In this document: one piece after another, positions 1-48,933 of the stretch
How the letters are laid out: each line of letters starts with the position of its first letter
Numbering within the stretch: the first letter of the stretch is position 1
NCBI GenBank assembly: GCA_028692635.1
Contig: JAQUWX010000008.1
Location: 1 to 48,933, forward strand
Length of the DNA: 48,933 bases
Source of the DNA: Alphaproteobacteria bacterium
Lineage (GTDB): Bacteria; Pseudomonadota; Alphaproteobacteria; UBA9219
Reading direction: 5' to 3'
Made by a program: the position numbers and the translations under genes
The notes under the pieces: generated by a model
Seen by the model: the letters and a program-made list of their open reading frames with translations, nothing else
What the model was told of the DNA's origin: nothing
The model's database searches: none

Positions 1-2159
1 CTTCTACGGCGGAGCGCAGCGCTACCAGGTTGGCGGATAGCGCTCAGCAGGTGGCCAAGCAAGTCGAGGCTATCGACAATCAGACCAAGAGCACTCTTGC
101 GAGCGTTCGCCTGATAAGCGGAAGCTTCGCCGATGAAGCCGGAACATTGCAGCTTCATACGCAACAGGCTGAACAGCAGTTGCGCAATATGCTTACGGTT
201 GCGTCCGGCCTTAAAGATCAGGCGAAGAATATGCGCGAGTCGATAAGCGAAGAAGCAACGCGAGTTATTTCTTCGGTCGGCGAGGTGACGGTCAAGATGG
301 AGTCCGCTGCCAATCAACTGAAACAGAACGGGCAGGAAGCTATTGCCAATGCCGATGAATCTACCAAGCAGTTCAACGCTATTATTCAATCAAGTTGCGA
401 TATGCTTAGGCAACAGGCTGATAGTCTTGGGGCTACTGCCGCTACTGTCGAGACTAATATGCTTGGGGCGGGAGATAAAATTCGCTCTAATCTGCGCCTC
501 GTCAACGATGCCAGCGAACAGGCTGATTTCCATGCCAAGCAACTCGCTGCCACTGCCGAGAACGCTACAACGCGGCTCGATGCTCTGCGCGGGTCGCTCA
601 ATTCCAGCGATGCCGAGGGACGCGCTATATTGGCTCAGGCCAGCGAGCGTATCGAGATCGTCAAGAGCAAGCTCTATGACGAATTGCAACAGATCGCGGA
701 AGTCTCCGATGCCGCTGTGCGCCTGATACAGACTGCAAGCGGGTCGTTGATGAATGAGAGCGATACTTTGCGCTCCAATCTTTCAAGTTCGGAGTCCGCT
801 TTGGTTGAAGCTGCCGCTCTGGTTCGCGAGGAGGGCACTCAGTTGCCGTCGCTTATCGAACGTGGCGCCGCTCAGATCGAGGCTGCAAATCAGGCTCTCA
901 AGGAACACGCTACTTCCGCCAGCGATACTCTGGTCAAGACGGCGGATCGCTTCATCGGCGTGACCGGTTCTATCCGCGACAGCATGATGGAAGAAATGCG
1001 CGATCTCGACAGCGTGACCTCCACGGCAGAGCAGACTTTGCGTTCGTTCACTCAAGCCTTGTCGGATCAGCTTCAGGCCGTTCAGACCGGAACAGGGGCT
1101 TTGGCTTCCGAGCAGAAGACGCTCGTTGTCGCTACGGGTCAGACTATCGATCAGCTCTCTGCCGCTGCGGAGCGTTTGCACGTTCTGCATCAGGATGCGG
1201 CGAGTACGGCGGATCAGTTGTCTCGCGCTTTCTCAAACGTCGAGCAACGCGCAGATTCAGCCGACAAAAAACTGTCTCATATCAGCGTCAATATCGGTCA
1301 GCAGATCGAACAGTTGGCTCAGACCGCTTCAAAGGCCGAAGATCAGATGGTCGGCGCAAGCCAGGGCTTCCGCGAGCAGCTTGAGCGTATCCGCTCGGGC
1401 GTGCAGTCGCAGATCGACGATATCAATCGCGGCTTGATGCAGATAACCGCTCAACTCGAGCGCACCAGCACTACGCTGCGTTCGTCCACTACGAGCACTA
1501 TCAACGATATCGAGAAGATCGGATCTCGCTTCGAGCAGACCAGCAAAGACGCTTCCAATCAACTTACCGAACGTACCGCTCGTATGCGCGTGTCCACGGA
1601 AGAAGTGGCGAAGCTGCTTAACGGGTTCGGCGATCAGCTTGATATACTGCTCGATCGTTTGTCGATGGCTGGCGATGGCATCAAGCGTCACGAAAGCGAT
1701 CTGCTTGGACAGTTGCAGACGGCTCTTTCTCAGCTTGGTTCGGTCGCGGAGAGGTTGGAGGCTAATCGCCTGCTTACCTCTAGCGTTAGCGAGCAGGCCG
1801 TGTCTCGTTTGTCTGAAGTCTCGCAGATCGTCGAGAAGCAGATGCAGGACTTCTCGGCTGACTCTGACACCGTGTCCGGCATTATGCGTGGCGTCGGTAA
1901 GATGTACACCGATCAGTCGCAGACGCTTAATCGCGGAGTTTCCGACGCTCAGAACCAGGTTCTGGCTATGGGGCAGACTATGGACGAGTTGCAACAGCGC
2001 GCAGATAGAATGCGTATCGCTCTCAAGTTGCAGGGCGACGAGCTGGTAGGCTCGCTTGAGCAAATTCTTCAACAGCTTGCTACTGCCGGGGATCTTGTGA
2101 CGGATACCGTTGACGATCTTTCGGTGCGCCGCATTGGAAGTGGAAATAACGTTGCCTAG
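1..2159 (+). CDS. long coiled-coil protein, 5'-truncated by window edge
   Basis: The frame is open from the first bases of the window to the stop at 2157-2159. The ORF-track start (TTG at 30) is only the first start-like codon, so the true start and N-terminus lie upstream. The visible part (about 718 residues) is almost wholly alpha-helical, rich in Gln, Ser, Ala, Glu, Leu and Thr, with no membrane segment or catalytic motif. Recurrent pieces such as EQTLRSFTQALSDQ and ASDTLVKTADRF suggest tandem helical repeats resembling chemoreceptor signalling helices or apolipoprotein-type repeats. Large alphaproteobacterial polarity or scaffold proteins such as TipN look like this, but composition alone cannot identify it. 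The stop overlaps the probable start of the next gene by 8 nt, implying co-transcription. Confident that it is coding; function unknown. Confidence 0.85.
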   Translation, partial: STAERSATRLADSAQQVAKQVEAIDNQTKSTLASVRLISGSFADEAGTLQLHTQQAEQQLRNMLTVASGLKDQAKNMRESISEEATRVISSVGEVTVKMESAANQLKQNGQEAIANADESTKQFNAIIQSSCDMLRQQADSLGATAATVETNMLGAGDKIRSNLRLVNDASEQADFHAKQLAATAENATTRLDALRGSLNSSDAEGRAILAQASERIEIVKSKLYDELQQIAEVSDAAVRLIQTASGSLMNESDTLRSNLSSSESALVEAAALVREEGTQLPSLIERGAAQIEAANQALKEHATSASDTLVKTADRFIGVTGSIRDSMMEEMRDLDSVTSTAEQTLRSFTQALSDQLQAVQTGTGALASEQKTLVVATGQTIDQLSAAAERLHVLHQDAASTADQLSRAFSNVEQRADSADKKLSHISVNIGQQIEQLAQTASKAEDQMVGASQGFREQLERIRSGVQSQIDDINRGLMQITAQLERTSTTLRSSTTSTINDIEKIGSRFEQTSKDASNQLTERTARMRVSTEEVAKLLNGFGDQLDILLDRLSMAGDGIKRHESDLLGQLQTALSQLGSVAERLEANRLLTSSVSEQAVSRLSEVSQIVEKQMQDFSADSDTVSGIMRGVGKMYTDQSQTLNRGVSDAQNQVLAMGQTMDELQQRADRMRIALKLQGDELVGSLEQILQQLATAGDLVTDTVDDLSVRRIGSGNNVA

Positions 2160-2985
2160 TAGTTGGTCGGCCAGAGAAATAGATTATCTTGGAAAAATCG
2201 CTCGCATGGCGGGGTCTCGCGCTGTGTCATGTCGTGCGGCCGGGAACGTCACCGAGCGTAAGAGCGATGGCAGTCCCGTTACCAGAGGCGATCGTGAGGC
2301 TCAGGAGATAATTATAAAAGGGCTTCAGGATTTGACTCCAGGCGTTCCTATAATCGCTGAGGAAAAAGAAAATCCGCATAGCCTTACCGATCTTGGCACA
2401 TATTGGCTGGTGGATCCGTTGGACGGCACTTGCGAATATGTAAAAGGCAGAGACGAATTTTCCGTCAACATCGGGCTTGTATATAATGACGAACCTATAA
2501 TCGGGGCGATTTATGCTCCGGTCATGGACGATTTGTTTTATGGCGATCCAACAGGCGCTGTCAGGACTAATCAAGACGGGACGTTTAATTTGCGCCCAAC
2601 TTCTATTTCAGATTATCGGTCGTTTACTGGTCTTCGTCTTATTACCAGTCGCAGAGAAGCCGATCGGCTGCCTTTGAAACAATGGTTGGAGAGCGGGCAG
2701 ATAAGTTCATGGAGCATATGCTCCAGCGCTTATAAGTTCGGGCTGCTTGCGGCGGGTGAGCACGACATATTTGTGCGCACCGGCCTTACCTATGAATGGG
2801 ATACTGCTGCGGGTGACGCTATTTTGCGCGCAGTTGGCGGGCGCACTACTACTCCGGACGGTAAAGATCTTGTGTATGGTAAGTTCGATTTCAGAAATGA
2901 CGCGCTTATCGCCTATAACAAGGGAGCGGAGAATTCTATATTCGCTCTCGAGCTTGGGCAGAGACTGCTGAAACTCGCGGCCTGA
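2152..2985 (+). CDS. cysQ: CysQ-like 3'(2'),5'-bisphosphate nucleotidase (inositol monophosphatase superfamily)
   Basis: The product shows the metal-binding signature of the inositol monophosphatase superfamily: an acidic AEEK, then DPLDGTCEYVKG, and the C-terminal WDTAAGDAILRAVGG. The EYVKGRDEFSVNIGL context is typical of CysQ, which hydrolyses PAP/PAPS by-products of sulfate assimilation with Mg2+. Length (about 277 residues from the chosen start) fits the family. The ORF track starts at TTG 2110, but TTG 2152 is preferred: it has GGAAGTGGAAA just upstream, overlaps the previous stop by only 8 nt, and begins directly before the conserved domain. A general inositol monophosphatase is the main alternative. 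It appears to be in an operon with the upstream coiled-coil gene and probably the next gene. Confidence 0.88.
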   Translation: MPSSWSAREIDYLGKIARMAGSRAVSCRAAGNVTERKSDGSPVTRGDREAQEIIIKGLQDLTPGVPIIAEEKENPHSLTDLGTYWLVDPLDGTCEYVKGRDEFSVNIGLVYNDEPIIGAIYAPVMDDLFYGDPTGAVRTNQDGTFNLRPTSISDYRSFTGLRLITSRREADRLPLKQWLESGQISSWSICSSAYKFGLLAAGEHDIFVRTGLTYEWDTAAGDAILRAVGGRTTTPDGKDLVYGKFDFRNDALIAYNKGAENSIFALELGQRLLKLAA

Positions 2986-3017
2986 TCAGGCTGTAACGCA
3001 AAACAAGGAAGATAACA

Positions 3018-3479
3018 TTGAAACTCGAATCTCCGGCTTTTAAGCACAACGATTTTTTGCCGATGGCTTGCTCTTGCGATGGCGCTGGCATTTCTCCGGC
3101 TCTTGTTTGGTCCGATGTTCCCGAGGGGACGAAGAGCCTTGCTCTTATTGTTGACGATCCGGATGCTCCCGATCCTGCCGCTCCTAAAATGACGTATGTT
3201 CACTGGGTGCTTTTCAATATATCTCCAGAAATTACCGGGCTGCCAGAGGGAATAAAAAAACTTCCTGCCGGAACGCGCTTGGGGATGACCGATGACAATG
3301 GAACTGAATATGTCGCTCCTTGCCCTCCTATCGGGACACACCGGTACTTTCACAAGCTTTATGCGCTGGATACTATTCTCGATTTAATAGGCATGCCTTC
3401 AAAGGCTCAGCTCGAGCAGGCTATGCGCGGGCATATTATCGCGCAAGCTACGCTTGTCGGTAATTATATCAGGCCGTAG
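3018..3479 (+). CDS. YbhB/YbcL-family PEBP (Raf kinase inhibitor-like) protein
   Basis: A 153-residue protein with the phosphatidylethanolamine-binding protein fold signatures: DDPDAPD near residue 50, YVHWVLFNI near residue 65, and GTHRYFHKLYALD near residue 110 (the GxHR ligand-pocket motif). Bacterial members are small soluble proteins whose physiological ligand is mostly unknown. Start is TTG 3018 behind AAGGAAG; the first residues (KLESPAFKHNDFLP) match the usual N-terminus of the family. It lies 32 bp after the cysQ-like gene on the same strand and is probably co-transcribed. No signal peptide is seen, so a cytoplasmic location is inferred. Confidence 0.9.
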   Translation: MKLESPAFKHNDFLPMACSCDGAGISPALVWSDVPEGTKSLALIVDDPDAPDPAAPKMTYVHWVLFNISPEITGLPEGIKKLPAGTRLGMTDDNGTEYVAPCPPIGTHRYFHKLYALDTILDLIGMPSKAQLEQAMRGHIIAQATLVGNYIRP

Positions 3480-3918
3480 TCATAACCGATCCGGGCGCCG
3501 GCGGGGGAGTTGGTGGCTCTTCGCTCGTTGGGGATTTGGTTTCTTTCTGGCCGGTGCTTAAACCTGCCGCAATCTGGCGGTTTATGTTGATAAGCCCAAT
3601 AAGCAGATCCGTATTATATTCCGTCAATGCGCGGAAGCTTACCTTGTCCACATAGCGGCTCAGGTTAAGCAGCATAAGTTTGACGTCTTTGGGCAGCGTG
3701 TTGTCCGGCTCGGTCAGGCATATTTGAAATACCGTCCATAACTGCTGATTGTGCCGCAGCGCCTCTACATAATCCTCTTCTGTGCTGTCGGGGCGGCGGG
3801 CTGCTTCCATGCGGCTGGCGCAGCTTAGTAGCGCACGCGCATCCGTTTCACGCACGGTTTCACCTTCGCGCTGGTGCGATGTGTAGGTTCCGTGCTGTCC
3901 CTTCGAGGAATATGGCAT
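3469..3918 (-). CDS. flaF: FlaF flagellar biosynthesis regulator
   Basis: A 149-residue protein with the FlaF family features: an early helical stretch around ETDARALLSCASRMEA, the ALRHNQQLWTVFQ motif, and LNLSRYVDKVSFRAL before a helical end. FlaF acts with FlbT in Alphaproteobacteria to control flagellin synthesis and assembly; family knowledge from Caulobacter indicates it promotes flagellin production. Start ATG with AAGGGAG upstream. The Pro/Ser/Thr-rich C-terminal tail (SPTSEEPPTPPPAPG) is probably disordered. It follows flbT by 18 bp and its 3' end overlaps the convergent PEBP gene by 11 bp. Confidence 0.92.
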   Translation of the reverse strand: MPYSSKGQHGTYTSHQREGETVRETDARALLSCASRMEAARRPDSTEEDYVEALRHNQQLWTVFQICLTEPDNTLPKDVKLMLLNLSRYVDKVSFRALTEYNTDLLIGLININRQIAAGLSTGQKETKSPTSEEPPTPPPAPGSVMTTA

Positions 3919-3936
3919 TTTAAATCTCCCTTAAAA

Positions 3937-4377
3937 TTATACAGGCGCAGTCGTTGACTCTGCGATCTCCTTTATTCCTTCAGGTAAATTAATTTGTTTT
4001 TCCGGTTGCTTCTCTTCCAGCATTTTATGCGCCATGCGCAATGCTTTGAACGCGTCCCCGGCTTGCAATTGCACAATGATCTCCTCAACGTGGTCAGATA
4101 GGTTAGGATAAATGTTACCAAAATTTCTCAGCGTTTCAACAACCAGATTGTCTAACGGTTGTCCCTTGCCTTTGAACAGATAAATTACCTGTAGAAGAAA
4201 ATATATATTGCTGACGTCCGAGTCGTCCCGGCGCTCGATGTTCATCAGGTAATTATCCCGTAAAACGGGACTGTCCGATAGCACAAGTAAATCCGCAGGA
4301 CGGGTGCCTACGTTCTTTAGCACCGCTCCTCCGGCAAATATCTTTTCTTCTGGCTTGATGCGAATTTTAAGCGGCAT
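3937..4377 (-). CDS. flbT: FlbT post-transcriptional regulator of flagellin
   Basis: A 146-residue protein beginning MPLKIRIKPEEKIFAGGAVL, the conserved FlbT N-terminus, followed by LVLSDSPVLRDNYLM and YFLLQVIYLF. FlbT binds the 5' leader of flagellin mRNA in Caulobacter and represses or destabilises it until the hook is finished. RBS GAAGGAG lies about 8 nt before the ATG. The gene sits downstream of both flagellin genes, in the order flagellin, flagellin, flbT, flaF. A hairpin lies between flagellin 1 and flbT, and I did not find a sigma-54 promoter of its own in the 170-bp gap. Confidence 0.93.
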   Translation of the reverse strand: MPLKIRIKPEEKIFAGGAVLKNVGTRPADLLVLSDSPVLRDNYLMNIERRDDSDVSNIYFLLQVIYLFKGKGQPLDNLVVETLRNFGNIYPNLSDHVEEIIVQLQAGDAFKALRMAHKMLEEKQPEKQINLPEGIKEIAESTTAPV

Positions 4378-4502
4378 GACTCGACTCCTTCGAGATGAAA
4401 TGTATGTAACTATAGGCGCTTGTTCCCATTATCGTTACACGTCCATTATGGTTGATTATAACACATTTATTGAAACATTCGTTAACGCCAGTAAAGGACA
4501 GG

Positions 4503-4536
4503 GAAAACGCATTAGCCTGCGGCTTTATGCGTTTTC
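4503..4536 (-). terminator. stem-loop after flagellin 1
   Basis: GAAAACGCAT and ATGCGTTTTC form a perfect 10-bp stem around a 14-nt loop, 14 bp past the stop of flagellin 1. On the minus strand it is followed by TTTTCCCTGTCCTTT, a weak U-rich run, so it may attenuate transcription into flbT or protect the mRNA 3' end rather than fully terminate. Confidence 0.55.
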
Positions 4537-4549
4537 ACCCATCAATTAA

Positions 4550-5368
4550 CTAAAACAACCGCAAGATTGCCTGCTGTGCCTGGTTCGAGATGCCCAAGCT
4601 GATAACGCCCAGCTGGTTTCTCGTTTGCAGCGCTTGCAGGTTCGCGCTTTCCTCGTTGGTATCCGCCAACACCAGGTTATCAGACGCTGTTTGCAGCGTG
4701 TTGATAAGGTTGTTGGTGAAGTCCTGACGAGTTGACACGACGGTCGTGCTGTTACCAAATCCGGCTGCATCGGTACGCAATGTTGCAAGCGCCGTTTGTA
4801 GCAGTGATTGCGCAGCAAGAATGTCTCCGTTGTTGACAAAGGCGTTCGTGGCTGCCGCGACTCCCAATCCAGCGCTGGTGGCGTTAACGCCAGAGATGGT
4901 CATGGCTGTCGAGTTGCTCTCGTTGAAGTACACGGTAAGGTTCGTCGTCGCGTCCAGAAGATTGGTGCCGTTGAACTTCGAGTCGTCCACCAGGTAATCA
5001 ATTTGAATTCTCAAGCTATTATACTGACTGGATAGGCCGCTTCTGGTCGTCGCGTCGCTGGATTGCAGAGCGGAATTGATGATACCTTGCATCTGGTTGA
5101 TGACGTTCGTGATGGAGGTTATGCCATCCGCTGCCGATTTTACCGTTTGCAACGATGTTGCCAGACCATCTTTAAGATTGGACAGATCGTTTGCGCGGTT
5201 TAAAAATCCCTGGGACGCAAAGTATGCCGTTGCTCCATCAAGGGCGGTGTTGATTTTCTTGCCAGTCGCCAATTTGTTTTGCGTGGAACTTAAAAGCGCG
5301 GCGGTGTTTTGTAACGACAGCAAATTGCTTCTTGCTGATGCCGTTAGTGATACTTGTCCTATTGTCAT
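4550..5368 (-). CDS. flagellin 1 (short, D0/D1-only)
   Basis: 272 residues, N-terminus SLTASARSNLLSLQ followed by LSSTQNKLATGKKIN, and a C-terminus ending in NQLGVISLGISNQAQQAILRLF. These are the two flagellin terminal helical regions that pack into the filament core. The length leaves almost no outer D2/D3 domain, as in many alphaproteobacterial flagellins. There is no signal peptide, since export is by the flagellar type III system. RBS AGGAGGAG precedes the ATG, and a consensus sigma-54 promoter lies about 100 bp upstream. The last 168-bp stretch before the stop region is identical in DNA to flagellin 2, although the rest has diverged. Asn/Thr/Ser-rich central residues could be glycosylation sites. 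Confidence 0.95.
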   Translation of the reverse strand: MTIGQVSLTASARSNLLSLQNTAALLSSTQNKLATGKKINTALDGATAYFASQGFLNRANDLSNLKDGLATSLQTVKSAADGITSITNVINQMQGIINSALQSSDATTRSGLSSQYNSLRIQIDYLVDDSKFNGTNLLDATTNLTVYFNESNSTAMTISGVNATSAGLGVAAATNAFVNNGDILAAQSLLQTALATLRTDAAGFGNSTTVVSTRQDFTNNLINTLQTASDNLVLADTNEESANLQALQTRNQLGVISLGISNQAQQAILRLF

Positions 5369-5465
5369 AACTGAGCTCCTCCTGAACTATGACTTGCGTT
5401 TCTTCTGCGGACACTCAGCAATATTTCTTTATCGCTACCGTCGCAGTGCTTACAGCAAGTGATTT

Positions 5466-5481
5466 TGCAAGAGCCGTGCCA
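5466..5481 (-). promoter_or_regulatory. sigma-54 promoter for flagellin 1
   Basis: On the minus strand the sequence reads TGGCACGGCTCTTGCA, an exact match to the sigma-54 -24/-12 pattern with GG and GC separated by 10 nt. It lies about 98 bp before the flagellin 1 ATG, leaving a leader in which FlbT could act. A FlbD/NtrC-type activator would be required; no such gene is in the window. Confidence 0.85.
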
Positions 5482-5551
5482 ATCGCAGGGCGGCAAAAAA
5501 TGCCCCGGCAAATTGTTCAATTTTATCCAGTGGTTATGTGTGAAATTTTAT

Positions 5552-5595
5552 ATAAAAAAAGCAAAAAAAAGGGAGCGGGGCGAACCCCACTCCCT
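5552..5595 (-). terminator. Rho-independent terminator of flagellin 2
   Basis: On the minus strand AGGGAGTGGGG, loop TTCG, CCCCGCTCCCT forms an 11-bp stem containing one T-G pair, with a stable UUCG-type loop, followed by TTTTTTTGC and a second T run. It begins 21 bp past the flagellin 2 stop. Textbook intrinsic terminator, separating the two flagellin transcripts. Confidence 0.9.
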
Positions 5596-5616
5596 CTGCA
5601 TGAGTTGAGACAGTAC

Positions 5617-6435
5617 TTAGAACAACCGCAAGATTGCCTGCTGCGACTGGTTCGAGATGCCCAAGCTGATAACGCCCAGCTGGTTTCTCGTTTGCAGCGC
5701 TTGCAGGTTCGCGCTTTCCTCGTTGGTATCCGCCAACACCAGGTTATCAGACGCTGTTTGCAGCGTGTTGATAAGGTTGTTGGTGAAGTCCTGACGAGTT
5801 GACACGACGGTCGTACTGTTACCAAACGAGGCCGCATCGGTACGCAATGTCGCCAACGCTGTTTGTAGCAGCGATTGAGCCGCCATAATGTCCCCTGCGT
5901 TTACAAAGGCATTAGTGGAAGCTGCGACTCCAAGACCGGCGCTGGTGGCATTAACACCAGAGATGGTCAGTGAGGTCGTGTTGGTTTCATTGAAGTACAC
6001 AGTCAGGTTCGTGGTCAAATCCAACAGGTTAGTACCGTTGAATTTCGAGTCGGTCACCAGATAGTCGATCTGAGTTCTTAAACTGTCGAACTGATCGGCC
6101 AGACCACTACGAGTTGTCGCATCGCTTGATTGAAGTGCCGAGTTGGTGACACCTTGCATCTGAGTGATGATGTTCGTAATGGAGGTGATGGTGTTGGCCG
6201 CTGCCGTAACGGTTTGTAGACTCGTTGACAAGTTGTCTTTCAGGTTTGACAAATCGTTCGCACGGTTCAAGAAACCTTGAGACGCGAAGAACGCGGTCGC
6301 TCCATCAAGAGCATTGTTGATCTTCTTACCGGTTGACAGCTTGTTCTGAGTAGAACTCAGAAGTGCGGCGGTCGCTTGCAGCGACAGCAGGTTGCTTCGT
6401 GCTGACGCAGTTAGTGATACTTGTCCAATAGACAT
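5617..6435 (-). CDS. flagellin 2 (short, D0/D1-only)
   Basis: 272 residues, the same length as flagellin 1 and close in sequence. It opens MSIGQVSLTASARSNLLSL and ends NQLGVISLGISNQSQQAILRLF. RBS AAAGGAG lies just before the ATG. It has its own sigma-54 promoter and its own intrinsic terminator, so it can be expressed apart from flagellin 1, for example as a different filament segment. The two proteins differ mainly in the first two thirds; the C-terminal DNA shows a 168-bp identical tract. The central segment is Thr/Asn-rich. Multiple filament subunits with cell-cycle or positional roles are known in Caulobacter; a similar division here is inference. Confidence 0.95.
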   Translation of the reverse strand: MSIGQVSLTASARSNLLSLQATAALLSSTQNKLSTGKKINNALDGATAFFASQGFLNRANDLSNLKDNLSTSLQTVTAAANTITSITNIITQMQGVTNSALQSSDATTRSGLADQFDSLRTQIDYLVTDSKFNGTNLLDLTTNLTVYFNETNTTSLTISGVNATSAGLGVAASTNAFVNAGDIMAAQSLLQTALATLRTDAASFGNSTTVVSTRQDFTNNLINTLQTASDNLVLADTNEESANLQALQTRNQLGVISLGISNQSQQAILRLF

Positions 6436-6538
6436 TGTGGAACTCCTTTCAAGGGTTGATCGCAGACTCCTTCTGCGGGGTACTGGCGTTTAGCCTAGCC
6501 TTAAAACGTAAATCTAGGTTTAACGTCATGTAATATAA

Positions 6539-6554
6539 TGCAAAATAAATGCCA
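6539..6554 (-). promoter_or_regulatory. sigma-54 promoter for flagellin 2
   Basis: Minus strand TGGCATTTATTTTGCA: GG and GC are 10 nt apart, with the TTGCA -12 element intact and one departure (T for C) in the -24 element. It lies about 104 bp before the flagellin 2 ATG, nearly the same spacing as the flagellin 1 promoter. Confidence 0.78.
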
Positions 6555-6682
6555 TAATGTGTTGTGAGGAATATCAATGAGATGCAAAAATCAGGACTCT
6601 TGCGACTGGGCAATTATTGCCGGTTTTTAGCAAAACGGGTGTCTGGGTATGGTATATTTTGCCGTTTCAGAGGATCAGAGGG

Positions 6683-6756
6683 CAGATGGCAGGAATCAGG
6701 GATCAGAAAAAAAAGAAGTTTTTCTTCCTTTTCTGATCCCTGATTCCTGCCATCTG
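6683..6756. repeat. long inverted repeat, 35-bp arms, 4-nt loop
   Basis: The left arm (6683-6717) and right arm (6722-6756) pair with two mismatches around a GTTT loop. The right arm ends exactly next to the stop codon of the glycosyltransferase (6757-6759, minus strand). The A/T-rich inner part gives a T run on either strand, so it could terminate transcription from both sides, but the arms are far longer than a normal terminator. It looks like a palindromic mobile repeat; no second copy is in the window. Confidence 0.85.
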
Positions 6757-7926
6757 TCATCTGAAAACTACGTCTAGTAGTTTTTTGTTAACTGTACTCC
6801 AGTCGTAGGCTTTTATGTTTTCGGATATGGTGGCTGCTTTGTTTTTGGCGGCTTCGTGTTGAGTGTAGGTTTTCTCAAGCGCGGCCACTACTTCCTCTAC
6901 TTCCGTTTCGCCCCAGTCTTCAAAGCTTGATGCGCCGGGCGGAGATATAACTGGTTTCTGGGTGTTGAAGCTTCCGCAGTCGAGAAGGTCGATAAGATCG
7001 GTTTGTCCGGTGTTGTTCGATACAAACGTCGGAATCCCGCACGCCATTGCTTCCATCGCTACCAGATTAGTGCCGCCTTCGCAGCGATTAGGAAAAATTG
7101 CAATGTCGCATTCGCGCAGGGCAAATGGCATCAGCATATTCGGAGTATATGGCAATGTGATAAAACTGCCGGGCGGCAATCCTTGCTGGATTAGCCATGG
7201 CGCAATCTGTAAGCCCTGGTCGGTTGCTACCGGTAGATCGGCGCAATGTCCGGCCAGTTTGAATGGCGCGGGATCAAGCGGCAATAAATTCTGCCAACAA
7301 GTTACGAGCAGGGATTCCGGGTGCTTTTCTCGGAAGATTTTAAATGCCGCTATGACAATATCCTGGCCTTTGCGAAACTCAAATTTCCCCCCGGAAAAGA
7401 CTACAAATCTGTCTTTCCACAAGCCTGAGCGCGGACCAGGATAAAATATGCTCGTATCAATCCCCTGGTAGCAAAGATGCACAGGACCTAAATCCAATTC
7501 ATTCAGAAATCTTTCGTTCCAGCGCGATATCGCTATCAACATTGAATAATTCTTTGCAACTTCGCGTGCGTGTGGGCTGCACACTTTGTGCTCGATCGCA
7601 GCGCAGCCGATGTTGGGGTTTCCGTTCACGCGGTCTTGTCCTACAAATCCGGAGAAGTCATTCCCTACGGCATGCAATACCGGATGATCAAACGCCAGCG
7701 TTTCATTCGGTTGCTTCTGCATTACCTCCGATATTTTTCGCGCAAGAGTTAGTATCGGATCAAGTTTTACTTGTGTCAGGGGTGGAAGCATTATCGCTGC
7801 GGGACGGTGCGTGAGAATAATTTTATCGGCGCCCTGTCTTATCAATTCCAGCGCAATCTGTAATCCGTATATGCCGTATCCAGAAACAGTGGATAACGCC
7901 CATGTCAGAGCTAGCGATCTGGTCAA
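6757..7926 (-). CDS. GT4-family glycosyltransferase
   Basis: A 389-residue protein with a GT-B fold. The N-terminal Rossmann half begins with WALSTVSGYGIYGLQIALEL (acceptor side). The C-terminal half holds FSGGKFEFRKGQDIVIAAF and the donor-site signature NRCEGGTNLVAMEAMACGIP, with the Glu-containing pattern of GT4 retaining enzymes; PTFVSNNTGQ follows. Start is TTG 7926 behind AAGGGAAC. It directly follows the flagellin genes on the same strand but is separated by more than 300 bp with a promoter and a large inverted repeat, so it is transcribed independently. Flagellin glycosylation is a reasonable guess from position; a polysaccharide role is equally possible. Sugar donor and acceptor cannot be read from the sequence. 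Confidence 0.9.
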   Translation of the reverse strand: MTRSLALTWALSTVSGYGIYGLQIALELIRQGADKIILTHRPAAIMLPPLTQVKLDPILTLARKISEVMQKQPNETLAFDHPVLHAVGNDFSGFVGQDRVNGNPNIGCAAIEHKVCSPHAREVAKNYSMLIAISRWNERFLNELDLGPVHLCYQGIDTSIFYPGPRSGLWKDRFVVFSGGKFEFRKGQDIVIAAFKIFREKHPESLLVTCWQNLLPLDPAPFKLAGHCADLPVATDQGLQIAPWLIQQGLPPGSFITLPYTPNMLMPFALRECDIAIFPNRCEGGTNLVAMEAMACGIPTFVSNNTGQTDLIDLLDCGSFNTQKPVISPPGASSFEDWGETEVEEVVAALEKTYTQHEAAKNKAATISENIKAYDWSTVNKKLLDVVFR

Positions 7927-8146
7927 TGTGTCGTTCCCTTATATTGAGTTCAAATGGGGATAAACTCTAAAGATGTATTAACAAACATTAAAACAAGCTT
8001 TATGAAAGGCTATAAAATTGGAAGTACCTAAGTATTGCATTCAAATATCATAAATATGCTCCCCTTGACTCCATTGGGAGATTCCTCTCAATGGTAAATT
8101 TTGCTCCAAAACCAAGCGTAACGCCGCGAATCACAAAAGATATTTC

Positions 8147-8175
8147 TTGTCAAGAGAAAAGATCTGTAGTATCAT
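8147..8175 (+). promoter_or_regulatory. sigma-70-type promoter candidate
   Basis: TTGTCA, 17 nt, TATCAT: good -35 and -10 matches with ideal spacing. It would give a leader of about 170 nt before ATG 8354, containing a GGAGCA/TGCTCC stem at 8188-8213. This is the main feature I see in the 355-bp gap between the glycosyltransferase and the next gene. Confidence 0.5.
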
Positions 8176-8353
8176 GCTTTATAGGGTGGAGCAGCTTTTA
8201 GGTGATTTGCTCCGAGTTGTTTTGGGAAAAATGTTTTTGGTAAAGTTTTTTGTGTTGAGCTGAATCGAGCAATTTAGTTTTTTGAAAAATGAGAAACTCG
8301 ATTACGTAGTTGATTATGATGATAAGTTTTTACGGGAGGGAGCGTTTAGTGTT

Positions 8354-8689
8354 ATGTCCGATGTAGTGGGCAGCATTTTGGCGACAGGAGCCGCGGCATT
8401 GCCGAGGGTGGCCGCTGCTGCATCTGCGAAGACGGCTGACGTTCAGGGGACGGCGACTTTCTCTGCCGCTGTTAACGGTGTAGTTGGTGTTGAGATATCA
8501 CCTTTGGCTGCACGCATGGAAAGCGATCCTATTGCGGGTTTGGTTACGCAATATCTTGATAATAGAGGTAATGTAATTGACCAGATCCCGTCGTCTCTTG
8601 CGTTGACGTATTTGCGGGCTGGATTGACTGCTGATGGAATGAGCCGTCAGCATGAGATTGGTTACAGCAGTGGAGCCGTTTTCGCCTGA
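8354..8689 (+). CDS. small FlaG-like protein, putative flagellar accessory
   Basis: The ORF track begins at TTG 8282 (135 aa). I prefer ATG 8354 (111 aa), which has GGGAGGGAG upstream, although the spacing is a little long. The C-terminal half, TQYLDNRGNVIDQIPSSLAL, resembles the conserved part of FlaG-type proteins (a D-x-x-G-x-V-I-x-Q-I-P-S pattern), and YLRAGLTADG follows. FlaG proteins influence filament length. The Ala-rich N-terminus is probably disordered. Its location beside flagellin and glycosyltransferase genes supports a flagellar role, but this is a motif-level impression. A clear intrinsic terminator follows. Confidence 0.6.
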   Translation: MSDVVGSILATGAAALPRVAAAASAKTADVQGTATFSAAVNGVVGVEISPLAARMESDPIAGLVTQYLDNRGNVIDQIPSSLALTYLRAGLTADGMSRQHEIGYSSGAVFA

Positions 8690-8730
8690 GAGACGCGTTA
8701 GTTTTTGATCTATCGTCTGCGATTCAGCAG

Positions 8731-8757
8731 AAAGGCGCTTTGTAAGCGCTTTTTTTG
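8731..8757 (+). terminator. Rho-independent terminator
   Basis: GCGCTT, loop TGT, AAGCGC, then seven Ts. It stands 41 bp after the FlaG-like gene's stop. Flanking AAAG extends the stem slightly. It may also serve the convergent gene from the minus side. Confidence 0.9.
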
Positions 8758-8770
8758 TGACCTACCGCAT

Positions 8771-9658
8771 TTATTTCTTTGCTTGCGATTTATCGGGCGG
8801 AGTCTTGGAATCTTTTTCCGGCTGTTGGAAGCCAACTTTGCTGCTGGCTCCAAGGCTGGAGATCGCTTTGTGTAATGCGTCTAGCGTTTTGTTGTCGAGT
8901 TCTATTGCTTCCAGTTGTTTCTTCTTATAGCTGCTTATTGCTGCTGAAATCGCCGGATCAATAGTTTCTTTCTTTGGCGCCGCTTTAGATTCTGTTGCAG
9001 AACTAGTTGATTTGTTGGTTTTTTCTACCGCTTTCTTCTCTCCTTCGCTTGGCGTGTTGCTTCTTGTCGCAGAGCCTGCGTTCTTACTGAACATAGTTCC
9101 TCGTCCAGGCAGGACGGTGAGTCTTATGCGGCTGGTTGCTTCTTTGTCTATGGCAAGCCTGTTTTCTAAGCTCGATCTCGTAGCCTTGTTCGCATCCATC
9201 CAACCAGCATCGGGTGGACCCATTTTCATCGCAGCGTTATCATATGGAATTAAAACCGGCATCGCGTTTGTTTCCTCGACATCGCTTTCGTATTGCGGCC
9301 CGTTAGAGCGGTTTTTGCTTATTGCTGGAAGCGGTGCCAGATTGAGCGCTCTTTGCGGCGCGGCAGGAATCATCTCAAAATTGGGGTCTAACGATGGAAC
9401 CTCTACTATGGAACCTAGCGGCGATTGAGTTTCTCGCGCTTTGAAATCCTCAGGAGATAACCACTTCTCTCCTATTGAACTAAACGGATCTGCGGGAGAT
9501 TCGGCTTCTTTTACCTCTTCGGCTCCCGCTGAGGTTGCCAACATAAAACAAAAAACCCCCAGGATCACTCCAGATCCCCAAAAACATCGCTTTGTTGAAA
9601 GCGCGTCCATGTTGGGCTTTGACGACATGTTTTTCCACAATTCCATTAGCAAATTCAT
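8771..9658 (-). CDS. exported hypothetical protein, low-complexity
   Basis: 295 residues. After a short basic stretch, CFWGSGVILGVFCFMLATSAGA forms a signal peptide or anchor, with likely cleavage after SAGA. The rest is rich in Pro, Ser, Lys, Glu and Ala (for example KKAVEKTNKSTSSATESKA) and looks largely disordered. A helical segment PAISAAISSYKKKQLEAIEL lies near residue 240. No family recognised. The start is uncertain among Met 1, 5, 11 and 17; none has a strong ribosome binding site. It stands alone, converging on the FlaG-like gene's terminator. Confidence 0.7.
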   Translation of the reverse strand: MNLLMELWKNMSSKPNMDALSTKRCFWGSGVILGVFCFMLATSAGAEEVKEAESPADPFSSIGEKWLSPEDFKARETQSPLGSIVEVPSLDPNFEMIPAAPQRALNLAPLPAISKNRSNGPQYESDVEETNAMPVLIPYDNAAMKMGPPDAGWMDANKATRSSLENRLAIDKEATSRIRLTVLPGRGTMFSKNAGSATRSNTPSEGEKKAVEKTNKSTSSATESKAAPKKETIDPAISAAISSYKKKQLEAIELDNKTLDALHKAISSLGASSKVGFQQPEKDSKTPPDKSQAKK

Positions 9659-9853
9659 AGCGTTAATCTAAATTATAAGCAGAATGCTCCTCGTGCTACT
9701 AGGTGATATTTTAGCTCTATACACCTAATAAAGCATGAAACAGGGGCTTACTTCGCTTGTTTATGCAGATTCCCAATTGATGAGTCCGGTAAACTTGGCT
9801 AAATATCAAGCATAGGTTGTGCCGTAACGGTTTTTTATTGTGAGGTAAGGTCC

Positions 9854-10369
9854 TTGTCTTCTTTTGATTTTGCGTCTCCTGGTGTTGGAGATACGGTTGA
9901 AGCGATCGTCAAGTGGTTTAATCCTGCGAAAGGCTTCGGTTTTGTTGCTCCTGTCGATGGTTCGTCAGATGCATTTATGCATATGTCCGTTCTAAGTCGT
10001 GCGGGCCTTCAGCATATTGATGAAGGCGTTAAGTTGCTCGTCGAAATCGGCGATGGACAAAAAGGTCGGCAGGTGCTTCGCATCGTTCAGGTGCTAGGCG
10101 CCGCTGAGGGGGGAAGAGAGACTGGCAGTGGTTCTTCTCGTCCTGCTCCAACCGGCCCTGCCGAGGAAATGGTGGGAACCGTTAAGTGGTTCAAGAACGA
10201 CAAGGGCTTCGGATTCGTGACCCCGGACGATGGCGGTAAAGATGTATTCGTTCACAGAAGCGTCGTTATGCGCGCAGGTCTTGCTGAGCTTGTTTCTGGC
10301 CAGAAATTGAGGATGCAGGTTCATACTGCCGATAAGGGTAGAGAAGCTTCCGAAATCTCCGCTATTTAA
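9854..10369 (+). CDS. double cold-shock-domain protein
   Basis: 171 residues with two cold-shock domains: residues about 14-74 (IVKWFNPAKGFGFVAP, then DAFMHMSVL) and about 106-168 (GTVKWFKNDKGFGFVTPDD, then DVFVHRSVV). Both keep the RNP1-type KGFGF and an RNP2-type segment (FMHM in the first, VFVH in the second), so both should bind single-stranded nucleic acid. A Gly/Ser/Pro linker joins them. Two-domain proteins of this kind are typical of Alphaproteobacteria. Start is TTG 9854 with AAGG close upstream. The 195-bp upstream region holds a small CCGTAACGG hairpin followed by a T run, but I cannot assign a regulatory function to it. The stop overlaps the end of the convergent macroglobulin gene. 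Confidence 0.93.
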   Translation: MSSFDFASPGVGDTVEAIVKWFNPAKGFGFVAPVDGSSDAFMHMSVLSRAGLQHIDEGVKLLVEIGDGQKGRQVLRIVQVLGAAEGGRETGSGSSRPAPTGPAEEMVGTVKWFKNDKGFGFVTPDDGGKDVFVHRSVVMRAGLAELVSGQKLRMQVHTADKGREASEISAI

Positions 10370-13300
10370 TACTTATTCGCACGCGGTTTGATTCTACGGC
10401 TATCGTTGTGCCGTCAATTTCTCTCGCTTCCGGCTGCGCCAGGATAAAGTCTCCGTTACTTGCCGCTCGTACGATGAAGGCTACCTTCCATTTGCCTGGC
10501 GATTTGTTGCTCTTGGGGCTGAGTATAAAACCGGTTGTCTCCTCAGCGGCGTCCATGCTTTGCCAATCGGTCAGATCGTCCCCGATCCATGGGTACTGTT
10601 CCATCAACGCTTCCGCTGTGAGATCGCGTGGGACTATCGGTTTAATGCCGGCGCTTCGGGCGTTTTGTATGATGAACGCTTTGTCCGAAGTAGGATAGGA
10701 GCCGCTTATCTCAAGAATATATGTTTCTTTGCGTTGGAGAGATCCTTCTTCCTGGACCTTTTCTCCGCTTGGTTTGTAAAGCTGCTGCTGAATCTTCAGC
10801 GTTTGCGACACTTCTTTCTTTTGCTTTTGGTCCTTGGCGGGGGGCGCGTTTTGTTTGGCGACAAATAGCGCTTGTGAATTCGTGTTGTGCAAAATTATCG
10901 AGTTGCGGGCTTCCGCCTTTGAAATTACATAAAATCCATCATGTTTCTTCGCGCTTTCGTTTATGGTTATTTGCCACGATCCTGCGCGTTGCCCCATCGA
11001 CCAAAGGGCGCGGAGAAATCCAGTTTGCGATGACGATGCGGGTAAAACGGGCATATTCGTGGCCATATCGTATATGTTTTCCCAATCCAGGTATGCGTTA
11101 TCGCTTAACACGGCCAGAATTTTCCATGCCATCACAGGATCTTCGGACGATGATTCCGATAAGAAACCTTTCGCCGGTTTCATCCATAGGCGGGATGCTC
11201 CTTCGTCTTTATTTAAAGCAAAAGAAAGCCCTAGTTGCGCCGCTGCCAGCGGGGTCAGGTTTTTATCTTTGCTAGTATCTGCGTAATAACGAAGGGCCGA
11301 CAGGTCGCTTTTCCCAATGTAAGCAAGAGCAAGAAATCCGCACGCTCTCTCCGACCTTTCGGACTCTTCAAACCATGTGTTCTCAAGTTTGCGTTGAAGC
11401 CATTGCGTCGCGTGATTTGCAGCAAGAGCTGCTATGGCGTTGGTCTTGGATTCTCCGTGAAGCGCAGTTAATGCCGCCGCTGTGCTAGTTATGTTGCCTT
11501 CATGCTGTCCCGGCCATGATGGGAAGCTTCCGTCGGCGTTCTGACGTTTCAGCATCTGCGATAAATAATTTTCGCGGGAGGCGTGGATGTTTTCTTCTTG
11601 CTGCCAGCCAACTCGGGTAATGGTTTCTTTCCATTCTTTCGAAAGTATAAGCCAATCCGATAACTCAACTGTGGTGAACTGTTTTCGCTCCAGAAAATCC
11701 GGCAGGCTTTTCATTATAGTAAGCGTAGGAACTGCGCTGATTATTGCCGATCCCTCCTTATTCGCTCCGATTTTCGATGCGTCGGTCGTTAGCGGCTTAA
11801 GCGCCATAAACTGTTGCGGATCGAGTTGTTGCGCTGTCTCTGTGGCGAGGGATGAATTTCCTTGTACTTCTATCGGCCATTTGCGCACAGTTCGCGCTTT
11901 GTCCGGCCCTGTGACGGATAGGACCAGGACTCCGGAATTTTCTCCGTCCGCGGATATGGTCGGGGTTAAGGATTGGCTTTGTCCACGCTTTAAAAATACA
12001 GCACCGGAATTTTTCCCCGTCAGATTTATTCCGTCTTCGCTTGTTAGCGAATACGAATATTCCCCGGCCAGGCTTGATTGGTTGATGAACCTTATGTTCA
12101 CTCTAGCCTGATCCTCGACAAACAGAGCGTCCGGCACATCGGCTTTTACGGCCAGCGCGGGCATGGCGGGCACAGTTAAAACGCGACTTCCGCTTTGAGT
12201 TTCATTCCACGCGCTTAACTTAATTTTCGCGGAGCCAGCAAATTCAGGCAGAGTTATGGAGAGCGTCGCTTTGCCGTTACGATCGACGGAAACCTGATCG
12301 GCAATTATGCTTGGCTCGGCGCTCCCTAAGGCGGGTTGCTTCGTTACGATCGCATTTACGAAAGTCGGTTGTTGCGGTTTTATATTCTGGACAGTAATCG
12401 GGAGAGATAGTTTTTGTCCCGTCACTATAAATGATTTTAGCTCGGCTTGAATTCCAAGATCTCGCTCTGGATGATAGAGCGGTATCACGAGACTCTGGCT
12501 TATAATTCTTGGAGCTTCTCCCGTGACAGTAGAGGCTTTTATCTGAACCCGGCTGCTCCACGCAGAGGTGGGGGTAAATGAAATCAGATTGTTCCCGGAC
12601 GGAAATGCCTGGTGAATTGTTTGGCGCATCTGTCCGTCGTCTATCACAATGCCAACAATCATGGGCTTTTTAAGCGTAAGCGTGACGTGGTTCTGTTTGT
12701 TGGATGTAAGAGTTTCGGACTGCGCGGATAATTTTATTTGATCTATTGCTTTTATGTCATCCGCGTTTGTCGGTGATTGAAAACTATGTTGTGTCAAGAC
12801 GTTGCCGTTTGCATCGGTTATTTCCAGTATGTAATTTCCAGGTATGATCGGCCATCTTATTACGTTATCGCTGTTGGCGAATAACTCAAGATGGCCGCCT
12901 CCTATGCGATGACGCAGCGGTAGGGGGCGGTGCTTCCAACCATTTTCTGCCTGATACCACTCAAAGCTGCGGCCTTCTTCAAATATCTGATAAAATACTT
13001 TCCCAAGAGCTTGGCGCTTCAAATTGTTGTCGATGGCTATGACGTTAAATGTGGCTCTGTTGGGATTGTTCTCGCTTATCGGTTTTACTCCTATCCAACC
13101 GGTTTGCGATCTGAATGGCAGATTCGCGCTGTATGGAGTCGTTGCTCCGTCGGCGGTTACGGATAGGTTGATCGCTCCTTCGGGGATAGGGTCAACGTTG
13201 ATACTTATGTTGGCGTTTCCGTTTGCGTCAGTTATGAAGCTTGAGCTTCCTTCGAGTTTGTTCGCTCCGTCCTTTGAGCATGCTCCGAAAAAGTAGTCGG

Positions 13301-14777
13301 GCCATGAGGTAAATCGGGGGCAATCTATGGTCCAATTCGCTTTTCCTGTTCTGTGCGAAGCCTGGTCTCCGTTGAGCTTTACGGCAACGTTTATCGAGTT
13401 GTCTTGCTCAATGATTTTCCGGTCAACCATGGCTTGCAGGTCGAGTTTTCCTGCCGCTCCTTCCACCTTTATTGTTTTCGATGCAAGGCGCGTGTTGTCG
13501 GGTTGGTACCATGATACGGTCCAGTCTCCGTTCCCTCCAACCAGCGATATGGGCATATCTATAAATGACGGCGCTCCGGTTTCTTCGATGGTAACCGGTT
13601 TTTCAATTTCAACTTTACCATCGGGGCGGGTGAGACGCAGCAAGCTGTGTTCAATCTTGATTGCACGTCCGTCGGTTTTGCGCGCTCTTACTTCGAATGT
13701 GGCTATGTCTCCGGGTTTGTAAGAATCGCTGGCCGTGATTATTTCCGCATCCGTAAGCTCGTGCTCAATAGACGATGTGGGCAACGGTAGGAAAGCCAGA
13801 TCTCCCGTTTTGGATGTTCCTATAATCATCGCCGAAGATCCGATGGTCTTTGCCGAGACTCCAATTTTAGCGCTGCCGTCGGTAGAGGTGGATGCTTCCC
13901 CTATCGTGTTGTCTTCTTTGTCCAGCAGGCGAAGGTCAATTTTCGGAGCGACAGATTTTTCGGATTTGGCGAAGACTATGAAGCCATCTCGCGTGTTCTG
14001 GGCCATCAGGCGCAGGTCGGATTTGATGAGCCATATTCCAGCCAGCATTTTAGGATCGGCTTCAATTCCGCTTGGCGCGGAGCGCGGAGCGGCGGTCAGA
14101 AAGTAAAGACCCGGCGGCGTCGATGGTAGCGGAATGTCGGTCTTTTGCGTTTGATTGGGCGCATCGCTTAACACAAGATCGCTTTGCCAAAACTGTTGGC
14201 CGTTCTCGCGGGCGAAGGTCAGGCTTTCAGATGGGGCGAGGCTGGACTGCTGGTATTGTTTCCATGCAAGCGGATATAGGTCGGGATTGCTTACGCGGTA
14301 TAATGTCAGGCGGGCTTCCTTTATATTGACAGCTTCAAGGCGTGGCGTTGTCGAAGATGGCGCAATCAAGGACTCTGAGGACTGATCGAACACCATCTCC
14401 GGTTTGCGGTCCGGCACTTTGAAGTCCAGGTTTATTGGCACGCCGAGCTTTACGCCATCGACGCTGTAAACATTGTTCAAGGTCAGGTGATAGTCGCGCT
14501 CGTGCTGGAGGCGCTGTATGCAGAGCTGGGTTGGAGTCAGGCTTAAATCATGCGCCGCAAGGGATACTTTCTTGCCTTCCATATCCAGTTTTATTCCGCC
14601 TAATATAGCCGCTCGGTCGCTTATGTTTAAATGCGCGCTGAAAGTCAGGCATAATTCCGCCGCGTCTATGCCTCGGTTGAGTTTATAGCTGATTACTGTG
14701 AATCTGTTTGTCTCGGCTGCTTGGAGCTGAGTTGCGGTGAGGGCTAGGAAAAGTGCGGCAAATAGGAATTTTTTCAT
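10362..14777 (-). CDS. alpha-2-macroglobulin-like protein without thioester motif
   Basis: 1471 residues. A signal peptide (MKKFLFAALFLALTATQLQA) is followed by macroglobulin-type beta domains, including PGLYFLTAAPRSAPSGIEAD and the MG-like AEIITASDSYKPGDIATFEV. A C-terminal alpha/alpha region (SQMLKRQNADGSFPSWPG to ALTALHGESKTNAIAALA) resembles the thioester/complement-type domain. Bacterial alpha-2-macroglobulins trap proteases in the periplasm. Where many have CxEQ, this protein reads SLPDFLERKQFTTVEL, so the thioester is absent and covalent trapping is not expected. No pbpC (PBP1C) gene lies beside it, unlike the common arrangement. The Cys residues are few, and there is no lipobox. Confident on family, less so on function. 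Confidence 0.88.
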   Translation of the reverse strand: MKKFLFAALFLALTATQLQAAETNRFTVISYKLNRGIDAAELCLTFSAHLNISDRAAILGGIKLDMEGKKVSLAAHDLSLTPTQLCIQRLQHERDYHLTLNNVYSVDGVKLGVPINLDFKVPDRKPEMVFDQSSESLIAPSSTTPRLEAVNIKEARLTLYRVSNPDLYPLAWKQYQQSSLAPSESLTFARENGQQFWQSDLVLSDAPNQTQKTDIPLPSTPPGLYFLTAAPRSAPSGIEADPKMLAGIWLIKSDLRLMAQNTRDGFIVFAKSEKSVAPKIDLRLLDKEDNTIGEASTSTDGSAKIGVSAKTIGSSAMIIGTSKTGDLAFLPLPTSSIEHELTDAEIITASDSYKPGDIATFEVRARKTDGRAIKIEHSLLRLTRPDGKVEIEKPVTIEETGAPSFIDMPISLVGGNGDWTVSWYQPDNTRLASKTIKVEGAAGKLDLQAMVDRKIIEQDNSINVAVKLNGDQASHRTGKANWTIDCPRFTSWPDYFFGACSKDGANKLEGSSSFITDANGNANISINVDPIPEGAINLSVTADGATTPYSANLPFRSQTGWIGVKPISENNPNRATFNVIAIDNNLKRQALGKVFYQIFEEGRSFEWYQAENGWKHRPLPLRHRIGGGHLELFANSDNVIRWPIIPGNYILEITDANGNVLTQHSFQSPTNADDIKAIDQIKLSAQSETLTSNKQNHVTLTLKKPMIVGIVIDDGQMRQTIHQAFPSGNNLISFTPTSAWSSRVQIKASTVTGEAPRIISQSLVIPLYHPERDLGIQAELKSFIVTGQKLSLPITVQNIKPQQPTFVNAIVTKQPALGSAEPSIIADQVSVDRNGKATLSITLPEFAGSAKIKLSAWNETQSGSRVLTVPAMPALAVKADVPDALFVEDQARVNIRFINQSSLAGEYSYSLTSEDGINLTGKNSGAVFLKRGQSQSLTPTISADGENSGVLVLSVTGPDKARTVRKWPIEVQGNSSLATETAQQLDPQQFMALKPLTTDASKIGANKEGSAIISAVPTLTIMKSLPDFLERKQFTTVELSDWLILSKEWKETITRVGWQQEENIHASRENYLSQMLKRQNADGSFPSWPGQHEGNITSTAAALTALHGESKTNAIAALAANHATQWLQRKLENTWFEESERSERACGFLALAYIGKSDLSALRYYADTSKDKNLTPLAAAQLGLSFALNKDEGASRLWMKPAKGFLSESSSEDPVMAWKILAVLSDNAYLDWENIYDMATNMPVLPASSSQTGFLRALWSMGQRAGSWQITINESAKKHDGFYVISKAEARNSIILHNTNSQALFVAKQNAPPAKDQKQKKEVSQTLKIQQQLYKPSGEKVQEEGSLQRKETYILEISGSYPTSDKAFIIQNARSAGIKPIVPRDLTAEALMEQYPWIGDDLTDWQSMDAAEETTGFILSPKSNKSPGKWKVAFIVRAASNGDFILAQPEAREIDGTTIAVESNRVRISIK

Positions 14778-14892
14778 GACCGTGCTGTTTTAAAGGTGCA
14801 GACGGCATAAACATATCCTTATGATATAAAAATAACAACAAGAGGCTATGGCGCGACAGGTCCGTCCTCCCCAAAGAGGCTAAGGTCGGGGG

Positions 14893-16191
14893 CTAGGGGC
14901 TATTCGCCGTGGAAAGGGTGATGTGGCCCAGTTTCCACATTTTCTCGAAAAATGGGAGCGCAGTCTTTTCCCCCGGTGTGGGCTTGATCTGGTAAATGTT
15001 TATAATTTCTTCAATGGTTTTTTTGCCATCTATTCCCAAGAATAATTCGGCTTCATATCCACCTATGACGCAGTTATGCCATTCCCTGCTTAGTCTTAAT
15101 GAGCCGTCTTCTTCATGCTCTACTTGCAGGCGGTTGCGGCGGGAGGGGACCATTTTTATCGAATTTGCGCCGTCAAAATTTATTCTAAGTCCATTGCCGT
15201 TGTAGCTTCTTTTTCGCAATAAAAAACGGTGGTTTCCCCGCATCGGAGCCAGTAGTTCGACGACGGCCCATTGTTCTTGTTCAGGCAATCTTGATATTTT
15301 TTGGTATAGGTCTTCCTTTCCGAGGCACATGCCGTCGGGATAATAGTATAGGTTGTCAAACCAGCTCTGAAAAGAAAGGTCGCAGGCGTCAGAAAAGGCC
15401 AGAATTTCTGGTACGGAATATGCTCGATCCTTTGTGTTTAAAAACATATCGACCACGTCTGTGTCGTGCGCTTCCGATAGGTCATCGTTCGATACGTAAA
15501 ATCTTAAGGGATGTTTGCTCGGGAGAGAGGATATGACGTCTCTGGCAAAAATTATTTCTTCCTTGTCGTATCCGACGTTCAATCTGCGAAACGCCTCTTG
15601 CATCATATATACGCCCGTCCTCGGGTATTTCGCGTACAGCGACAAAAGCATGGACCCATCGTCTTTTAGGACTGCCGACAGCGCTTTAAGACCTTCTTCC
15701 GGGATGGGGAGATGATGAAGAACTCCAGAGCTTATAACAATGTCAAATTTACGATCCAACGATGCGGCGTTTCGCAAATCCATATGAATCAACTCAAGAT
15801 TCGCAAGATTATGTTTTTGCTTCAGGCGCTCGGCGTGCGCAAGGCTTGTTGCGCTTTGATCTATGCCTATTACCGAAGCATTGGGATTATTGTGCGCGAC
15901 AAGCGGCGCTTCCATCGTTCCGCAACCGGCAATTAAAATAGATTGATTGGGTGCGGGTGGTTTTTCCGGGAAAAACAAGTCATGATCTTTTGATGGATCG
16001 CAGTAAATGAAATTTCCTTCAGACAAAAATACTTCAAGATCAATCACCGGTTCAGGATATGCCCAGTTAGCGTACATTCCACGGTAATTGAGTTTGTTCG
16101 GTCGCTGAGTTAGAAAATTTTTTATCGCGCTTTTTATTGTTTTAAACATATCAGATGCAGCCTGTATGTATTGTTTGCCTGTATTTGGCAT
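14893..16191 (-). CDS. class I SAM-dependent methyltransferase with C-terminal extension
   Basis: 432 residues. The Rossmann methyltransferase core spans about residues 85-190: motif I is ILIAGCGTMEAPLVA, the acidic ribose-binding residue is in SVIGIDQSATSLAHA, and the post-motif segment is FDIVISSGVLHHLP. After this come a helical region (YMMQEAFRRLNVGYDKEEI) and a C-terminal part with a PqqD-like or winged-helix look (LFLGIDGKKTIEEIINIYQI). The substrate cannot be inferred. The start could be Met 1 or Met 15 (ATG 16149); neither has a strong ribosome binding site. It stands upstream of the macroglobulin gene on the same strand with a 115-bp gap, so co-transcription is possible. Confidence 0.87.
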   Translation of the reverse strand: MPNTGKQYIQAASDMFKTIKSAIKNFLTQRPNKLNYRGMYANWAYPEPVIDLEVFLSEGNFIYCDPSKDHDLFFPEKPPAPNQSILIAGCGTMEAPLVAHNNPNASVIGIDQSATSLAHAERLKQKHNLANLELIHMDLRNAASLDRKFDIVISSGVLHHLPIPEEGLKALSAVLKDDGSMLLSLYAKYPRTGVYMMQEAFRRLNVGYDKEEIIFARDVISSLPSKHPLRFYVSNDDLSEAHDTDVVDMFLNTKDRAYSVPEILAFSDACDLSFQSWFDNLYYYPDGMCLGKEDLYQKISRLPEQEQWAVVELLAPMRGNHRFLLRKRSYNGNGLRINFDGANSIKMVPSRRNRLQVEHEEDGSLRLSREWHNCVIGGYEAELFLGIDGKKTIEEIINIYQIKPTPGEKTALPFFEKMWKLGHITLSTANSP

Positions 16192-16224
16192 TATATAGTC
16201 ATTTTTGCATAGCGTTACTACATT

Positions 16225-16281
16225 GAGTCATACGGCCCGCGGACGCGGGCCGCTGGATTCCCGCCTCCGCGGGAATGACTC
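16225..16281. repeat. 57-bp palindromic element, copy 1
   Basis: Outer arms GAGTCAT/ATGACTC close two hairpins: GGCCCGC-GGAC-GCGGGCC and ATTCCCGC-CTCC-GCGGGAAT, joined by GCTGG. The fold is a three-way junction. It lies in the 214-bp gap between the methyltransferase and the large envelope protein. Copy 2, at 29821-29877, has the same length and architecture. The second hairpin resembles the widespread GGATTCCCGC...GCGGGAATGAC family of REP-like repeats. Confidence 0.92.
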
Positions 16282-16405
16282 GGGGTTATGCAAGAGGTCT
16301 ATTGGAATAACCATAAGCCCAGCCCCAATTTTTCCGTATATTATTGATAAAAATTTATTTTCTGGAAGTTGATTTGTGACAACATTAATGCCGCCAATGC
16401 AACTG

Positions 16406-19400
16406 CTATTTCTTCGGGGGGGTGCGGTAGCTGTCTAGGAAGCTGCGGAATAGGTCAACTTCGGTTATTTTGTTCTGGGCTGTGGCTATGTCGCGTAGCT
16501 GGCCAGCTCTTTCAGGACGGGTGAGTATGCGGAAGGTATCGTTTTGCGGCGAGCCAACCATCGATGGGCCGTAATCCGCCGCTATGCGGTCAAGACTGGC
16601 TGCGTCTCCAGACATTGCAAGCGCTATGGCGCAGTTTACCAGCCATTGGGCTTGCTCAAAGGTGACCGGGCTTCCGGTCGCAGGAGCTGGACCGATAAGA
16701 TCGAGAAGAATTCTTGCCGCTTCCGCCCAGCGATGCGATTTCATTGTTATGTCCGCTCGCAGCATTTTTGCCGGTTTGGAGTCGTCGTTCTGTAATAATG
16801 CCAGCGCGTCATCTTCCTTGCCCTGTTCGGACAATGCTCGTGCGCGCAGAAGTTGCCTTTCTTTAACTATATCCGACGGAAGCCCCGCTTCGCCGACCAT
16901 TCCTAGCGCAGATAAAGCTGCGTCCGCTTTGTGATCGATTAAGCGTATTGCTGCCAGGCGGGTGCTTGCTCGCGCTTTGTCTTCTCCTTGCAGAACGTCT
17001 TTGACCAATCCTTCAAGTAGAGTGGACGCCTGATCCAAAAGGTCAATGCTAACCAGACGTTCAGCGAGATTGCGGATCACGTTCGTTCTCGTGTCTCCCG
17101 GCGGCATCAGTTCTCCGAACAACTGGTATAGCGATAGCGCTTCAAGCGGCGATAGCGGAGAAACATTCTCTCCTATGAACGAGTTTAAAAATGCATCGGC
17201 CATTTCGCTTTTGATTTGCGGCGTTACAGAGCTGTTCGGGAAAAGACGCGTCGCTTGCGTCATTACGCTTAGCGCGCTTTTTATATTCTTAGCCTCAAGA
17301 TAAAAAAGACCTAGGCGATGCAGTATGTCTAATTCCAGCTCATCTCCGCGCCAGACAAAACGCATCGACTCCAGCTGATCTGCCGCTTGCGCCGGAGTTA
17401 GCGATTTGGTAGCCACTCCAAGATCAATAAGCGCCAGTTTGGCTCTGATCTTGTAAAGGCGATCATGCGATCTCATGACTTGTTTCCATAGATCTTCCGC
17501 CATTATTTGACGACCAGCTTTGCTGTGGATTACTCCGCGCAGGTAGTTTAACGCGGGGTCCACTTCCGGTCTGTGCGGCTGCATGTCTATTTGCGCCAGC
17601 CATTCCGCAGCTTCGCTGTCTCGATTGACGGCTAAAGCCGCTTCAATCGCAAGCACATAAAACTTCGAAAAGAACGGCTCGGGATAATTGGAGAGAATGT
17701 TTTGCGTGATCGCAAATTTTTCCTCCGCGTTCTGCCAGTCGCGCTGTTGGACTGCCCCAACGGCTTGCCACAACTTTATCTCAGGCTGGAACCTTATTTC
17801 GGGTTTGCTAAGATCGATTAGCCCTTCTACTGCGCGGCCAGATAATATCTTGGACGCTCCGCTTAGCGCCTGAAACTCCGGATAGTTTTTCAGGTCGGGG
17901 TCTTCCTGATTTAAAAATTTCAGCAGGGCCTGGCATTCTTCTCCCATACCATGGGCAAAATAAAATCTTGCCAGTTCAAGCCTCGCTCTATTGCGCTCGG
18001 TCTCTCTTACTTCGACTACGGTTTGCATCAGGCGCTGGCGGGCGGTGGTGAAGTCTTCGTCGCGCTTGCCTGCCCATGCCGCAAAATCAAAAAACATTTT
18101 GCCGGAATATGACGCTTTAACTTTGCTGGGCGATCTTTCGAACATCCCTGTGTCTGTGGCTGGAGACAGCGTCAGTCCGTTGATCGTGGTTATCTCAATT
18201 CCATCGGAAACCTTGTTTACGATCAGTTTTTCAATCCACGGCTTTATGGCCAATCCTTGCGCGCTTGGCACAAGTTCAAGTTCTGCGTAGCGGCGATATA
18301 CGCTGAATGCGTCAACTTGCTTTAAGGGAAGGGCTATTATTTCGTCTCCAACTACCGGATCGGTAAAACGCACCGGTTCAGGAGGTTCAATCGCAGGAAG
18401 CAGAAGACGCGAACCTAAAGCAAAATCCGGCTGCGCAATCAGCGCTCCGCTGACGGGATTGTCTCGCCACTGTTTGCTTAGAAAAACCTGCCAGGTCGTT
18501 CCAGAGCGGTTGGCTCTTAGTTCCACTCCCTTGGGGAGCGAGAAGCGGTATCCGTTGTTGTTGGGAAGATCAAGCGGCTCAAGCGCGACGCGTGGTGCCG
18601 GTTGGCCGTCGGTTAGCGCCGTCAGGTCAAGAGTCAGTTTGCGATCAAATATGATATAGCCGTATCCGCTGCGCGAAAAAACCGCCGAGCCAATTTCCAC
18701 TTTCGGATTCAAAGACAAAACCAGCTCAGGAATTGTTCCGACTTCCAGCGTCCCTGCGGGCTGATTGATTGCGGGACGGGTATATATCGGGACAAGCGTT
18801 TTTACTGGCGTGCTTGTGGTTGCCATAATGGAGCTGGCGGTCGCTGTCTGCTCCATGACGGGCGCCGGCGAAGCGCTGGCGGCAATTTCCTGCAATTTGT
18901 CCAAAGCGCCGGTCGCGGTGGATTTGACCAGGATCGGTTGAGTTTCCGCTATAACCATTGCGGCCAGCTCCTGGGCTGTCTTGGGCGGAGATACCACCAA
19001 TAGCGCTTTAGCGTCGCCGTTCGTCGGAGGAGTTTCTTCTTTCTTCTCTGCTGGTTTTGGTTCTTCCTTTACGGCAGTAGGCGGAGCTTTTGCTTTCGGT
19101 TTGGTGGGAGTTTTCTGCTCAGCCACAGGCGCAGGTCCTGCTGCGCCAAATAAATCGATTACTATTGCTGTGCCACTGGTGAAATCTTTGAGCGTGGCGT
19201 CTTTTGGAACCTCGAAGCTGACGGATAGGCTGTCGGGAGCGTTATCTGCAATTGTGAAATTTTTAGCCCGGGTTAGTTTGGACGATTGCAACGGGCGCAG
19301 ATTTATTTCGCCGCTGGATTTAAACATAATTGAAACGTGCGTTCCCTCGCGGCTGATTTTGTATGTCACACTGCGCGGCCAATCAAACACCAGGCGCTCA

Positions 19401-19612
19401 TAGTTTTCGTGCACCCCTGCGCGAGTGGAAACCGATGTTGCTGCGAAAGCTGAATTAGCCGTCAGACAGAATGTCCCGCATCCGAACAATAAAAACAGGC
19501 ATGCCAAACGCAGCGCAAAAGCACGCGCACCCGCAGCGGCAATACATTCCCGCTGTCCGGCATCATTTACGCCTGAACCTGATTTACTCAACATCTTCCA
19601 CCACGATCGCAT
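16406..19612 (-). CDS. large exported protein with TPR-like helical repeats
   Basis: 1068 residues. The N-terminus carries a signal sequence (RLACLFLLFGCGTFCLTANSAFA) after an atypically long 32-residue leader, so the true start may be internal. Residues about 60-160 (HENYERLVFDWPRSVTYKIS) resemble an AMIN-like beta domain that binds envelope components. A Pro/Lys/Ala-rich linker follows. From about residue 540 on, helix pairs typical of TPR/SEL1-like solenoids appear (ARFYFAHGMGEECQALLKFL, LGLFYLEAKNIKSALSVMTQ). It probably acts in the periplasm as a scaffold. It lies downstream of cheZ on the same strand with a 129-bp gap; a role in motility or polar envelope organisation is inference from context only. 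Confidence 0.82.
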   Translation of the reverse strand: MRSWWKMLSKSGSGVNDAGQRECIAAAGARAFALRLACLFLLFGCGTFCLTANSAFAATSVSTRAGVHENYERLVFDWPRSVTYKISREGTHVSIMFKSSGEINLRPLQSSKLTRAKNFTIADNAPDSLSVSFEVPKDATLKDFTSGTAIVIDLFGAAGPAPVAEQKTPTKPKAKAPPTAVKEEPKPAEKKEETPPTNGDAKALLVVSPPKTAQELAAMVIAETQPILVKSTATGALDKLQEIAASASPAPVMEQTATASSIMATTSTPVKTLVPIYTRPAINQPAGTLEVGTIPELVLSLNPKVEIGSAVFSRSGYGYIIFDRKLTLDLTALTDGQPAPRVALEPLDLPNNNGYRFSLPKGVELRANRSGTTWQVFLSKQWRDNPVSGALIAQPDFALGSRLLLPAIEPPEPVRFTDPVVGDEIIALPLKQVDAFSVYRRYAELELVPSAQGLAIKPWIEKLIVNKVSDGIEITTINGLTLSPATDTGMFERSPSKVKASYSGKMFFDFAAWAGKRDEDFTTARQRLMQTVVEVRETERNRARLELARFYFAHGMGEECQALLKFLNQEDPDLKNYPEFQALSGASKILSGRAVEGLIDLSKPEIRFQPEIKLWQAVGAVQQRDWQNAEEKFAITQNILSNYPEPFFSKFYVLAIEAALAVNRDSEAAEWLAQIDMQPHRPEVDPALNYLRGVIHSKAGRQIMAEDLWKQVMRSHDRLYKIRAKLALIDLGVATKSLTPAQAADQLESMRFVWRGDELELDILHRLGLFYLEAKNIKSALSVMTQATRLFPNSSVTPQIKSEMADAFLNSFIGENVSPLSPLEALSLYQLFGELMPPGDTRTNVIRNLAERLVSIDLLDQASTLLEGLVKDVLQGEDKARASTRLAAIRLIDHKADAALSALGMVGEAGLPSDIVKERQLLRARALSEQGKEDDALALLQNDDSKPAKMLRADITMKSHRWAEAARILLDLIGPAPATGSPVTFEQAQWLVNCAIALAMSGDAASLDRIAADYGPSMVGSPQNDTFRILTRPERAGQLRDIATAQNKITEVDLFRSFLDSYRTPPKK

Positions 19613-19741
19613 AATCGGGCATACCCACTTCTGCCGTTCGTTATGGTTAAAATGAATGAATTGTCGCCATATAACAAGAGGATATTGGCCTAATATCCTT
19701 TTCTGCTTTATGTCATGCCCCGGAAGGGGTCTGGAAGCACG

Positions 19742-20401
19742 CTAATTACCCAATAGGCGGTCTATCTCGCTTTGGTCTATGGCGTTTTGGGGGAGTTGGG
19801 GACCGTTTACGAGTAGCTTGTCCGGGTCTTCCATCGTCTCTTTTGCCGAGCTTCCGTCGTCGCTGCGGCCAACTTCATCCCCAAGAGCCCGAAGCAGGGC
19901 TTCCACCTTGGAATCAATGTATTTTAGCGTTTGCACAACTTTGGTTATTCGTTGCCCGGTTATATCCTGAAAATTGCACGCTTCGTATATGCGCGTGGTG
20001 CAGGCAACTAGCTTTTCGTTGTTCTCCGGCGGGCATTCCGCCGCAATCGCCGATATCTCGTCGCACACGTCCATGATCTTGTTGGTTGCTTCTTCGGTGG
20101 CTCCGACGACCGCGTCCAGCTCATCCGTAGCGCCGGGAATCTTGCTGGCGCTTATGTCTTCGGGTTGAATCTCCGCAATTTCCTGCTTGGCGCGTTTTAT
20201 GTATCCCGCCAGCTCCTGTAGTTCAGAGTAAAATTTCAGATCAGCCGAGTTTATATCCCCGGTCAACGTCGAGATCACCTGTCGTACGATTGACGCTATG
20301 TCTTTGGCTTCGCATGCTTTCGACGATTCATTGTGCGCTGCTTTTATTTCGGCGCTAAGATTGCTCTCGAGCTTATTGCCGGGCTGCTGGTCTGTGGTCA
20401 T
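19742..20401 (-). CDS. cheZ: CheZ-family CheY-phosphate phosphatase
   Basis: About 219 residues from the preferred ATG 20401; the ORF-track start (GTG 20413) is unlikely because GTGGAG there is the ribosome binding site for MTTDQQPG. The long helical hairpin typical of CheZ holds the catalytic segment ACNFQDITGQRITKVVQ (about residues 143-159), with Asp and Gln that position water for CheY-P hydrolysis. The C-terminus, NAIDQSEIDRLLGN, is the CheY-docking peptide tethered by a flexible linker. It closely resembles the N-terminal peptide of FliM encoded in this same operon. It follows cheY with a 25-bp gap. Confidence 0.93.
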   Translation of the reverse strand: MTTDQQPGNKLESNLSAEIKAAHNESSKACEAKDIASIVRQVISTLTGDINSADLKFYSELQELAGYIKRAKQEIAEIQPEDISASKIPGATDELDAVVGATEEATNKIMDVCDEISAIAAECPPENNEKLVACTTRIYEACNFQDITGQRITKVVQTLKYIDSKVEALLRALGDEVGRSDDGSSAKETMEDPDKLLVNGPQLPQNAIDQSEIDRLLGN

Positions 20402-20426
20402 TAAAATCTCCACGCGTCAAATCTAA

Positions 20427-20813
20427 TTAAAACTGTCCTATTACACTCGAAATTTTCTGCTTAAGCGTTTCAGCGTTGAATGGTTTCACAATATAATTGC
20501 TCACCCCAGCCTCTTTCGCCGCCACCACGTTTTCGGTCTTGCTTTCCGCCGTCACCATTATAAATGGCGTGGCTTTAAGTTTCGCGTCTGCGCGAACCTC
20601 TTTTAAAAGCTGCAATCCGGTCATCGGCTCCATGTTCCAATCGGAAATCACAAGCCCAAAACTCCCTTCGTGCATCATTCGCAGCGCCATGCTGCCGTCC
20701 GTCGCTTGACTTACGTTCTTGAAGCCGAGCTGCTTCAGCAAGTTCTCAATGATGCGCAACATCGTTTTATAGTCATCAACGATGAGTATATTCATATTCA
20801 TATCAACTGCCAT
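20427..20813 (-). CDS. cheY: CheY-type single-domain response regulator
   Basis: 128 residues, a lone receiver domain. Acidic pair D13/D14 in ILIVDDYKTML, phospho-acceptor D58 in VISDWNMEPMTG, T88 in MVTAES and K110 in IVKPFN complete the active site. No output domain, so it should act by binding FliM to switch rotation. ATG 20813 has AAGGAG 7 nt upstream. The gene lies between motE and cheZ; the pairing cheY-cheZ fits a phosphorelay terminating at the switch. No sigma-54 promoter with correct spacing was found before it; a GG-N9-GC near-miss is present. Confidence 0.96.
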   Translation of the reverse strand: MAVDMNMNILIVDDYKTMLRIIENLLKQLGFKNVSQATDGSMALRMMHEGSFGLVISDWNMEPMTGLQLLKEVRADAKLKATPFIMVTAESKTENVVAAKEAGVSNYIVKPFNAETLKQKISSVIGQF

Positions 20814-20963
20814 ATATAGGCTCCTTCTGGTACTGGTTCTTTTCGTGTAATCTTATGTTGTTTTCTGAGGGCAGGCCATAGCCAAATCATTTTTACAAAC
20901 AGGACAGTAGCTCCAACATTCTGAAAAAATAGTTACCTTGTGCGACCCGTTATGCCCAGGTAT

Positions 20964-21671
20964 TCACTTTGTCTGCGGCAACTGGTCCTTTTTCGTAAGC
21001 GCAACCGTTATTTCCTTCGCCTTTTCCGGCAACATTTCCGCCATTATTATCGCAACTTTGGCGGGTTTCATGCGCTCTATTACCCCAAGAAGGGTGGGCA
21101 GCTCTAACTTTTCGAATATGCGTGCCGCTTCTTTGGCTTTCATCGTTTCATAGATTTTTACCAGGTTATCAAGTTGCGCTTGCTGGCTGGCGCTGGCCTG
21201 ATTTACCAGTCCTTGCAGTTGGTTGCGCAGGGTTTCCATCTCCTGCATCTTCTGGTCAACGCGCTGTTCCGCAATCTTTAAAAGCATTTCTCTTGAGTCA
21301 AGATCGCTCATCCGTTGCTCAAGCTGATTCCGCCTGTCTTTTAGCTGTTTTAAGATCGAGGCGTCGGTTTCTACGGTTTCTTCCGAGGCGTTATGTAAGG
21401 CTTTGTCGCTGCTTCCATCATTGACTCCCTCAGTTTTTGCGGCGGAGGGCTTGCCTTCTTCTTTGTCTGGAGCTTTGCTTTCCGTTTTCGACTCTTCTTC
21501 AGTCGCCGCTTGCAGCCGGGATACCGTATGAAAGGTTCTGCCCCCAGATGCTGCGCTCCACATGTCTTCAAGTCGCAGCCCTATCATAAGGACGCCCATG
21601 AATATCATGGTGGGCAGAATATATCTCGGCTGCGCCAGAGTTCGGATAGAGAACGCTTTGTTGTTGATCAT
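20964..21671 (-). CDS. motE: MotE-family stator/flagellar chaperone-like protein (MgtE-N-like domain)
   Basis: 235 residues: an N-terminal membrane helix (YILPTMIFMGVLMIGLRL), a charged disordered stretch, a coiled coil (LKQLKDRRNQLEQRMSDLD and on), then a C-terminal MgtE-N-like helical domain (ARIFEKLELPTLLGVIERMKPAKVAIIM). This is the layout of MotE, which in rhizobia chaperones MotC or the stator in the periplasm. Its ATG overlaps the DUF6468 stop by 4 nt, giving translational coupling. Motility function is supported by family and context; the exact partner is unknown. Confidence 0.85.
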   Translation of the reverse strand: MINNKAFSIRTLAQPRYILPTMIFMGVLMIGLRLEDMWSAASGGRTFHTVSRLQAATEEESKTESKAPDKEEGKPSAAKTEGVNDGSSDKALHNASEETVETDASILKQLKDRRNQLEQRMSDLDSREMLLKIAEQRVDQKMQEMETLRNQLQGLVNQASASQQAQLDNLVKIYETMKAKEAARIFEKLELPTLLGVIERMKPAKVAIIMAEMLPEKAKEITVALTKKDQLPQTK

Positions 21672-22141
21672 CCGATCTTCTCCAGCGCCTGCAATAAATC
21701 TCTCTCAGCTGCCGTCGTCGGTTGGACAACTGCCGGTTTGGGCGCGCTGGCTTTTGGCGTCTCCGCCTTCACCTTCGCTGGAGGCTGGGTTTCTTCAATT
21801 ATTGCCGCAGAGCTGGTGGCTGTTATTGCTGTCTGGCTCAGGCGCGTCGCAATCTGGTCGGCGCTTTCCGTGAGAAATTGCAGCTCATCCCGGATCTGGT
21901 GCGCTTTGTCTATCAGGTGCTCAAGGTCGTCTCCGCAATCACGCGCCGCTTGCTTCAGGCCCTTTATTCCCGTCTCCGCTCGCGCAACAGTTCCGCTGAA
22001 GTCCACGACAAAGCGTTCCATGTCGGCTCGGCTCGAGCGAAGCTGGGCTAGCTGACGGTTCAGCCGTACTGCGTACACAATCCCGGTTATCAAAAGCCCA
22101 ATGAGCAGGGCGTCGAGAAGAAGATAAAGGAGTTCCATCAT
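21668..22141 (-). CDS. DUF6468-type membrane-anchored protein in flagellar operon
   Basis: 157 residues. One N-terminal membrane helix (LLYLLLDALLIGLLITGIVYA) is followed by a cytoplasmic or periplasmic coiled coil (LNRQLAQLRSSRADMERFVV to TESADQIATRLSQTA) and a Pro/Ala/Lys-rich tail. This arrangement, between fliM and motE, is characteristic of alphaproteobacterial DUF6468 proteins. Function is not established; a stator- or basal-body-associated role is inferred. It overlaps fliM upstream and motE downstream by 4 nt each, so all three are translationally coupled. Confidence 0.8.
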   Translation of the reverse strand: MMELLYLLLDALLIGLLITGIVYAVRLNRQLAQLRSSRADMERFVVDFSGTVARAETGIKGLKQAARDCGDDLEHLIDKAHQIRDELQFLTESADQIATRLSQTAITATSSAAIIEETQPPAKVKAETPKASAPKPAVVQPTTAAERDLLQALEKIG

Positions 22142-23253
22142 AGCTTGTCAAAGCTCCCCTTGTTTTCGTCCAGAACAATGTCGTCTACACGCACTGCAAT
22201 GTGGCTGTTCAACGATCCCATGTGGCCTTTGAACAATGTTACATCTCCAGACCTCAACGCGATAAGGTCGTCCGGCTTTACGTTCAGCATAAGGCGCGAA
22301 CCAACTTTCCAGTTGATAACGTCTCCGAGCGGCATCGATACTTCTCCCAGCACAGCGTTCATCGGCATGCTGGTTTGCAGAAGCTCGTTTCCTAAGTGAG
22401 TTTCCCAGATGGAGTCGCGACCGAATTTTTCACCCATGAACATTTGCAGCAGCAGTTCGCGGATGGGTTCCAGCGTGGCGTATGGGAATAAAATCTCAAT
22501 GCGCCCGCCTCGGTCTTCCATGTCGATGCGCAGTTTGGCCAAGACGGCGGCGTTCGCCGGTCGGGCGATTGTCGCAAATCTCGGATTGGTTTCAAGGCGG
22601 TCAAATCGGAATGTAACAGGAGATAGAGGATCAAACGCGCCGCTTACGTCGGCAAGCACTACGCGGACTAGGCGTTCTACTAGATTGCGTTCAATCGTCG
22701 TGTAGGGGCGACCTTCTATGCGCATTGCCGCAGTTCCGCGTCTTCCGCCTAAAAGAACGTCAACGATCGAATATATCATCGCGCTGTCTATCGTTAGCAG
22801 CGCCGAGTTGTCCCACTCCTCCGCTTTGAACACCGCAAGCATCGCAGGAAGCGGTATGGAATCCAGGTAATCTCCAAAACGTACCGAGGTTATTTGATCC
22901 AGACTCACCTCAACGTTGTCCGAGGTGAAATTGCGCAAGCTCGTTGACATCATGCGCACAAGGCGGTCGAAGACAACTTCGAGCATTGGCAGGCGCTCGT
23001 AATTGACAAGCGCGCTGTTTATCAACGCCATTATGCCGGAATTGTCTTGCGACGCGCTTCCGCCGCCAAACCCCAGCAGGCTGTCGATTTCGTTCTGGCT
23101 TAGAACTCGGGCTGCGCTGCCGTAGGCTCCTGCTTCTTCTCCTTCTCCTTCGGCGGCTTCGCCTTCAGCTGCTCCGCCTCCCGCGCTGGCCGCTTCCCAT
23201 TCCGCGGCCATGCGTTCTTCTTCAGTCATTTCCTTGGTAGGTTCGTCAGCCAT
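22138..23253 (-). CDS. fliM: FliM flagellar motor switch protein
   Basis: 371 residues. The CheY-P-binding peptide LSQNEIDSLLGF sits at residues 51-62, behind an extra acidic Gly/Ala/Glu-rich leader of about 50 residues. The middle domain includes ITSVRFGDYLDSIPLPAML and DVLLGGRRG, and the C-terminal SpoA-like domain includes GDVINWKVGSRLMLNV. FliM forms the C-ring and sets rotation direction on CheY-P binding. The N-terminal leader is longer than in enteric FliM, where the peptide is near residue 5. ATG has CAGGA upstream. It lies 50 bp after fliL. Confidence 0.97.
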   Translation of the reverse strand: MADEPTKEMTEEERMAAEWEAASAGGGAAEGEAAEGEGEEAGAYGSAARVLSQNEIDSLLGFGGGSASQDNSGIMALINSALVNYERLPMLEVVFDRLVRMMSTSLRNFTSDNVEVSLDQITSVRFGDYLDSIPLPAMLAVFKAEEWDNSALLTIDSAMIYSIVDVLLGGRRGTAAMRIEGRPYTTIERNLVERLVRVVLADVSGAFDPLSPVTFRFDRLETNPRFATIARPANAAVLAKLRIDMEDRGGRIEILFPYATLEPIRELLLQMFMGEKFGRDSIWETHLGNELLQTSMPMNAVLGEVSMPLGDVINWKVGSRLMLNVKPDDLIALRSGDVTLFKGHMGSLNSHIAVRVDDIVLDENKGSFDKL

Positions 23254-23303
23254 AACTATTATCCTGAATTCTTAATCTTTAAGCCTTATATGTTACATCG
23301 TCC

Positions 23304-23891
23304 CTATTGTACCAGCATTTCCTGAAACAGAACATCTCGTATGCGAACCGGTTGAGCGATTTCCGTCACTCGCAGTAAAAGCGCTTCGCGTAAACGGTAT
23401 ATTCCCGATGAACCGCGCAGGTCTTCTATTCTTAGCTCGCGCAGGTAAACTTGAAAGCTGTCTATTATGCGCGGCTTGAGCGTGTCCATTAATGCTGCGT
23501 CCTTTTCGTCCGCTAACTCCAGGCTGATTTTTACCTTGAGATAATTCGGGCGCTTGCCTTCTCCGCTTAGATTTACCAGAAGATCTCCAAGCGAGAAAAA
23601 TACCGCTTTGCCTTTTTGTTCTTCTTCAGAAGCCATCGACGCTTTATGCTGTTCTTCCGGTGTGGGCTCTTTGTTGGAACTGAACGCTCCTGTGAAGAAA
23701 AGCGCCGCGCCTACGCTGATGCCTACAAGCAAAAGCCCTCCGGCGGCGATCATTATTATAAGCTTGGTGCTTAGCTTTTTTTTGCTGTCACCTTCGCCCT
23801 CGGTTTCTTCTCCGCCTTCGCCTTCCTTTTTGGGATCAAGCTCCTCTTCGGAATCTTTGCCCTTGGGGTCTTTTTCCTTTTCTTTGGCCAC
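23304..23891 (-). CDS. fliL: FliL basal-body protein
   Basis: 195 residues: a highly charged cytoplasmic N-terminus (Lys/Glu/Gly-rich), one membrane helix (LIIMIAAGGLLLVGISVGAALFF), then the FliL periplasmic domain (FFSLGDLLVNLSGEGKRPNY, KDAALMDTLKPRIIDSFQ, ending in RIRDVLFQEMLVQ). FliL surrounds stators and supports torque. Start is GTG 23891 with CAGGGAG upstream. It is the first gene of the minus-strand fliL-fliM-DUF6468-motE-cheY-cheZ string. Confidence 0.94.
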   Translation of the reverse strand: MAKEKEKDPKGKDSEEELDPKKEGEGGEETEGEGDSKKKLSTKLIIMIAAGGLLLVGISVGAALFFTGAFSSNKEPTPEEQHKASMASEEEQKGKAVFFSLGDLLVNLSGEGKRPNYLKVKISLELADEKDAALMDTLKPRIIDSFQVYLRELRIEDLRGSSGIYRLREALLLRVTEIAQPVRIRDVLFQEMLVQ

Positions 23892-24108
23892 GACGAAAAC
23901 TCCCTGAATATAGCTGCGCAGAACTTGCGCAAAGATTTACCATCATAGCCGACCTTAGTATGGTTAAAAAGTGATTATAAAAAAGTCCTCCTCTCTTGTG
24001 TCCTCGGCAGTTTCTGCCGTATGCGGAAGAAGTGTGGCCGGCAACACGTCCGCTCATTATTGCATAATATATATGATAACGTATTGATATGTATGGGGTT
24101 TATGCTTT

Positions 24109-24124
24109 TGGCACAACGGATGCA
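24109..24124 (+). promoter_or_regulatory. sigma-54 promoter for flgFGAH
   Basis: TGGCACAACGGATGCA: full -24 element TGGCAC and GC at -12, with 10 nt between GG and GC. It lies 74 bp before the preferred flgF ATG (24198), in the divergent gap between fliL and flgF. Confidence 0.82.
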
Positions 24125-24197
24125 TATGTAAGTCCGGTGGGGTGCCTCAAGTAAGCACCTTATCGTGTGGCAAAGATATAAAAGTCGTAGGAATATC

Positions 24198-24941
24198 ATG
24201 GAGATACCCAGCCTTGTCCTAGGTTCATATGCAGAGGTCCTTACCAGGGCCATGGATGTCGTTGCCAATAATGTGGCCAACGTGAACACGACTGGATTTA
24301 AACGCGAGGGCGTCCAGTTCGATACTTTGGTCAATGTGCCTGCTCCCGGGGAAAAAATAAATTTTACAATCGATAGATCTTCTTATCGCGATGCTTCTAT
24401 GGGACCGATGATTACGACGGGCAATCCTCTCGATTTGTCGGTGCAGGGAGAAGGATATTTCCCGGTTCAAACCCAAAGTGGCGTTCAATATGTCAGGGGT
24501 GGGGCTTTCCAGCTTAACAGCAACGGAGACATTATCACTGCGACGGGAGACAAAGTTCTCGGGGCGTCCGATCAGGCGATCAACGTGCCTAGCGATATCG
24601 TGAGCGTTTTCGTTTCGTCCGATGGAGTCGTTTCAGGAAAAAATTCAGCTTTTGATACCGCTGCTGTGCAACTGGGCAAGTTCAAGCTGGTCAAATTCGC
24701 CAACGAGCAGCAATTGCAGAGCGTCGGCAACGGTTATTACACCACATCGCAAGCTCCTCAGGTTGCTACCGATAGCAGCGTTCTACAGGGAATGCTGGAG
24801 CGCTCTAACGTGGACGCAGTCACGGAAATGACAAAGATGATCGAGGTCCTTCGGTCTTACCAGATTACGGCGAAGCTTATGGATCGTGAAAATCAACGCA
24901 TGGATAACGCTATTACTAAATTGTCGCGAGCTACTGTTTAA
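24198..24941 (+). CDS. flgF: FlgF proximal rod protein
   Basis: About 247 residues from ATG 24198. The ORF-track start at GTG 24165 adds 11 residues not seen in the family, and AGGAA precedes ATG 24198. The rod-protein N-terminal motif is ANNVANVNTTGFKREG, and the C-terminal helix is LERSNVDAVTEMTKMIEVLR; both are shared by the rod/hook family. The middle part DLSVQGEGYFPVQ is typical of FlgF/FlgG. It precedes flgG by 18 bp in the operon and builds the basal-body rod in the periplasm after export through the flagellar type III apparatus. Confidence 0.93.
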   Translation: MEIPSLVLGSYAEVLTRAMDVVANNVANVNTTGFKREGVQFDTLVNVPAPGEKINFTIDRSSYRDASMGPMITTGNPLDLSVQGEGYFPVQTQSGVQYVRGGAFQLNSNGDIITATGDKVLGASDQAINVPSDIVSVFVSSDGVVSGKNSAFDTAAVQLGKFKLVKFANEQQLQSVGNGYYTTSQAPQVATDSSVLQGMLERSNVDAVTEMTKMIEVLRSYQITAKLMDRENQRMDNAITKLSRATV

Positions 24942-24959
24942 GTTTTGGGAGAGTAAAAC

Positions 24960-25745
24960 ATGAGAGCACTAAATATCGGCGCAACCGGAATGCAGGCTCA
25001 GCAGCTGAACGTTGAGGTAATCTCGAATAATATCGCGAACCTTTCAACTACCGGCTTTAAGCGCAATAGAGCGGAGTTTCAGGATCTGCTTTATCAGAAT
25101 ATGCGCAGAGTGGGATCCAATTCATCGGATACAGGCACTTTGCTTCCTTCCGGATTGCAAGTGGGACTCGGCGTGCGTCCCGTTGCGACTTATCGCATAA
25201 ACGAGCAGGGCAATCTTAATATCACCAACAACCAGTACGATCTTGCTATAAGCGGGCAGGGATATTTTCAGGTGCAGCTCCCGGATGGAACTACCGCCTA
25301 TACCAGAGCCGGATCGTTTCAGACTAATGAAAACGGGCAGATAGTGAACCCGGATGGGTTGCTCGTTCAGCCGTCCATAACGGTTCCGCAGGGCGTTACC
25401 GGCGTTACTATTAATGCCAGCGGTCAGGTTTTGGCAACCGTCGATGGAGTGGTGGCTCAGCAGAACCTGGGTCAGTTGCAGTTGGCTACTTTCATCAATC
25501 AGGCCGGTCTGGAATCTATCGGAGACAATCTCCTCAGAGAAACGCAGGCTTCAGGATCTCCTGTCGTAGGCAATCCTCAGGCGGCTGGATTCGGTAAGAT
25601 CGTTCAGTACTCTTTGGAAACTTCTAACGTGGATATCGTCGCGGAGATAACTTCTCTTATTACCGCTCAGCGTGCGTACGAGATGAATTCTCGCGTCATT
25701 AAAACCGCAGACGATATGCTCACCACTATCAGCCAGTTGAGGTAG
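24960..25745 (+). CDS. flgG: FlgG distal rod protein
   Basis: 261 residues, the standard FlgG length. It begins MRALNIGATGMQAQQLNVEV, the classic FlgG start, with NNIANLSTTGFKRNRAEFQD after it. DLAISGQGYFQVQLPDG lies in the middle and SNVDIVAEITSLITAQRAYE ends the protein, forming the coiled rod core. GGGAGAG precedes ATG. FlgG makes the distal rod that spans to the outer membrane. Sits between flgF and flgA with tight spacing. Confidence 0.98.
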   Translation: MRALNIGATGMQAQQLNVEVISNNIANLSTTGFKRNRAEFQDLLYQNMRRVGSNSSDTGTLLPSGLQVGLGVRPVATYRINEQGNLNITNNQYDLAISGQGYFQVQLPDGTTAYTRAGSFQTNENGQIVNPDGLLVQPSITVPQGVTGVTINASGQVLATVDGVVAQQNLGQLQLATFINQAGLESIGDNLLRETQASGSPVVGNPQAAGFGKIVQYSLETSNVDIVAEITSLITAQRAYEMNSRVIKTADDMLTTISQLR

Positions 25746-25750
25746 TTTTT

Positions 25751-26761
25751 ATGCGCAAGCTGCGTCTTGGTTTTCTGGTTGTTGCTATATATGCCTGCGT
25801 AGGGGCGGGGGCGGCTTTTGCGGCTTCCTCTTTGCGCCCGGTCGTTGAGGTGGATCGCCAGGTTGTCAGGCTTGGCGACGTGTTCAGTTCGGTGCCGGAT
25901 GGGGTCGATCTTGACATAGCTATGGCTCCCGCTCCGGGCAAAAGAGTCACTTATGACGTAAATGTTCTTAATCGGCTTTCTCAACAATATGGGCTTGGGT
26001 GGCAGCCTCAGAGCATGGCTGATAAGTGCGTGATCGTTCGCGCCAGCACAAAGATAACTCAAGACGCAATTCGTCTTGCCGTTCTGGAAAAGATAAAGGA
26101 CGAATCCAAGACGACGGAAGGTAATCAGGTCGAGGTCAATTTTGATAATCGTAACCTGGAAATACATTTGCCTGTCGGACAGGCTCCGGATTTCGTTTTG
26201 AATAATTTCACTTATGACGCTCAAAATCAGCGCTTCCGGGCGGAGCTTGTCGCTGGGGCCGGCCCGGCTCCTTTGGTTCAGACCGTTGCCGGAAGAATTT
26301 CTTTGAAAAAGAGCGTTCCCGTTCTTTCTCGCAGGCTTGAGGCTGGAACTGTAATCAGCGCGGCCGATCTCAGTTTGATGAACATCGCTGCCGAACATTT
26401 GTCTAACGACATGTTCACTTCGCAAGATGGACTTGTCGGTAAAGAGCTGCGTCGCGATACTGCCGAGGGGCAGGTTTTGAGGACTAGAGACGTTATTCAG
26501 CCTCGTATGGTGACACGCGGAAGTCTTGTTCTGATGAAGGTCGAGACGCCATTTATGCAGATCAGCACTCAGGGAAAATCTTTGCAGGACGGTAGTATGG
26601 GCGACACTGTGCGGGTCACTAATGTAAAGAGTAACCGCGTGATCGAGGGAGTCGTTGTTTCTCCCGGGGTTATCAAGGTGGAGGTCGGTTCACTTTCTTC
26701 TCCGCAGCATGCGGCTGTTGAAGACGACAATTTAGCGCAACGCAATAGCGCAGGATTTTAA
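25751..26761 (+). CDS. flgA: FlgA P-ring assembly chaperone
   Basis: 336 residues. A Sec signal peptide (LRLGFLVVAIYACVGAGAAFA) leads into an N-terminal domain beginning LRPVVEVDRQVVRLGDVF. The C-terminal SAF-type domain contains VLSRRLEAGTVISAADLSLM and EGQVLRTRDVIQPRMV, as in FlgA. The protein escorts FlgI into the P ring in the periplasm. Length exceeds enteric FlgA (about 220) because of an extra N-terminal domain, usual in Alphaproteobacteria. GAGG lies before the ATG, which is 5 bp after flgG's stop. Confidence 0.93.
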   Translation: MRKLRLGFLVVAIYACVGAGAAFAASSLRPVVEVDRQVVRLGDVFSSVPDGVDLDIAMAPAPGKRVTYDVNVLNRLSQQYGLGWQPQSMADKCVIVRASTKITQDAIRLAVLEKIKDESKTTEGNQVEVNFDNRNLEIHLPVGQAPDFVLNNFTYDAQNQRFRAELVAGAGPAPLVQTVAGRISLKKSVPVLSRRLEAGTVISAADLSLMNIAAEHLSNDMFTSQDGLVGKELRRDTAEGQVLRTRDVIQPRMVTRGSLVLMKVETPFMQISTQGKSLQDGSMGDTVRVTNVKSNRVIEGVVVSPGVIKVEVGSLSSPQHAAVEDDNLAQRNSAGF

Positions 26762-26773
26762 GGAGATGGGCCT

Positions 26774-27535
26774 ATGCCTTTAGAAATTTATAAAAAAAGA
26801 AGCGGTTTATTGCTTCTTGCCAGCATGGCGGTGGTTTTAACCGCTTGTAATACTCTGGATCGCCTTAATGAGGTGGGGTCCGCTCCTAAATTATCGGAAA
26901 TTCGCGATCCTTCCGGATTGGCGGGGGTAGAGCCGGTTAGTATGCCCATGCCTTTAGCCAACCTTAGCGAGCGCCAGCCTAACTCGTTGTGGAAGACCGG
27001 TTCGCGTGCGTTCTTTCGCGATCAGCGCGCTACTCGAATTGGAGATATTCTTACCGTCGTAATCAGTATCGATGAAAAAGCTCAGTTGCAGAACGAGACT
27101 AAACGGACGCGTGAGAATTCGGAAAAAGATGCTATGCCAAATATGTTCGGCTATGAAACCGATCTTAGCAAGGTTCTTCCCGATACCATCGATCCTACCA
27201 GCCTGGTCAAGACTTCAAGCTCGCTGAGTAATAACGGAAAAGGCTCGGTGAATAGATCGGAAAAAATCGATTTGCGGGTGGCGGCGACTATTATTCAAGT
27301 GCTCCCTAATGGAAATCTCGTGCTGGCCGGAAAACAGCAGATGACCGTCAATTTCGATCTGCGCGAGTTGCAGATCAGCGGCGTTATCCGTCCAGAGGAT
27401 ATAAGCTCGGATAATACGGTCACTTATGACCAGATAGCTGAAGCTCGTATATCTTACGGCGGTCGCGGTTCTATACAGGATGTTCAGCAGCCTAGGTATG
27501 GTTCGCAGATACTTGATATAATCATGCCGTTCTAA
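26774..27535 (+). CDS. flgH: FlgH L-ring lipoprotein
   Basis: 253 residues with a lipobox, LTAC at Cys25, after a short hydrophobic signal (LLLLASMAVV). The conserved FlgH segments are present: SLWKTGSRAFFRDQRATRIG, DILTVVISIDEKAQLQN, and the end GRGSIQDVQQPRYGSQILDI. FlgH forms the L ring in the outer membrane around the rod. AAGGAGATGGG precedes the ATG. It is the last flagellar gene of this operon in the window; flgI, commonly next, is not here, and accessory genes follow instead. Confidence 0.96.
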   Translation: MPLEIYKKRSGLLLLASMAVVLTACNTLDRLNEVGSAPKLSEIRDPSGLAGVEPVSMPMPLANLSERQPNSLWKTGSRAFFRDQRATRIGDILTVVISIDEKAQLQNETKRTRENSEKDAMPNMFGYETDLSKVLPDTIDPTSLVKTSSSLSNNGKGSVNRSEKIDLRVAATIIQVLPNGNLVLAGKQQMTVNFDLRELQISGVIRPEDISSDNTVTYDQIAEARISYGGRGSIQDVQQPRYGSQILDIIMPF

Positions 27536-27540
27536 AGTAG

Positions 27541-27735
27541 TTAACGCTGTTCAAAACGCTTTTTGCCAACGCTATGTAAAATCAGGTAAACCAAAAATTC
27601 CTTGGTAAAGATGCCTGTGATTTTTGCTGCGCTCGTTAACGACTTAATAACCATCTCATTGAAAGTATTGGATAAATTTGACGTGGGGTAACTGTTTTTG
27701 ATACTCTCGTCTTCATACATTTCGATTACGCACAT
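27541..27735 (-). CDS. possible small ORF, uncertain
   Basis: A 64-residue reading frame in the 254-bp gap after flgH, on the opposite strand. It has a plausible mixed composition (Ile, Lys, Ser, Thr) and a hydrophobic C-terminal part (EFLVYLILHSV), but no recognisable family and no clear ribosome binding site. The gap otherwise shows no terminator or promoter that I can support. Confidence 0.25.
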   Translation of the reverse strand: MCVIEMYEDESIKNSYPTSNLSNTFNEMVIKSLTSAAKITGIFTKEFLVYLILHSVGKKRFEQR

Positions 27736-27789
27736 TTCTATTGGTTAACAAATAGTGAAATTATTTTACAAAGCCATCGGAGGAACGCT

Positions 27790-28275
27790 ATGTCTTTCCA
27801 TGTAACGATTGATAAAGAACAACCAATCGAACCATTTTTGCCTTGCATGGATATTATGGCCGAGCCCGATACATCATTGCCGGAAGTAGAGGAGATCAAG
27901 GGATCGTCCTCCGCCTATGGTGCGCGCTATATGCTTAAGGATAAAGATGGTTCCGTGAGGAAAGTTTATCTTGACGAAAAATTCACAACGATTGATGGCA
28001 AAAACAAAACCATTATTGACTTATCTCCTGAAGAGCTTTTTTGCTACGTTGATTATGACGTTGAGAGAGATGGGCACAGCATTAGCAGCCCTGCAATTCG
28101 CGATGAGAATCTTAAGCTTATTCCCGTGTCATACGAAGACAGATGCGCATTGCATGCTTATTTCAGTAAAAATCCAAAAATGATTGTCCGGGGTTTTGAT
28201 CCGGTAAAAGACAAACCGGAAATCCCGTACCCTTTTAAAAAAACAGCAAAAGGCCCGCAAAACAACCTCCATTAA
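27790..28275 (+). CDS. hypothetical protein, accessory pair gene 1
   Basis: 161 residues, no family recognised. It is soluble, acidic in the middle and basic at the C-terminus. The segment AYGARYMLKDKDGSVRKVYL looks like beta-strands of a small globular fold. A strong ribosome binding site, GGAGGAACGCT, precedes the ATG. It is 15 bp before the next unknown gene, which has a nearly identical leader (GGAGGAACGGCCA), so the two form a small operon. Codon use is more A-rich (AAA, GAA) than in the flanking flagellar and purA genes, suggesting acquisition. Confidence 0.78.
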   Translation: MSFHVTIDKEQPIEPFLPCMDIMAEPDTSLPEVEEIKGSSSAYGARYMLKDKDGSVRKVYLDEKFTTIDGKNKTIIDLSPEELFCYVDYDVERDGHSISSPAIRDENLKLIPVSYEDRCALHAYFSKNPKMIVRGFDPVKDKPEIPYPFKKTAKGPQNNLH

Positions 28276-28290
28276 TCGGAGGAACGGCCA

Positions 28291-29193
28291 ATGCCGACTA
28301 TCAACAAAAGAACAGGGGTTGTAAGCGAATTTGACGGCAAATCTGCCGTTGAAATAAAGGACATCGCGCTCGCGAGAATAAAGCGCCTGAAAGATTCAGC
28401 TTTCTTGCATAATGGCTGGTTCGTCGTTTATTCCGGGCCTTCGAGAGAGTGTATGAGCGGGTGGGAAAAAACGCATTTAACACCGCCGCAACTAAACGAA
28501 GATCGCGCCAAGAGGATTGCAAAAGATTGGGGGGCTGCCACAGTTTGGCTTGATGGCTCTCCGATTGGACAATGGCTTGATGATAATAATCTCTATGCTT
28601 GCTTGGAAGAAAAGAATGGCGAACGCAATGATGCCTACCGCGCCGATGTTGATATTGTTATGGCTGCGATATCTAAGACCTATATCAAAAAAGCTTTCGG
28701 GCAGGTGGCAACTGCTGTTTGTGGGGCAGATCATTCTCGCATGTTTTATAGCGTTGAGCTTAGGGAGATCGTTAGAAATAAGCGCGTTGAAACAATCAAT
28801 GAGTTGCCGCGAGAGTTAGTAAAAAAGTTTTACGATATGAATTCGGATGAAGCGTTTCAGCTTATATGTTGGGCTGAATTAGGAATGTCCAAGCAACGCG
28901 CCGATGAGAATCCTGCGGATATAAAGGTTCAATATGATTACGATCAGCGCTTGTTTTATTATGCTGAGGAGCGCGAGCACACGAGAAAAAACTCTGCCGT
29001 TCTTTCTGTTCAGCAAGAGAGAAAAAGCCGCGAGAAGCGGCTTGAGCTCTTTGCTTCTTGTATGGAAGAAATAACCTCTAATAAAACGTTCTATCCGCTG
29101 TATGATTTTGGGACTATGTCGATTTGCGATCCGGCTGCGTTAAAAAGAGCGCCTAATAAAATCTTTGTGCCGTCGGGCGCGGCTGTTTCATAG
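28291..29193 (+). CDS. hypothetical protein, accessory pair gene 2
   Basis: 300 residues, no family recognised. No signal peptide or membrane helix. Charged helices dominate the second half (SVQQERKSREKRLELFASCM), with a Trp-containing N-terminal part (GWEKTHLTPPQL, WGAATVWLDGSPIGQWL). It follows gene 1 by 15 bp with a copy of the same GGAGGAAC ribosome binding site. Codon use is AT-richer than that of the neighbours. A toxin-antitoxin-like or effector/immunity-like two-gene cassette is conceivable, but no motif supports it. Confidence 0.78.
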   Translation: MPTINKRTGVVSEFDGKSAVEIKDIALARIKRLKDSAFLHNGWFVVYSGPSRECMSGWEKTHLTPPQLNEDRAKRIAKDWGAATVWLDGSPIGQWLDDNNLYACLEEKNGERNDAYRADVDIVMAAISKTYIKKAFGQVATAVCGADHSRMFYSVELREIVRNKRVETINELPRELVKKFYDMNSDEAFQLICWAELGMSKQRADENPADIKVQYDYDQRLFYYAEEREHTRKNSAVLSVQQERKSREKRLELFASCMEEITSNKTFYPLYDFGTMSICDPAALKRAPNKIFVPSGAAVS

Positions 29194-29213
29194 GAGGGGT
29201 GTAGTTTTTGGCG

Positions 29214-29906
29214 CTATGGGGAATCTTCGACTGGCTCGCTTTTGGGTTTCCAGGGGTGGGATCGGCGCCACTTCCAGGGGATTTCGAAAGAGCCTTGCCA
29301 TATTCCCAGTTTTTTAGCTTTCGCTTGCTCTTCGGCTTTCTTTGTCGATTTGCAGGAGGAAATCGCCCAGCCTCTTTTTACTACTTCATAACTTAAATCT
29401 CCGCTGTCGGTCTGGCAGTTAGCCAGTGGACGCGAGTACTTGTCTTGCGCCGTGCTTTTGCAGGTAACGGGGCGATCGGCTATCGCGTCTTGCAGGGCTT
29501 GTAACGCCATGTCTCCGCAGGCGTACTCGGCCCCGTTTTTGTCAAGGCAGGTTTGATGTAGCTCTACGGCATCAAGGCAAAGCAGGCGCAGTTTTATGTC
29601 ACCTATGTAGATGGTGTCGCCGTCGATTACACTTAATGTGCCTCGGTGAGTTAGCGTGCCTGTTTCAGCTCTGGCCGTTGACGGTAGCGCCAGGAGAATA
29701 GCCAGAATTACAGCGGCGTATGTTATGTCTTTTATATAATTATATATAACCGGGTTGTTCCCAGATCGGCGGGAAGGTAGCGGCTTGCGTTTGTGGGCTA
29801 TGCCGGTGTAGCGGGTTATAGAGTCATACGTCGCGTGGACACGCGACGCTGGATTCCCGCTTTCGCGGGAATGACTCGGGGTTTTTGTGTTTTGGTATTC
29901 AGCCAT
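29214..29906 (-). CDS. secreted SNase-like thermonuclease with repeat-derived N-terminus
   Basis: 230 residues. The staphylococcal nuclease fold spans about residues 85-205: VIDGDTIYIGDIKLRLLCLD, then VELH, then DKYSRPLA. The Arg, Glu and Arg positions matching the catalytic triad are all kept, so it is probably an active Ca2+-type nuclease. A signal-like segment YAAVILAILLALPSTARAE lies at about residues 63-81. Before it are about 58 residues encoded partly by palindromic element copy 2 (SHSRESGNPASRVHATYDS). No ATG, GTG or TTG exists between the element and the hydrophobic segment, so either the long start is used or a rare codon (CTG/ATT) initiates. Convergent with the accessory pair. Confidence 0.85.
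   Translation of the reverse strand: MAEYQNTKTPSHSRESGNPASRVHATYDSITRYTGIAHKRKPLPSRRSGNNPVIYNYIKDITYAAVILAILLALPSTARAETGTLTHRGTLSVIDGDTIYIGDIKLRLLCLDAVELHQTCLDKNGAEYACGDMALQALQDAIADRPVTCKSTAQDKYSRPLANCQTDSGDLSYEVVKRGWAISSCKSTKKAEEQAKAKKLGIWQGSFEIPWKWRRSHPWKPKSEPVEDSP
29821..29877. repeat. 57-bp palindromic element, copy 2 (inside a reading frame)
   Basis: Same architecture as copy 1: outer GAGTCAT/ATGACTC, hairpin GTCGCGT-GGAC-ACGCGAC, and hairpin ATTCCCGC-TTTC-GCGGGAAT. The first hairpin's arms differ from copy 1 at three positions in each arm, yet every pair is preserved. It is translated in frame at the start of the thermonuclease ORF. Confidence 0.92.
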
Positions 29907-29947
29907 GGGTCATATAAAAGGTCTGCGTTTATTTTTGGCCGTGGTGT

Positions 29948-30460
29948 TTACTGCATGCGCCAGCTGCCGTCCGGTTGTAGGCAGGCTGTGCCGTAACTGT
30001 CTCTTATCTCGTCGCCTATGCGAACGGTTTGCGTGTATTCACGGCAGTATTCTTGCGGGGTTGAGACGCCTACGTATCCTCCGGTCACATATGTCGGTTG
30101 CTGCACATATATGATCCTGGTCGAGTGCATCGGGGGAGCTACGTATGTCGGTTCATATCGGGGGTGGACATAGTAATAATTCGGAGAAAATCCCGAGGTT
30201 CTTCCATAATATGATGAGACGTGCATTCTATCTGCTCGATCCAGGGATTCTCCAATTCCGTTTCCGGCTAAGGCTCCCATGGCGACCCCAAGTCCCGTAT
30301 AGGCGAGTCGTCCGTCGCCATGTCCAAACTGGCTGCCCAGTAAACCTCCGAGCCCAGCGCCCATGGCTCCTCCCCAGAATGATTTGTCGGCATGAGCGGG
30401 GGAAGCGAAGCTTACGGTCATTAATATTGCTATGGCGGCAGCTTTAAGTGAATTGCGCAT
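29948..30460 (-). CDS. glycine-zipper envelope protein (17-kDa-antigen-like)
   Basis: 170 residues. The signal peptide (SLKAAAIAILMTVSFASPAHA) is followed by a Gly-zipper membrane-inserting segment, GGAMGAGLGGLLGSQFGHGD, then GLGVAMGALAGNGIGESLDR. A Tyr/Pro-rich stretch leads to a C-terminal SYGTACLQPDGSWRMQ end, typical of rickettsial 17-kDa surface-antigen-like proteins. Probably outer-membrane or periplasmic. No lipobox Cys follows the signal peptide. Its stop lies 41 bp before the thermonuclease ATG on the same strand. Fits the family in length and layout. Confidence 0.82.
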   Translation of the reverse strand: MRNSLKAAAIAILMTVSFASPAHADKSFWGGAMGAGLGGLLGSQFGHGDGRLAYTGLGVAMGALAGNGIGESLDRADRMHVSSYYGRTSGFSPNYYYVHPRYEPTYVAPPMHSTRIIYVQQPTYVTGGYVGVSTPQEYCREYTQTVRIGDEIRDSYGTACLQPDGSWRMQ

Positions 30461-30619
30461 CTGTTTGCCTATTTATAAAGCCAGAAATCATACCGGAATG
30501 CTCCGGTGACAAGCCTAATTATATACCAAATTAGAGCAATTTTGTGGTGGGCTTTTCCGTGCTATACATAAATAACAGACCGTCTGGTCGAATCGGAAGG
30601 TTAATGTTACAGGTCGGGT

Positions 30620-31090
30620 ATGCAAGATCACGCGGTAGAGCAACTTGATAAAGTATTGGCGTTGGCCGATTCAAGCCACGAAGGAGAAGCTGTAGGCGCC
30701 GTTCGTATGGCCAGGCAGATGCTGTCCCGCGATGGGCTTAATTTCAGCGATCTGGCCCGGGCAGCGTCCTCGCGGTCGCGCTTTACTCTTCCTTTGTCTA
30801 TTTTCTCCGGCCAGCAGGTGCATCTGGAATCCCAGATAGCAAGGCTTCAGCAACAGGTTTACGACCTTCAGACCGAGCAGCAGAGCCAGCAGACCCAGAT
30901 CGAGTTCTGGCGTCGCAGGGCTATGGATCTCGAACAGCAGCTTAATTTGAGCATCTCGGATGCTCAGCGCTGGAGGCAACTGGCTAGAGATACCGTGGAA
31001 AAGTTGTGGGATGCCGGTCAATCCATACATAAGGCAGAGGATGCCGTCGCAACCGAAGATTCCATGGACGATTATCGCCAGGTTATATAA
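30620..31090 (+). CDS. small coiled-coil protein upstream of purA
   Basis: 156 residues, soluble. The N-terminal segment LDKVLALADSSHEGEAVGAV resembles the helical start of DUF2786-type proteins (a loose similarity). The middle is a strong coiled coil rich in Gln (ARLQQQVYDLQTEQQSQQTQ). No catalytic motif. It lies 45 bp before purA on the same strand and may share its transcript. Function unknown. A hairpin ACCGGA-ATGC-TCCGGT lies in the upstream gap (about 30492-30507). Confidence 0.75.
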   Translation: MQDHAVEQLDKVLALADSSHEGEAVGAVRMARQMLSRDGLNFSDLARAASSRSRFTLPLSIFSGQQVHLESQIARLQQQVYDLQTEQQSQQTQIEFWRRRAMDLEQQLNLSISDAQRWRQLARDTVEKLWDAGQSIHKAEDAVATEDSMDDYRQVI

Positions 31091-31135
31091 TCCTTATTAC
31101 CTATCCTTTTTGTTCTCTGTTGGGAATTTATACAT

Positions 31136-32428
31136 ATGAAGAATGTTGTGGTTGTCGGCGCTCAGTGGGGCGATGAAGGCAAGGGAAAGATAGTCGATTG
31201 GCTTTCCAATAAAGCCGATGTGGTCGTGAGATTTCAGGGCGGGCACAATGCGGGGCATACTCTTGTCATAGACGGGATCGTTTTTAAATTAAGCCTTTTG
31301 CCTTCCGGCGTCGTTCGTCCCGGGAAGCTTTCTGTGCTCGGTAACGGCGTAGTTGTCGATCCCTGGGCTTTGATAAAGGAAATGGATGAGATCAGGAAAA
31401 AGGGCGTCAAGATAAGCCCGGAAAATCTGATTATAGCCGAGAATTGCGTTCTTATACTTCCGGTTCACGGCATGGTGGATCGCGCTCGCGAGGACGCAAG
31501 CGGAGATAATAAAATAGGCACTACCGGTCGCGGCATCGGGCCTGCTTACGAAGATAAGGCGGCAAGAAGAGCCATTCGTTTGTGCGATCTTTCCGATCCC
31601 GAGTTGCTGCGCGTGAAGATCGAGCGGCTTTTAGTTCATCACAACGCTTTGTTGCGCGGTTTTAATGCCGAGGAAATCGATCCGGTAAGATTGCATCGCG
31701 ATTTGATGGAGATCGCTCCGCAGATTCTTCCTTACTCGGCGGTGGTGTGGCAGCGTCTTGAGGCTGCGCGGCAGTCAGGTAAGCTGATTTTATTCGAGGG
31801 CGCTCAGGGCGCTATGCTCGATGTCGATCACGGAACTTATCCTTTCGTTACTTCCAGCAATACTTCGGCGGCGCAGGCCGCTACCGGATCCGGCGTAGGG
31901 CCTAAGGCTGTCGGGAGAGTGCTGGGCATATGTAAGGCTTATACTACTCGCGTAGGGGCCGGTCCGTTTCCTACGGAAGATAAGGGAGATGCCGGAGAGA
32001 CTCTTGGCACTCGTGGACATGAGTTCGGCACGGTCACCGGTCGTAAGCGCCGCTGCGGCTGGTTCGATGCGGTTCTGGTGAAGCAGGCGGTCAAGATTAG
32101 CGGAATGGATGGTATCGCTTTAACTAAGCTCGATGTTCTGGACGGATTCGATGAGCTTAAAATCTGCCACGGGTATAAATTCAGAGGCCAGGTTATCGAT
32201 CATCTTCCTTCCTGCCCGACAGCTCAGGTCGAGGTGGAGCCTATTTATGAAACTATGGAAGGCTGGAAAGAGAGCACCAGGGGCGCTCGTTCCTGGGCAG
32301 AGCTTCCCGCCGCAGCCATAAAATATGTCAAACGGTTGGAGGAACTTATTGAAGCTCCTGTCGCTTTGCTTTCCACTAGCCCGGAAAGGGAAGATACTAT
32401 TGCTGTGCGCGATCCATTCGCCGATTGA
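31136..32428 (+). CDS. purA: adenylosuccinate synthetase
   Basis: 430 residues, the usual length. The N-terminal GTP-binding segment [20 protein letters not shown], then [12 protein letters not shown], the IMP-loop [15 protein letters not shown], and the C-terminal GTP-binding STSPERED identify it with certainty. PurA joins IMP and aspartate using GTP, the first committed step to AMP, in the cytoplasm. The start ATG follows GGGAA. A stem-loop lies just after the stop. Confidence 0.99.
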
Positions 32429-32432
32429 TATC

Positions 32433-32455
32433 AACGGTCATTGATAATGGCCGTT
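32433..32455 (+). terminator. stem-loop after purA
   Basis: AACGGTCAT and ATGGCCGTT pair over 9 bp (one G-T) with a 5-nt loop, just past the purA stop. No T run follows, so it may stabilise the mRNA 3' end or attenuate rather than terminate; the next gene starts 27 bp downstream. Confidence 0.4.
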
Positions 32456-32481
32456 AATATGATGGAGAATAATCAGAAGTT

Positions 32482-34524
32482 ATGACCGACGAGAACGATA
32501 CATCAGCAGTAAGAACCGATCTCGGCTCTCCGATCGAGCTTTCGTCACGCGTAGATGTTTTCCCAGGCGCTCCGTTGCCGGAGTACAATACCGCTGGCGG
32601 ACAGGCGTTCGTCGCCAGGTCCAGGGGCGAAAATCGCTCGGATATGATCGCCATCGTTTGTAATTCTAATTTTCCTCCGCGCTCTAATTTCGTTAATCAG
32701 ATGCGCTCTGCCGATGCGACCGGGTTGTTGAAGCTTAGGGAAAGCGGCGCCGTTTACTGGCCGGCCTCAGATTCTTATCATTATGTTTTTGCTTATGAGC
32801 GTCCGCTTTCTCCTCGCTATTGGAGAACCCTCGACGAAATTCACGCCCCAATGGGCGAGGATGCTATAAACCGCACTTTCATAACTCCGTTGTCGGCCTC
32901 GTTGATGGAGCTTCACCGCATAGGCGTGACTCACGGCTCTGTGCGGCCCAATAATATATTCTGGCGCGATGGCGCTACGACAGAGCCGCAGTTGGGCGAA
33001 TGTTTGTCCGCTCCTGCCGGGATAGGTCAGCCGGTGCTGTTCGAGACTCTGGAACGCGCCATGAGCACTCAGGCAGGTCGTGGGCCGGGCGTTTATGTCG
33101 ATGATACTTACGCTTTGGGCGTAACCATCGCTATGGTCATTTTCGGACAGAACCCCATGCAGGGAATGGACGATAATGCCATAATTCAGGCTAGGCTCGA
33201 TTTCGGAAGCTTTAACGCTATTATCGGTACGCGCCGTATGGCTAGCTCTCACATCGAATTGATGCGAGGACTTTTAACCGACGATCCTCGTCAAAGATGG
33301 AACGCTTCAGATATTCAGGAATGGTTGAGCGGTCGCCGTTTGACTCCTAAAAGCACAGAGGCGGGAAAACGAGCTAATCGGAGCTTTGAATTCGCGGGTA
33401 AGGAATATTGGCAGGTGCGCTCGCTCGCTTCGGCGCTCGCTGCGAACGTGCCGGAGGCTGTAAAGATAATCGACAATAAGTCTCTCGATCGCTGGCTTTT
33501 AAGATCGCTTAACGATCAGCAGCGCGCTCAGTCTATGGCTAAGGCTATCGAGGAGCTTAAGGAAAACGGGAAGACCGCTCATTATGAAGATCAGTTGGTT
33601 ACTCGCGCTTGCATAAGCATCGATCCTACTTCCCCTATTCGCTATCGCGGCGTTACCGTTATGCCGGACGGAATAGCCGGGTTGCTGGCGGAGGCTATTG
33701 CAACAGGGGCCAGCACTCAGATAATCAGCGAGATAATATCCAATCAATTCGTTTCGGTTTGGGTCAACGCTCAGCGCGACTTGAAGGTCGATCTGGTGCC
33801 TATGGCTCAACAGTATGAGAGAATTCGCTCCGTTATCGATCGGTCGGATTTCGGTAGCGGGATAGAGCGCGCCGTTTATGAGCTTAATCCTACCATGCCT
33901 TGCGCCAGCCCGATGTTGCGCAAGCATTATGTGTTTTCCGTAAAAGCTTTGTTGCCCGCCTTGGAGCGCATAGCCAGCAATCCTAATCGTCCTACGGAAC
34001 CTATAGACAGGCATATAGCCGCGTTTATCGTCGTTCACGAAAGACGTGGCGAGCAATTGCTTGAGCAGATGTCTTTGCCTGGAGCTTCCCAAAAACGCGG
34101 GCTGGTTCTTCTTACTCTTTACGCCGACATGCAATACAGGCTTGGGCCGGAGCAGTTGCCGGGATTGGCTAAATGGCTGTTGCCGCTTCTGGGGCCGAGC
34201 GTGAAGAGATTCTTTAATCACCTTTTGCAGGAAAAAATTAACAAGCAGATGGCGGACGCTACGGATAAGGGCGATCTTAATTTAATGCAGCGCATAATCG
34301 ACGATCCTAAGCGCATCAGTCACGATGAAGAGGAATTTTTAAGAGCCAGAATTCTCTATAACAACGTGACAAAAGAAATTTACGATATAACCAATAATGT
34401 GAACGATCGAATATATATGGAAAGAACTGTCGGAAGACCCGTCGCGGCTACTTTAGCCAGCGCCATTTCGATTATTCTTATTTCTGTGACTGTGGTGCGT
34501 CCCTTTCTCGGATTTTTGTGGTGA
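32482..34524 (+). CDS. membrane-anchored kinase-like protein, probable pseudokinase
   Basis: 680 residues. The N-terminal 280 residues have a protein-kinase-like layout: a helix ending in LHRIGVTHGSVRPNNIFWRD corresponds to the catalytic loop, and VDDTYALGVTIAMVIFG to subdomain IX. The catalytic HRD Asp position reads HGS and no DFG triplet is visible, so phosphotransfer is doubtful. A helical region of about 350 residues (ISEIISNQFVSVWVNAQRDL, LLEQMSLPGASQKRGLVLL) follows, and the protein ends with one membrane helix (ATLASAISIILISVTVVRPF), so the kinase-like part is cytosolic. It overlaps the next membrane-protein gene by 4 nt or follows its start closely, implying a joint function. Confidence 0.8.
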   Translation: MTDENDTSAVRTDLGSPIELSSRVDVFPGAPLPEYNTAGGQAFVARSRGENRSDMIAIVCNSNFPPRSNFVNQMRSADATGLLKLRESGAVYWPASDSYHYVFAYERPLSPRYWRTLDEIHAPMGEDAINRTFITPLSASLMELHRIGVTHGSVRPNNIFWRDGATTEPQLGECLSAPAGIGQPVLFETLERAMSTQAGRGPGVYVDDTYALGVTIAMVIFGQNPMQGMDDNAIIQARLDFGSFNAIIGTRRMASSHIELMRGLLTDDPRQRWNASDIQEWLSGRRLTPKSTEAGKRANRSFEFAGKEYWQVRSLASALAANVPEAVKIIDNKSLDRWLLRSLNDQQRAQSMAKAIEELKENGKTAHYEDQLVTRACISIDPTSPIRYRGVTVMPDGIAGLLAEAIATGASTQIISEIISNQFVSVWVNAQRDLKVDLVPMAQQYERIRSVIDRSDFGSGIERAVYELNPTMPCASPMLRKHYVFSVKALLPALERIASNPNRPTEPIDRHIAAFIVVHERRGEQLLEQMSLPGASQKRGLVLLTLYADMQYRLGPEQLPGLAKWLLPLLGPSVKRFFNHLLQEKINKQMADATDKGDLNLMQRIIDDPKRISHDEEEFLRARILYNNVTKEIYDITNNVNDRIYMERTVGRPVAATLASAISIILISVTVVRPFLGFLW

Positions 34525-35030
34525 GCGCGATGGCAAAAGATAAAGATGCCGAAAAAAATAAGGGTGAAAAGAAAAAGGGCGGTATAAAAATCGTGCCGTT
34601 GCTTCTGTTCCTGCTCGTTTCTCCTTTTATAATGCCTACGCTTCTTATCATGATCGGGCTGTTGCCCGCGCTTATCGCTTTGATCGCGGATGAGGATGAC
34701 GATAAGTCGCTCGCTATATCCGTGGGGTCTATGAACCTGGCGGGGGTGGTGCCGTTCATTGTCGAGTTGTGGCAAAACGGCCAGACGTTCGAGAACGCTT
34801 TCTACATAATAAAACAACCTAACACATGGCTTATTATGCTGGGCGCGGCGGCTGTCGGCCAGTTGATCGTGTTCGTCGTTTCTCCGATGATGGCTTCGCT
34901 GGCGCTTAATCAGGCGCAGTCACGGCTTGAAACTCTGAATGACAGTCTGGGTAAGCTGAAGGAAATCTGGGGGCCGGATGTCGCTAATAATCAGCCTTTG
35001 GAACAAGTGCGTAGAAAAAATAACGGATAA
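34521..35030 (+). CDS. small membrane protein paired with pseudokinase
   Basis: About 169 residues from GTG 34521, which overlaps the upstream stop as GTGA; ATG 34530 is an alternative. A Lys/Glu-rich N-terminus is followed by membrane helices (VPLLLFLLVSPFIMPTLLIM, IGLLPALIALIA; later WLIMLGAAAVGQLIVFVVSP), then a coiled-coil tail (QAQSRLETLNDSLGKLKEIW). No family recognised. The tight coupling to the kinase-like gene suggests a membrane complex. Confidence 0.75.
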   Translation: MSAMAKDKDAEKNKGEKKKGGIKIVPLLLFLLVSPFIMPTLLIMIGLLPALIALIADEDDDKSLAISVGSMNLAGVVPFIVELWQNGQTFENAFYIIKQPNTWLIMLGAAAVGQLIVFVVSPMMASLALNQAQSRLETLNDSLGKLKEIWGPDVANNQPLEQVRRKNNG

Positions 35031-35056
35031 GATGGTCGGTTCGGAGCTGTCGCGAT

Positions 35057-35965
35057 TTATCGCGGCAGGTTGCTTGTGTGCGTCGGCTCTTCTTTGAGCG
35101 CCTCGCGTTTTATGCTTTCCTGTAATTTTTCAAAAGCGCGCACTTCTATTTGACGGATGCGCTCGCGGCTTATGCTGTGTTTTTGGGATAGCTCTTCAAG
35201 CGTGGACGGGTTGTCGCTTAGGCGGCGCGCTATTATGATCTCGCGTTCGCGGGGGTTTAGTCCCTGCATTGCGCGGGCAAGCAGTTTTTGCCTTCTTTTG
35301 TTTTCCTGTTCGTCGCCTAGCTTTATCTCCTGATTCTCGTGTTCGTCCACAAGCCAATCTTGCCATTCTCCGCTTTGTCCATCCGAGCTCATCGGCGCGT
35401 TTAACGACTGATCGCCGCCTAAAAGTCTGCCGTTCATGGACAGGACTTCGTCTTCGCCTACGACCAACTGTTTGGCTATTCGCGTTACTTGCTCTGGAGA
35501 TAAATCTCCGTCGTCCATCGCTCGCATGTCGCGCTTTAGTCTGCGGAGATTGAAAAACAATTTCTTCTGCGCCGCGGTCGTTCCTATTTTTACAAGCGAC
35601 CATGAACGCAGGATATATTCATGCATCGCGGCTTTTATCCACCACAGCGAATAGGTAGATAGGCGAAAGCCTCGGTCGGGATCGAAGCGTTTTACCGCCT
35701 GCATCATTCCAAGATTGCCTTCAGCTATCAGCTCGGAAATCGGGAGGCCGTATCCGCGATAGCCCATCGCTACTCTGGCGACCAGTCGCAGGTGGCTGGT
35801 GACGAGTTTGTGCGCGGCCTCGATGTCTCCATATTCCTTCCACGCCTTGGCGAGTATGTATTCCTCGTTAGCGTCGAGCATGGGAAATTTGCGAATCTCG
35901 CGTAAATAGATCGCAAGATTGCCTTCACCCCTTAAGGCTGGAAGAGCTGATGACGATAAGTTCAT
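35057..35965 (-). CDS. rpoH: RNA polymerase sigma-32 factor
   Basis: 302 residues. Region 2 reads HKLVTSHLRLVARVAMGYRG with LIAEGNLGMMQAVKRFDPDR and FRLSTYSLWWIKAAMHEYIL. Region 4 has EELSQKHSISRERIRQIEVR near the C-terminus. The RpoH box around KLFFNLRRLKRDM (the sigma-32-specific stretch) separates it from RpoD. It directs heat-shock transcription. Start ATG overlaps the stop of the upstream pseudouridine synthase by 4 nt, a pairing common in Alphaproteobacteria. Several alphaproteobacteria have more than one rpoH; this window shows one. Confidence 0.97.
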   Translation of the reverse strand: MNLSSSALPALRGEGNLAIYLREIRKFPMLDANEEYILAKAWKEYGDIEAAHKLVTSHLRLVARVAMGYRGYGLPISELIAEGNLGMMQAVKRFDPDRGFRLSTYSLWWIKAAMHEYILRSWSLVKIGTTAAQKKLFFNLRRLKRDMRAMDDGDLSPEQVTRIAKQLVVGEDEVLSMNGRLLGGDQSLNAPMSSDGQSGEWQDWLVDEHENQEIKLGDEQENKRRQKLLARAMQGLNPREREIIIARRLSDNPSTLEELSQKHSISRERIRQIEVRAFEKLQESIKREALKEEPTHTSNLPR

Positions 35966-36969
35966 AGCTTTATCATAGCTTTTCGCAGATATTTCAGCAA
36001 TGCGGCCATATCCGGCGGTAACCCGCTTTTGAACCTCATTTTTTTGTCCGTTGAAGGGTGGACAAATTTTATCTCGACCGCGTGCAACGCTTGCCGGGGG
36101 ATGGCGTTCAGGCGCTCAATCAGCGTGCCGCTTGCTTTTTTGGCTCCCTTGATCGATCGGCCAGCGCCTCCGTACGATTGGTCTCCGACAACGGGATGGC
36201 CGATGCTTGACATGTGAACTCGGATTTGGTGGGTGCGGCCAGTCGCCAGTTTGCATTCAACCAGGCTGGCTATGCTTCCGAATGTTTCAAGCACTCTATA
36301 ATGGGTTAAGGCTCGTCTGCCTCCCCCTTTAACTATAGCCATTTTCTTGCGGTTGCGCGGGTCGCGGCCTATGGCTCCTTCGATCTCTCCGGACATTCTG
36401 CCGGGGATGCCCCATACTAACGCCTGGTAAACTCGGCTTAGGCTTCTGTCTGCAAACTGCGCCGACAGCTTTTTATGCGCGTTGTCGTTTTTCGCAACAA
36501 CCATAAGGCCGCTTGTGTCTTTATCCAGTCTGTGGACTATTCCCGGGCGGGCTACTCCTCCAATTCCGCTTAGGCTTTTTCCGCAATGCGCCAGGAGGGC
36601 GTTCACAAGCGTGTGGTCTCGATTGCCCGCTGCCGGGTGGACTACTATTCCGGCAGGTTTGTTAAGTACCAGCAGGTCTTCGTCCTCGTGCAATATGGTT
36701 AGCGGCATACTCTGCGCCTCAGGCAAGGCCGAGACTGTGGGGGGCATATCAATCGTGTATTCTTCCCCGGCGGTTACTCTATGGTTGGGGTCGAAAATAA
36801 TTACGCTCTTTCCGTCTTTGACAAACCCTACATGGCCTGTTTTAATTAATACCTGAAGCCGGGCGCGAGAAATGTCGATCCCCAGATCAACCCATTGAGC
36901 TATCAGAACTTTATCCAGACGATCGGATGTTGCCGTCTCTGGAATGATAATTTTATGTTTCATGCTCAT
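35962..36969 (-). CDS. rluD: RluA-family 23S rRNA pseudouridine synthase (RluD-like)
   Basis: About 335 residues. The ORF-track start (37053) adds a basic stretch unlike the family; ATG 36969 or 36963 (MSMKHKIIIPE) fits better, though neither has a strong ribosome binding site. An S4-like RNA-binding domain comes first (SRARLQVLIKTGHVGF), then the catalytic domain with GIVHRLDKDTSGLMVVAKND (the HRLD catalytic Asp), LECKLATGRTHQIRVH-like text (VECKLATGRTHQIRVHMSS) and HPVVGDQSYGG. RluD makes pseudouridines at 1911, 1915 and 1917 of 23S rRNA; RluC is the alternative. It overlaps rpoH by 4 nt. Confidence 0.93.
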   Translation of the reverse strand: MSMKHKIIIPETATSDRLDKVLIAQWVDLGIDISRARLQVLIKTGHVGFVKDGKSVIIFDPNHRVTAGEEYTIDMPPTVSALPEAQSMPLTILHEDEDLLVLNKPAGIVVHPAAGNRDHTLVNALLAHCGKSLSGIGGVARPGIVHRLDKDTSGLMVVAKNDNAHKKLSAQFADRSLSRVYQALVWGIPGRMSGEIEGAIGRDPRNRKKMAIVKGGGRRALTHYRVLETFGSIASLVECKLATGRTHQIRVHMSSIGHPVVGDQSYGGAGRSIKGAKKASGTLIERLNAIPRQALHAVEIKFVHPSTDKKMRFKSGLPPDMAALLKYLRKAMIKL

Positions 36970-37074
36970 GAGGTGTATGATGGTGCGCCATAACGGAGGT
37001 GTTTTCGTGGATTTATTTTTAAACCCTGCTATCTTCCTATGGCTTAGTACCAATTAGTGCAAGAGGAACTTATT

Positions 37075-38943
37075 ATGACTTCGCAAGTCAAAATCTTTAT
37101 TGTCGCTTTAACTATATTGTTTTCTCTTTCAGGTGTCGCTTCTGCTGCGGATTATGCTCCTACGCCTAAAAAAGCTCCTCGCGAACCTGTGTCTAAGCAG
37201 ACTCTGGCCGATCATAAGGCTGCTGCCGCTATTCCAGCTTCGCGTGTTATAGAAGGAACGGCTGTCGTTATAGATAATGAAAGACTGCGTATCAGAAACT
37301 TCGATGTGCGTCTCTTCGGTATCGTTCCTCCTCAGCTCTCGGCTTCCTATGGTCCTCAGGCGAGGGCTGCTCTCGATAAGTTGACTCAAAACACAAACGT
37401 TCGCTGCGCTATTCGCGATCGCGCTTCCGATGGACGGTTGCTCGCTACTTGCAATAACTCTTCGAATACCGATCTCGCTATGGAGATGCTGCGTCGCGGG
37501 TTCGCTGTGACTGCTCGCGGATCTTTGCTTCAGACGGAGCTTGCCGCTCCGTACGCTGCTGCTGAGCAGGCTGCTCAGGCTCAGAAGCTTGGTATCTGGT
37601 CTGGGGCGCAAAATTCTCCATCCGTCAATATAACTCCGGTCGCTCCTGCGGCTCCGGCTAAAACCGAAACTGCTGCGGCTTCTCCTCCCGATACAAAGGC
37701 TGCTTTGGGCGAAGCTGCTGCCGAGGTCGTTAAAGATAAGGATGCTGCGCTTAAAATCGAGCCGCTTCCTGCTTCCAGTCTTATGCCTTCTATTCCTCCG
37801 GCTGTGAAAAAGGAAGCCGCTCCTGAAGCAGTCGTGGCTCCTTTGGAGGAGCCGGTCGTTCAGGAGCCGTCGTTCGTTGAGCGCTATCAGCTTTTGCTCA
37901 CCGGCATTCTGATGCTGCTTACGGTGCTTTCCGTCGTGACTGCGGTGTTGATGCAGAAGCGGTCGGATAAGAAAGAAGAATTGCGCTCTATCGCTGCTGC
38001 TTTGCGCGGCGAGCTTATGGCGGCTAAGGCGGTTTGTATTGCAAGGTTGCAGCAGTTTTCCTCGTCCTCTGAGGAAAAAGATGTCTCCTGGCCTCGCGTG
38101 AGGGTTTTGGTGTTCCAGGCTCATGTCGGGCGTATCGGATGGCTCGGCGCGGAGTTGGCCAGGCAAATATCGTCCATTTATGGATTGGCCAGCGATTATG
38201 CTTCTTATTATCAGGCTAATTCTGCGGACGACGCCAAAGCAGGTTCTGAAAATAAAAAACAGGCGTTGGAAAAACTCGTCAGCCATATCGATACGGTTTT
38301 GCCCCGTTTGGCTAATATCGAAAATAAAAAGTCTTTGTCCGGTTCGGTAAAGTCTTTGTTGTATCCGGCTCTTTCCGCTTTGCCTCTTAATATCGGTTCG
38401 TCCGGGTTGAGGTCGGCTCCGCTTTCTATCACTTCGGTCGCGGTTTCATCCGGCGTGGCGGCTGCTCCTGCTGTCGAGCAGAAGGCTTCGGCTGCCGAAG
38501 AAATAACTACTCCGGTTCGGGAAAAGGCCGAGGATAAGACCGAGGTTGTGGCTGAAGAAAAAGTCGAGGAAACGGCTGAGGAAAAAAGCGCCGTCGTTGC
38601 GGAAGGCGCAAACGAAAATCAGCCCGAGGCTGTTGCTGAAGAAAAAGTTGAGGAAGTTGCCGCTGTCGTTGCGGAGGAAGAGATTTTGCCGACTGCGGAG
38701 GTTGTCGCTTCCGGAGCCGTTCCTGACAGCAAAGCCGTTGCAACCGCCTGGGAGCGCCTTAAAAACATCAAAGATTTCGTTCAGGATAAGCTCATTTTGC
38801 AGCAGCCATTGGAATCTACCAGCGAGCATGACGAATACATGGCTTTGCTTAATGCCGAGGCGGAGGCTTTCGCTTCATACGATTTTAGCGAATATGAGGC
38901 TCCCCGGGCTAAGTCTAAAAAGCGCCGCCGCTCTGGTGGATGA
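37075..38943 (+). CDS. membrane protein with degenerate SNase-like domain and acidic repeat tail
   Basis: About 622 residues from ATG 37075 (AGAGGAAC upstream); the ORF-track start is earlier but lacks support. A signal peptide (IFIVALTILFSLSGVASA) precedes an SNase-like domain (about residues 55-180) with RLFGIVPPQLSASYGPQARA and SDGRLLATC. The Glu expected after RLFGIV-P is Gln, so nuclease activity is doubtful. A Pro/Ala linker leads to a membrane helix (LLLTGILMLLTVLSVVTAVL), then a helical cytosolic part, then a Val-Glu-Ala-rich acidic repeat (VAEEKVEETAEEKSAVVAE) and a basic end (KSKKRRRSGG). No close family recognised. Confidence 0.8.
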   Translation: MTSQVKIFIVALTILFSLSGVASAADYAPTPKKAPREPVSKQTLADHKAAAAIPASRVIEGTAVVIDNERLRIRNFDVRLFGIVPPQLSASYGPQARAALDKLTQNTNVRCAIRDRASDGRLLATCNNSSNTDLAMEMLRRGFAVTARGSLLQTELAAPYAAAEQAAQAQKLGIWSGAQNSPSVNITPVAPAAPAKTETAAASPPDTKAALGEAAAEVVKDKDAALKIEPLPASSLMPSIPPAVKKEAAPEAVVAPLEEPVVQEPSFVERYQLLLTGILMLLTVLSVVTAVLMQKRSDKKEELRSIAAALRGELMAAKAVCIARLQQFSSSSEEKDVSWPRVRVLVFQAHVGRIGWLGAELARQISSIYGLASDYASYYQANSADDAKAGSENKKQALEKLVSHIDTVLPRLANIENKKSLSGSVKSLLYPALSALPLNIGSSGLRSAPLSITSVAVSSGVAAAPAVEQKASAAEEITTPVREKAEDKTEVVAEEKVEETAEEKSAVVAEGANENQPEAVAEEKVEEVAAVVAEEEILPTAEVVASGAVPDSKAVATAWERLKNIKDFVQDKLILQQPLESTSEHDEYMALLNAEAEAFASYDFSEYEAPRAKSKKRRRSGG

Positions 38944-38996
38944 GATTTTATTTCAAACATGGCTGAGCCTATTTTTTATAGCCAAGCGAGTTAGAG

Positions 38997-39989
38997 ATGA
39001 CCAAGCCCGTTAATGTGAAAGTTCAAGCTGGCGCCGAAGTGCCGGATATAAAAATATCTGTCAGGAAAACTTTCGGTATCGATACCGATCTTGAGGTTCC
39101 CGCTTTTTCCAAGCCAACCGAGCATGTCCCGGAGATAGATAGCGCTTATCGATTCGATCATGATACGACGCTGGCTATTCTGGCGGGGTTTACTCATAAT
39201 CGCAGGGTGCTTGTTCAGGGTTATCATGGCACTGGAAAATCCACTCATATCGAACAGGTCGCGGCTCGGCTTAACTGGCCATGCATTCGCATCAATCTGG
39301 ATAGCCATATAAGCCGCATAGATTTGATCGGAAAAGACGCGATTGTTCTTAAGGACGGACAGCAGGTTACTGAATATCGCGAAGGCATGCTGCCTTGGGC
39401 TTTGCAGCATCCTTGCGCTATCGTGTTCGACGAATACGATGCCGGAAGGCCGGACGTTATGTTTGTCATTCAGCGCGTGCTTGAGGTCGATGGCAAGATG
39501 ACGCTTCTCGATCAGAACCGCGTGATACATCCTCATCCTTCTTTCCGTTTGTTTGCGACCGCCAATACCATCGGGCTTGGCGATACGACCGGGATATATC
39601 ACGGCACTCAGCAGATAAATCAGGGGCAGATGGATCGCTGGAATATTGTCGCTACGCTGAATTATCTTCCGCCTGAAGAAGAGGCTAAAATTGTCGCGGC
39701 CAAGGTTCCTTCTTTCGCGACCGGCGATAAGCGCAAGCTGATCGAGGCTATGGTGGCGACGGCTAATTTGACGCGGCAGGCTTTTATAAATGGCGATCTT
39801 TCAACCGTCATGTCTCCGCGCACCGTGATTACATGGGCGGAAAATATGGAAATTTTCAACGATGTAGGCGTGGCTTTCCGTTTGAGCTTTTTCAACAAAT
39901 GCGATCCTATCGAACAGCCGGTTCTTGCGGAATTTTATCAGCGCTGTTTCGGTTTTGAGCTTATGAACCGCTTGAGCGGAGCAAACTGA
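38997..39989 (+). CDS. cobS: CobS-type AAA+ ATPase, cobaltochelatase subunit
   Basis: 330 residues. Walker [16 protein letters not shown], Walker B-like [13 protein letters not shown], sensor segment [12 protein letters not shown] and the C-terminal [14 protein letters not shown] fit the CobS family. CobS and CobT form the ATP-driven ring complex that works with CobN to insert cobalt into hydrogenobyrinic acid diamide. No other cobalamin gene is in the window, so a different chelatase or MoxR-type role cannot be excluded. It precedes cobT by 4 bp. Confidence 0.93.
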
Positions 39990-39993
39990 CCCG

Positions 39994-41841
39994 ATGGCGA
40001 ACGCGGACGCCGACGCCTGCGAAGATTTCAAAAACGCAACTGCCATTGCCATAAAGGCTATGGGGGAAAAGCCGGAGCTTGAGGTCGCTTTTACTGCCGG
40101 AGTGTTTGGCGTAGCTAAATCTCGGGTCAGCCTTCCTTTCCCGGAGGGGGGGCTTGGGGGCGAAGATATCGCTTTAATTCGAGGCGCTGCCGATAACGCC
40201 GCTTTGAATTTACGCTATCACGACGATGGGCTTTATGCGCGGCTTGCTCCTGAAACAGGGCCTGCTAATGCTGTTTTTGCGGCTCTGGAACAGGCGAGGT
40301 ATGAGGCTCTTGGAGCTCGCGGCATGGAGGGGGTGGCTAAAAATCTTTCCGCTCTTATAGAAAATCGGTGCAGGCAGAAGAACATTCTCAACGCTGAAGT
40401 GACGCTATCGGAAGCGGCTCAATTGATCGCTTATGAGGTTTTCTCGGGCAGAAAAATTTCCTTCGCGGATATTCCGGCGGTTCGCGTATGGCGCTCGTTC
40501 ATAGAAGATCGCGCCGGGCCGCATTTTGGCAGGCTGCCGGAGTTGTTGGCGGATCAGGAGGCTTTTTCTCACGAGGCCTGGAAAATTCTTGCAAAGCTGG
40601 AGCTGGTTTCTCCTGAGGAGGAGAAAAAGAAGGAAGAAGACGTTCGCGATGAAAGCGAAATTCCATCGGAAGATCTCGAACGGGAACAGCAGAACGCTTC
40701 TTCCGGCGAACAGGAAAACGGAGAAGATAACGACGAGGATTCATCGTCTGCGCGTGTCGCGGGCGAAGAGCAGGAGTCCGGACAGGATGAGGCTGAAAAT
40801 CAGGGCAAGGAAAATGGTTCTAAGCCTATGGCTTCAAGCTCTGACGGTGTGGAATTTGATGACGGGCCGCGCACTACCTACAGGGCTTTCACCACAGAAC
40901 ATGATGAGATTGTCGCGGCGGAGTCTTTGTGCTCGTCGGAGGAATTGTCTCGGCTTCGTGAGCTGCTGGATCAGCGCGTGCAGCAGATGCAGCGCGTGAT
41001 CGTGCATCTTGCTAATAAATTGCAGCGCCACTTGATGGCTAAGCAGACCAGGGCTTGGGATTTCGATCTTGAGGAAGGCATGCTGGATGCTTCGAGGTTG
41101 GCTAGGATTATTGTCAATCCTTCTCGCCCGCTTTCCTATAAACAGGAAAAGGATACGGATTTTAAAGATACCGTTGTGACTTTGCTTCTGGATAATTCAG
41201 GATCTATGCGCGGGAAGCTTATCGCTTTGACCGCTATGAGCGCGGATATTCTGGCGCGCACTCTCGAGCGCTGCGGAGTAAAGGTCGAGATTCTTGGGTT
41301 CACTACTCGCGCATGGAAGGGCGGTAAGTCCAGAGAAGCCTGGGTGCTGGCCGGGAAGCCTCCGTTGCCGGGAAGGCTGAACGATCTTCGCCATATCATT
41401 TATAAATCTGCCGATACGCCCTGGCGAAGGGCGCGGCGTAATCTCGGGCTTATGCTTAAAGAGGGCCTCCTTAAGGAAAATATAGACGGTGAGGCTCTTA
41501 TGTGGGCCTACAGCAGGCTGAAAGCCAGGCACGAGCAACGCCGCATTTTGATGGTTATTTCAGATGGCGCTCCGGTCGATGACTCCTCTCTTTCCGTTAA
41601 TCCTTCCAATTATCTGGAAGCTCACCTGCGTAGCGTGATAGACTGGATAGAGGCTAGGCCAAAGGTTCAGCTTGTCGCTATCGGTATCGGGCATGACGTT
41701 ACGCGCTATTATCGCAATGCTGTTACTATAACCGACTCGGATCAATTGGGCGGCGCTCTGGTGGATAAACTGGCGTCGTTGTTCGATGCTCCGGCGGCGG
41801 AACAGAAGTCTAATTACGCTAAAAGGGGAAGACGGGGATAA
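39994..41841 (+). CDS. cobT: CobT-type VWA protein, cobaltochelatase subunit
   Basis: 615 residues: an N-terminal helical domain, an acidic linker rich in Glu, Asp, Ser and Gln (about 205-285), and a C-terminal von Willebrand A domain with the MIDAS motif [16 protein letters not shown] (DxSxS) near residue 395 and [10 protein letters not shown]. This three-part layout is that of CobT, whose MIDAS domain couples to the CobS ATPase. The end is basic (YAKRGRRG). It starts 4 bp after cobS, so the two are coupled. Confidence 0.93.
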
Positions 41842-41856
41842 AACCCGCTTTTGTAA

Positions 41857-43173
41857 ATGAAAGACCGGCAGTCCTCATCTGGCAATAATCATCCAACTGT
41901 CCATAAAGACGGGCCGCCAGCGCATGCCGACGATCTCCCCGATTTTCGCGAGTTGGTCGAGCATGCCGCTCAGGGCATTCTCATTCATCGGAATTTTAAG
42001 CCTCTTTACGCTAATCACGCTTTTGCCGAATTGTTCGGGTTTGAGACTTCTGCCGATGTAATGGCGCTGCCTATTATTCGGCCTCTTATTCCTGTCGATA
42101 TGTGGCCGCATATCGAGGCTTCTTACGACGAGTTTGTGCGCGGAAAACGTCCGGGTAAAACAAGTTGGATCCGCGCAATAAAAATCGATGGGAGCGAGAT
42201 ATGGCTCTCTTTGACCGAACGCCTGGTGAAATGGCACGGTAAGACTGTCGTTCAATGGAATCTGTTCGACGTTAGTCAGCGTATGGCTATTGAGCAATCT
42301 TTGGTGGAGAGCGAGCAGAGATTGCGCTCAATGTTGGAGATTCTGCCTACTCCTATTTATATCGAGCGGAGATCCGACGGGCATCTTATGTTCGTCAATC
42401 GTAAGACCTGCTTGATGTTCCAGCAGAGCACCGGCCCGCTGCTTAAACGTAAATCGTTCGATTTTTTCGCTACTAAGGAAGACTGGGATCAGCTGCGCGT
42501 TCTTCTCGATAATACTCCAGACCTTCGGGAAATGGAGGTGCGGATGAAGACCGCTTCAGGAAGAAATTTCATTGTCGAGCTTGCTTCTATAGCTCTCGAT
42601 TACGGCGGGACTCCGGCTGTTCTCGTGGCTTTGAACGATATATCCCAGCGTAAGGAGCTTGAGATTGAGTTGTTCCATCAGGCCAGCACTGACGCTTTGA
42701 CCGGAATAAGCAATCGCAGATATTTTCTGACGCAGGCAGAGGCGGATTTGCGCCGCGCAAGGAGATATTCTCGCGATATGGCTTTGATGATGTGCGATGT
42801 CGATTTCTTTAAGCATGTGAACGATCAATACGGCCATGCTGTCGGAGATACGGTCTTGCAGGAAATCGTGCGGGCCAGTTTGGAAAGTCTGCGCGATTCA
42901 GACATCATGGGGCGGCTCGGGGGAGAGGAGTTCGCCATTCTTTTGCCGGAAACCGATCTTGCCGCGGCTCTTGAGGTTGCGGACCGGTTGCGCCAACATG
43001 TTGCGGATCATCCTATAAAGGTGGAGGGCAAGACGCTGCATTGCTCTTTAAGCATAGGCGTCGCTCGGTTGGCTCCTCAGGATAAGGATATAGACGCTCT
43101 TTTGCAACGCGCCGACGATGCTATGTATGTGGCCAAAAACAACGGGCGTAACAGGATAATAGTGGCCCCATGA
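41857..43173 (+). CDS. PAS-domain diguanylate cyclase (GGDEF)
   Basis: 438 residues. Two PAS-like regions: about 25-140 (LVEHAAQGILIHRNFKPLYA) and about 150-265 (MLEILPTPIYIERRSDGHLM). The GGDEF domain (about 270-435) has the active-site motif GRLGGEEFAILLPE and an RDSD five residues before it, matching the RxxD inhibitory I-site. It should make c-di-GMP with product inhibition. No membrane helix, so a cytoplasmic sensor. No strong ribosome binding site at ATG 41857. It follows cobT by 15 bp and overlaps the transporter gene by 4 nt. Ligand of the PAS domains is unknown; flagellar neighbours make a link to motility plausible. Confidence 0.95.
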   Translation: MKDRQSSSGNNHPTVHKDGPPAHADDLPDFRELVEHAAQGILIHRNFKPLYANHAFAELFGFETSADVMALPIIRPLIPVDMWPHIEASYDEFVRGKRPGKTSWIRAIKIDGSEIWLSLTERLVKWHGKTVVQWNLFDVSQRMAIEQSLVESEQRLRSMLEILPTPIYIERRSDGHLMFVNRKTCLMFQQSTGPLLKRKSFDFFATKEDWDQLRVLLDNTPDLREMEVRMKTASGRNFIVELASIALDYGGTPAVLVALNDISQRKELEIELFHQASTDALTGISNRRYFLTQAEADLRRARRYSRDMALMMCDVDFFKHVNDQYGHAVGDTVLQEIVRASLESLRDSDIMGRLGGEEFAILLPETDLAAALEVADRLRQHVADHPIKVEGKTLHCSLSIGVARLAPQDKDIDALLQRADDAMYVAKNNGRNRIIVAP

Positions 43174-44093
43174 GCAAACTTACTTCGCAGGTAGTTGCCG
43201 CGCTTCTGGCGCTGGCCAGTTTCACTTTGTGGAATTTCTCCGATGCTGGATTTAAGCTGGCGGGTGAAAGCCATTTGCCTATTAATCAAATAGTCGGAAT
43301 AACCGGATTGTTTGCCGTGCTTATTATGTTTTGTGTGAGCGCTGCGCGTGGAGAGTTGATAAAATTTAAACCAAAAAATAAACGGCTAGTCACTATACGG
43401 GCTATCATCGGTATGGGCATACTGATTTGCAATATCATCGCTTTTTCGCATCTGCCCCTTGCTAATTTTTATATGATAGCTTTCACAACCCCCTTTGTTA
43501 TAGCGATCATGGCGATGATTTTTCTTCATGAGCGTTTATCGTTGGCTAATGTGCTGGTAATTATCGTCGGATTTATTGGTATAGTAGTCGCTGTGAACCC
43601 TGCCGATCTTCTGGCTGGCGGCGGGGACTTTATCGGTTATCTGTCTGCGTTTGTGGGGGTTCTGTTTTTTGCCACGTCTCAGATAATGTTGCGGCCTATG
43701 TCTCAGACCGAGACGCCGGAGTGCATCATTTTTATCGGCAGGCTCGTTCTCGGCGCTGTCGGGTGCTCGTCGTTCGTATTTTCGTTCGAGCCGGTTTCAT
43801 TCTATATGCTGCTGGTTCTGTTCGGAACCGCGCTTATCGGCGTCTCGGGCGATATCATAATGGTTGTCGCCATGAAAAAAGGACAGGCTTCCGTAGTCGC
43901 TCCCTGCCAGTATTGGCAGATTATTCCCGGAGCATTGATCGGATATTTCGTTTTCAGCGATGTGCCATCTTGGAGCCTGGTCTGTGGAGCTGCCATCATT
44001 ATCGCTGCCGGGTTGTTCTTTATGCGATCGTTGAATTTAACCAAGCAAATCCCCTCTGAGGGGCAGATTCTCTCAGAATTTCAGGGCACTTGA
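43170..44093 (+). CDS. EamA/DMT-family transporter
   Basis: 307 residues with about ten membrane helices in two EamA repeats. The first holds IGMGILICNIIAFSHLPLAN and PFVIAIMAMIFLHERLSLAN, the second LIGVSGDIIMVVAMKKGQAS and WQIIPGALIGYFVFSDVPSW, the paired features of the drug/metabolite superfamily. Substrate unknown. It overlaps the diguanylate cyclase gene by 4 nt (ATGA), so the two are co-translated. It is the last gene before tRNA-Leu. Confidence 0.9.
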   Translation: MSKLTSQVVAALLALASFTLWNFSDAGFKLAGESHLPINQIVGITGLFAVLIMFCVSAARGELIKFKPKNKRLVTIRAIIGMGILICNIIAFSHLPLANFYMIAFTTPFVIAIMAMIFLHERLSLANVLVIIVGFIGIVVAVNPADLLAGGGDFIGYLSAFVGVLFFATSQIMLRPMSQTETPECIIFIGRLVLGAVGCSSFVFSFEPVSFYMLLVLFGTALIGVSGDIIMVVAMKKGQASVVAPCQYWQIIPGALIGYFVFSDVPSWSLVCGAAIIIAAGLFFMRSLNLTKQIPSEGQILSEFQGT

Positions 44094-44149
44094 TTATTGG
44101 GGCCGTACTCTGCTATTCCCTTGCGCCTACCTCGTTGAAGCATGATTGT

Positions 44150-44236
44150 GCGGTCGTGGCGGAATTGGTAGACGCGCAGCGTTGAGGTCGCTGTGGGAGC
44201 AATCTCGTGGAAGTTCGAGTCTTCTCGACCGCACCA
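44150..44236 (+). tRNA. tRNA-Leu (GAG)
   Basis: 87 nt including an encoded CCA. Acceptor GCGGTCG pairs with CGACCGC; the D-arm has GGTAGACGC; anticodon stem CAGCG/CGCTG encloses TTGAGGT (anticodon GAG); a long variable arm marks class II; the T-arm has GTTCGAGTC. The anticodon reads CUC/CUU leucine codons. An intrinsic terminator follows directly. Confidence 0.95.
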
Positions 44237-44259
44237 CCGGCGGGCCGCCGGGGGCTTTT
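44237..44259 (+). terminator. terminator of tRNA-Leu
   Basis: CCGGCG, loop GGC, CGCCGG, then GGGCTTTTG; it begins directly after the encoded CCA. A 31-nt copy of the sequence starting at its T run recurs at 45601. Confidence 0.8.
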
Positions 44260-44284
44260 GTTGGCTTTGGCTGAGGCTGTGGGG
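44252..44284 (+). repeat. direct repeat, left copy (tRNA-Leu 3' flank)
   Basis: Begins gggcttttgttggct, then tttggctgaggctgtgggg. It matches 45601-45631 with few differences. A separate 11-bp match, gtcttctcgac, precedes each copy (44219 and 45554), so the tRNA 3' end and its flank were duplicated. Confidence 0.75.
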
Positions 44285-44315
44285 CAGAATGTCCATGAAA
44301 TTTTGAAACCCCAAT

Positions 44316-44408
44316 ATGACAAATCACATTAATAATTCTATTTGCGGACGCTCCGGTGTCTCCCCGGATATGGCGCGGCTTTTGGGGTTGTGCGGCTCCT
44401 GTACATAA
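44316..44408 (+). pseudogene. fragment of the queA start, internally deleted
   Basis: ATGACAAATCACATTAATAA matches the start of the intact queA at 48744 apart from a synonymous third base in the His codon (CAC/CAT); the next Ser codon differs likewise (TCT/TCC). After codon 9 about 90 bp are missing, then CTCCGGTGTCTCC and GATATGGC match the region that encodes DAPVSPRDMARLL. A shifted frame runs to a stop at 44406. This is a decayed duplicate, not a working gene. Confidence 0.85.
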
Positions 44409-44502
44409 AACCGTTCGTGCTGCAAGCAATGCCGATATTGATTTTAACCAAACTTGAATGAGATAACGGTATAAGAGTTCTTTGATATTGAAGGGAATTT
44501 TT

Positions 44503-45450
44503 ATGCCAGAAATTGTTGATGATCGATTTGAGAGAGTTTATGCGGAGGCGATAAAAGAATGCCGTTCGTACAGCACTGAAGATTTGCTTTCATTTGTGAA
44601 AGAGAAAAAGAAATTTCCCTATGATAAGGACGAAGATTATCTGGATGCTTATGATCTTACGTTAATGTCGTTTGCCTTGGAAAGGCGGTCAGATAAAGAG
44701 CAATATTTGACACCTGAAACAAAAGAGCAACTCGAAGTCATTACAAGCAAAGCAAGGGAAAGCGTCGCCTCCTCCTTGGAATTTCATGAGCGCTGGGGGT
44801 ACACCGAAAGAGGTTCATCGGAAAAGAAGTATGATTTTTTGATGTCTTCCATAAGCATCTCATATACTTACAACCACATGATTCTTTCCCATGTCTATCC
44901 TGAATATTATGGTCCTGAGGCCGCGCCTGCGGATTATAAGAAAGCCGTTGATATAATGGCGGAGTATTGGGGATGGATGTTATCAGGCAAGCAAGAAAAT
45001 GTCCTTTTCTCTCGATGGAAAAATGGGAGTTCAGACTCAGAAAGTTTTGAAATCGAACACAGCCAAGCCGCTTTAGCATCTCGTTGGAAAGAGAATTATA
45101 CGGAAAAGCAAATTTCTGATTTTAAAGAGGGGCTTAAACGGCACTTGCTGCTAACGGGGTTAAGCAACGTTAGTATGAAGTATCACCCAGATACCTCATT
45201 ATGTGTTGCTGGTTATGAGAGCGGTATTGATGTGGGCATGCTCACTTTTCCGTTCGATACAAGCACCAGTTATTGGAATCGTCCGCACTCCCCTTATGAT
45301 AAGCCATACGTGGATTACTTTGTTGTCAAAATCTATAATGGCAGACGCGGAGACCCTCATTCGATCCCAGTTAAGGTCGACGGAGAAAAAGTTAGCCCGG
45401 TTAAGCCCTCTGGCGTTACTTCCGTAAACGAGCAACTTAAACTTACCTAA
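44503..45450 (+). CDS. hypothetical protein in the tRNA-Leu/queA insertion
   Basis: About 315 residues from ATG 44503 (AAGG upstream); the ORF track starts at TTG 44482. No family recognised. The sequence is soluble, charged and rich in Tyr, Glu, Lys and Ser; there is no signal peptide or membrane helix. YPEYYGPEAAPADYKKAV and DYFVVKIYNGRRGDPHSIPV are distinctive pieces. Codon use is AT-richer than in the neighbouring housekeeping genes and resembles that of the two accessory genes at 27790-29193. It lies between the queA fragment and a decayed copy of the tRNA flank, so it was probably acquired. Confidence 0.78.
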   Translation: MPEIVDDRFERVYAEAIKECRSYSTEDLLSFVKEKKKFPYDKDEDYLDAYDLTLMSFALERRSDKEQYLTPETKEQLEVITSKARESVASSLEFHERWGYTERGSSEKKYDFLMSSISISYTYNHMILSHVYPEYYGPEAAPADYKKAVDIMAEYWGWMLSGKQENVLFSRWKNGSSDSESFEIEHSQAALASRWKENYTEKQISDFKEGLKRHLLLTGLSNVSMKYHPDTSLCVAGYESGIDVGMLTFPFDTSTSYWNRPHSPYDKPYVDYFVVKIYNGRRGDPHSIPVKVDGEKVSPVKPSGVTSVNEQLKLT

Positions 45451-45516
45451 GTGGCCTATTGAAGAGCACGCCGCGCTTCTCTGTAGGATCGTCACGGGGG
45501 TGTTCGAACTACAGAA

Positions 45517-45537
45517 ACGTTTTGTTTGTCAAAACGT
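45517..45537. terminator. stem-loop after the hypothetical gene
   Basis: ACGTTTTG, loop TTTGT, CAAAACGT: a perfect 8-bp stem with a 5-nt loop, about 65 bp past the stop. It is preceded by a CTGTAG/CTACAG pair (45481-45514). No T run follows on the plus strand, so termination is only possible. Confidence 0.4.
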
Positions 45538-45600
45538 GGCCGCTACAGTTAGTGTCTTCTCGACTAGCTATTTAAACGAGCTTCGGGTGTGGGCCACCAT

Positions 45601-45631
45601 GGGCTTTTGTTGGCTCTGGCTGAGACTGGGG
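45601..45631 (+). repeat. direct repeat, right copy
   Basis: gggcttttgttggct, then ctggctgagactgggg: near-identical to 44252-44284. The sequence before it has GTGGCC and GGCCAC that could pair, and gtcttctcgac, so it looks like a decayed tRNA-Leu 3' end and flank. Confidence 0.75.
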
Positions 45632-45668
45632 AGTGAAAGTTGTTCAAACTATAAAATTTAACGGCGGT

Positions 45669-48089
45669 CTATTTTCTTACACAGCGCTGGTATGACGAGG
45701 CGTCTTTAAGCGTATAGTTCTGATTGCCGTCAGTCATTCTTTGTGAATTTGCATAGTCAGCTTCTGTTCCTCCACCCCACCCGCCTTCGGTGGAAGTAAT
45801 GTAATACGATCCTCCGGTGTCAAAATTTCCTATGGACGCTTTGTTGGAATAAAGCACATTAAGCTCGTCTTTTGCCGGAAGATACCAGTCGGTATGTCCA
45901 TGGACGTTTTGCGCAGCGCACGCTCTGGCCGCCTGATAATTGCTGCCAAGGGCGCTTAGTCCCGACGTGTTGGATTCCCCGGCAGTTGTGGAGTTTATAC
46001 CGGTTATAGTGCTGCGCACACCCCATATGTATCCCGTTCTGCCTCCGGAACATGCGGATCCGTTCCAGCTCATGCCAAGATCGCAACGTGTGGTGTACAT
46101 TTTTACATTTCCGTCAGGAGATAATCCGGCATAAACGGAACCATCCGAACATATCGTGCCTATAGACGGAGAATCGCTGCAAATATCGTATCCGAAAGTT
46201 ATCCAATTTGTTCCATCGCACCCCTGAAAACGGCTGCCGTTCCACTGTATCGTTCCTGCGTGGCTGGAGTCGCAAGTATATGAGGTCGAATTAAGAACAG
46301 TGCTTGACGAACGAGAAGCTCCGTTTACGTCGAGTTTATATCCGGGTGTTGTTGTCCCTATTCCTACATTGCCGTTGCCGTCTATCCTCATTCTTTCCGT
46401 CGGAGGATTGGCTCCATCTCCTGCACCGCCTACGCCAAAGGCCATATACTCTGTGCCCCAAACTCCATTGTTAAATCCAGACTGAATTCTTCCCGCCAGT
46501 CTCACCCCTGCATCTCCATAAGGGTTGCTGTCAAATGTTGACCAAAACTTTATCATAGATTCCCGGTTGTAGGTTCCGCCGAACGGTTGCAGAGAAAGTG
46601 CAGTATCGCCGTTTCTGCTTAAAGTGGTATTGCCATCAAATATAGTTAAGTTTGGATTATTGTGATCCGTGCCCATTTTTATCCAATCGGCATGTAACCT
46701 CATTCTATTGTATCCTCCAGAAGCTGTCTTAGCCCCAAAAATTGCGAATTCGTTCGTGTTGTCGTTTGATAAATACGAGAAAATCCCAACATGTAGGGGA
46801 TAGTTAGGAGCTGTTATTCCAATTCCAACGTTACCTACATTATCAATTGTCATCGCGGGCTGCATTGTCGCGGCATCGGGGCTTTGCCGCGTTCCAAGCG
46901 TCATTGAACCGGAATTGCCGCTAATTGCTTCTGTTTTAATGTATCCAATCGCTCCGTAGCTGCCGCCAATTTGGATTATACCTCCGTCTAAAGAGCGATT
47001 GTTGCTGCTAAGAATTCTAAGATCAGCTGCATCGCTGGGGGCTGTATAGGCATTTGTCGCGCTGCCGCCTTTTATATCCAGTTTTCCTGTAGGAGAGATC
47101 ATTCCAATTCCGACGTTGCCGGATGAGTTTATCATGAAGGCGGCTCCAGATATTGCATCGGCTCCGGGAGCAATGTGAAAGGTGTTGTCGGTATTAACCC
47201 CATATGTCCACCAAAGATTGTTGGACGATGCGTCTTTTGCGGCTTGTATGATATAGCTCGCCGTGCTTGCCGCTGCGGACGCGATCTGCATTGCACGCGC
47301 AGCCCACAATCCTCCATTTATAATTGAAATACCTCCCACCGCGTGATGTTCGGCTGCGCCGGTGGGATTTATGGACAAGCTTCCGCCAACAATGTGTAAC
47401 CGATTGTTGCTGGCTGTAGTGGTTCCGATTCCCACGTTGCCGTCGCTTGTTATCCTCATCCGTTCTACGCCATTAGGTAGGAATATGATCGGAATATTAG
47501 CGGAACTAAGCCCCACACTTCCTGTGTCTCCATAGAGTCTCCCTTGTACTGTTCCGCTGTTCATTAAGTCCAATATTCCGCCAAGAACATTATTTGACAA
47601 AGATAATGTCGTGTAACCACTGTAGTTGTTGGGCGTGGTGGTTCCAATGCCGACACTACCCGATGCCGTTATGGTTAACCTGCTCATCCCCGCCGTAGCT
47701 ATGCTCACAGTGCTAGCGGTATCGCTGAACAAACCGGTAGTGATATCTCCATTGCGGCTAGGCGCTGTATTGGTTGCAGACGCCCCTAAAGCTCCTCCGC
47801 CTAATCCGCTCCAACTCGCCCCATCGCATCCTTTAAACGAAGTTCCAGTCCACTGGAGCATTCCGGCTTTTGTCCCGTCACATGCTGTTGATGTATATGC
47901 CGGTGTTGCTACTGCTCCCAACATCAACGGGCCTTTTTGAAATACAGTCCCGTTGCACTGGCCTATCGTATCCCAGTCGATGTTGCTGTTGTCGCTGTTG
48001 CATGTCTTGCCAATGGTTTTCTGAGCTGCGTGCGCAGGGCTGCACAAAAAGACAGCGATAAACAAAATCGCAAAAATAATTTTTCTCAT
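45669..48089 (-). CDS. large exported adhesin-like protein with GIGTTTP repeats and Lcl/DUF1566-like C-terminus
   Basis: About 806 residues from ATG 48089 (the ORF-track start 48125 is 12 codons earlier). Signal peptide IIFAILFIAVFLCSPAHA. Two matching modules, MLQWTGTSFKGCDGASW (about 80) and TIQWNGSRFQGCDGTNW (about 640), flank a central stretch with five variants of GNVGIGTTTP, each followed by a beta-rich, Gly/Asn/Ser-rich block, as in phage tail-fibre-like trimeric shafts. The C-terminal 150 residues, with DWYLPAKDELNVLYSN, YYITSTEGG and YQRCVRK, resemble the Lcl/DUF1566 domain. A surface fibre for attachment is likely. The ATG overlaps the upstream gene's stop (ATGA). Confidence 0.85.
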   Translation of the reverse strand: MRKIIFAILFIAVFLCSPAHAAQKTIGKTCNSDNSNIDWDTIGQCNGTVFQKGPLMLGAVATPAYTSTACDGTKAGMLQWTGTSFKGCDGASWSGLGGGALGASATNTAPSRNGDITTGLFSDTASTVSIATAGMSRLTITASGSVGIGTTTPNNYSGYTTLSLSNNVLGGILDLMNSGTVQGRLYGDTGSVGLSSANIPIIFLPNGVERMRITSDGNVGIGTTTASNNRLHIVGGSLSINPTGAAEHHAVGGISIINGGLWAARAMQIASAAASTASYIIQAAKDASSNNLWWTYGVNTDNTFHIAPGADAISGAAFMINSSGNVGIGMISPTGKLDIKGGSATNAYTAPSDAADLRILSSNNRSLDGGIIQIGGSYGAIGYIKTEAISGNSGSMTLGTRQSPDAATMQPAMTIDNVGNVGIGITAPNYPLHVGIFSYLSNDNTNEFAIFGAKTASGGYNRMRLHADWIKMGTDHNNPNLTIFDGNTTLSRNGDTALSLQPFGGTYNRESMIKFWSTFDSNPYGDAGVRLAGRIQSGFNNGVWGTEYMAFGVGGAGDGANPPTERMRIDGNGNVGIGTTTPGYKLDVNGASRSSSTVLNSTSYTCDSSHAGTIQWNGSRFQGCDGTNWITFGYDICSDSPSIGTICSDGSVYAGLSPDGNVKMYTTRCDLGMSWNGSACSGGRTGYIWGVRSTITGINSTTAGESNTSGLSALGSNYQAARACAAQNVHGHTDWYLPAKDELNVLYSNKASIGNFDTGGSYYITSTEGGWGGGTEADYANSQRMTDGNQNYTLKDASSYQRCVRK

Positions 48090-48394
48090 GGCGACACCGC
48101 CTTGCAGCAGCGGCAAGTGCCCCACACGGGAGAAACTGCCATCTCTTCACAGCTCTGGGGAGGTGTTATTGCGCTGGTTACTCCGGTGCAGGCGGCTCCT
48201 TTTTTCTCGCACAGGCTGTTGCATGTGATAGGAGCTTTGGATGTATGCACTTCAGGTGTAATCGTGAAACATGAAAGGTTTATGCCATTCGCCGGATATT
48301 TTATCTCTACATTGTCGGTTCTTGCTTGAACTGTTCCGGCGAGGCTTATGACAATCAGGGTAAACCCGATCCTTGAATATCTGCACTCAAACAT
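48086..48394 (-). CDS. small exported Cys-rich protein, partner of the adhesin
   Basis: About 102 residues from ATG 48394, which has AGGGAG 6 nt upstream; the GTG 48415 start in the ORF track is less likely. A signal peptide (FTLIVISLAGTVQA) is followed by a beta-like start and about nine Cys residues, including ITCNSLCEKKGAACTGV and WGTCRCCKA near the end, implying disulfides. No family recognised. It overlaps the adhesin gene by 4 nt, so the two are co-translated; a chaperone or fibre-base role is inference. Confidence 0.72.
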   Translation of the reverse strand: MFECRYSRIGFTLIVISLAGTVQARTDNVEIKYPANGINLSCFTITPEVHTSKAPITCNSLCEKKGAACTGVTSAITPPQSCEEMAVSPVWGTCRCCKAVSP

Positions 48395-48431
48395 AGACGA
48401 CTCCCTTGTAGGCACACATAAAGGAAGCCAT

Positions 48432-48560
48432 CCAGAGAGTTACCCTCTGGTGGCGCGGGAGTTAGTTAATCGCCAATATACGATTGCGACGGCCTTTAGC
48501 CGTGGGGCCTGGACATCCGAAGCGCTGCTTTCACAGCGCATCGCCGTCGCCTCCCGGCCA
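48432..48560. ncRNA. strongly structured region before the adhesin operon, candidate RNA
   Basis: Plus-strand coordinates. Hairpin P0 CCAGAG/CTCTGG (48432-48450) abuts P1: TGGC-CGGGAG (48451-48461, one bulged G) pairs with CTCCCGGCCA (48551-48560). Inside lie P4 AATCG/CGATT (48468-48485), P2 GCGACGGC (48486-48493)/GCCGTCGC (48543-48550) and P3 GCGCTG/CAGCGC (48522-48539). P2 competes with a local hairpin ACGGC/GCCGT (48489-48503). Read on the minus strand it would be the 5' leader of the small exported gene, ending 37 nt before its ATG. Strand, transcript and function are unproven; no known riboswitch class was recognised. Confidence 0.5.
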
Positions 48561-48743
48561 TATATGCAGGTCGAAAGGCAAACGTTATGACGGCAACGCA
48601 AATTACCGATATTGGACGAGGTAACTACACCCCGGGGATAGCCTTCTCTCTATCCTCGTTTGCAAGAATAGGACCAAATATATTAAAGATCAAATTACTT
48701 ATAAAATAAACGTATGCACTGCGAATCACGGTAAAAACCCGGC

Positions 48744-48933
48744 ATGACAAATCATATTAATAATTCCATCGGCGGGGCGCCGGATATGCCAGCTGCGGCT
48801 CGTTGTGAGTGGCGGACGGAGGACTTTTCTTATGTGCTGCCCGATGAGCGGATTGCGGATGCTCCGGTGTCTCCTCGGGATATGGCTCGGCTGCTTCATG
48901 TGAAGAGAGATGCTTTGGCCGATTGTACGGTTA
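48744..48933 (+). CDS. queA: queA start, S-adenosylmethionine:tRNA ribosyltransferase-isomerase (runs off window)
   Basis: Not in the ORF track because no stop lies in the window. The frame opens ATG 48744 and encodes MTNHINNSIGGAP, then RTEDFSYVLPDERIADAPVS and PRDMARLLHVKRDALADCTV. The DFSYVLPDERIA and PRDMARLL stretches match the N-terminus of QueA, which makes epoxyqueuosine at the tRNA wobble position. The first 20 or so residues precede the usual family start, so a later start is possible. A broken copy of this gene start lies at 44316. The gap from the adhesin operon to this gene (about 350 bp) contains the structured region and shorter stems at 48603-48624 and 48636-48655. Confidence 0.82.
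   Translation, partial: MTNHINNSIGGAPDMPAAARCEWRTEDFSYVLPDERIADAPVSPRDMARLLHVKRDALADCTV

Follow-up and report, generated by a model that had tools for sequence, protein, structure and literature searches.

A widespread structured RNA of alphaproteobacteria and phages, built on the scaffold of sRNA-Xcc1, is probably a two-state translational switch

The DNA analysed here (the window) is a 48,933-nucleotide stretch of an alphaproteobacterium of the UBA9219 lineage (assembly GCA_028692635.1, contig JAQUWX010000008.1). Its minus strand carries, at 48560-48432, a member of a real, widespread and unnamed RNA class, which is a sister of sRNA-Xcc1 by its scaffold and has a different core. The element is probably a cis-acting 5'-leader RNA, with a core of its own on the sRNA-Xcc1 scaffold, that acts as a two-state switch of translation. 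For the class as a whole, comparison of sequences makes a cis-acting translational switch with a putative trigger the most likely reading.

The folded stretch was confirmed as a real RNA element. The minus strand of 48560-48432 has a minimum free energy of -68.9 kcal/mol, against -44.8 ± 3.6 kcal/mol in dinucleotide shuffles (z = -6.64), and none of 200 shuffles was as good; the plus strand (48432-48560) folds with a z of -4.05. When 11 homologues were aligned by MAFFT without structural information, RNAalifold predicted P1, P2, P2a and P3 de novo. P1 (10 bp with one bulge), P2 (8 bp, running on from P1 without a break on one side) and the 6-bp P3 lie where the first-pass annotation had placed them, and the CCAGAG/CTCTGG stem that it put at the end corresponds to the 3' hairpin, here named P4. 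That annotation had staked its proposal beforehand on, among other things, a stability above that of shuffled sequence and paired substitutions in P1 to P3 of homologues; both were found.

Comparison of copies shows that P1, P2 with the core and P2a, and P3 make up a conserved three-way-junction RNA. Across the 11 copies, 97.3% of cells were paired (30 to 46% in slid controls) and 10 of 27 pairs had changes on both sides. The 83 copies from the order were paired in 96.5% of cells, with 21 of 27 pairs double-changed and 405 double-change cells against 117 ± 15 after shuffling. The 94 copies from named genomes lay outside model building, but, being aligned to the model, lean towards it; they too were paired in 96.5% of cells, with 23 of 27 pairs double-changed, 559 double-change cells against 148 ± 11, and at most 47% pairing in slid controls. 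A conserved, aptamer-like structure with covariation, one of two marks of a riboswitch that were looked for, is thus present. Helices of the order-level copies contain 226 G-U and only 11 A-C cells (about 20 to 1), which identifies the minus strand as the RNA and, together with gene context, agrees with the strand proposed earlier.

All parts of the element in the window lie on the minus strand. At its 5' side the alignment of copies reveals a hairpin (GCGUU-GCCGUCAU-AACGU, loop GCCGUCA; 48582-48599), which in other copies reads GCAUU..AAUGC, GUGUG..CGCAC or GCAUC..GAUGC with an ACCG or GCCG loop, compensatory changes that were judged by eye and are unscored. Segment A (GCCUUUCGACC, 48569-48579), recognized by its own against permuted pairing energy, is the 5' arm of an alternative hairpin (ALT), whose other arm is GGCCGGGAGGC (48559-48549). 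Segment B (48543-48560) consists of the 5' strands of P1 (UGGCCGGGAG, 48560-48551) and P2 (GCGACGGC, 48550-48543), rests on the fold, covariation, RNAalifold and a swap test, and is common to ALT and P1/P2. An extra hairpin (GCGCUGUGAAAGCAGCGC, 48522-48539), seen in the computed fold and the alignment, separates P2 from the core in the window copy; only a minority of the other copies have it. The core itself (GGAUGUCCAGGCC-CCAC-GGCUAAAGG, 48494-48519), defined from alignments of copies, surrounds hairpin P2a (GCC/GGC) and has the consensus YAUGUYCARGSC-NNRN-GSCYAAAG. Its positions YAUGUYCAR..YAAAG, between P2 and P2a, hardly vary. Of 142 copies, 50 have a GNRA tetraloop on P2a and 42 a UMAC-like one (together 92). 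These features make the core resemble a binding site in which the tetraloop is docked.

The 3' strand of P2 (GCCGUCGC, 48486-48493) and hairpin P3 (AAUCGU-AUAUUG-GCGAUU, 48468-48485) both follow from covariation. Segment C (48451-48463), placed by P1 covariation and the swap test of C with D, comprises the junction AA and the 3' strand of P1, CUCCCGCGCCA; the CUCCC in it can pair with the Shine-Dalgarno sequence GGGAG at 48405-48401. P4 (48428-48453), recognized in the sequence of copies, is built around CCAGAG..CUCUGG; a short, terminator-like U run follows it in several copies, and it is absent where the Shine-Dalgarno sequence comes at once. Segment D (48401-48405) is the Shine-Dalgarno sequence just mentioned, read directly from the sequence; in the OFF fold, as computed, it is joined to segment C by 6 bp. 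It belongs to the first putatively regulated gene, whose product is a small Cys-rich exported protein (102 aa counted from ATG, 48089-48394; one of 11 in the genome) with no Pfam match. The second (45669-48089) encodes a GIGTT-repeat adhesin or fibre-like protein with a C-terminal Lcl_C domain.

The RNA is the leader of this Cys-rich protein and adhesin pair, as had been proposed, but genes of other types also follow copies. A DNA search of this genome brought up two more partial copies, each directly 5' of such a pair, and a protein search found the 11 Cys-rich protein genes, nearly all with the same leader. The covariance model raised the number of copies to 14, scattered over many contigs; inspection of the downstream genes placed nine before Cys-rich/adhesin operons and five before small XRE-type regulators. 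The approximately 11 paired Cys-rich and adhesin genes (45669-48394 in the window; L002, L003, L012 and L052-L056), on many contigs, have a conserved N-terminus and a variable middle.

With covariance model R1, 24 of the 33 genomes of the order (Micavibrio-type) proved to hold full-length copies, 83 in all and up to 24 per genome. In the class, 56 of 385 genomes had a full-length match (approximately 15%, or about one in seven sampled alphaproteobacterial genomes), as did 51 of 399 in the phylum. Public genomes and viral contigs were scanned with a 26-nt pattern of the core, drawn from the loop and not the helices, and this detected at least 93 genome loci and at least 64 viral contigs. Applied to 93 genome loci and 64 viral loci, the model gave 94 and 65 matches, nearly always at full length, with nearly all of the viral contigs confirmed; one viral pattern locus (L309) gave no model match, as expected for an incomplete copy 28 nt from the contig end. 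Organisms among the matches listed include Micavibrio, Microvirga, Bradyrhizobium, Rhizobium, Sphingomonas, Caulobacter and Hyphomicrobium. An RNA family of this size has had neither a name nor an Rfam model. One plasmid copy adjoins Tn3 and IS transposases. Two tandem copies precede one gene at L131:1382-1605, as in tandem riboswitches, and a viral contig carries three approximately 297 bp apart (L308:139-838), recalling the approximately 381-bp sRNA-Xcc1 array in Xylella.

A Shine-Dalgarno sequence (4 or more nt) with an ORF start no more than 160 nt downstream was present for 264 of 289 copies (91%), against 93 of 294 (32%) in an upstream reverse-strand control, and this excess marks the element as a 5' leader. 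The leader contains, with the Shine-Dalgarno sequence, four segments complementary in series: A with B, B with C (P1), and C with D and a few flanking bases. A:B (the ALT hairpin) and B:C are mutually exclusive. In 113 non-redundant copies the energy of A:B was -20.7 kcal/mol with its own partner and -16.6 ± 0.3 with permuted ones. For C:D it was -11.9 against -10.35 ± 0.19 kcal/mol, a match that is partly trivial, as any Shine-Dalgarno sequence resembles GGGAG, so only the excess of own over swapped counts. A swap test on the order only gave z values of -10.4 for A:B (reversed control -1.0) and -4.7 for C:D (reversed control -1.1). These tests point to the second mark of a riboswitch, alternative pairing tied to gene expression signals. 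In some copies C and the Shine-Dalgarno region share runs of 8 to 10 Watson-Crick pairs, which extend outside the Shine-Dalgarno sequence itself. Complementarity beyond that sequence is seen, for example, in L104 (CAACCUCCGG with its mate), L062 (AAACCGGGGAGU) and L109 (ACCCCCA/UGGGGGU).

Two exclusive states had been predicted for the element, and they are borne out by the covarying A:B and B:C pairings. The competitor then named, an ACGGC/GCCGT hairpin, does form in the window, yet its 5-bp version occurs in only 10 of 83 copies and it was rejected as a conserved switch; the conserved alternative, ALT, lies mostly upstream of the stretch in which that competitor had been placed. Computed OFF and ON folds were within 6 kcal/mol of each other in 40 of 60 copies, and in the OFF fold the Shine-Dalgarno sequence was paired with the 3' strand of P1 in 39 of 56. 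In the ON folds it was still mostly paired elsewhere (0.92 against 0.95), so thermodynamics alone is no proof of its release and we infer the polarity. The P3 loop of this class also pairs somewhat better with its own downstream region (-8.20 against -7.22 ± 0.18), a comparison in which the reversed control shifts too (z = -2.6); the signal is clearer at sRNA-Xcc1 loci. In other classes of the phylum, L164, L165, L169 and L179 have a three-step chain of P1 3' strand CCGGAGU, downstream GCUCCGG and Shine-Dalgarno AGGAGC; this subtype is perhaps a switch of opposite polarity.

In the proposed mechanism, folding of P1/P2 would occupy C and leave D free, switching translation on, and this fold might be held through binding of a ligand or a protein to the conserved core. 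Formation of A:B would release C, which would then mask D and switch translation off. With 5 to 24 copies in rich genomes, one signal could govern surface proteins, XRE regulators and, in phages, antirepressors. If phage antirepressors and bacterial surface genes are indeed controlled together, this would suggest that both use one signal. A:B, B:C and C:D are concrete pairings offered for testing.

Of the downstream proteins considered, 94 belong to viral and named loci and 96 to order, class and phylum loci; most had no Pfam match. The commonest families were phage antirepressor or regulator domains (Bro-N, ORF6N, Rha, P22_AR_N and AntA), HTH regulators and outer-membrane or surface proteins. 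The leader is linked to accessory genes and phages, not to one metabolic pathway. The switch may respond to a protein, to temperature or to a phage-coded RNA and not to a small molecule, a possibility of some weight although the lesser one: downstream genes point to no single metabolite, and many viral copies precede genes with the antirepressor and phage-regulator domains just listed. About a dozen unpaired core positions are, however, near-invariant across families, and the GNRA/UMAC loop is kept. Aptamers typically have such features, but so do sites that bind proteins.

Control by transcription attenuation, with P4 as an intrinsic terminator whose formation is set by P1/P2 or ALT, is unlikely. 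Copies of the window's own genome such as L002 do have GC-CCACCAAG..CUUGGUGG-U-GC followed by UUUUUG, but U runs are short in most other copies, and many copies (for example, most of those in G026) lack P4 altogether, their Shine-Dalgarno sequence beginning within 14 nt. With terminator-like P4 hairpins in several copies, transcriptional control may still play a part.

It is distinctly unlikely that the element is a stand-alone sRNA acting in trans on other mRNAs, the role published for sRNA-Xcc1. In published work, sRNA-Xcc1 is a separate RNA of approximately 88 to 100 nt with mapped ends, called trans-acting, whose targets are only predicted (PMC2996969). A short U run lies 3' of P4 in some copies of the present class, as an sRNA might have, but a leader ended by a terminator would also resemble an sRNA. 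Against a trans role, 91% of copies run straight into a same-strand Shine-Dalgarno sequence and ORF (32% in the control), and the leader covaries with the next gene's own Shine-Dalgarno sequence; at sRNA-Xcc1 loci, too, the P3 loop can pair beside the downstream Shine-Dalgarno sequence. A DNA element (an integron attC-like site or palindromic repeat) whose RNA folding is incidental is very improbable: sRNA-Xcc1 does sit upstream of symE in Xanthomonas integron cassettes (PMC12444791), and copies occur on phages and next to Tn3/IS genes, but the 20 to 1 ratio of G-U to A-C cells implies folding of one strand only, the Shine-Dalgarno sequence of the next gene is among the pairing partners, and copies in this genome are spread over many contigs with no cassette array.

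Rfam, searched over the window at gathering and permissive thresholds, gave only tRNA and a chance ES056 match elsewhere, and nothing at the element; no riboswitch class of Rfam 15 matched the window at gathering thresholds or 48400-48640 at an E value of 10. The sRNA-Xcc1 model, RF02221, did not match the window copy at E values up to 10, and no copy in the 33 genomes of the order passed its cut-off of 53 bits (the best, at 52.9 bits, being of the AAUA type). It does match distant copies of the present class, and also copies in the window's genome, at the same places, with 28 to 44 bits, below the cut-off; in 8 of 20 loci these sub-threshold alignments at the motif were full-length (1-87/87) and on the same strand. 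In the reverse search (R2), the model of the present class recovered L374, L375 and L381, RF02221 loci whose scores clear the cut-off. The first-pass statement that no described class has this layout therefore holds for the window copy, which Rfam misses, but not for the scaffold, which is common to RF02221.

Shared with sRNA-Xcc1 are the architecture (P1 GGCCGGGGG/CCCCCGGCC, P2, P2a with a GAAA loop and P3, then CACC), occurrence in mobile elements and a position leading into small ORFs and phage antirepressors. The cores differ, being YAUGUYCARG..YAAAG here and AAUAyAAUA..GAAUA in sRNA-Xcc1, and both types coexist in the window's genome, where AAUA-core copies lie at C98:25038-25122 (L154) and C93:2907-2992. 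As far as the consulted parts of PMC2996969 and PMC12189769 go, sRNA-Xcc1, with seven copies in Xylella (PMC12189769), is cast as a trans-acting sRNA and no ALT/anti-Shine-Dalgarno switch is described for it, whereas the leader position of the present class favours cis action. The P3 loop at sRNA-Xcc1 loci has a pairing energy of -9.17 with the sequence flanking the next gene's Shine-Dalgarno, against -7.24 ± 0.36 for permuted partners (reversed control z = -2.2), an excess that suggests cis control there too; the match is possibly a pseudoknot. Among loci L368-L397 this complementarity reaches 7 to 11 bp in the best cases (L371, L373 and L394). A little-understood family of "trans sRNAs" would become one branch of an apparent superfamily of cis switches. 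It is quite possible, though less likely than not, that the AUGUYCARG and AAUA cores represent two riboswitch classes on one scaffold with two related ligands, that sRNA-Xcc1 is truly a riboswitch leader and that the signal is common to host and phage genes.

Searches of the open literature for a comparable riboswitch, whether from Micavibrio, of the orphan type or linked to antirepressors, found none described. Unlike established translational riboswitches, the present candidate has only a putative ligand and no conserved metabolic gene context, and it is frequent on phages. With those anti-anti-Shine-Dalgarno platforms it appears to share an aptamer-like core, exclusive helices, masking of the Shine-Dalgarno sequence and a multi-copy regulon.
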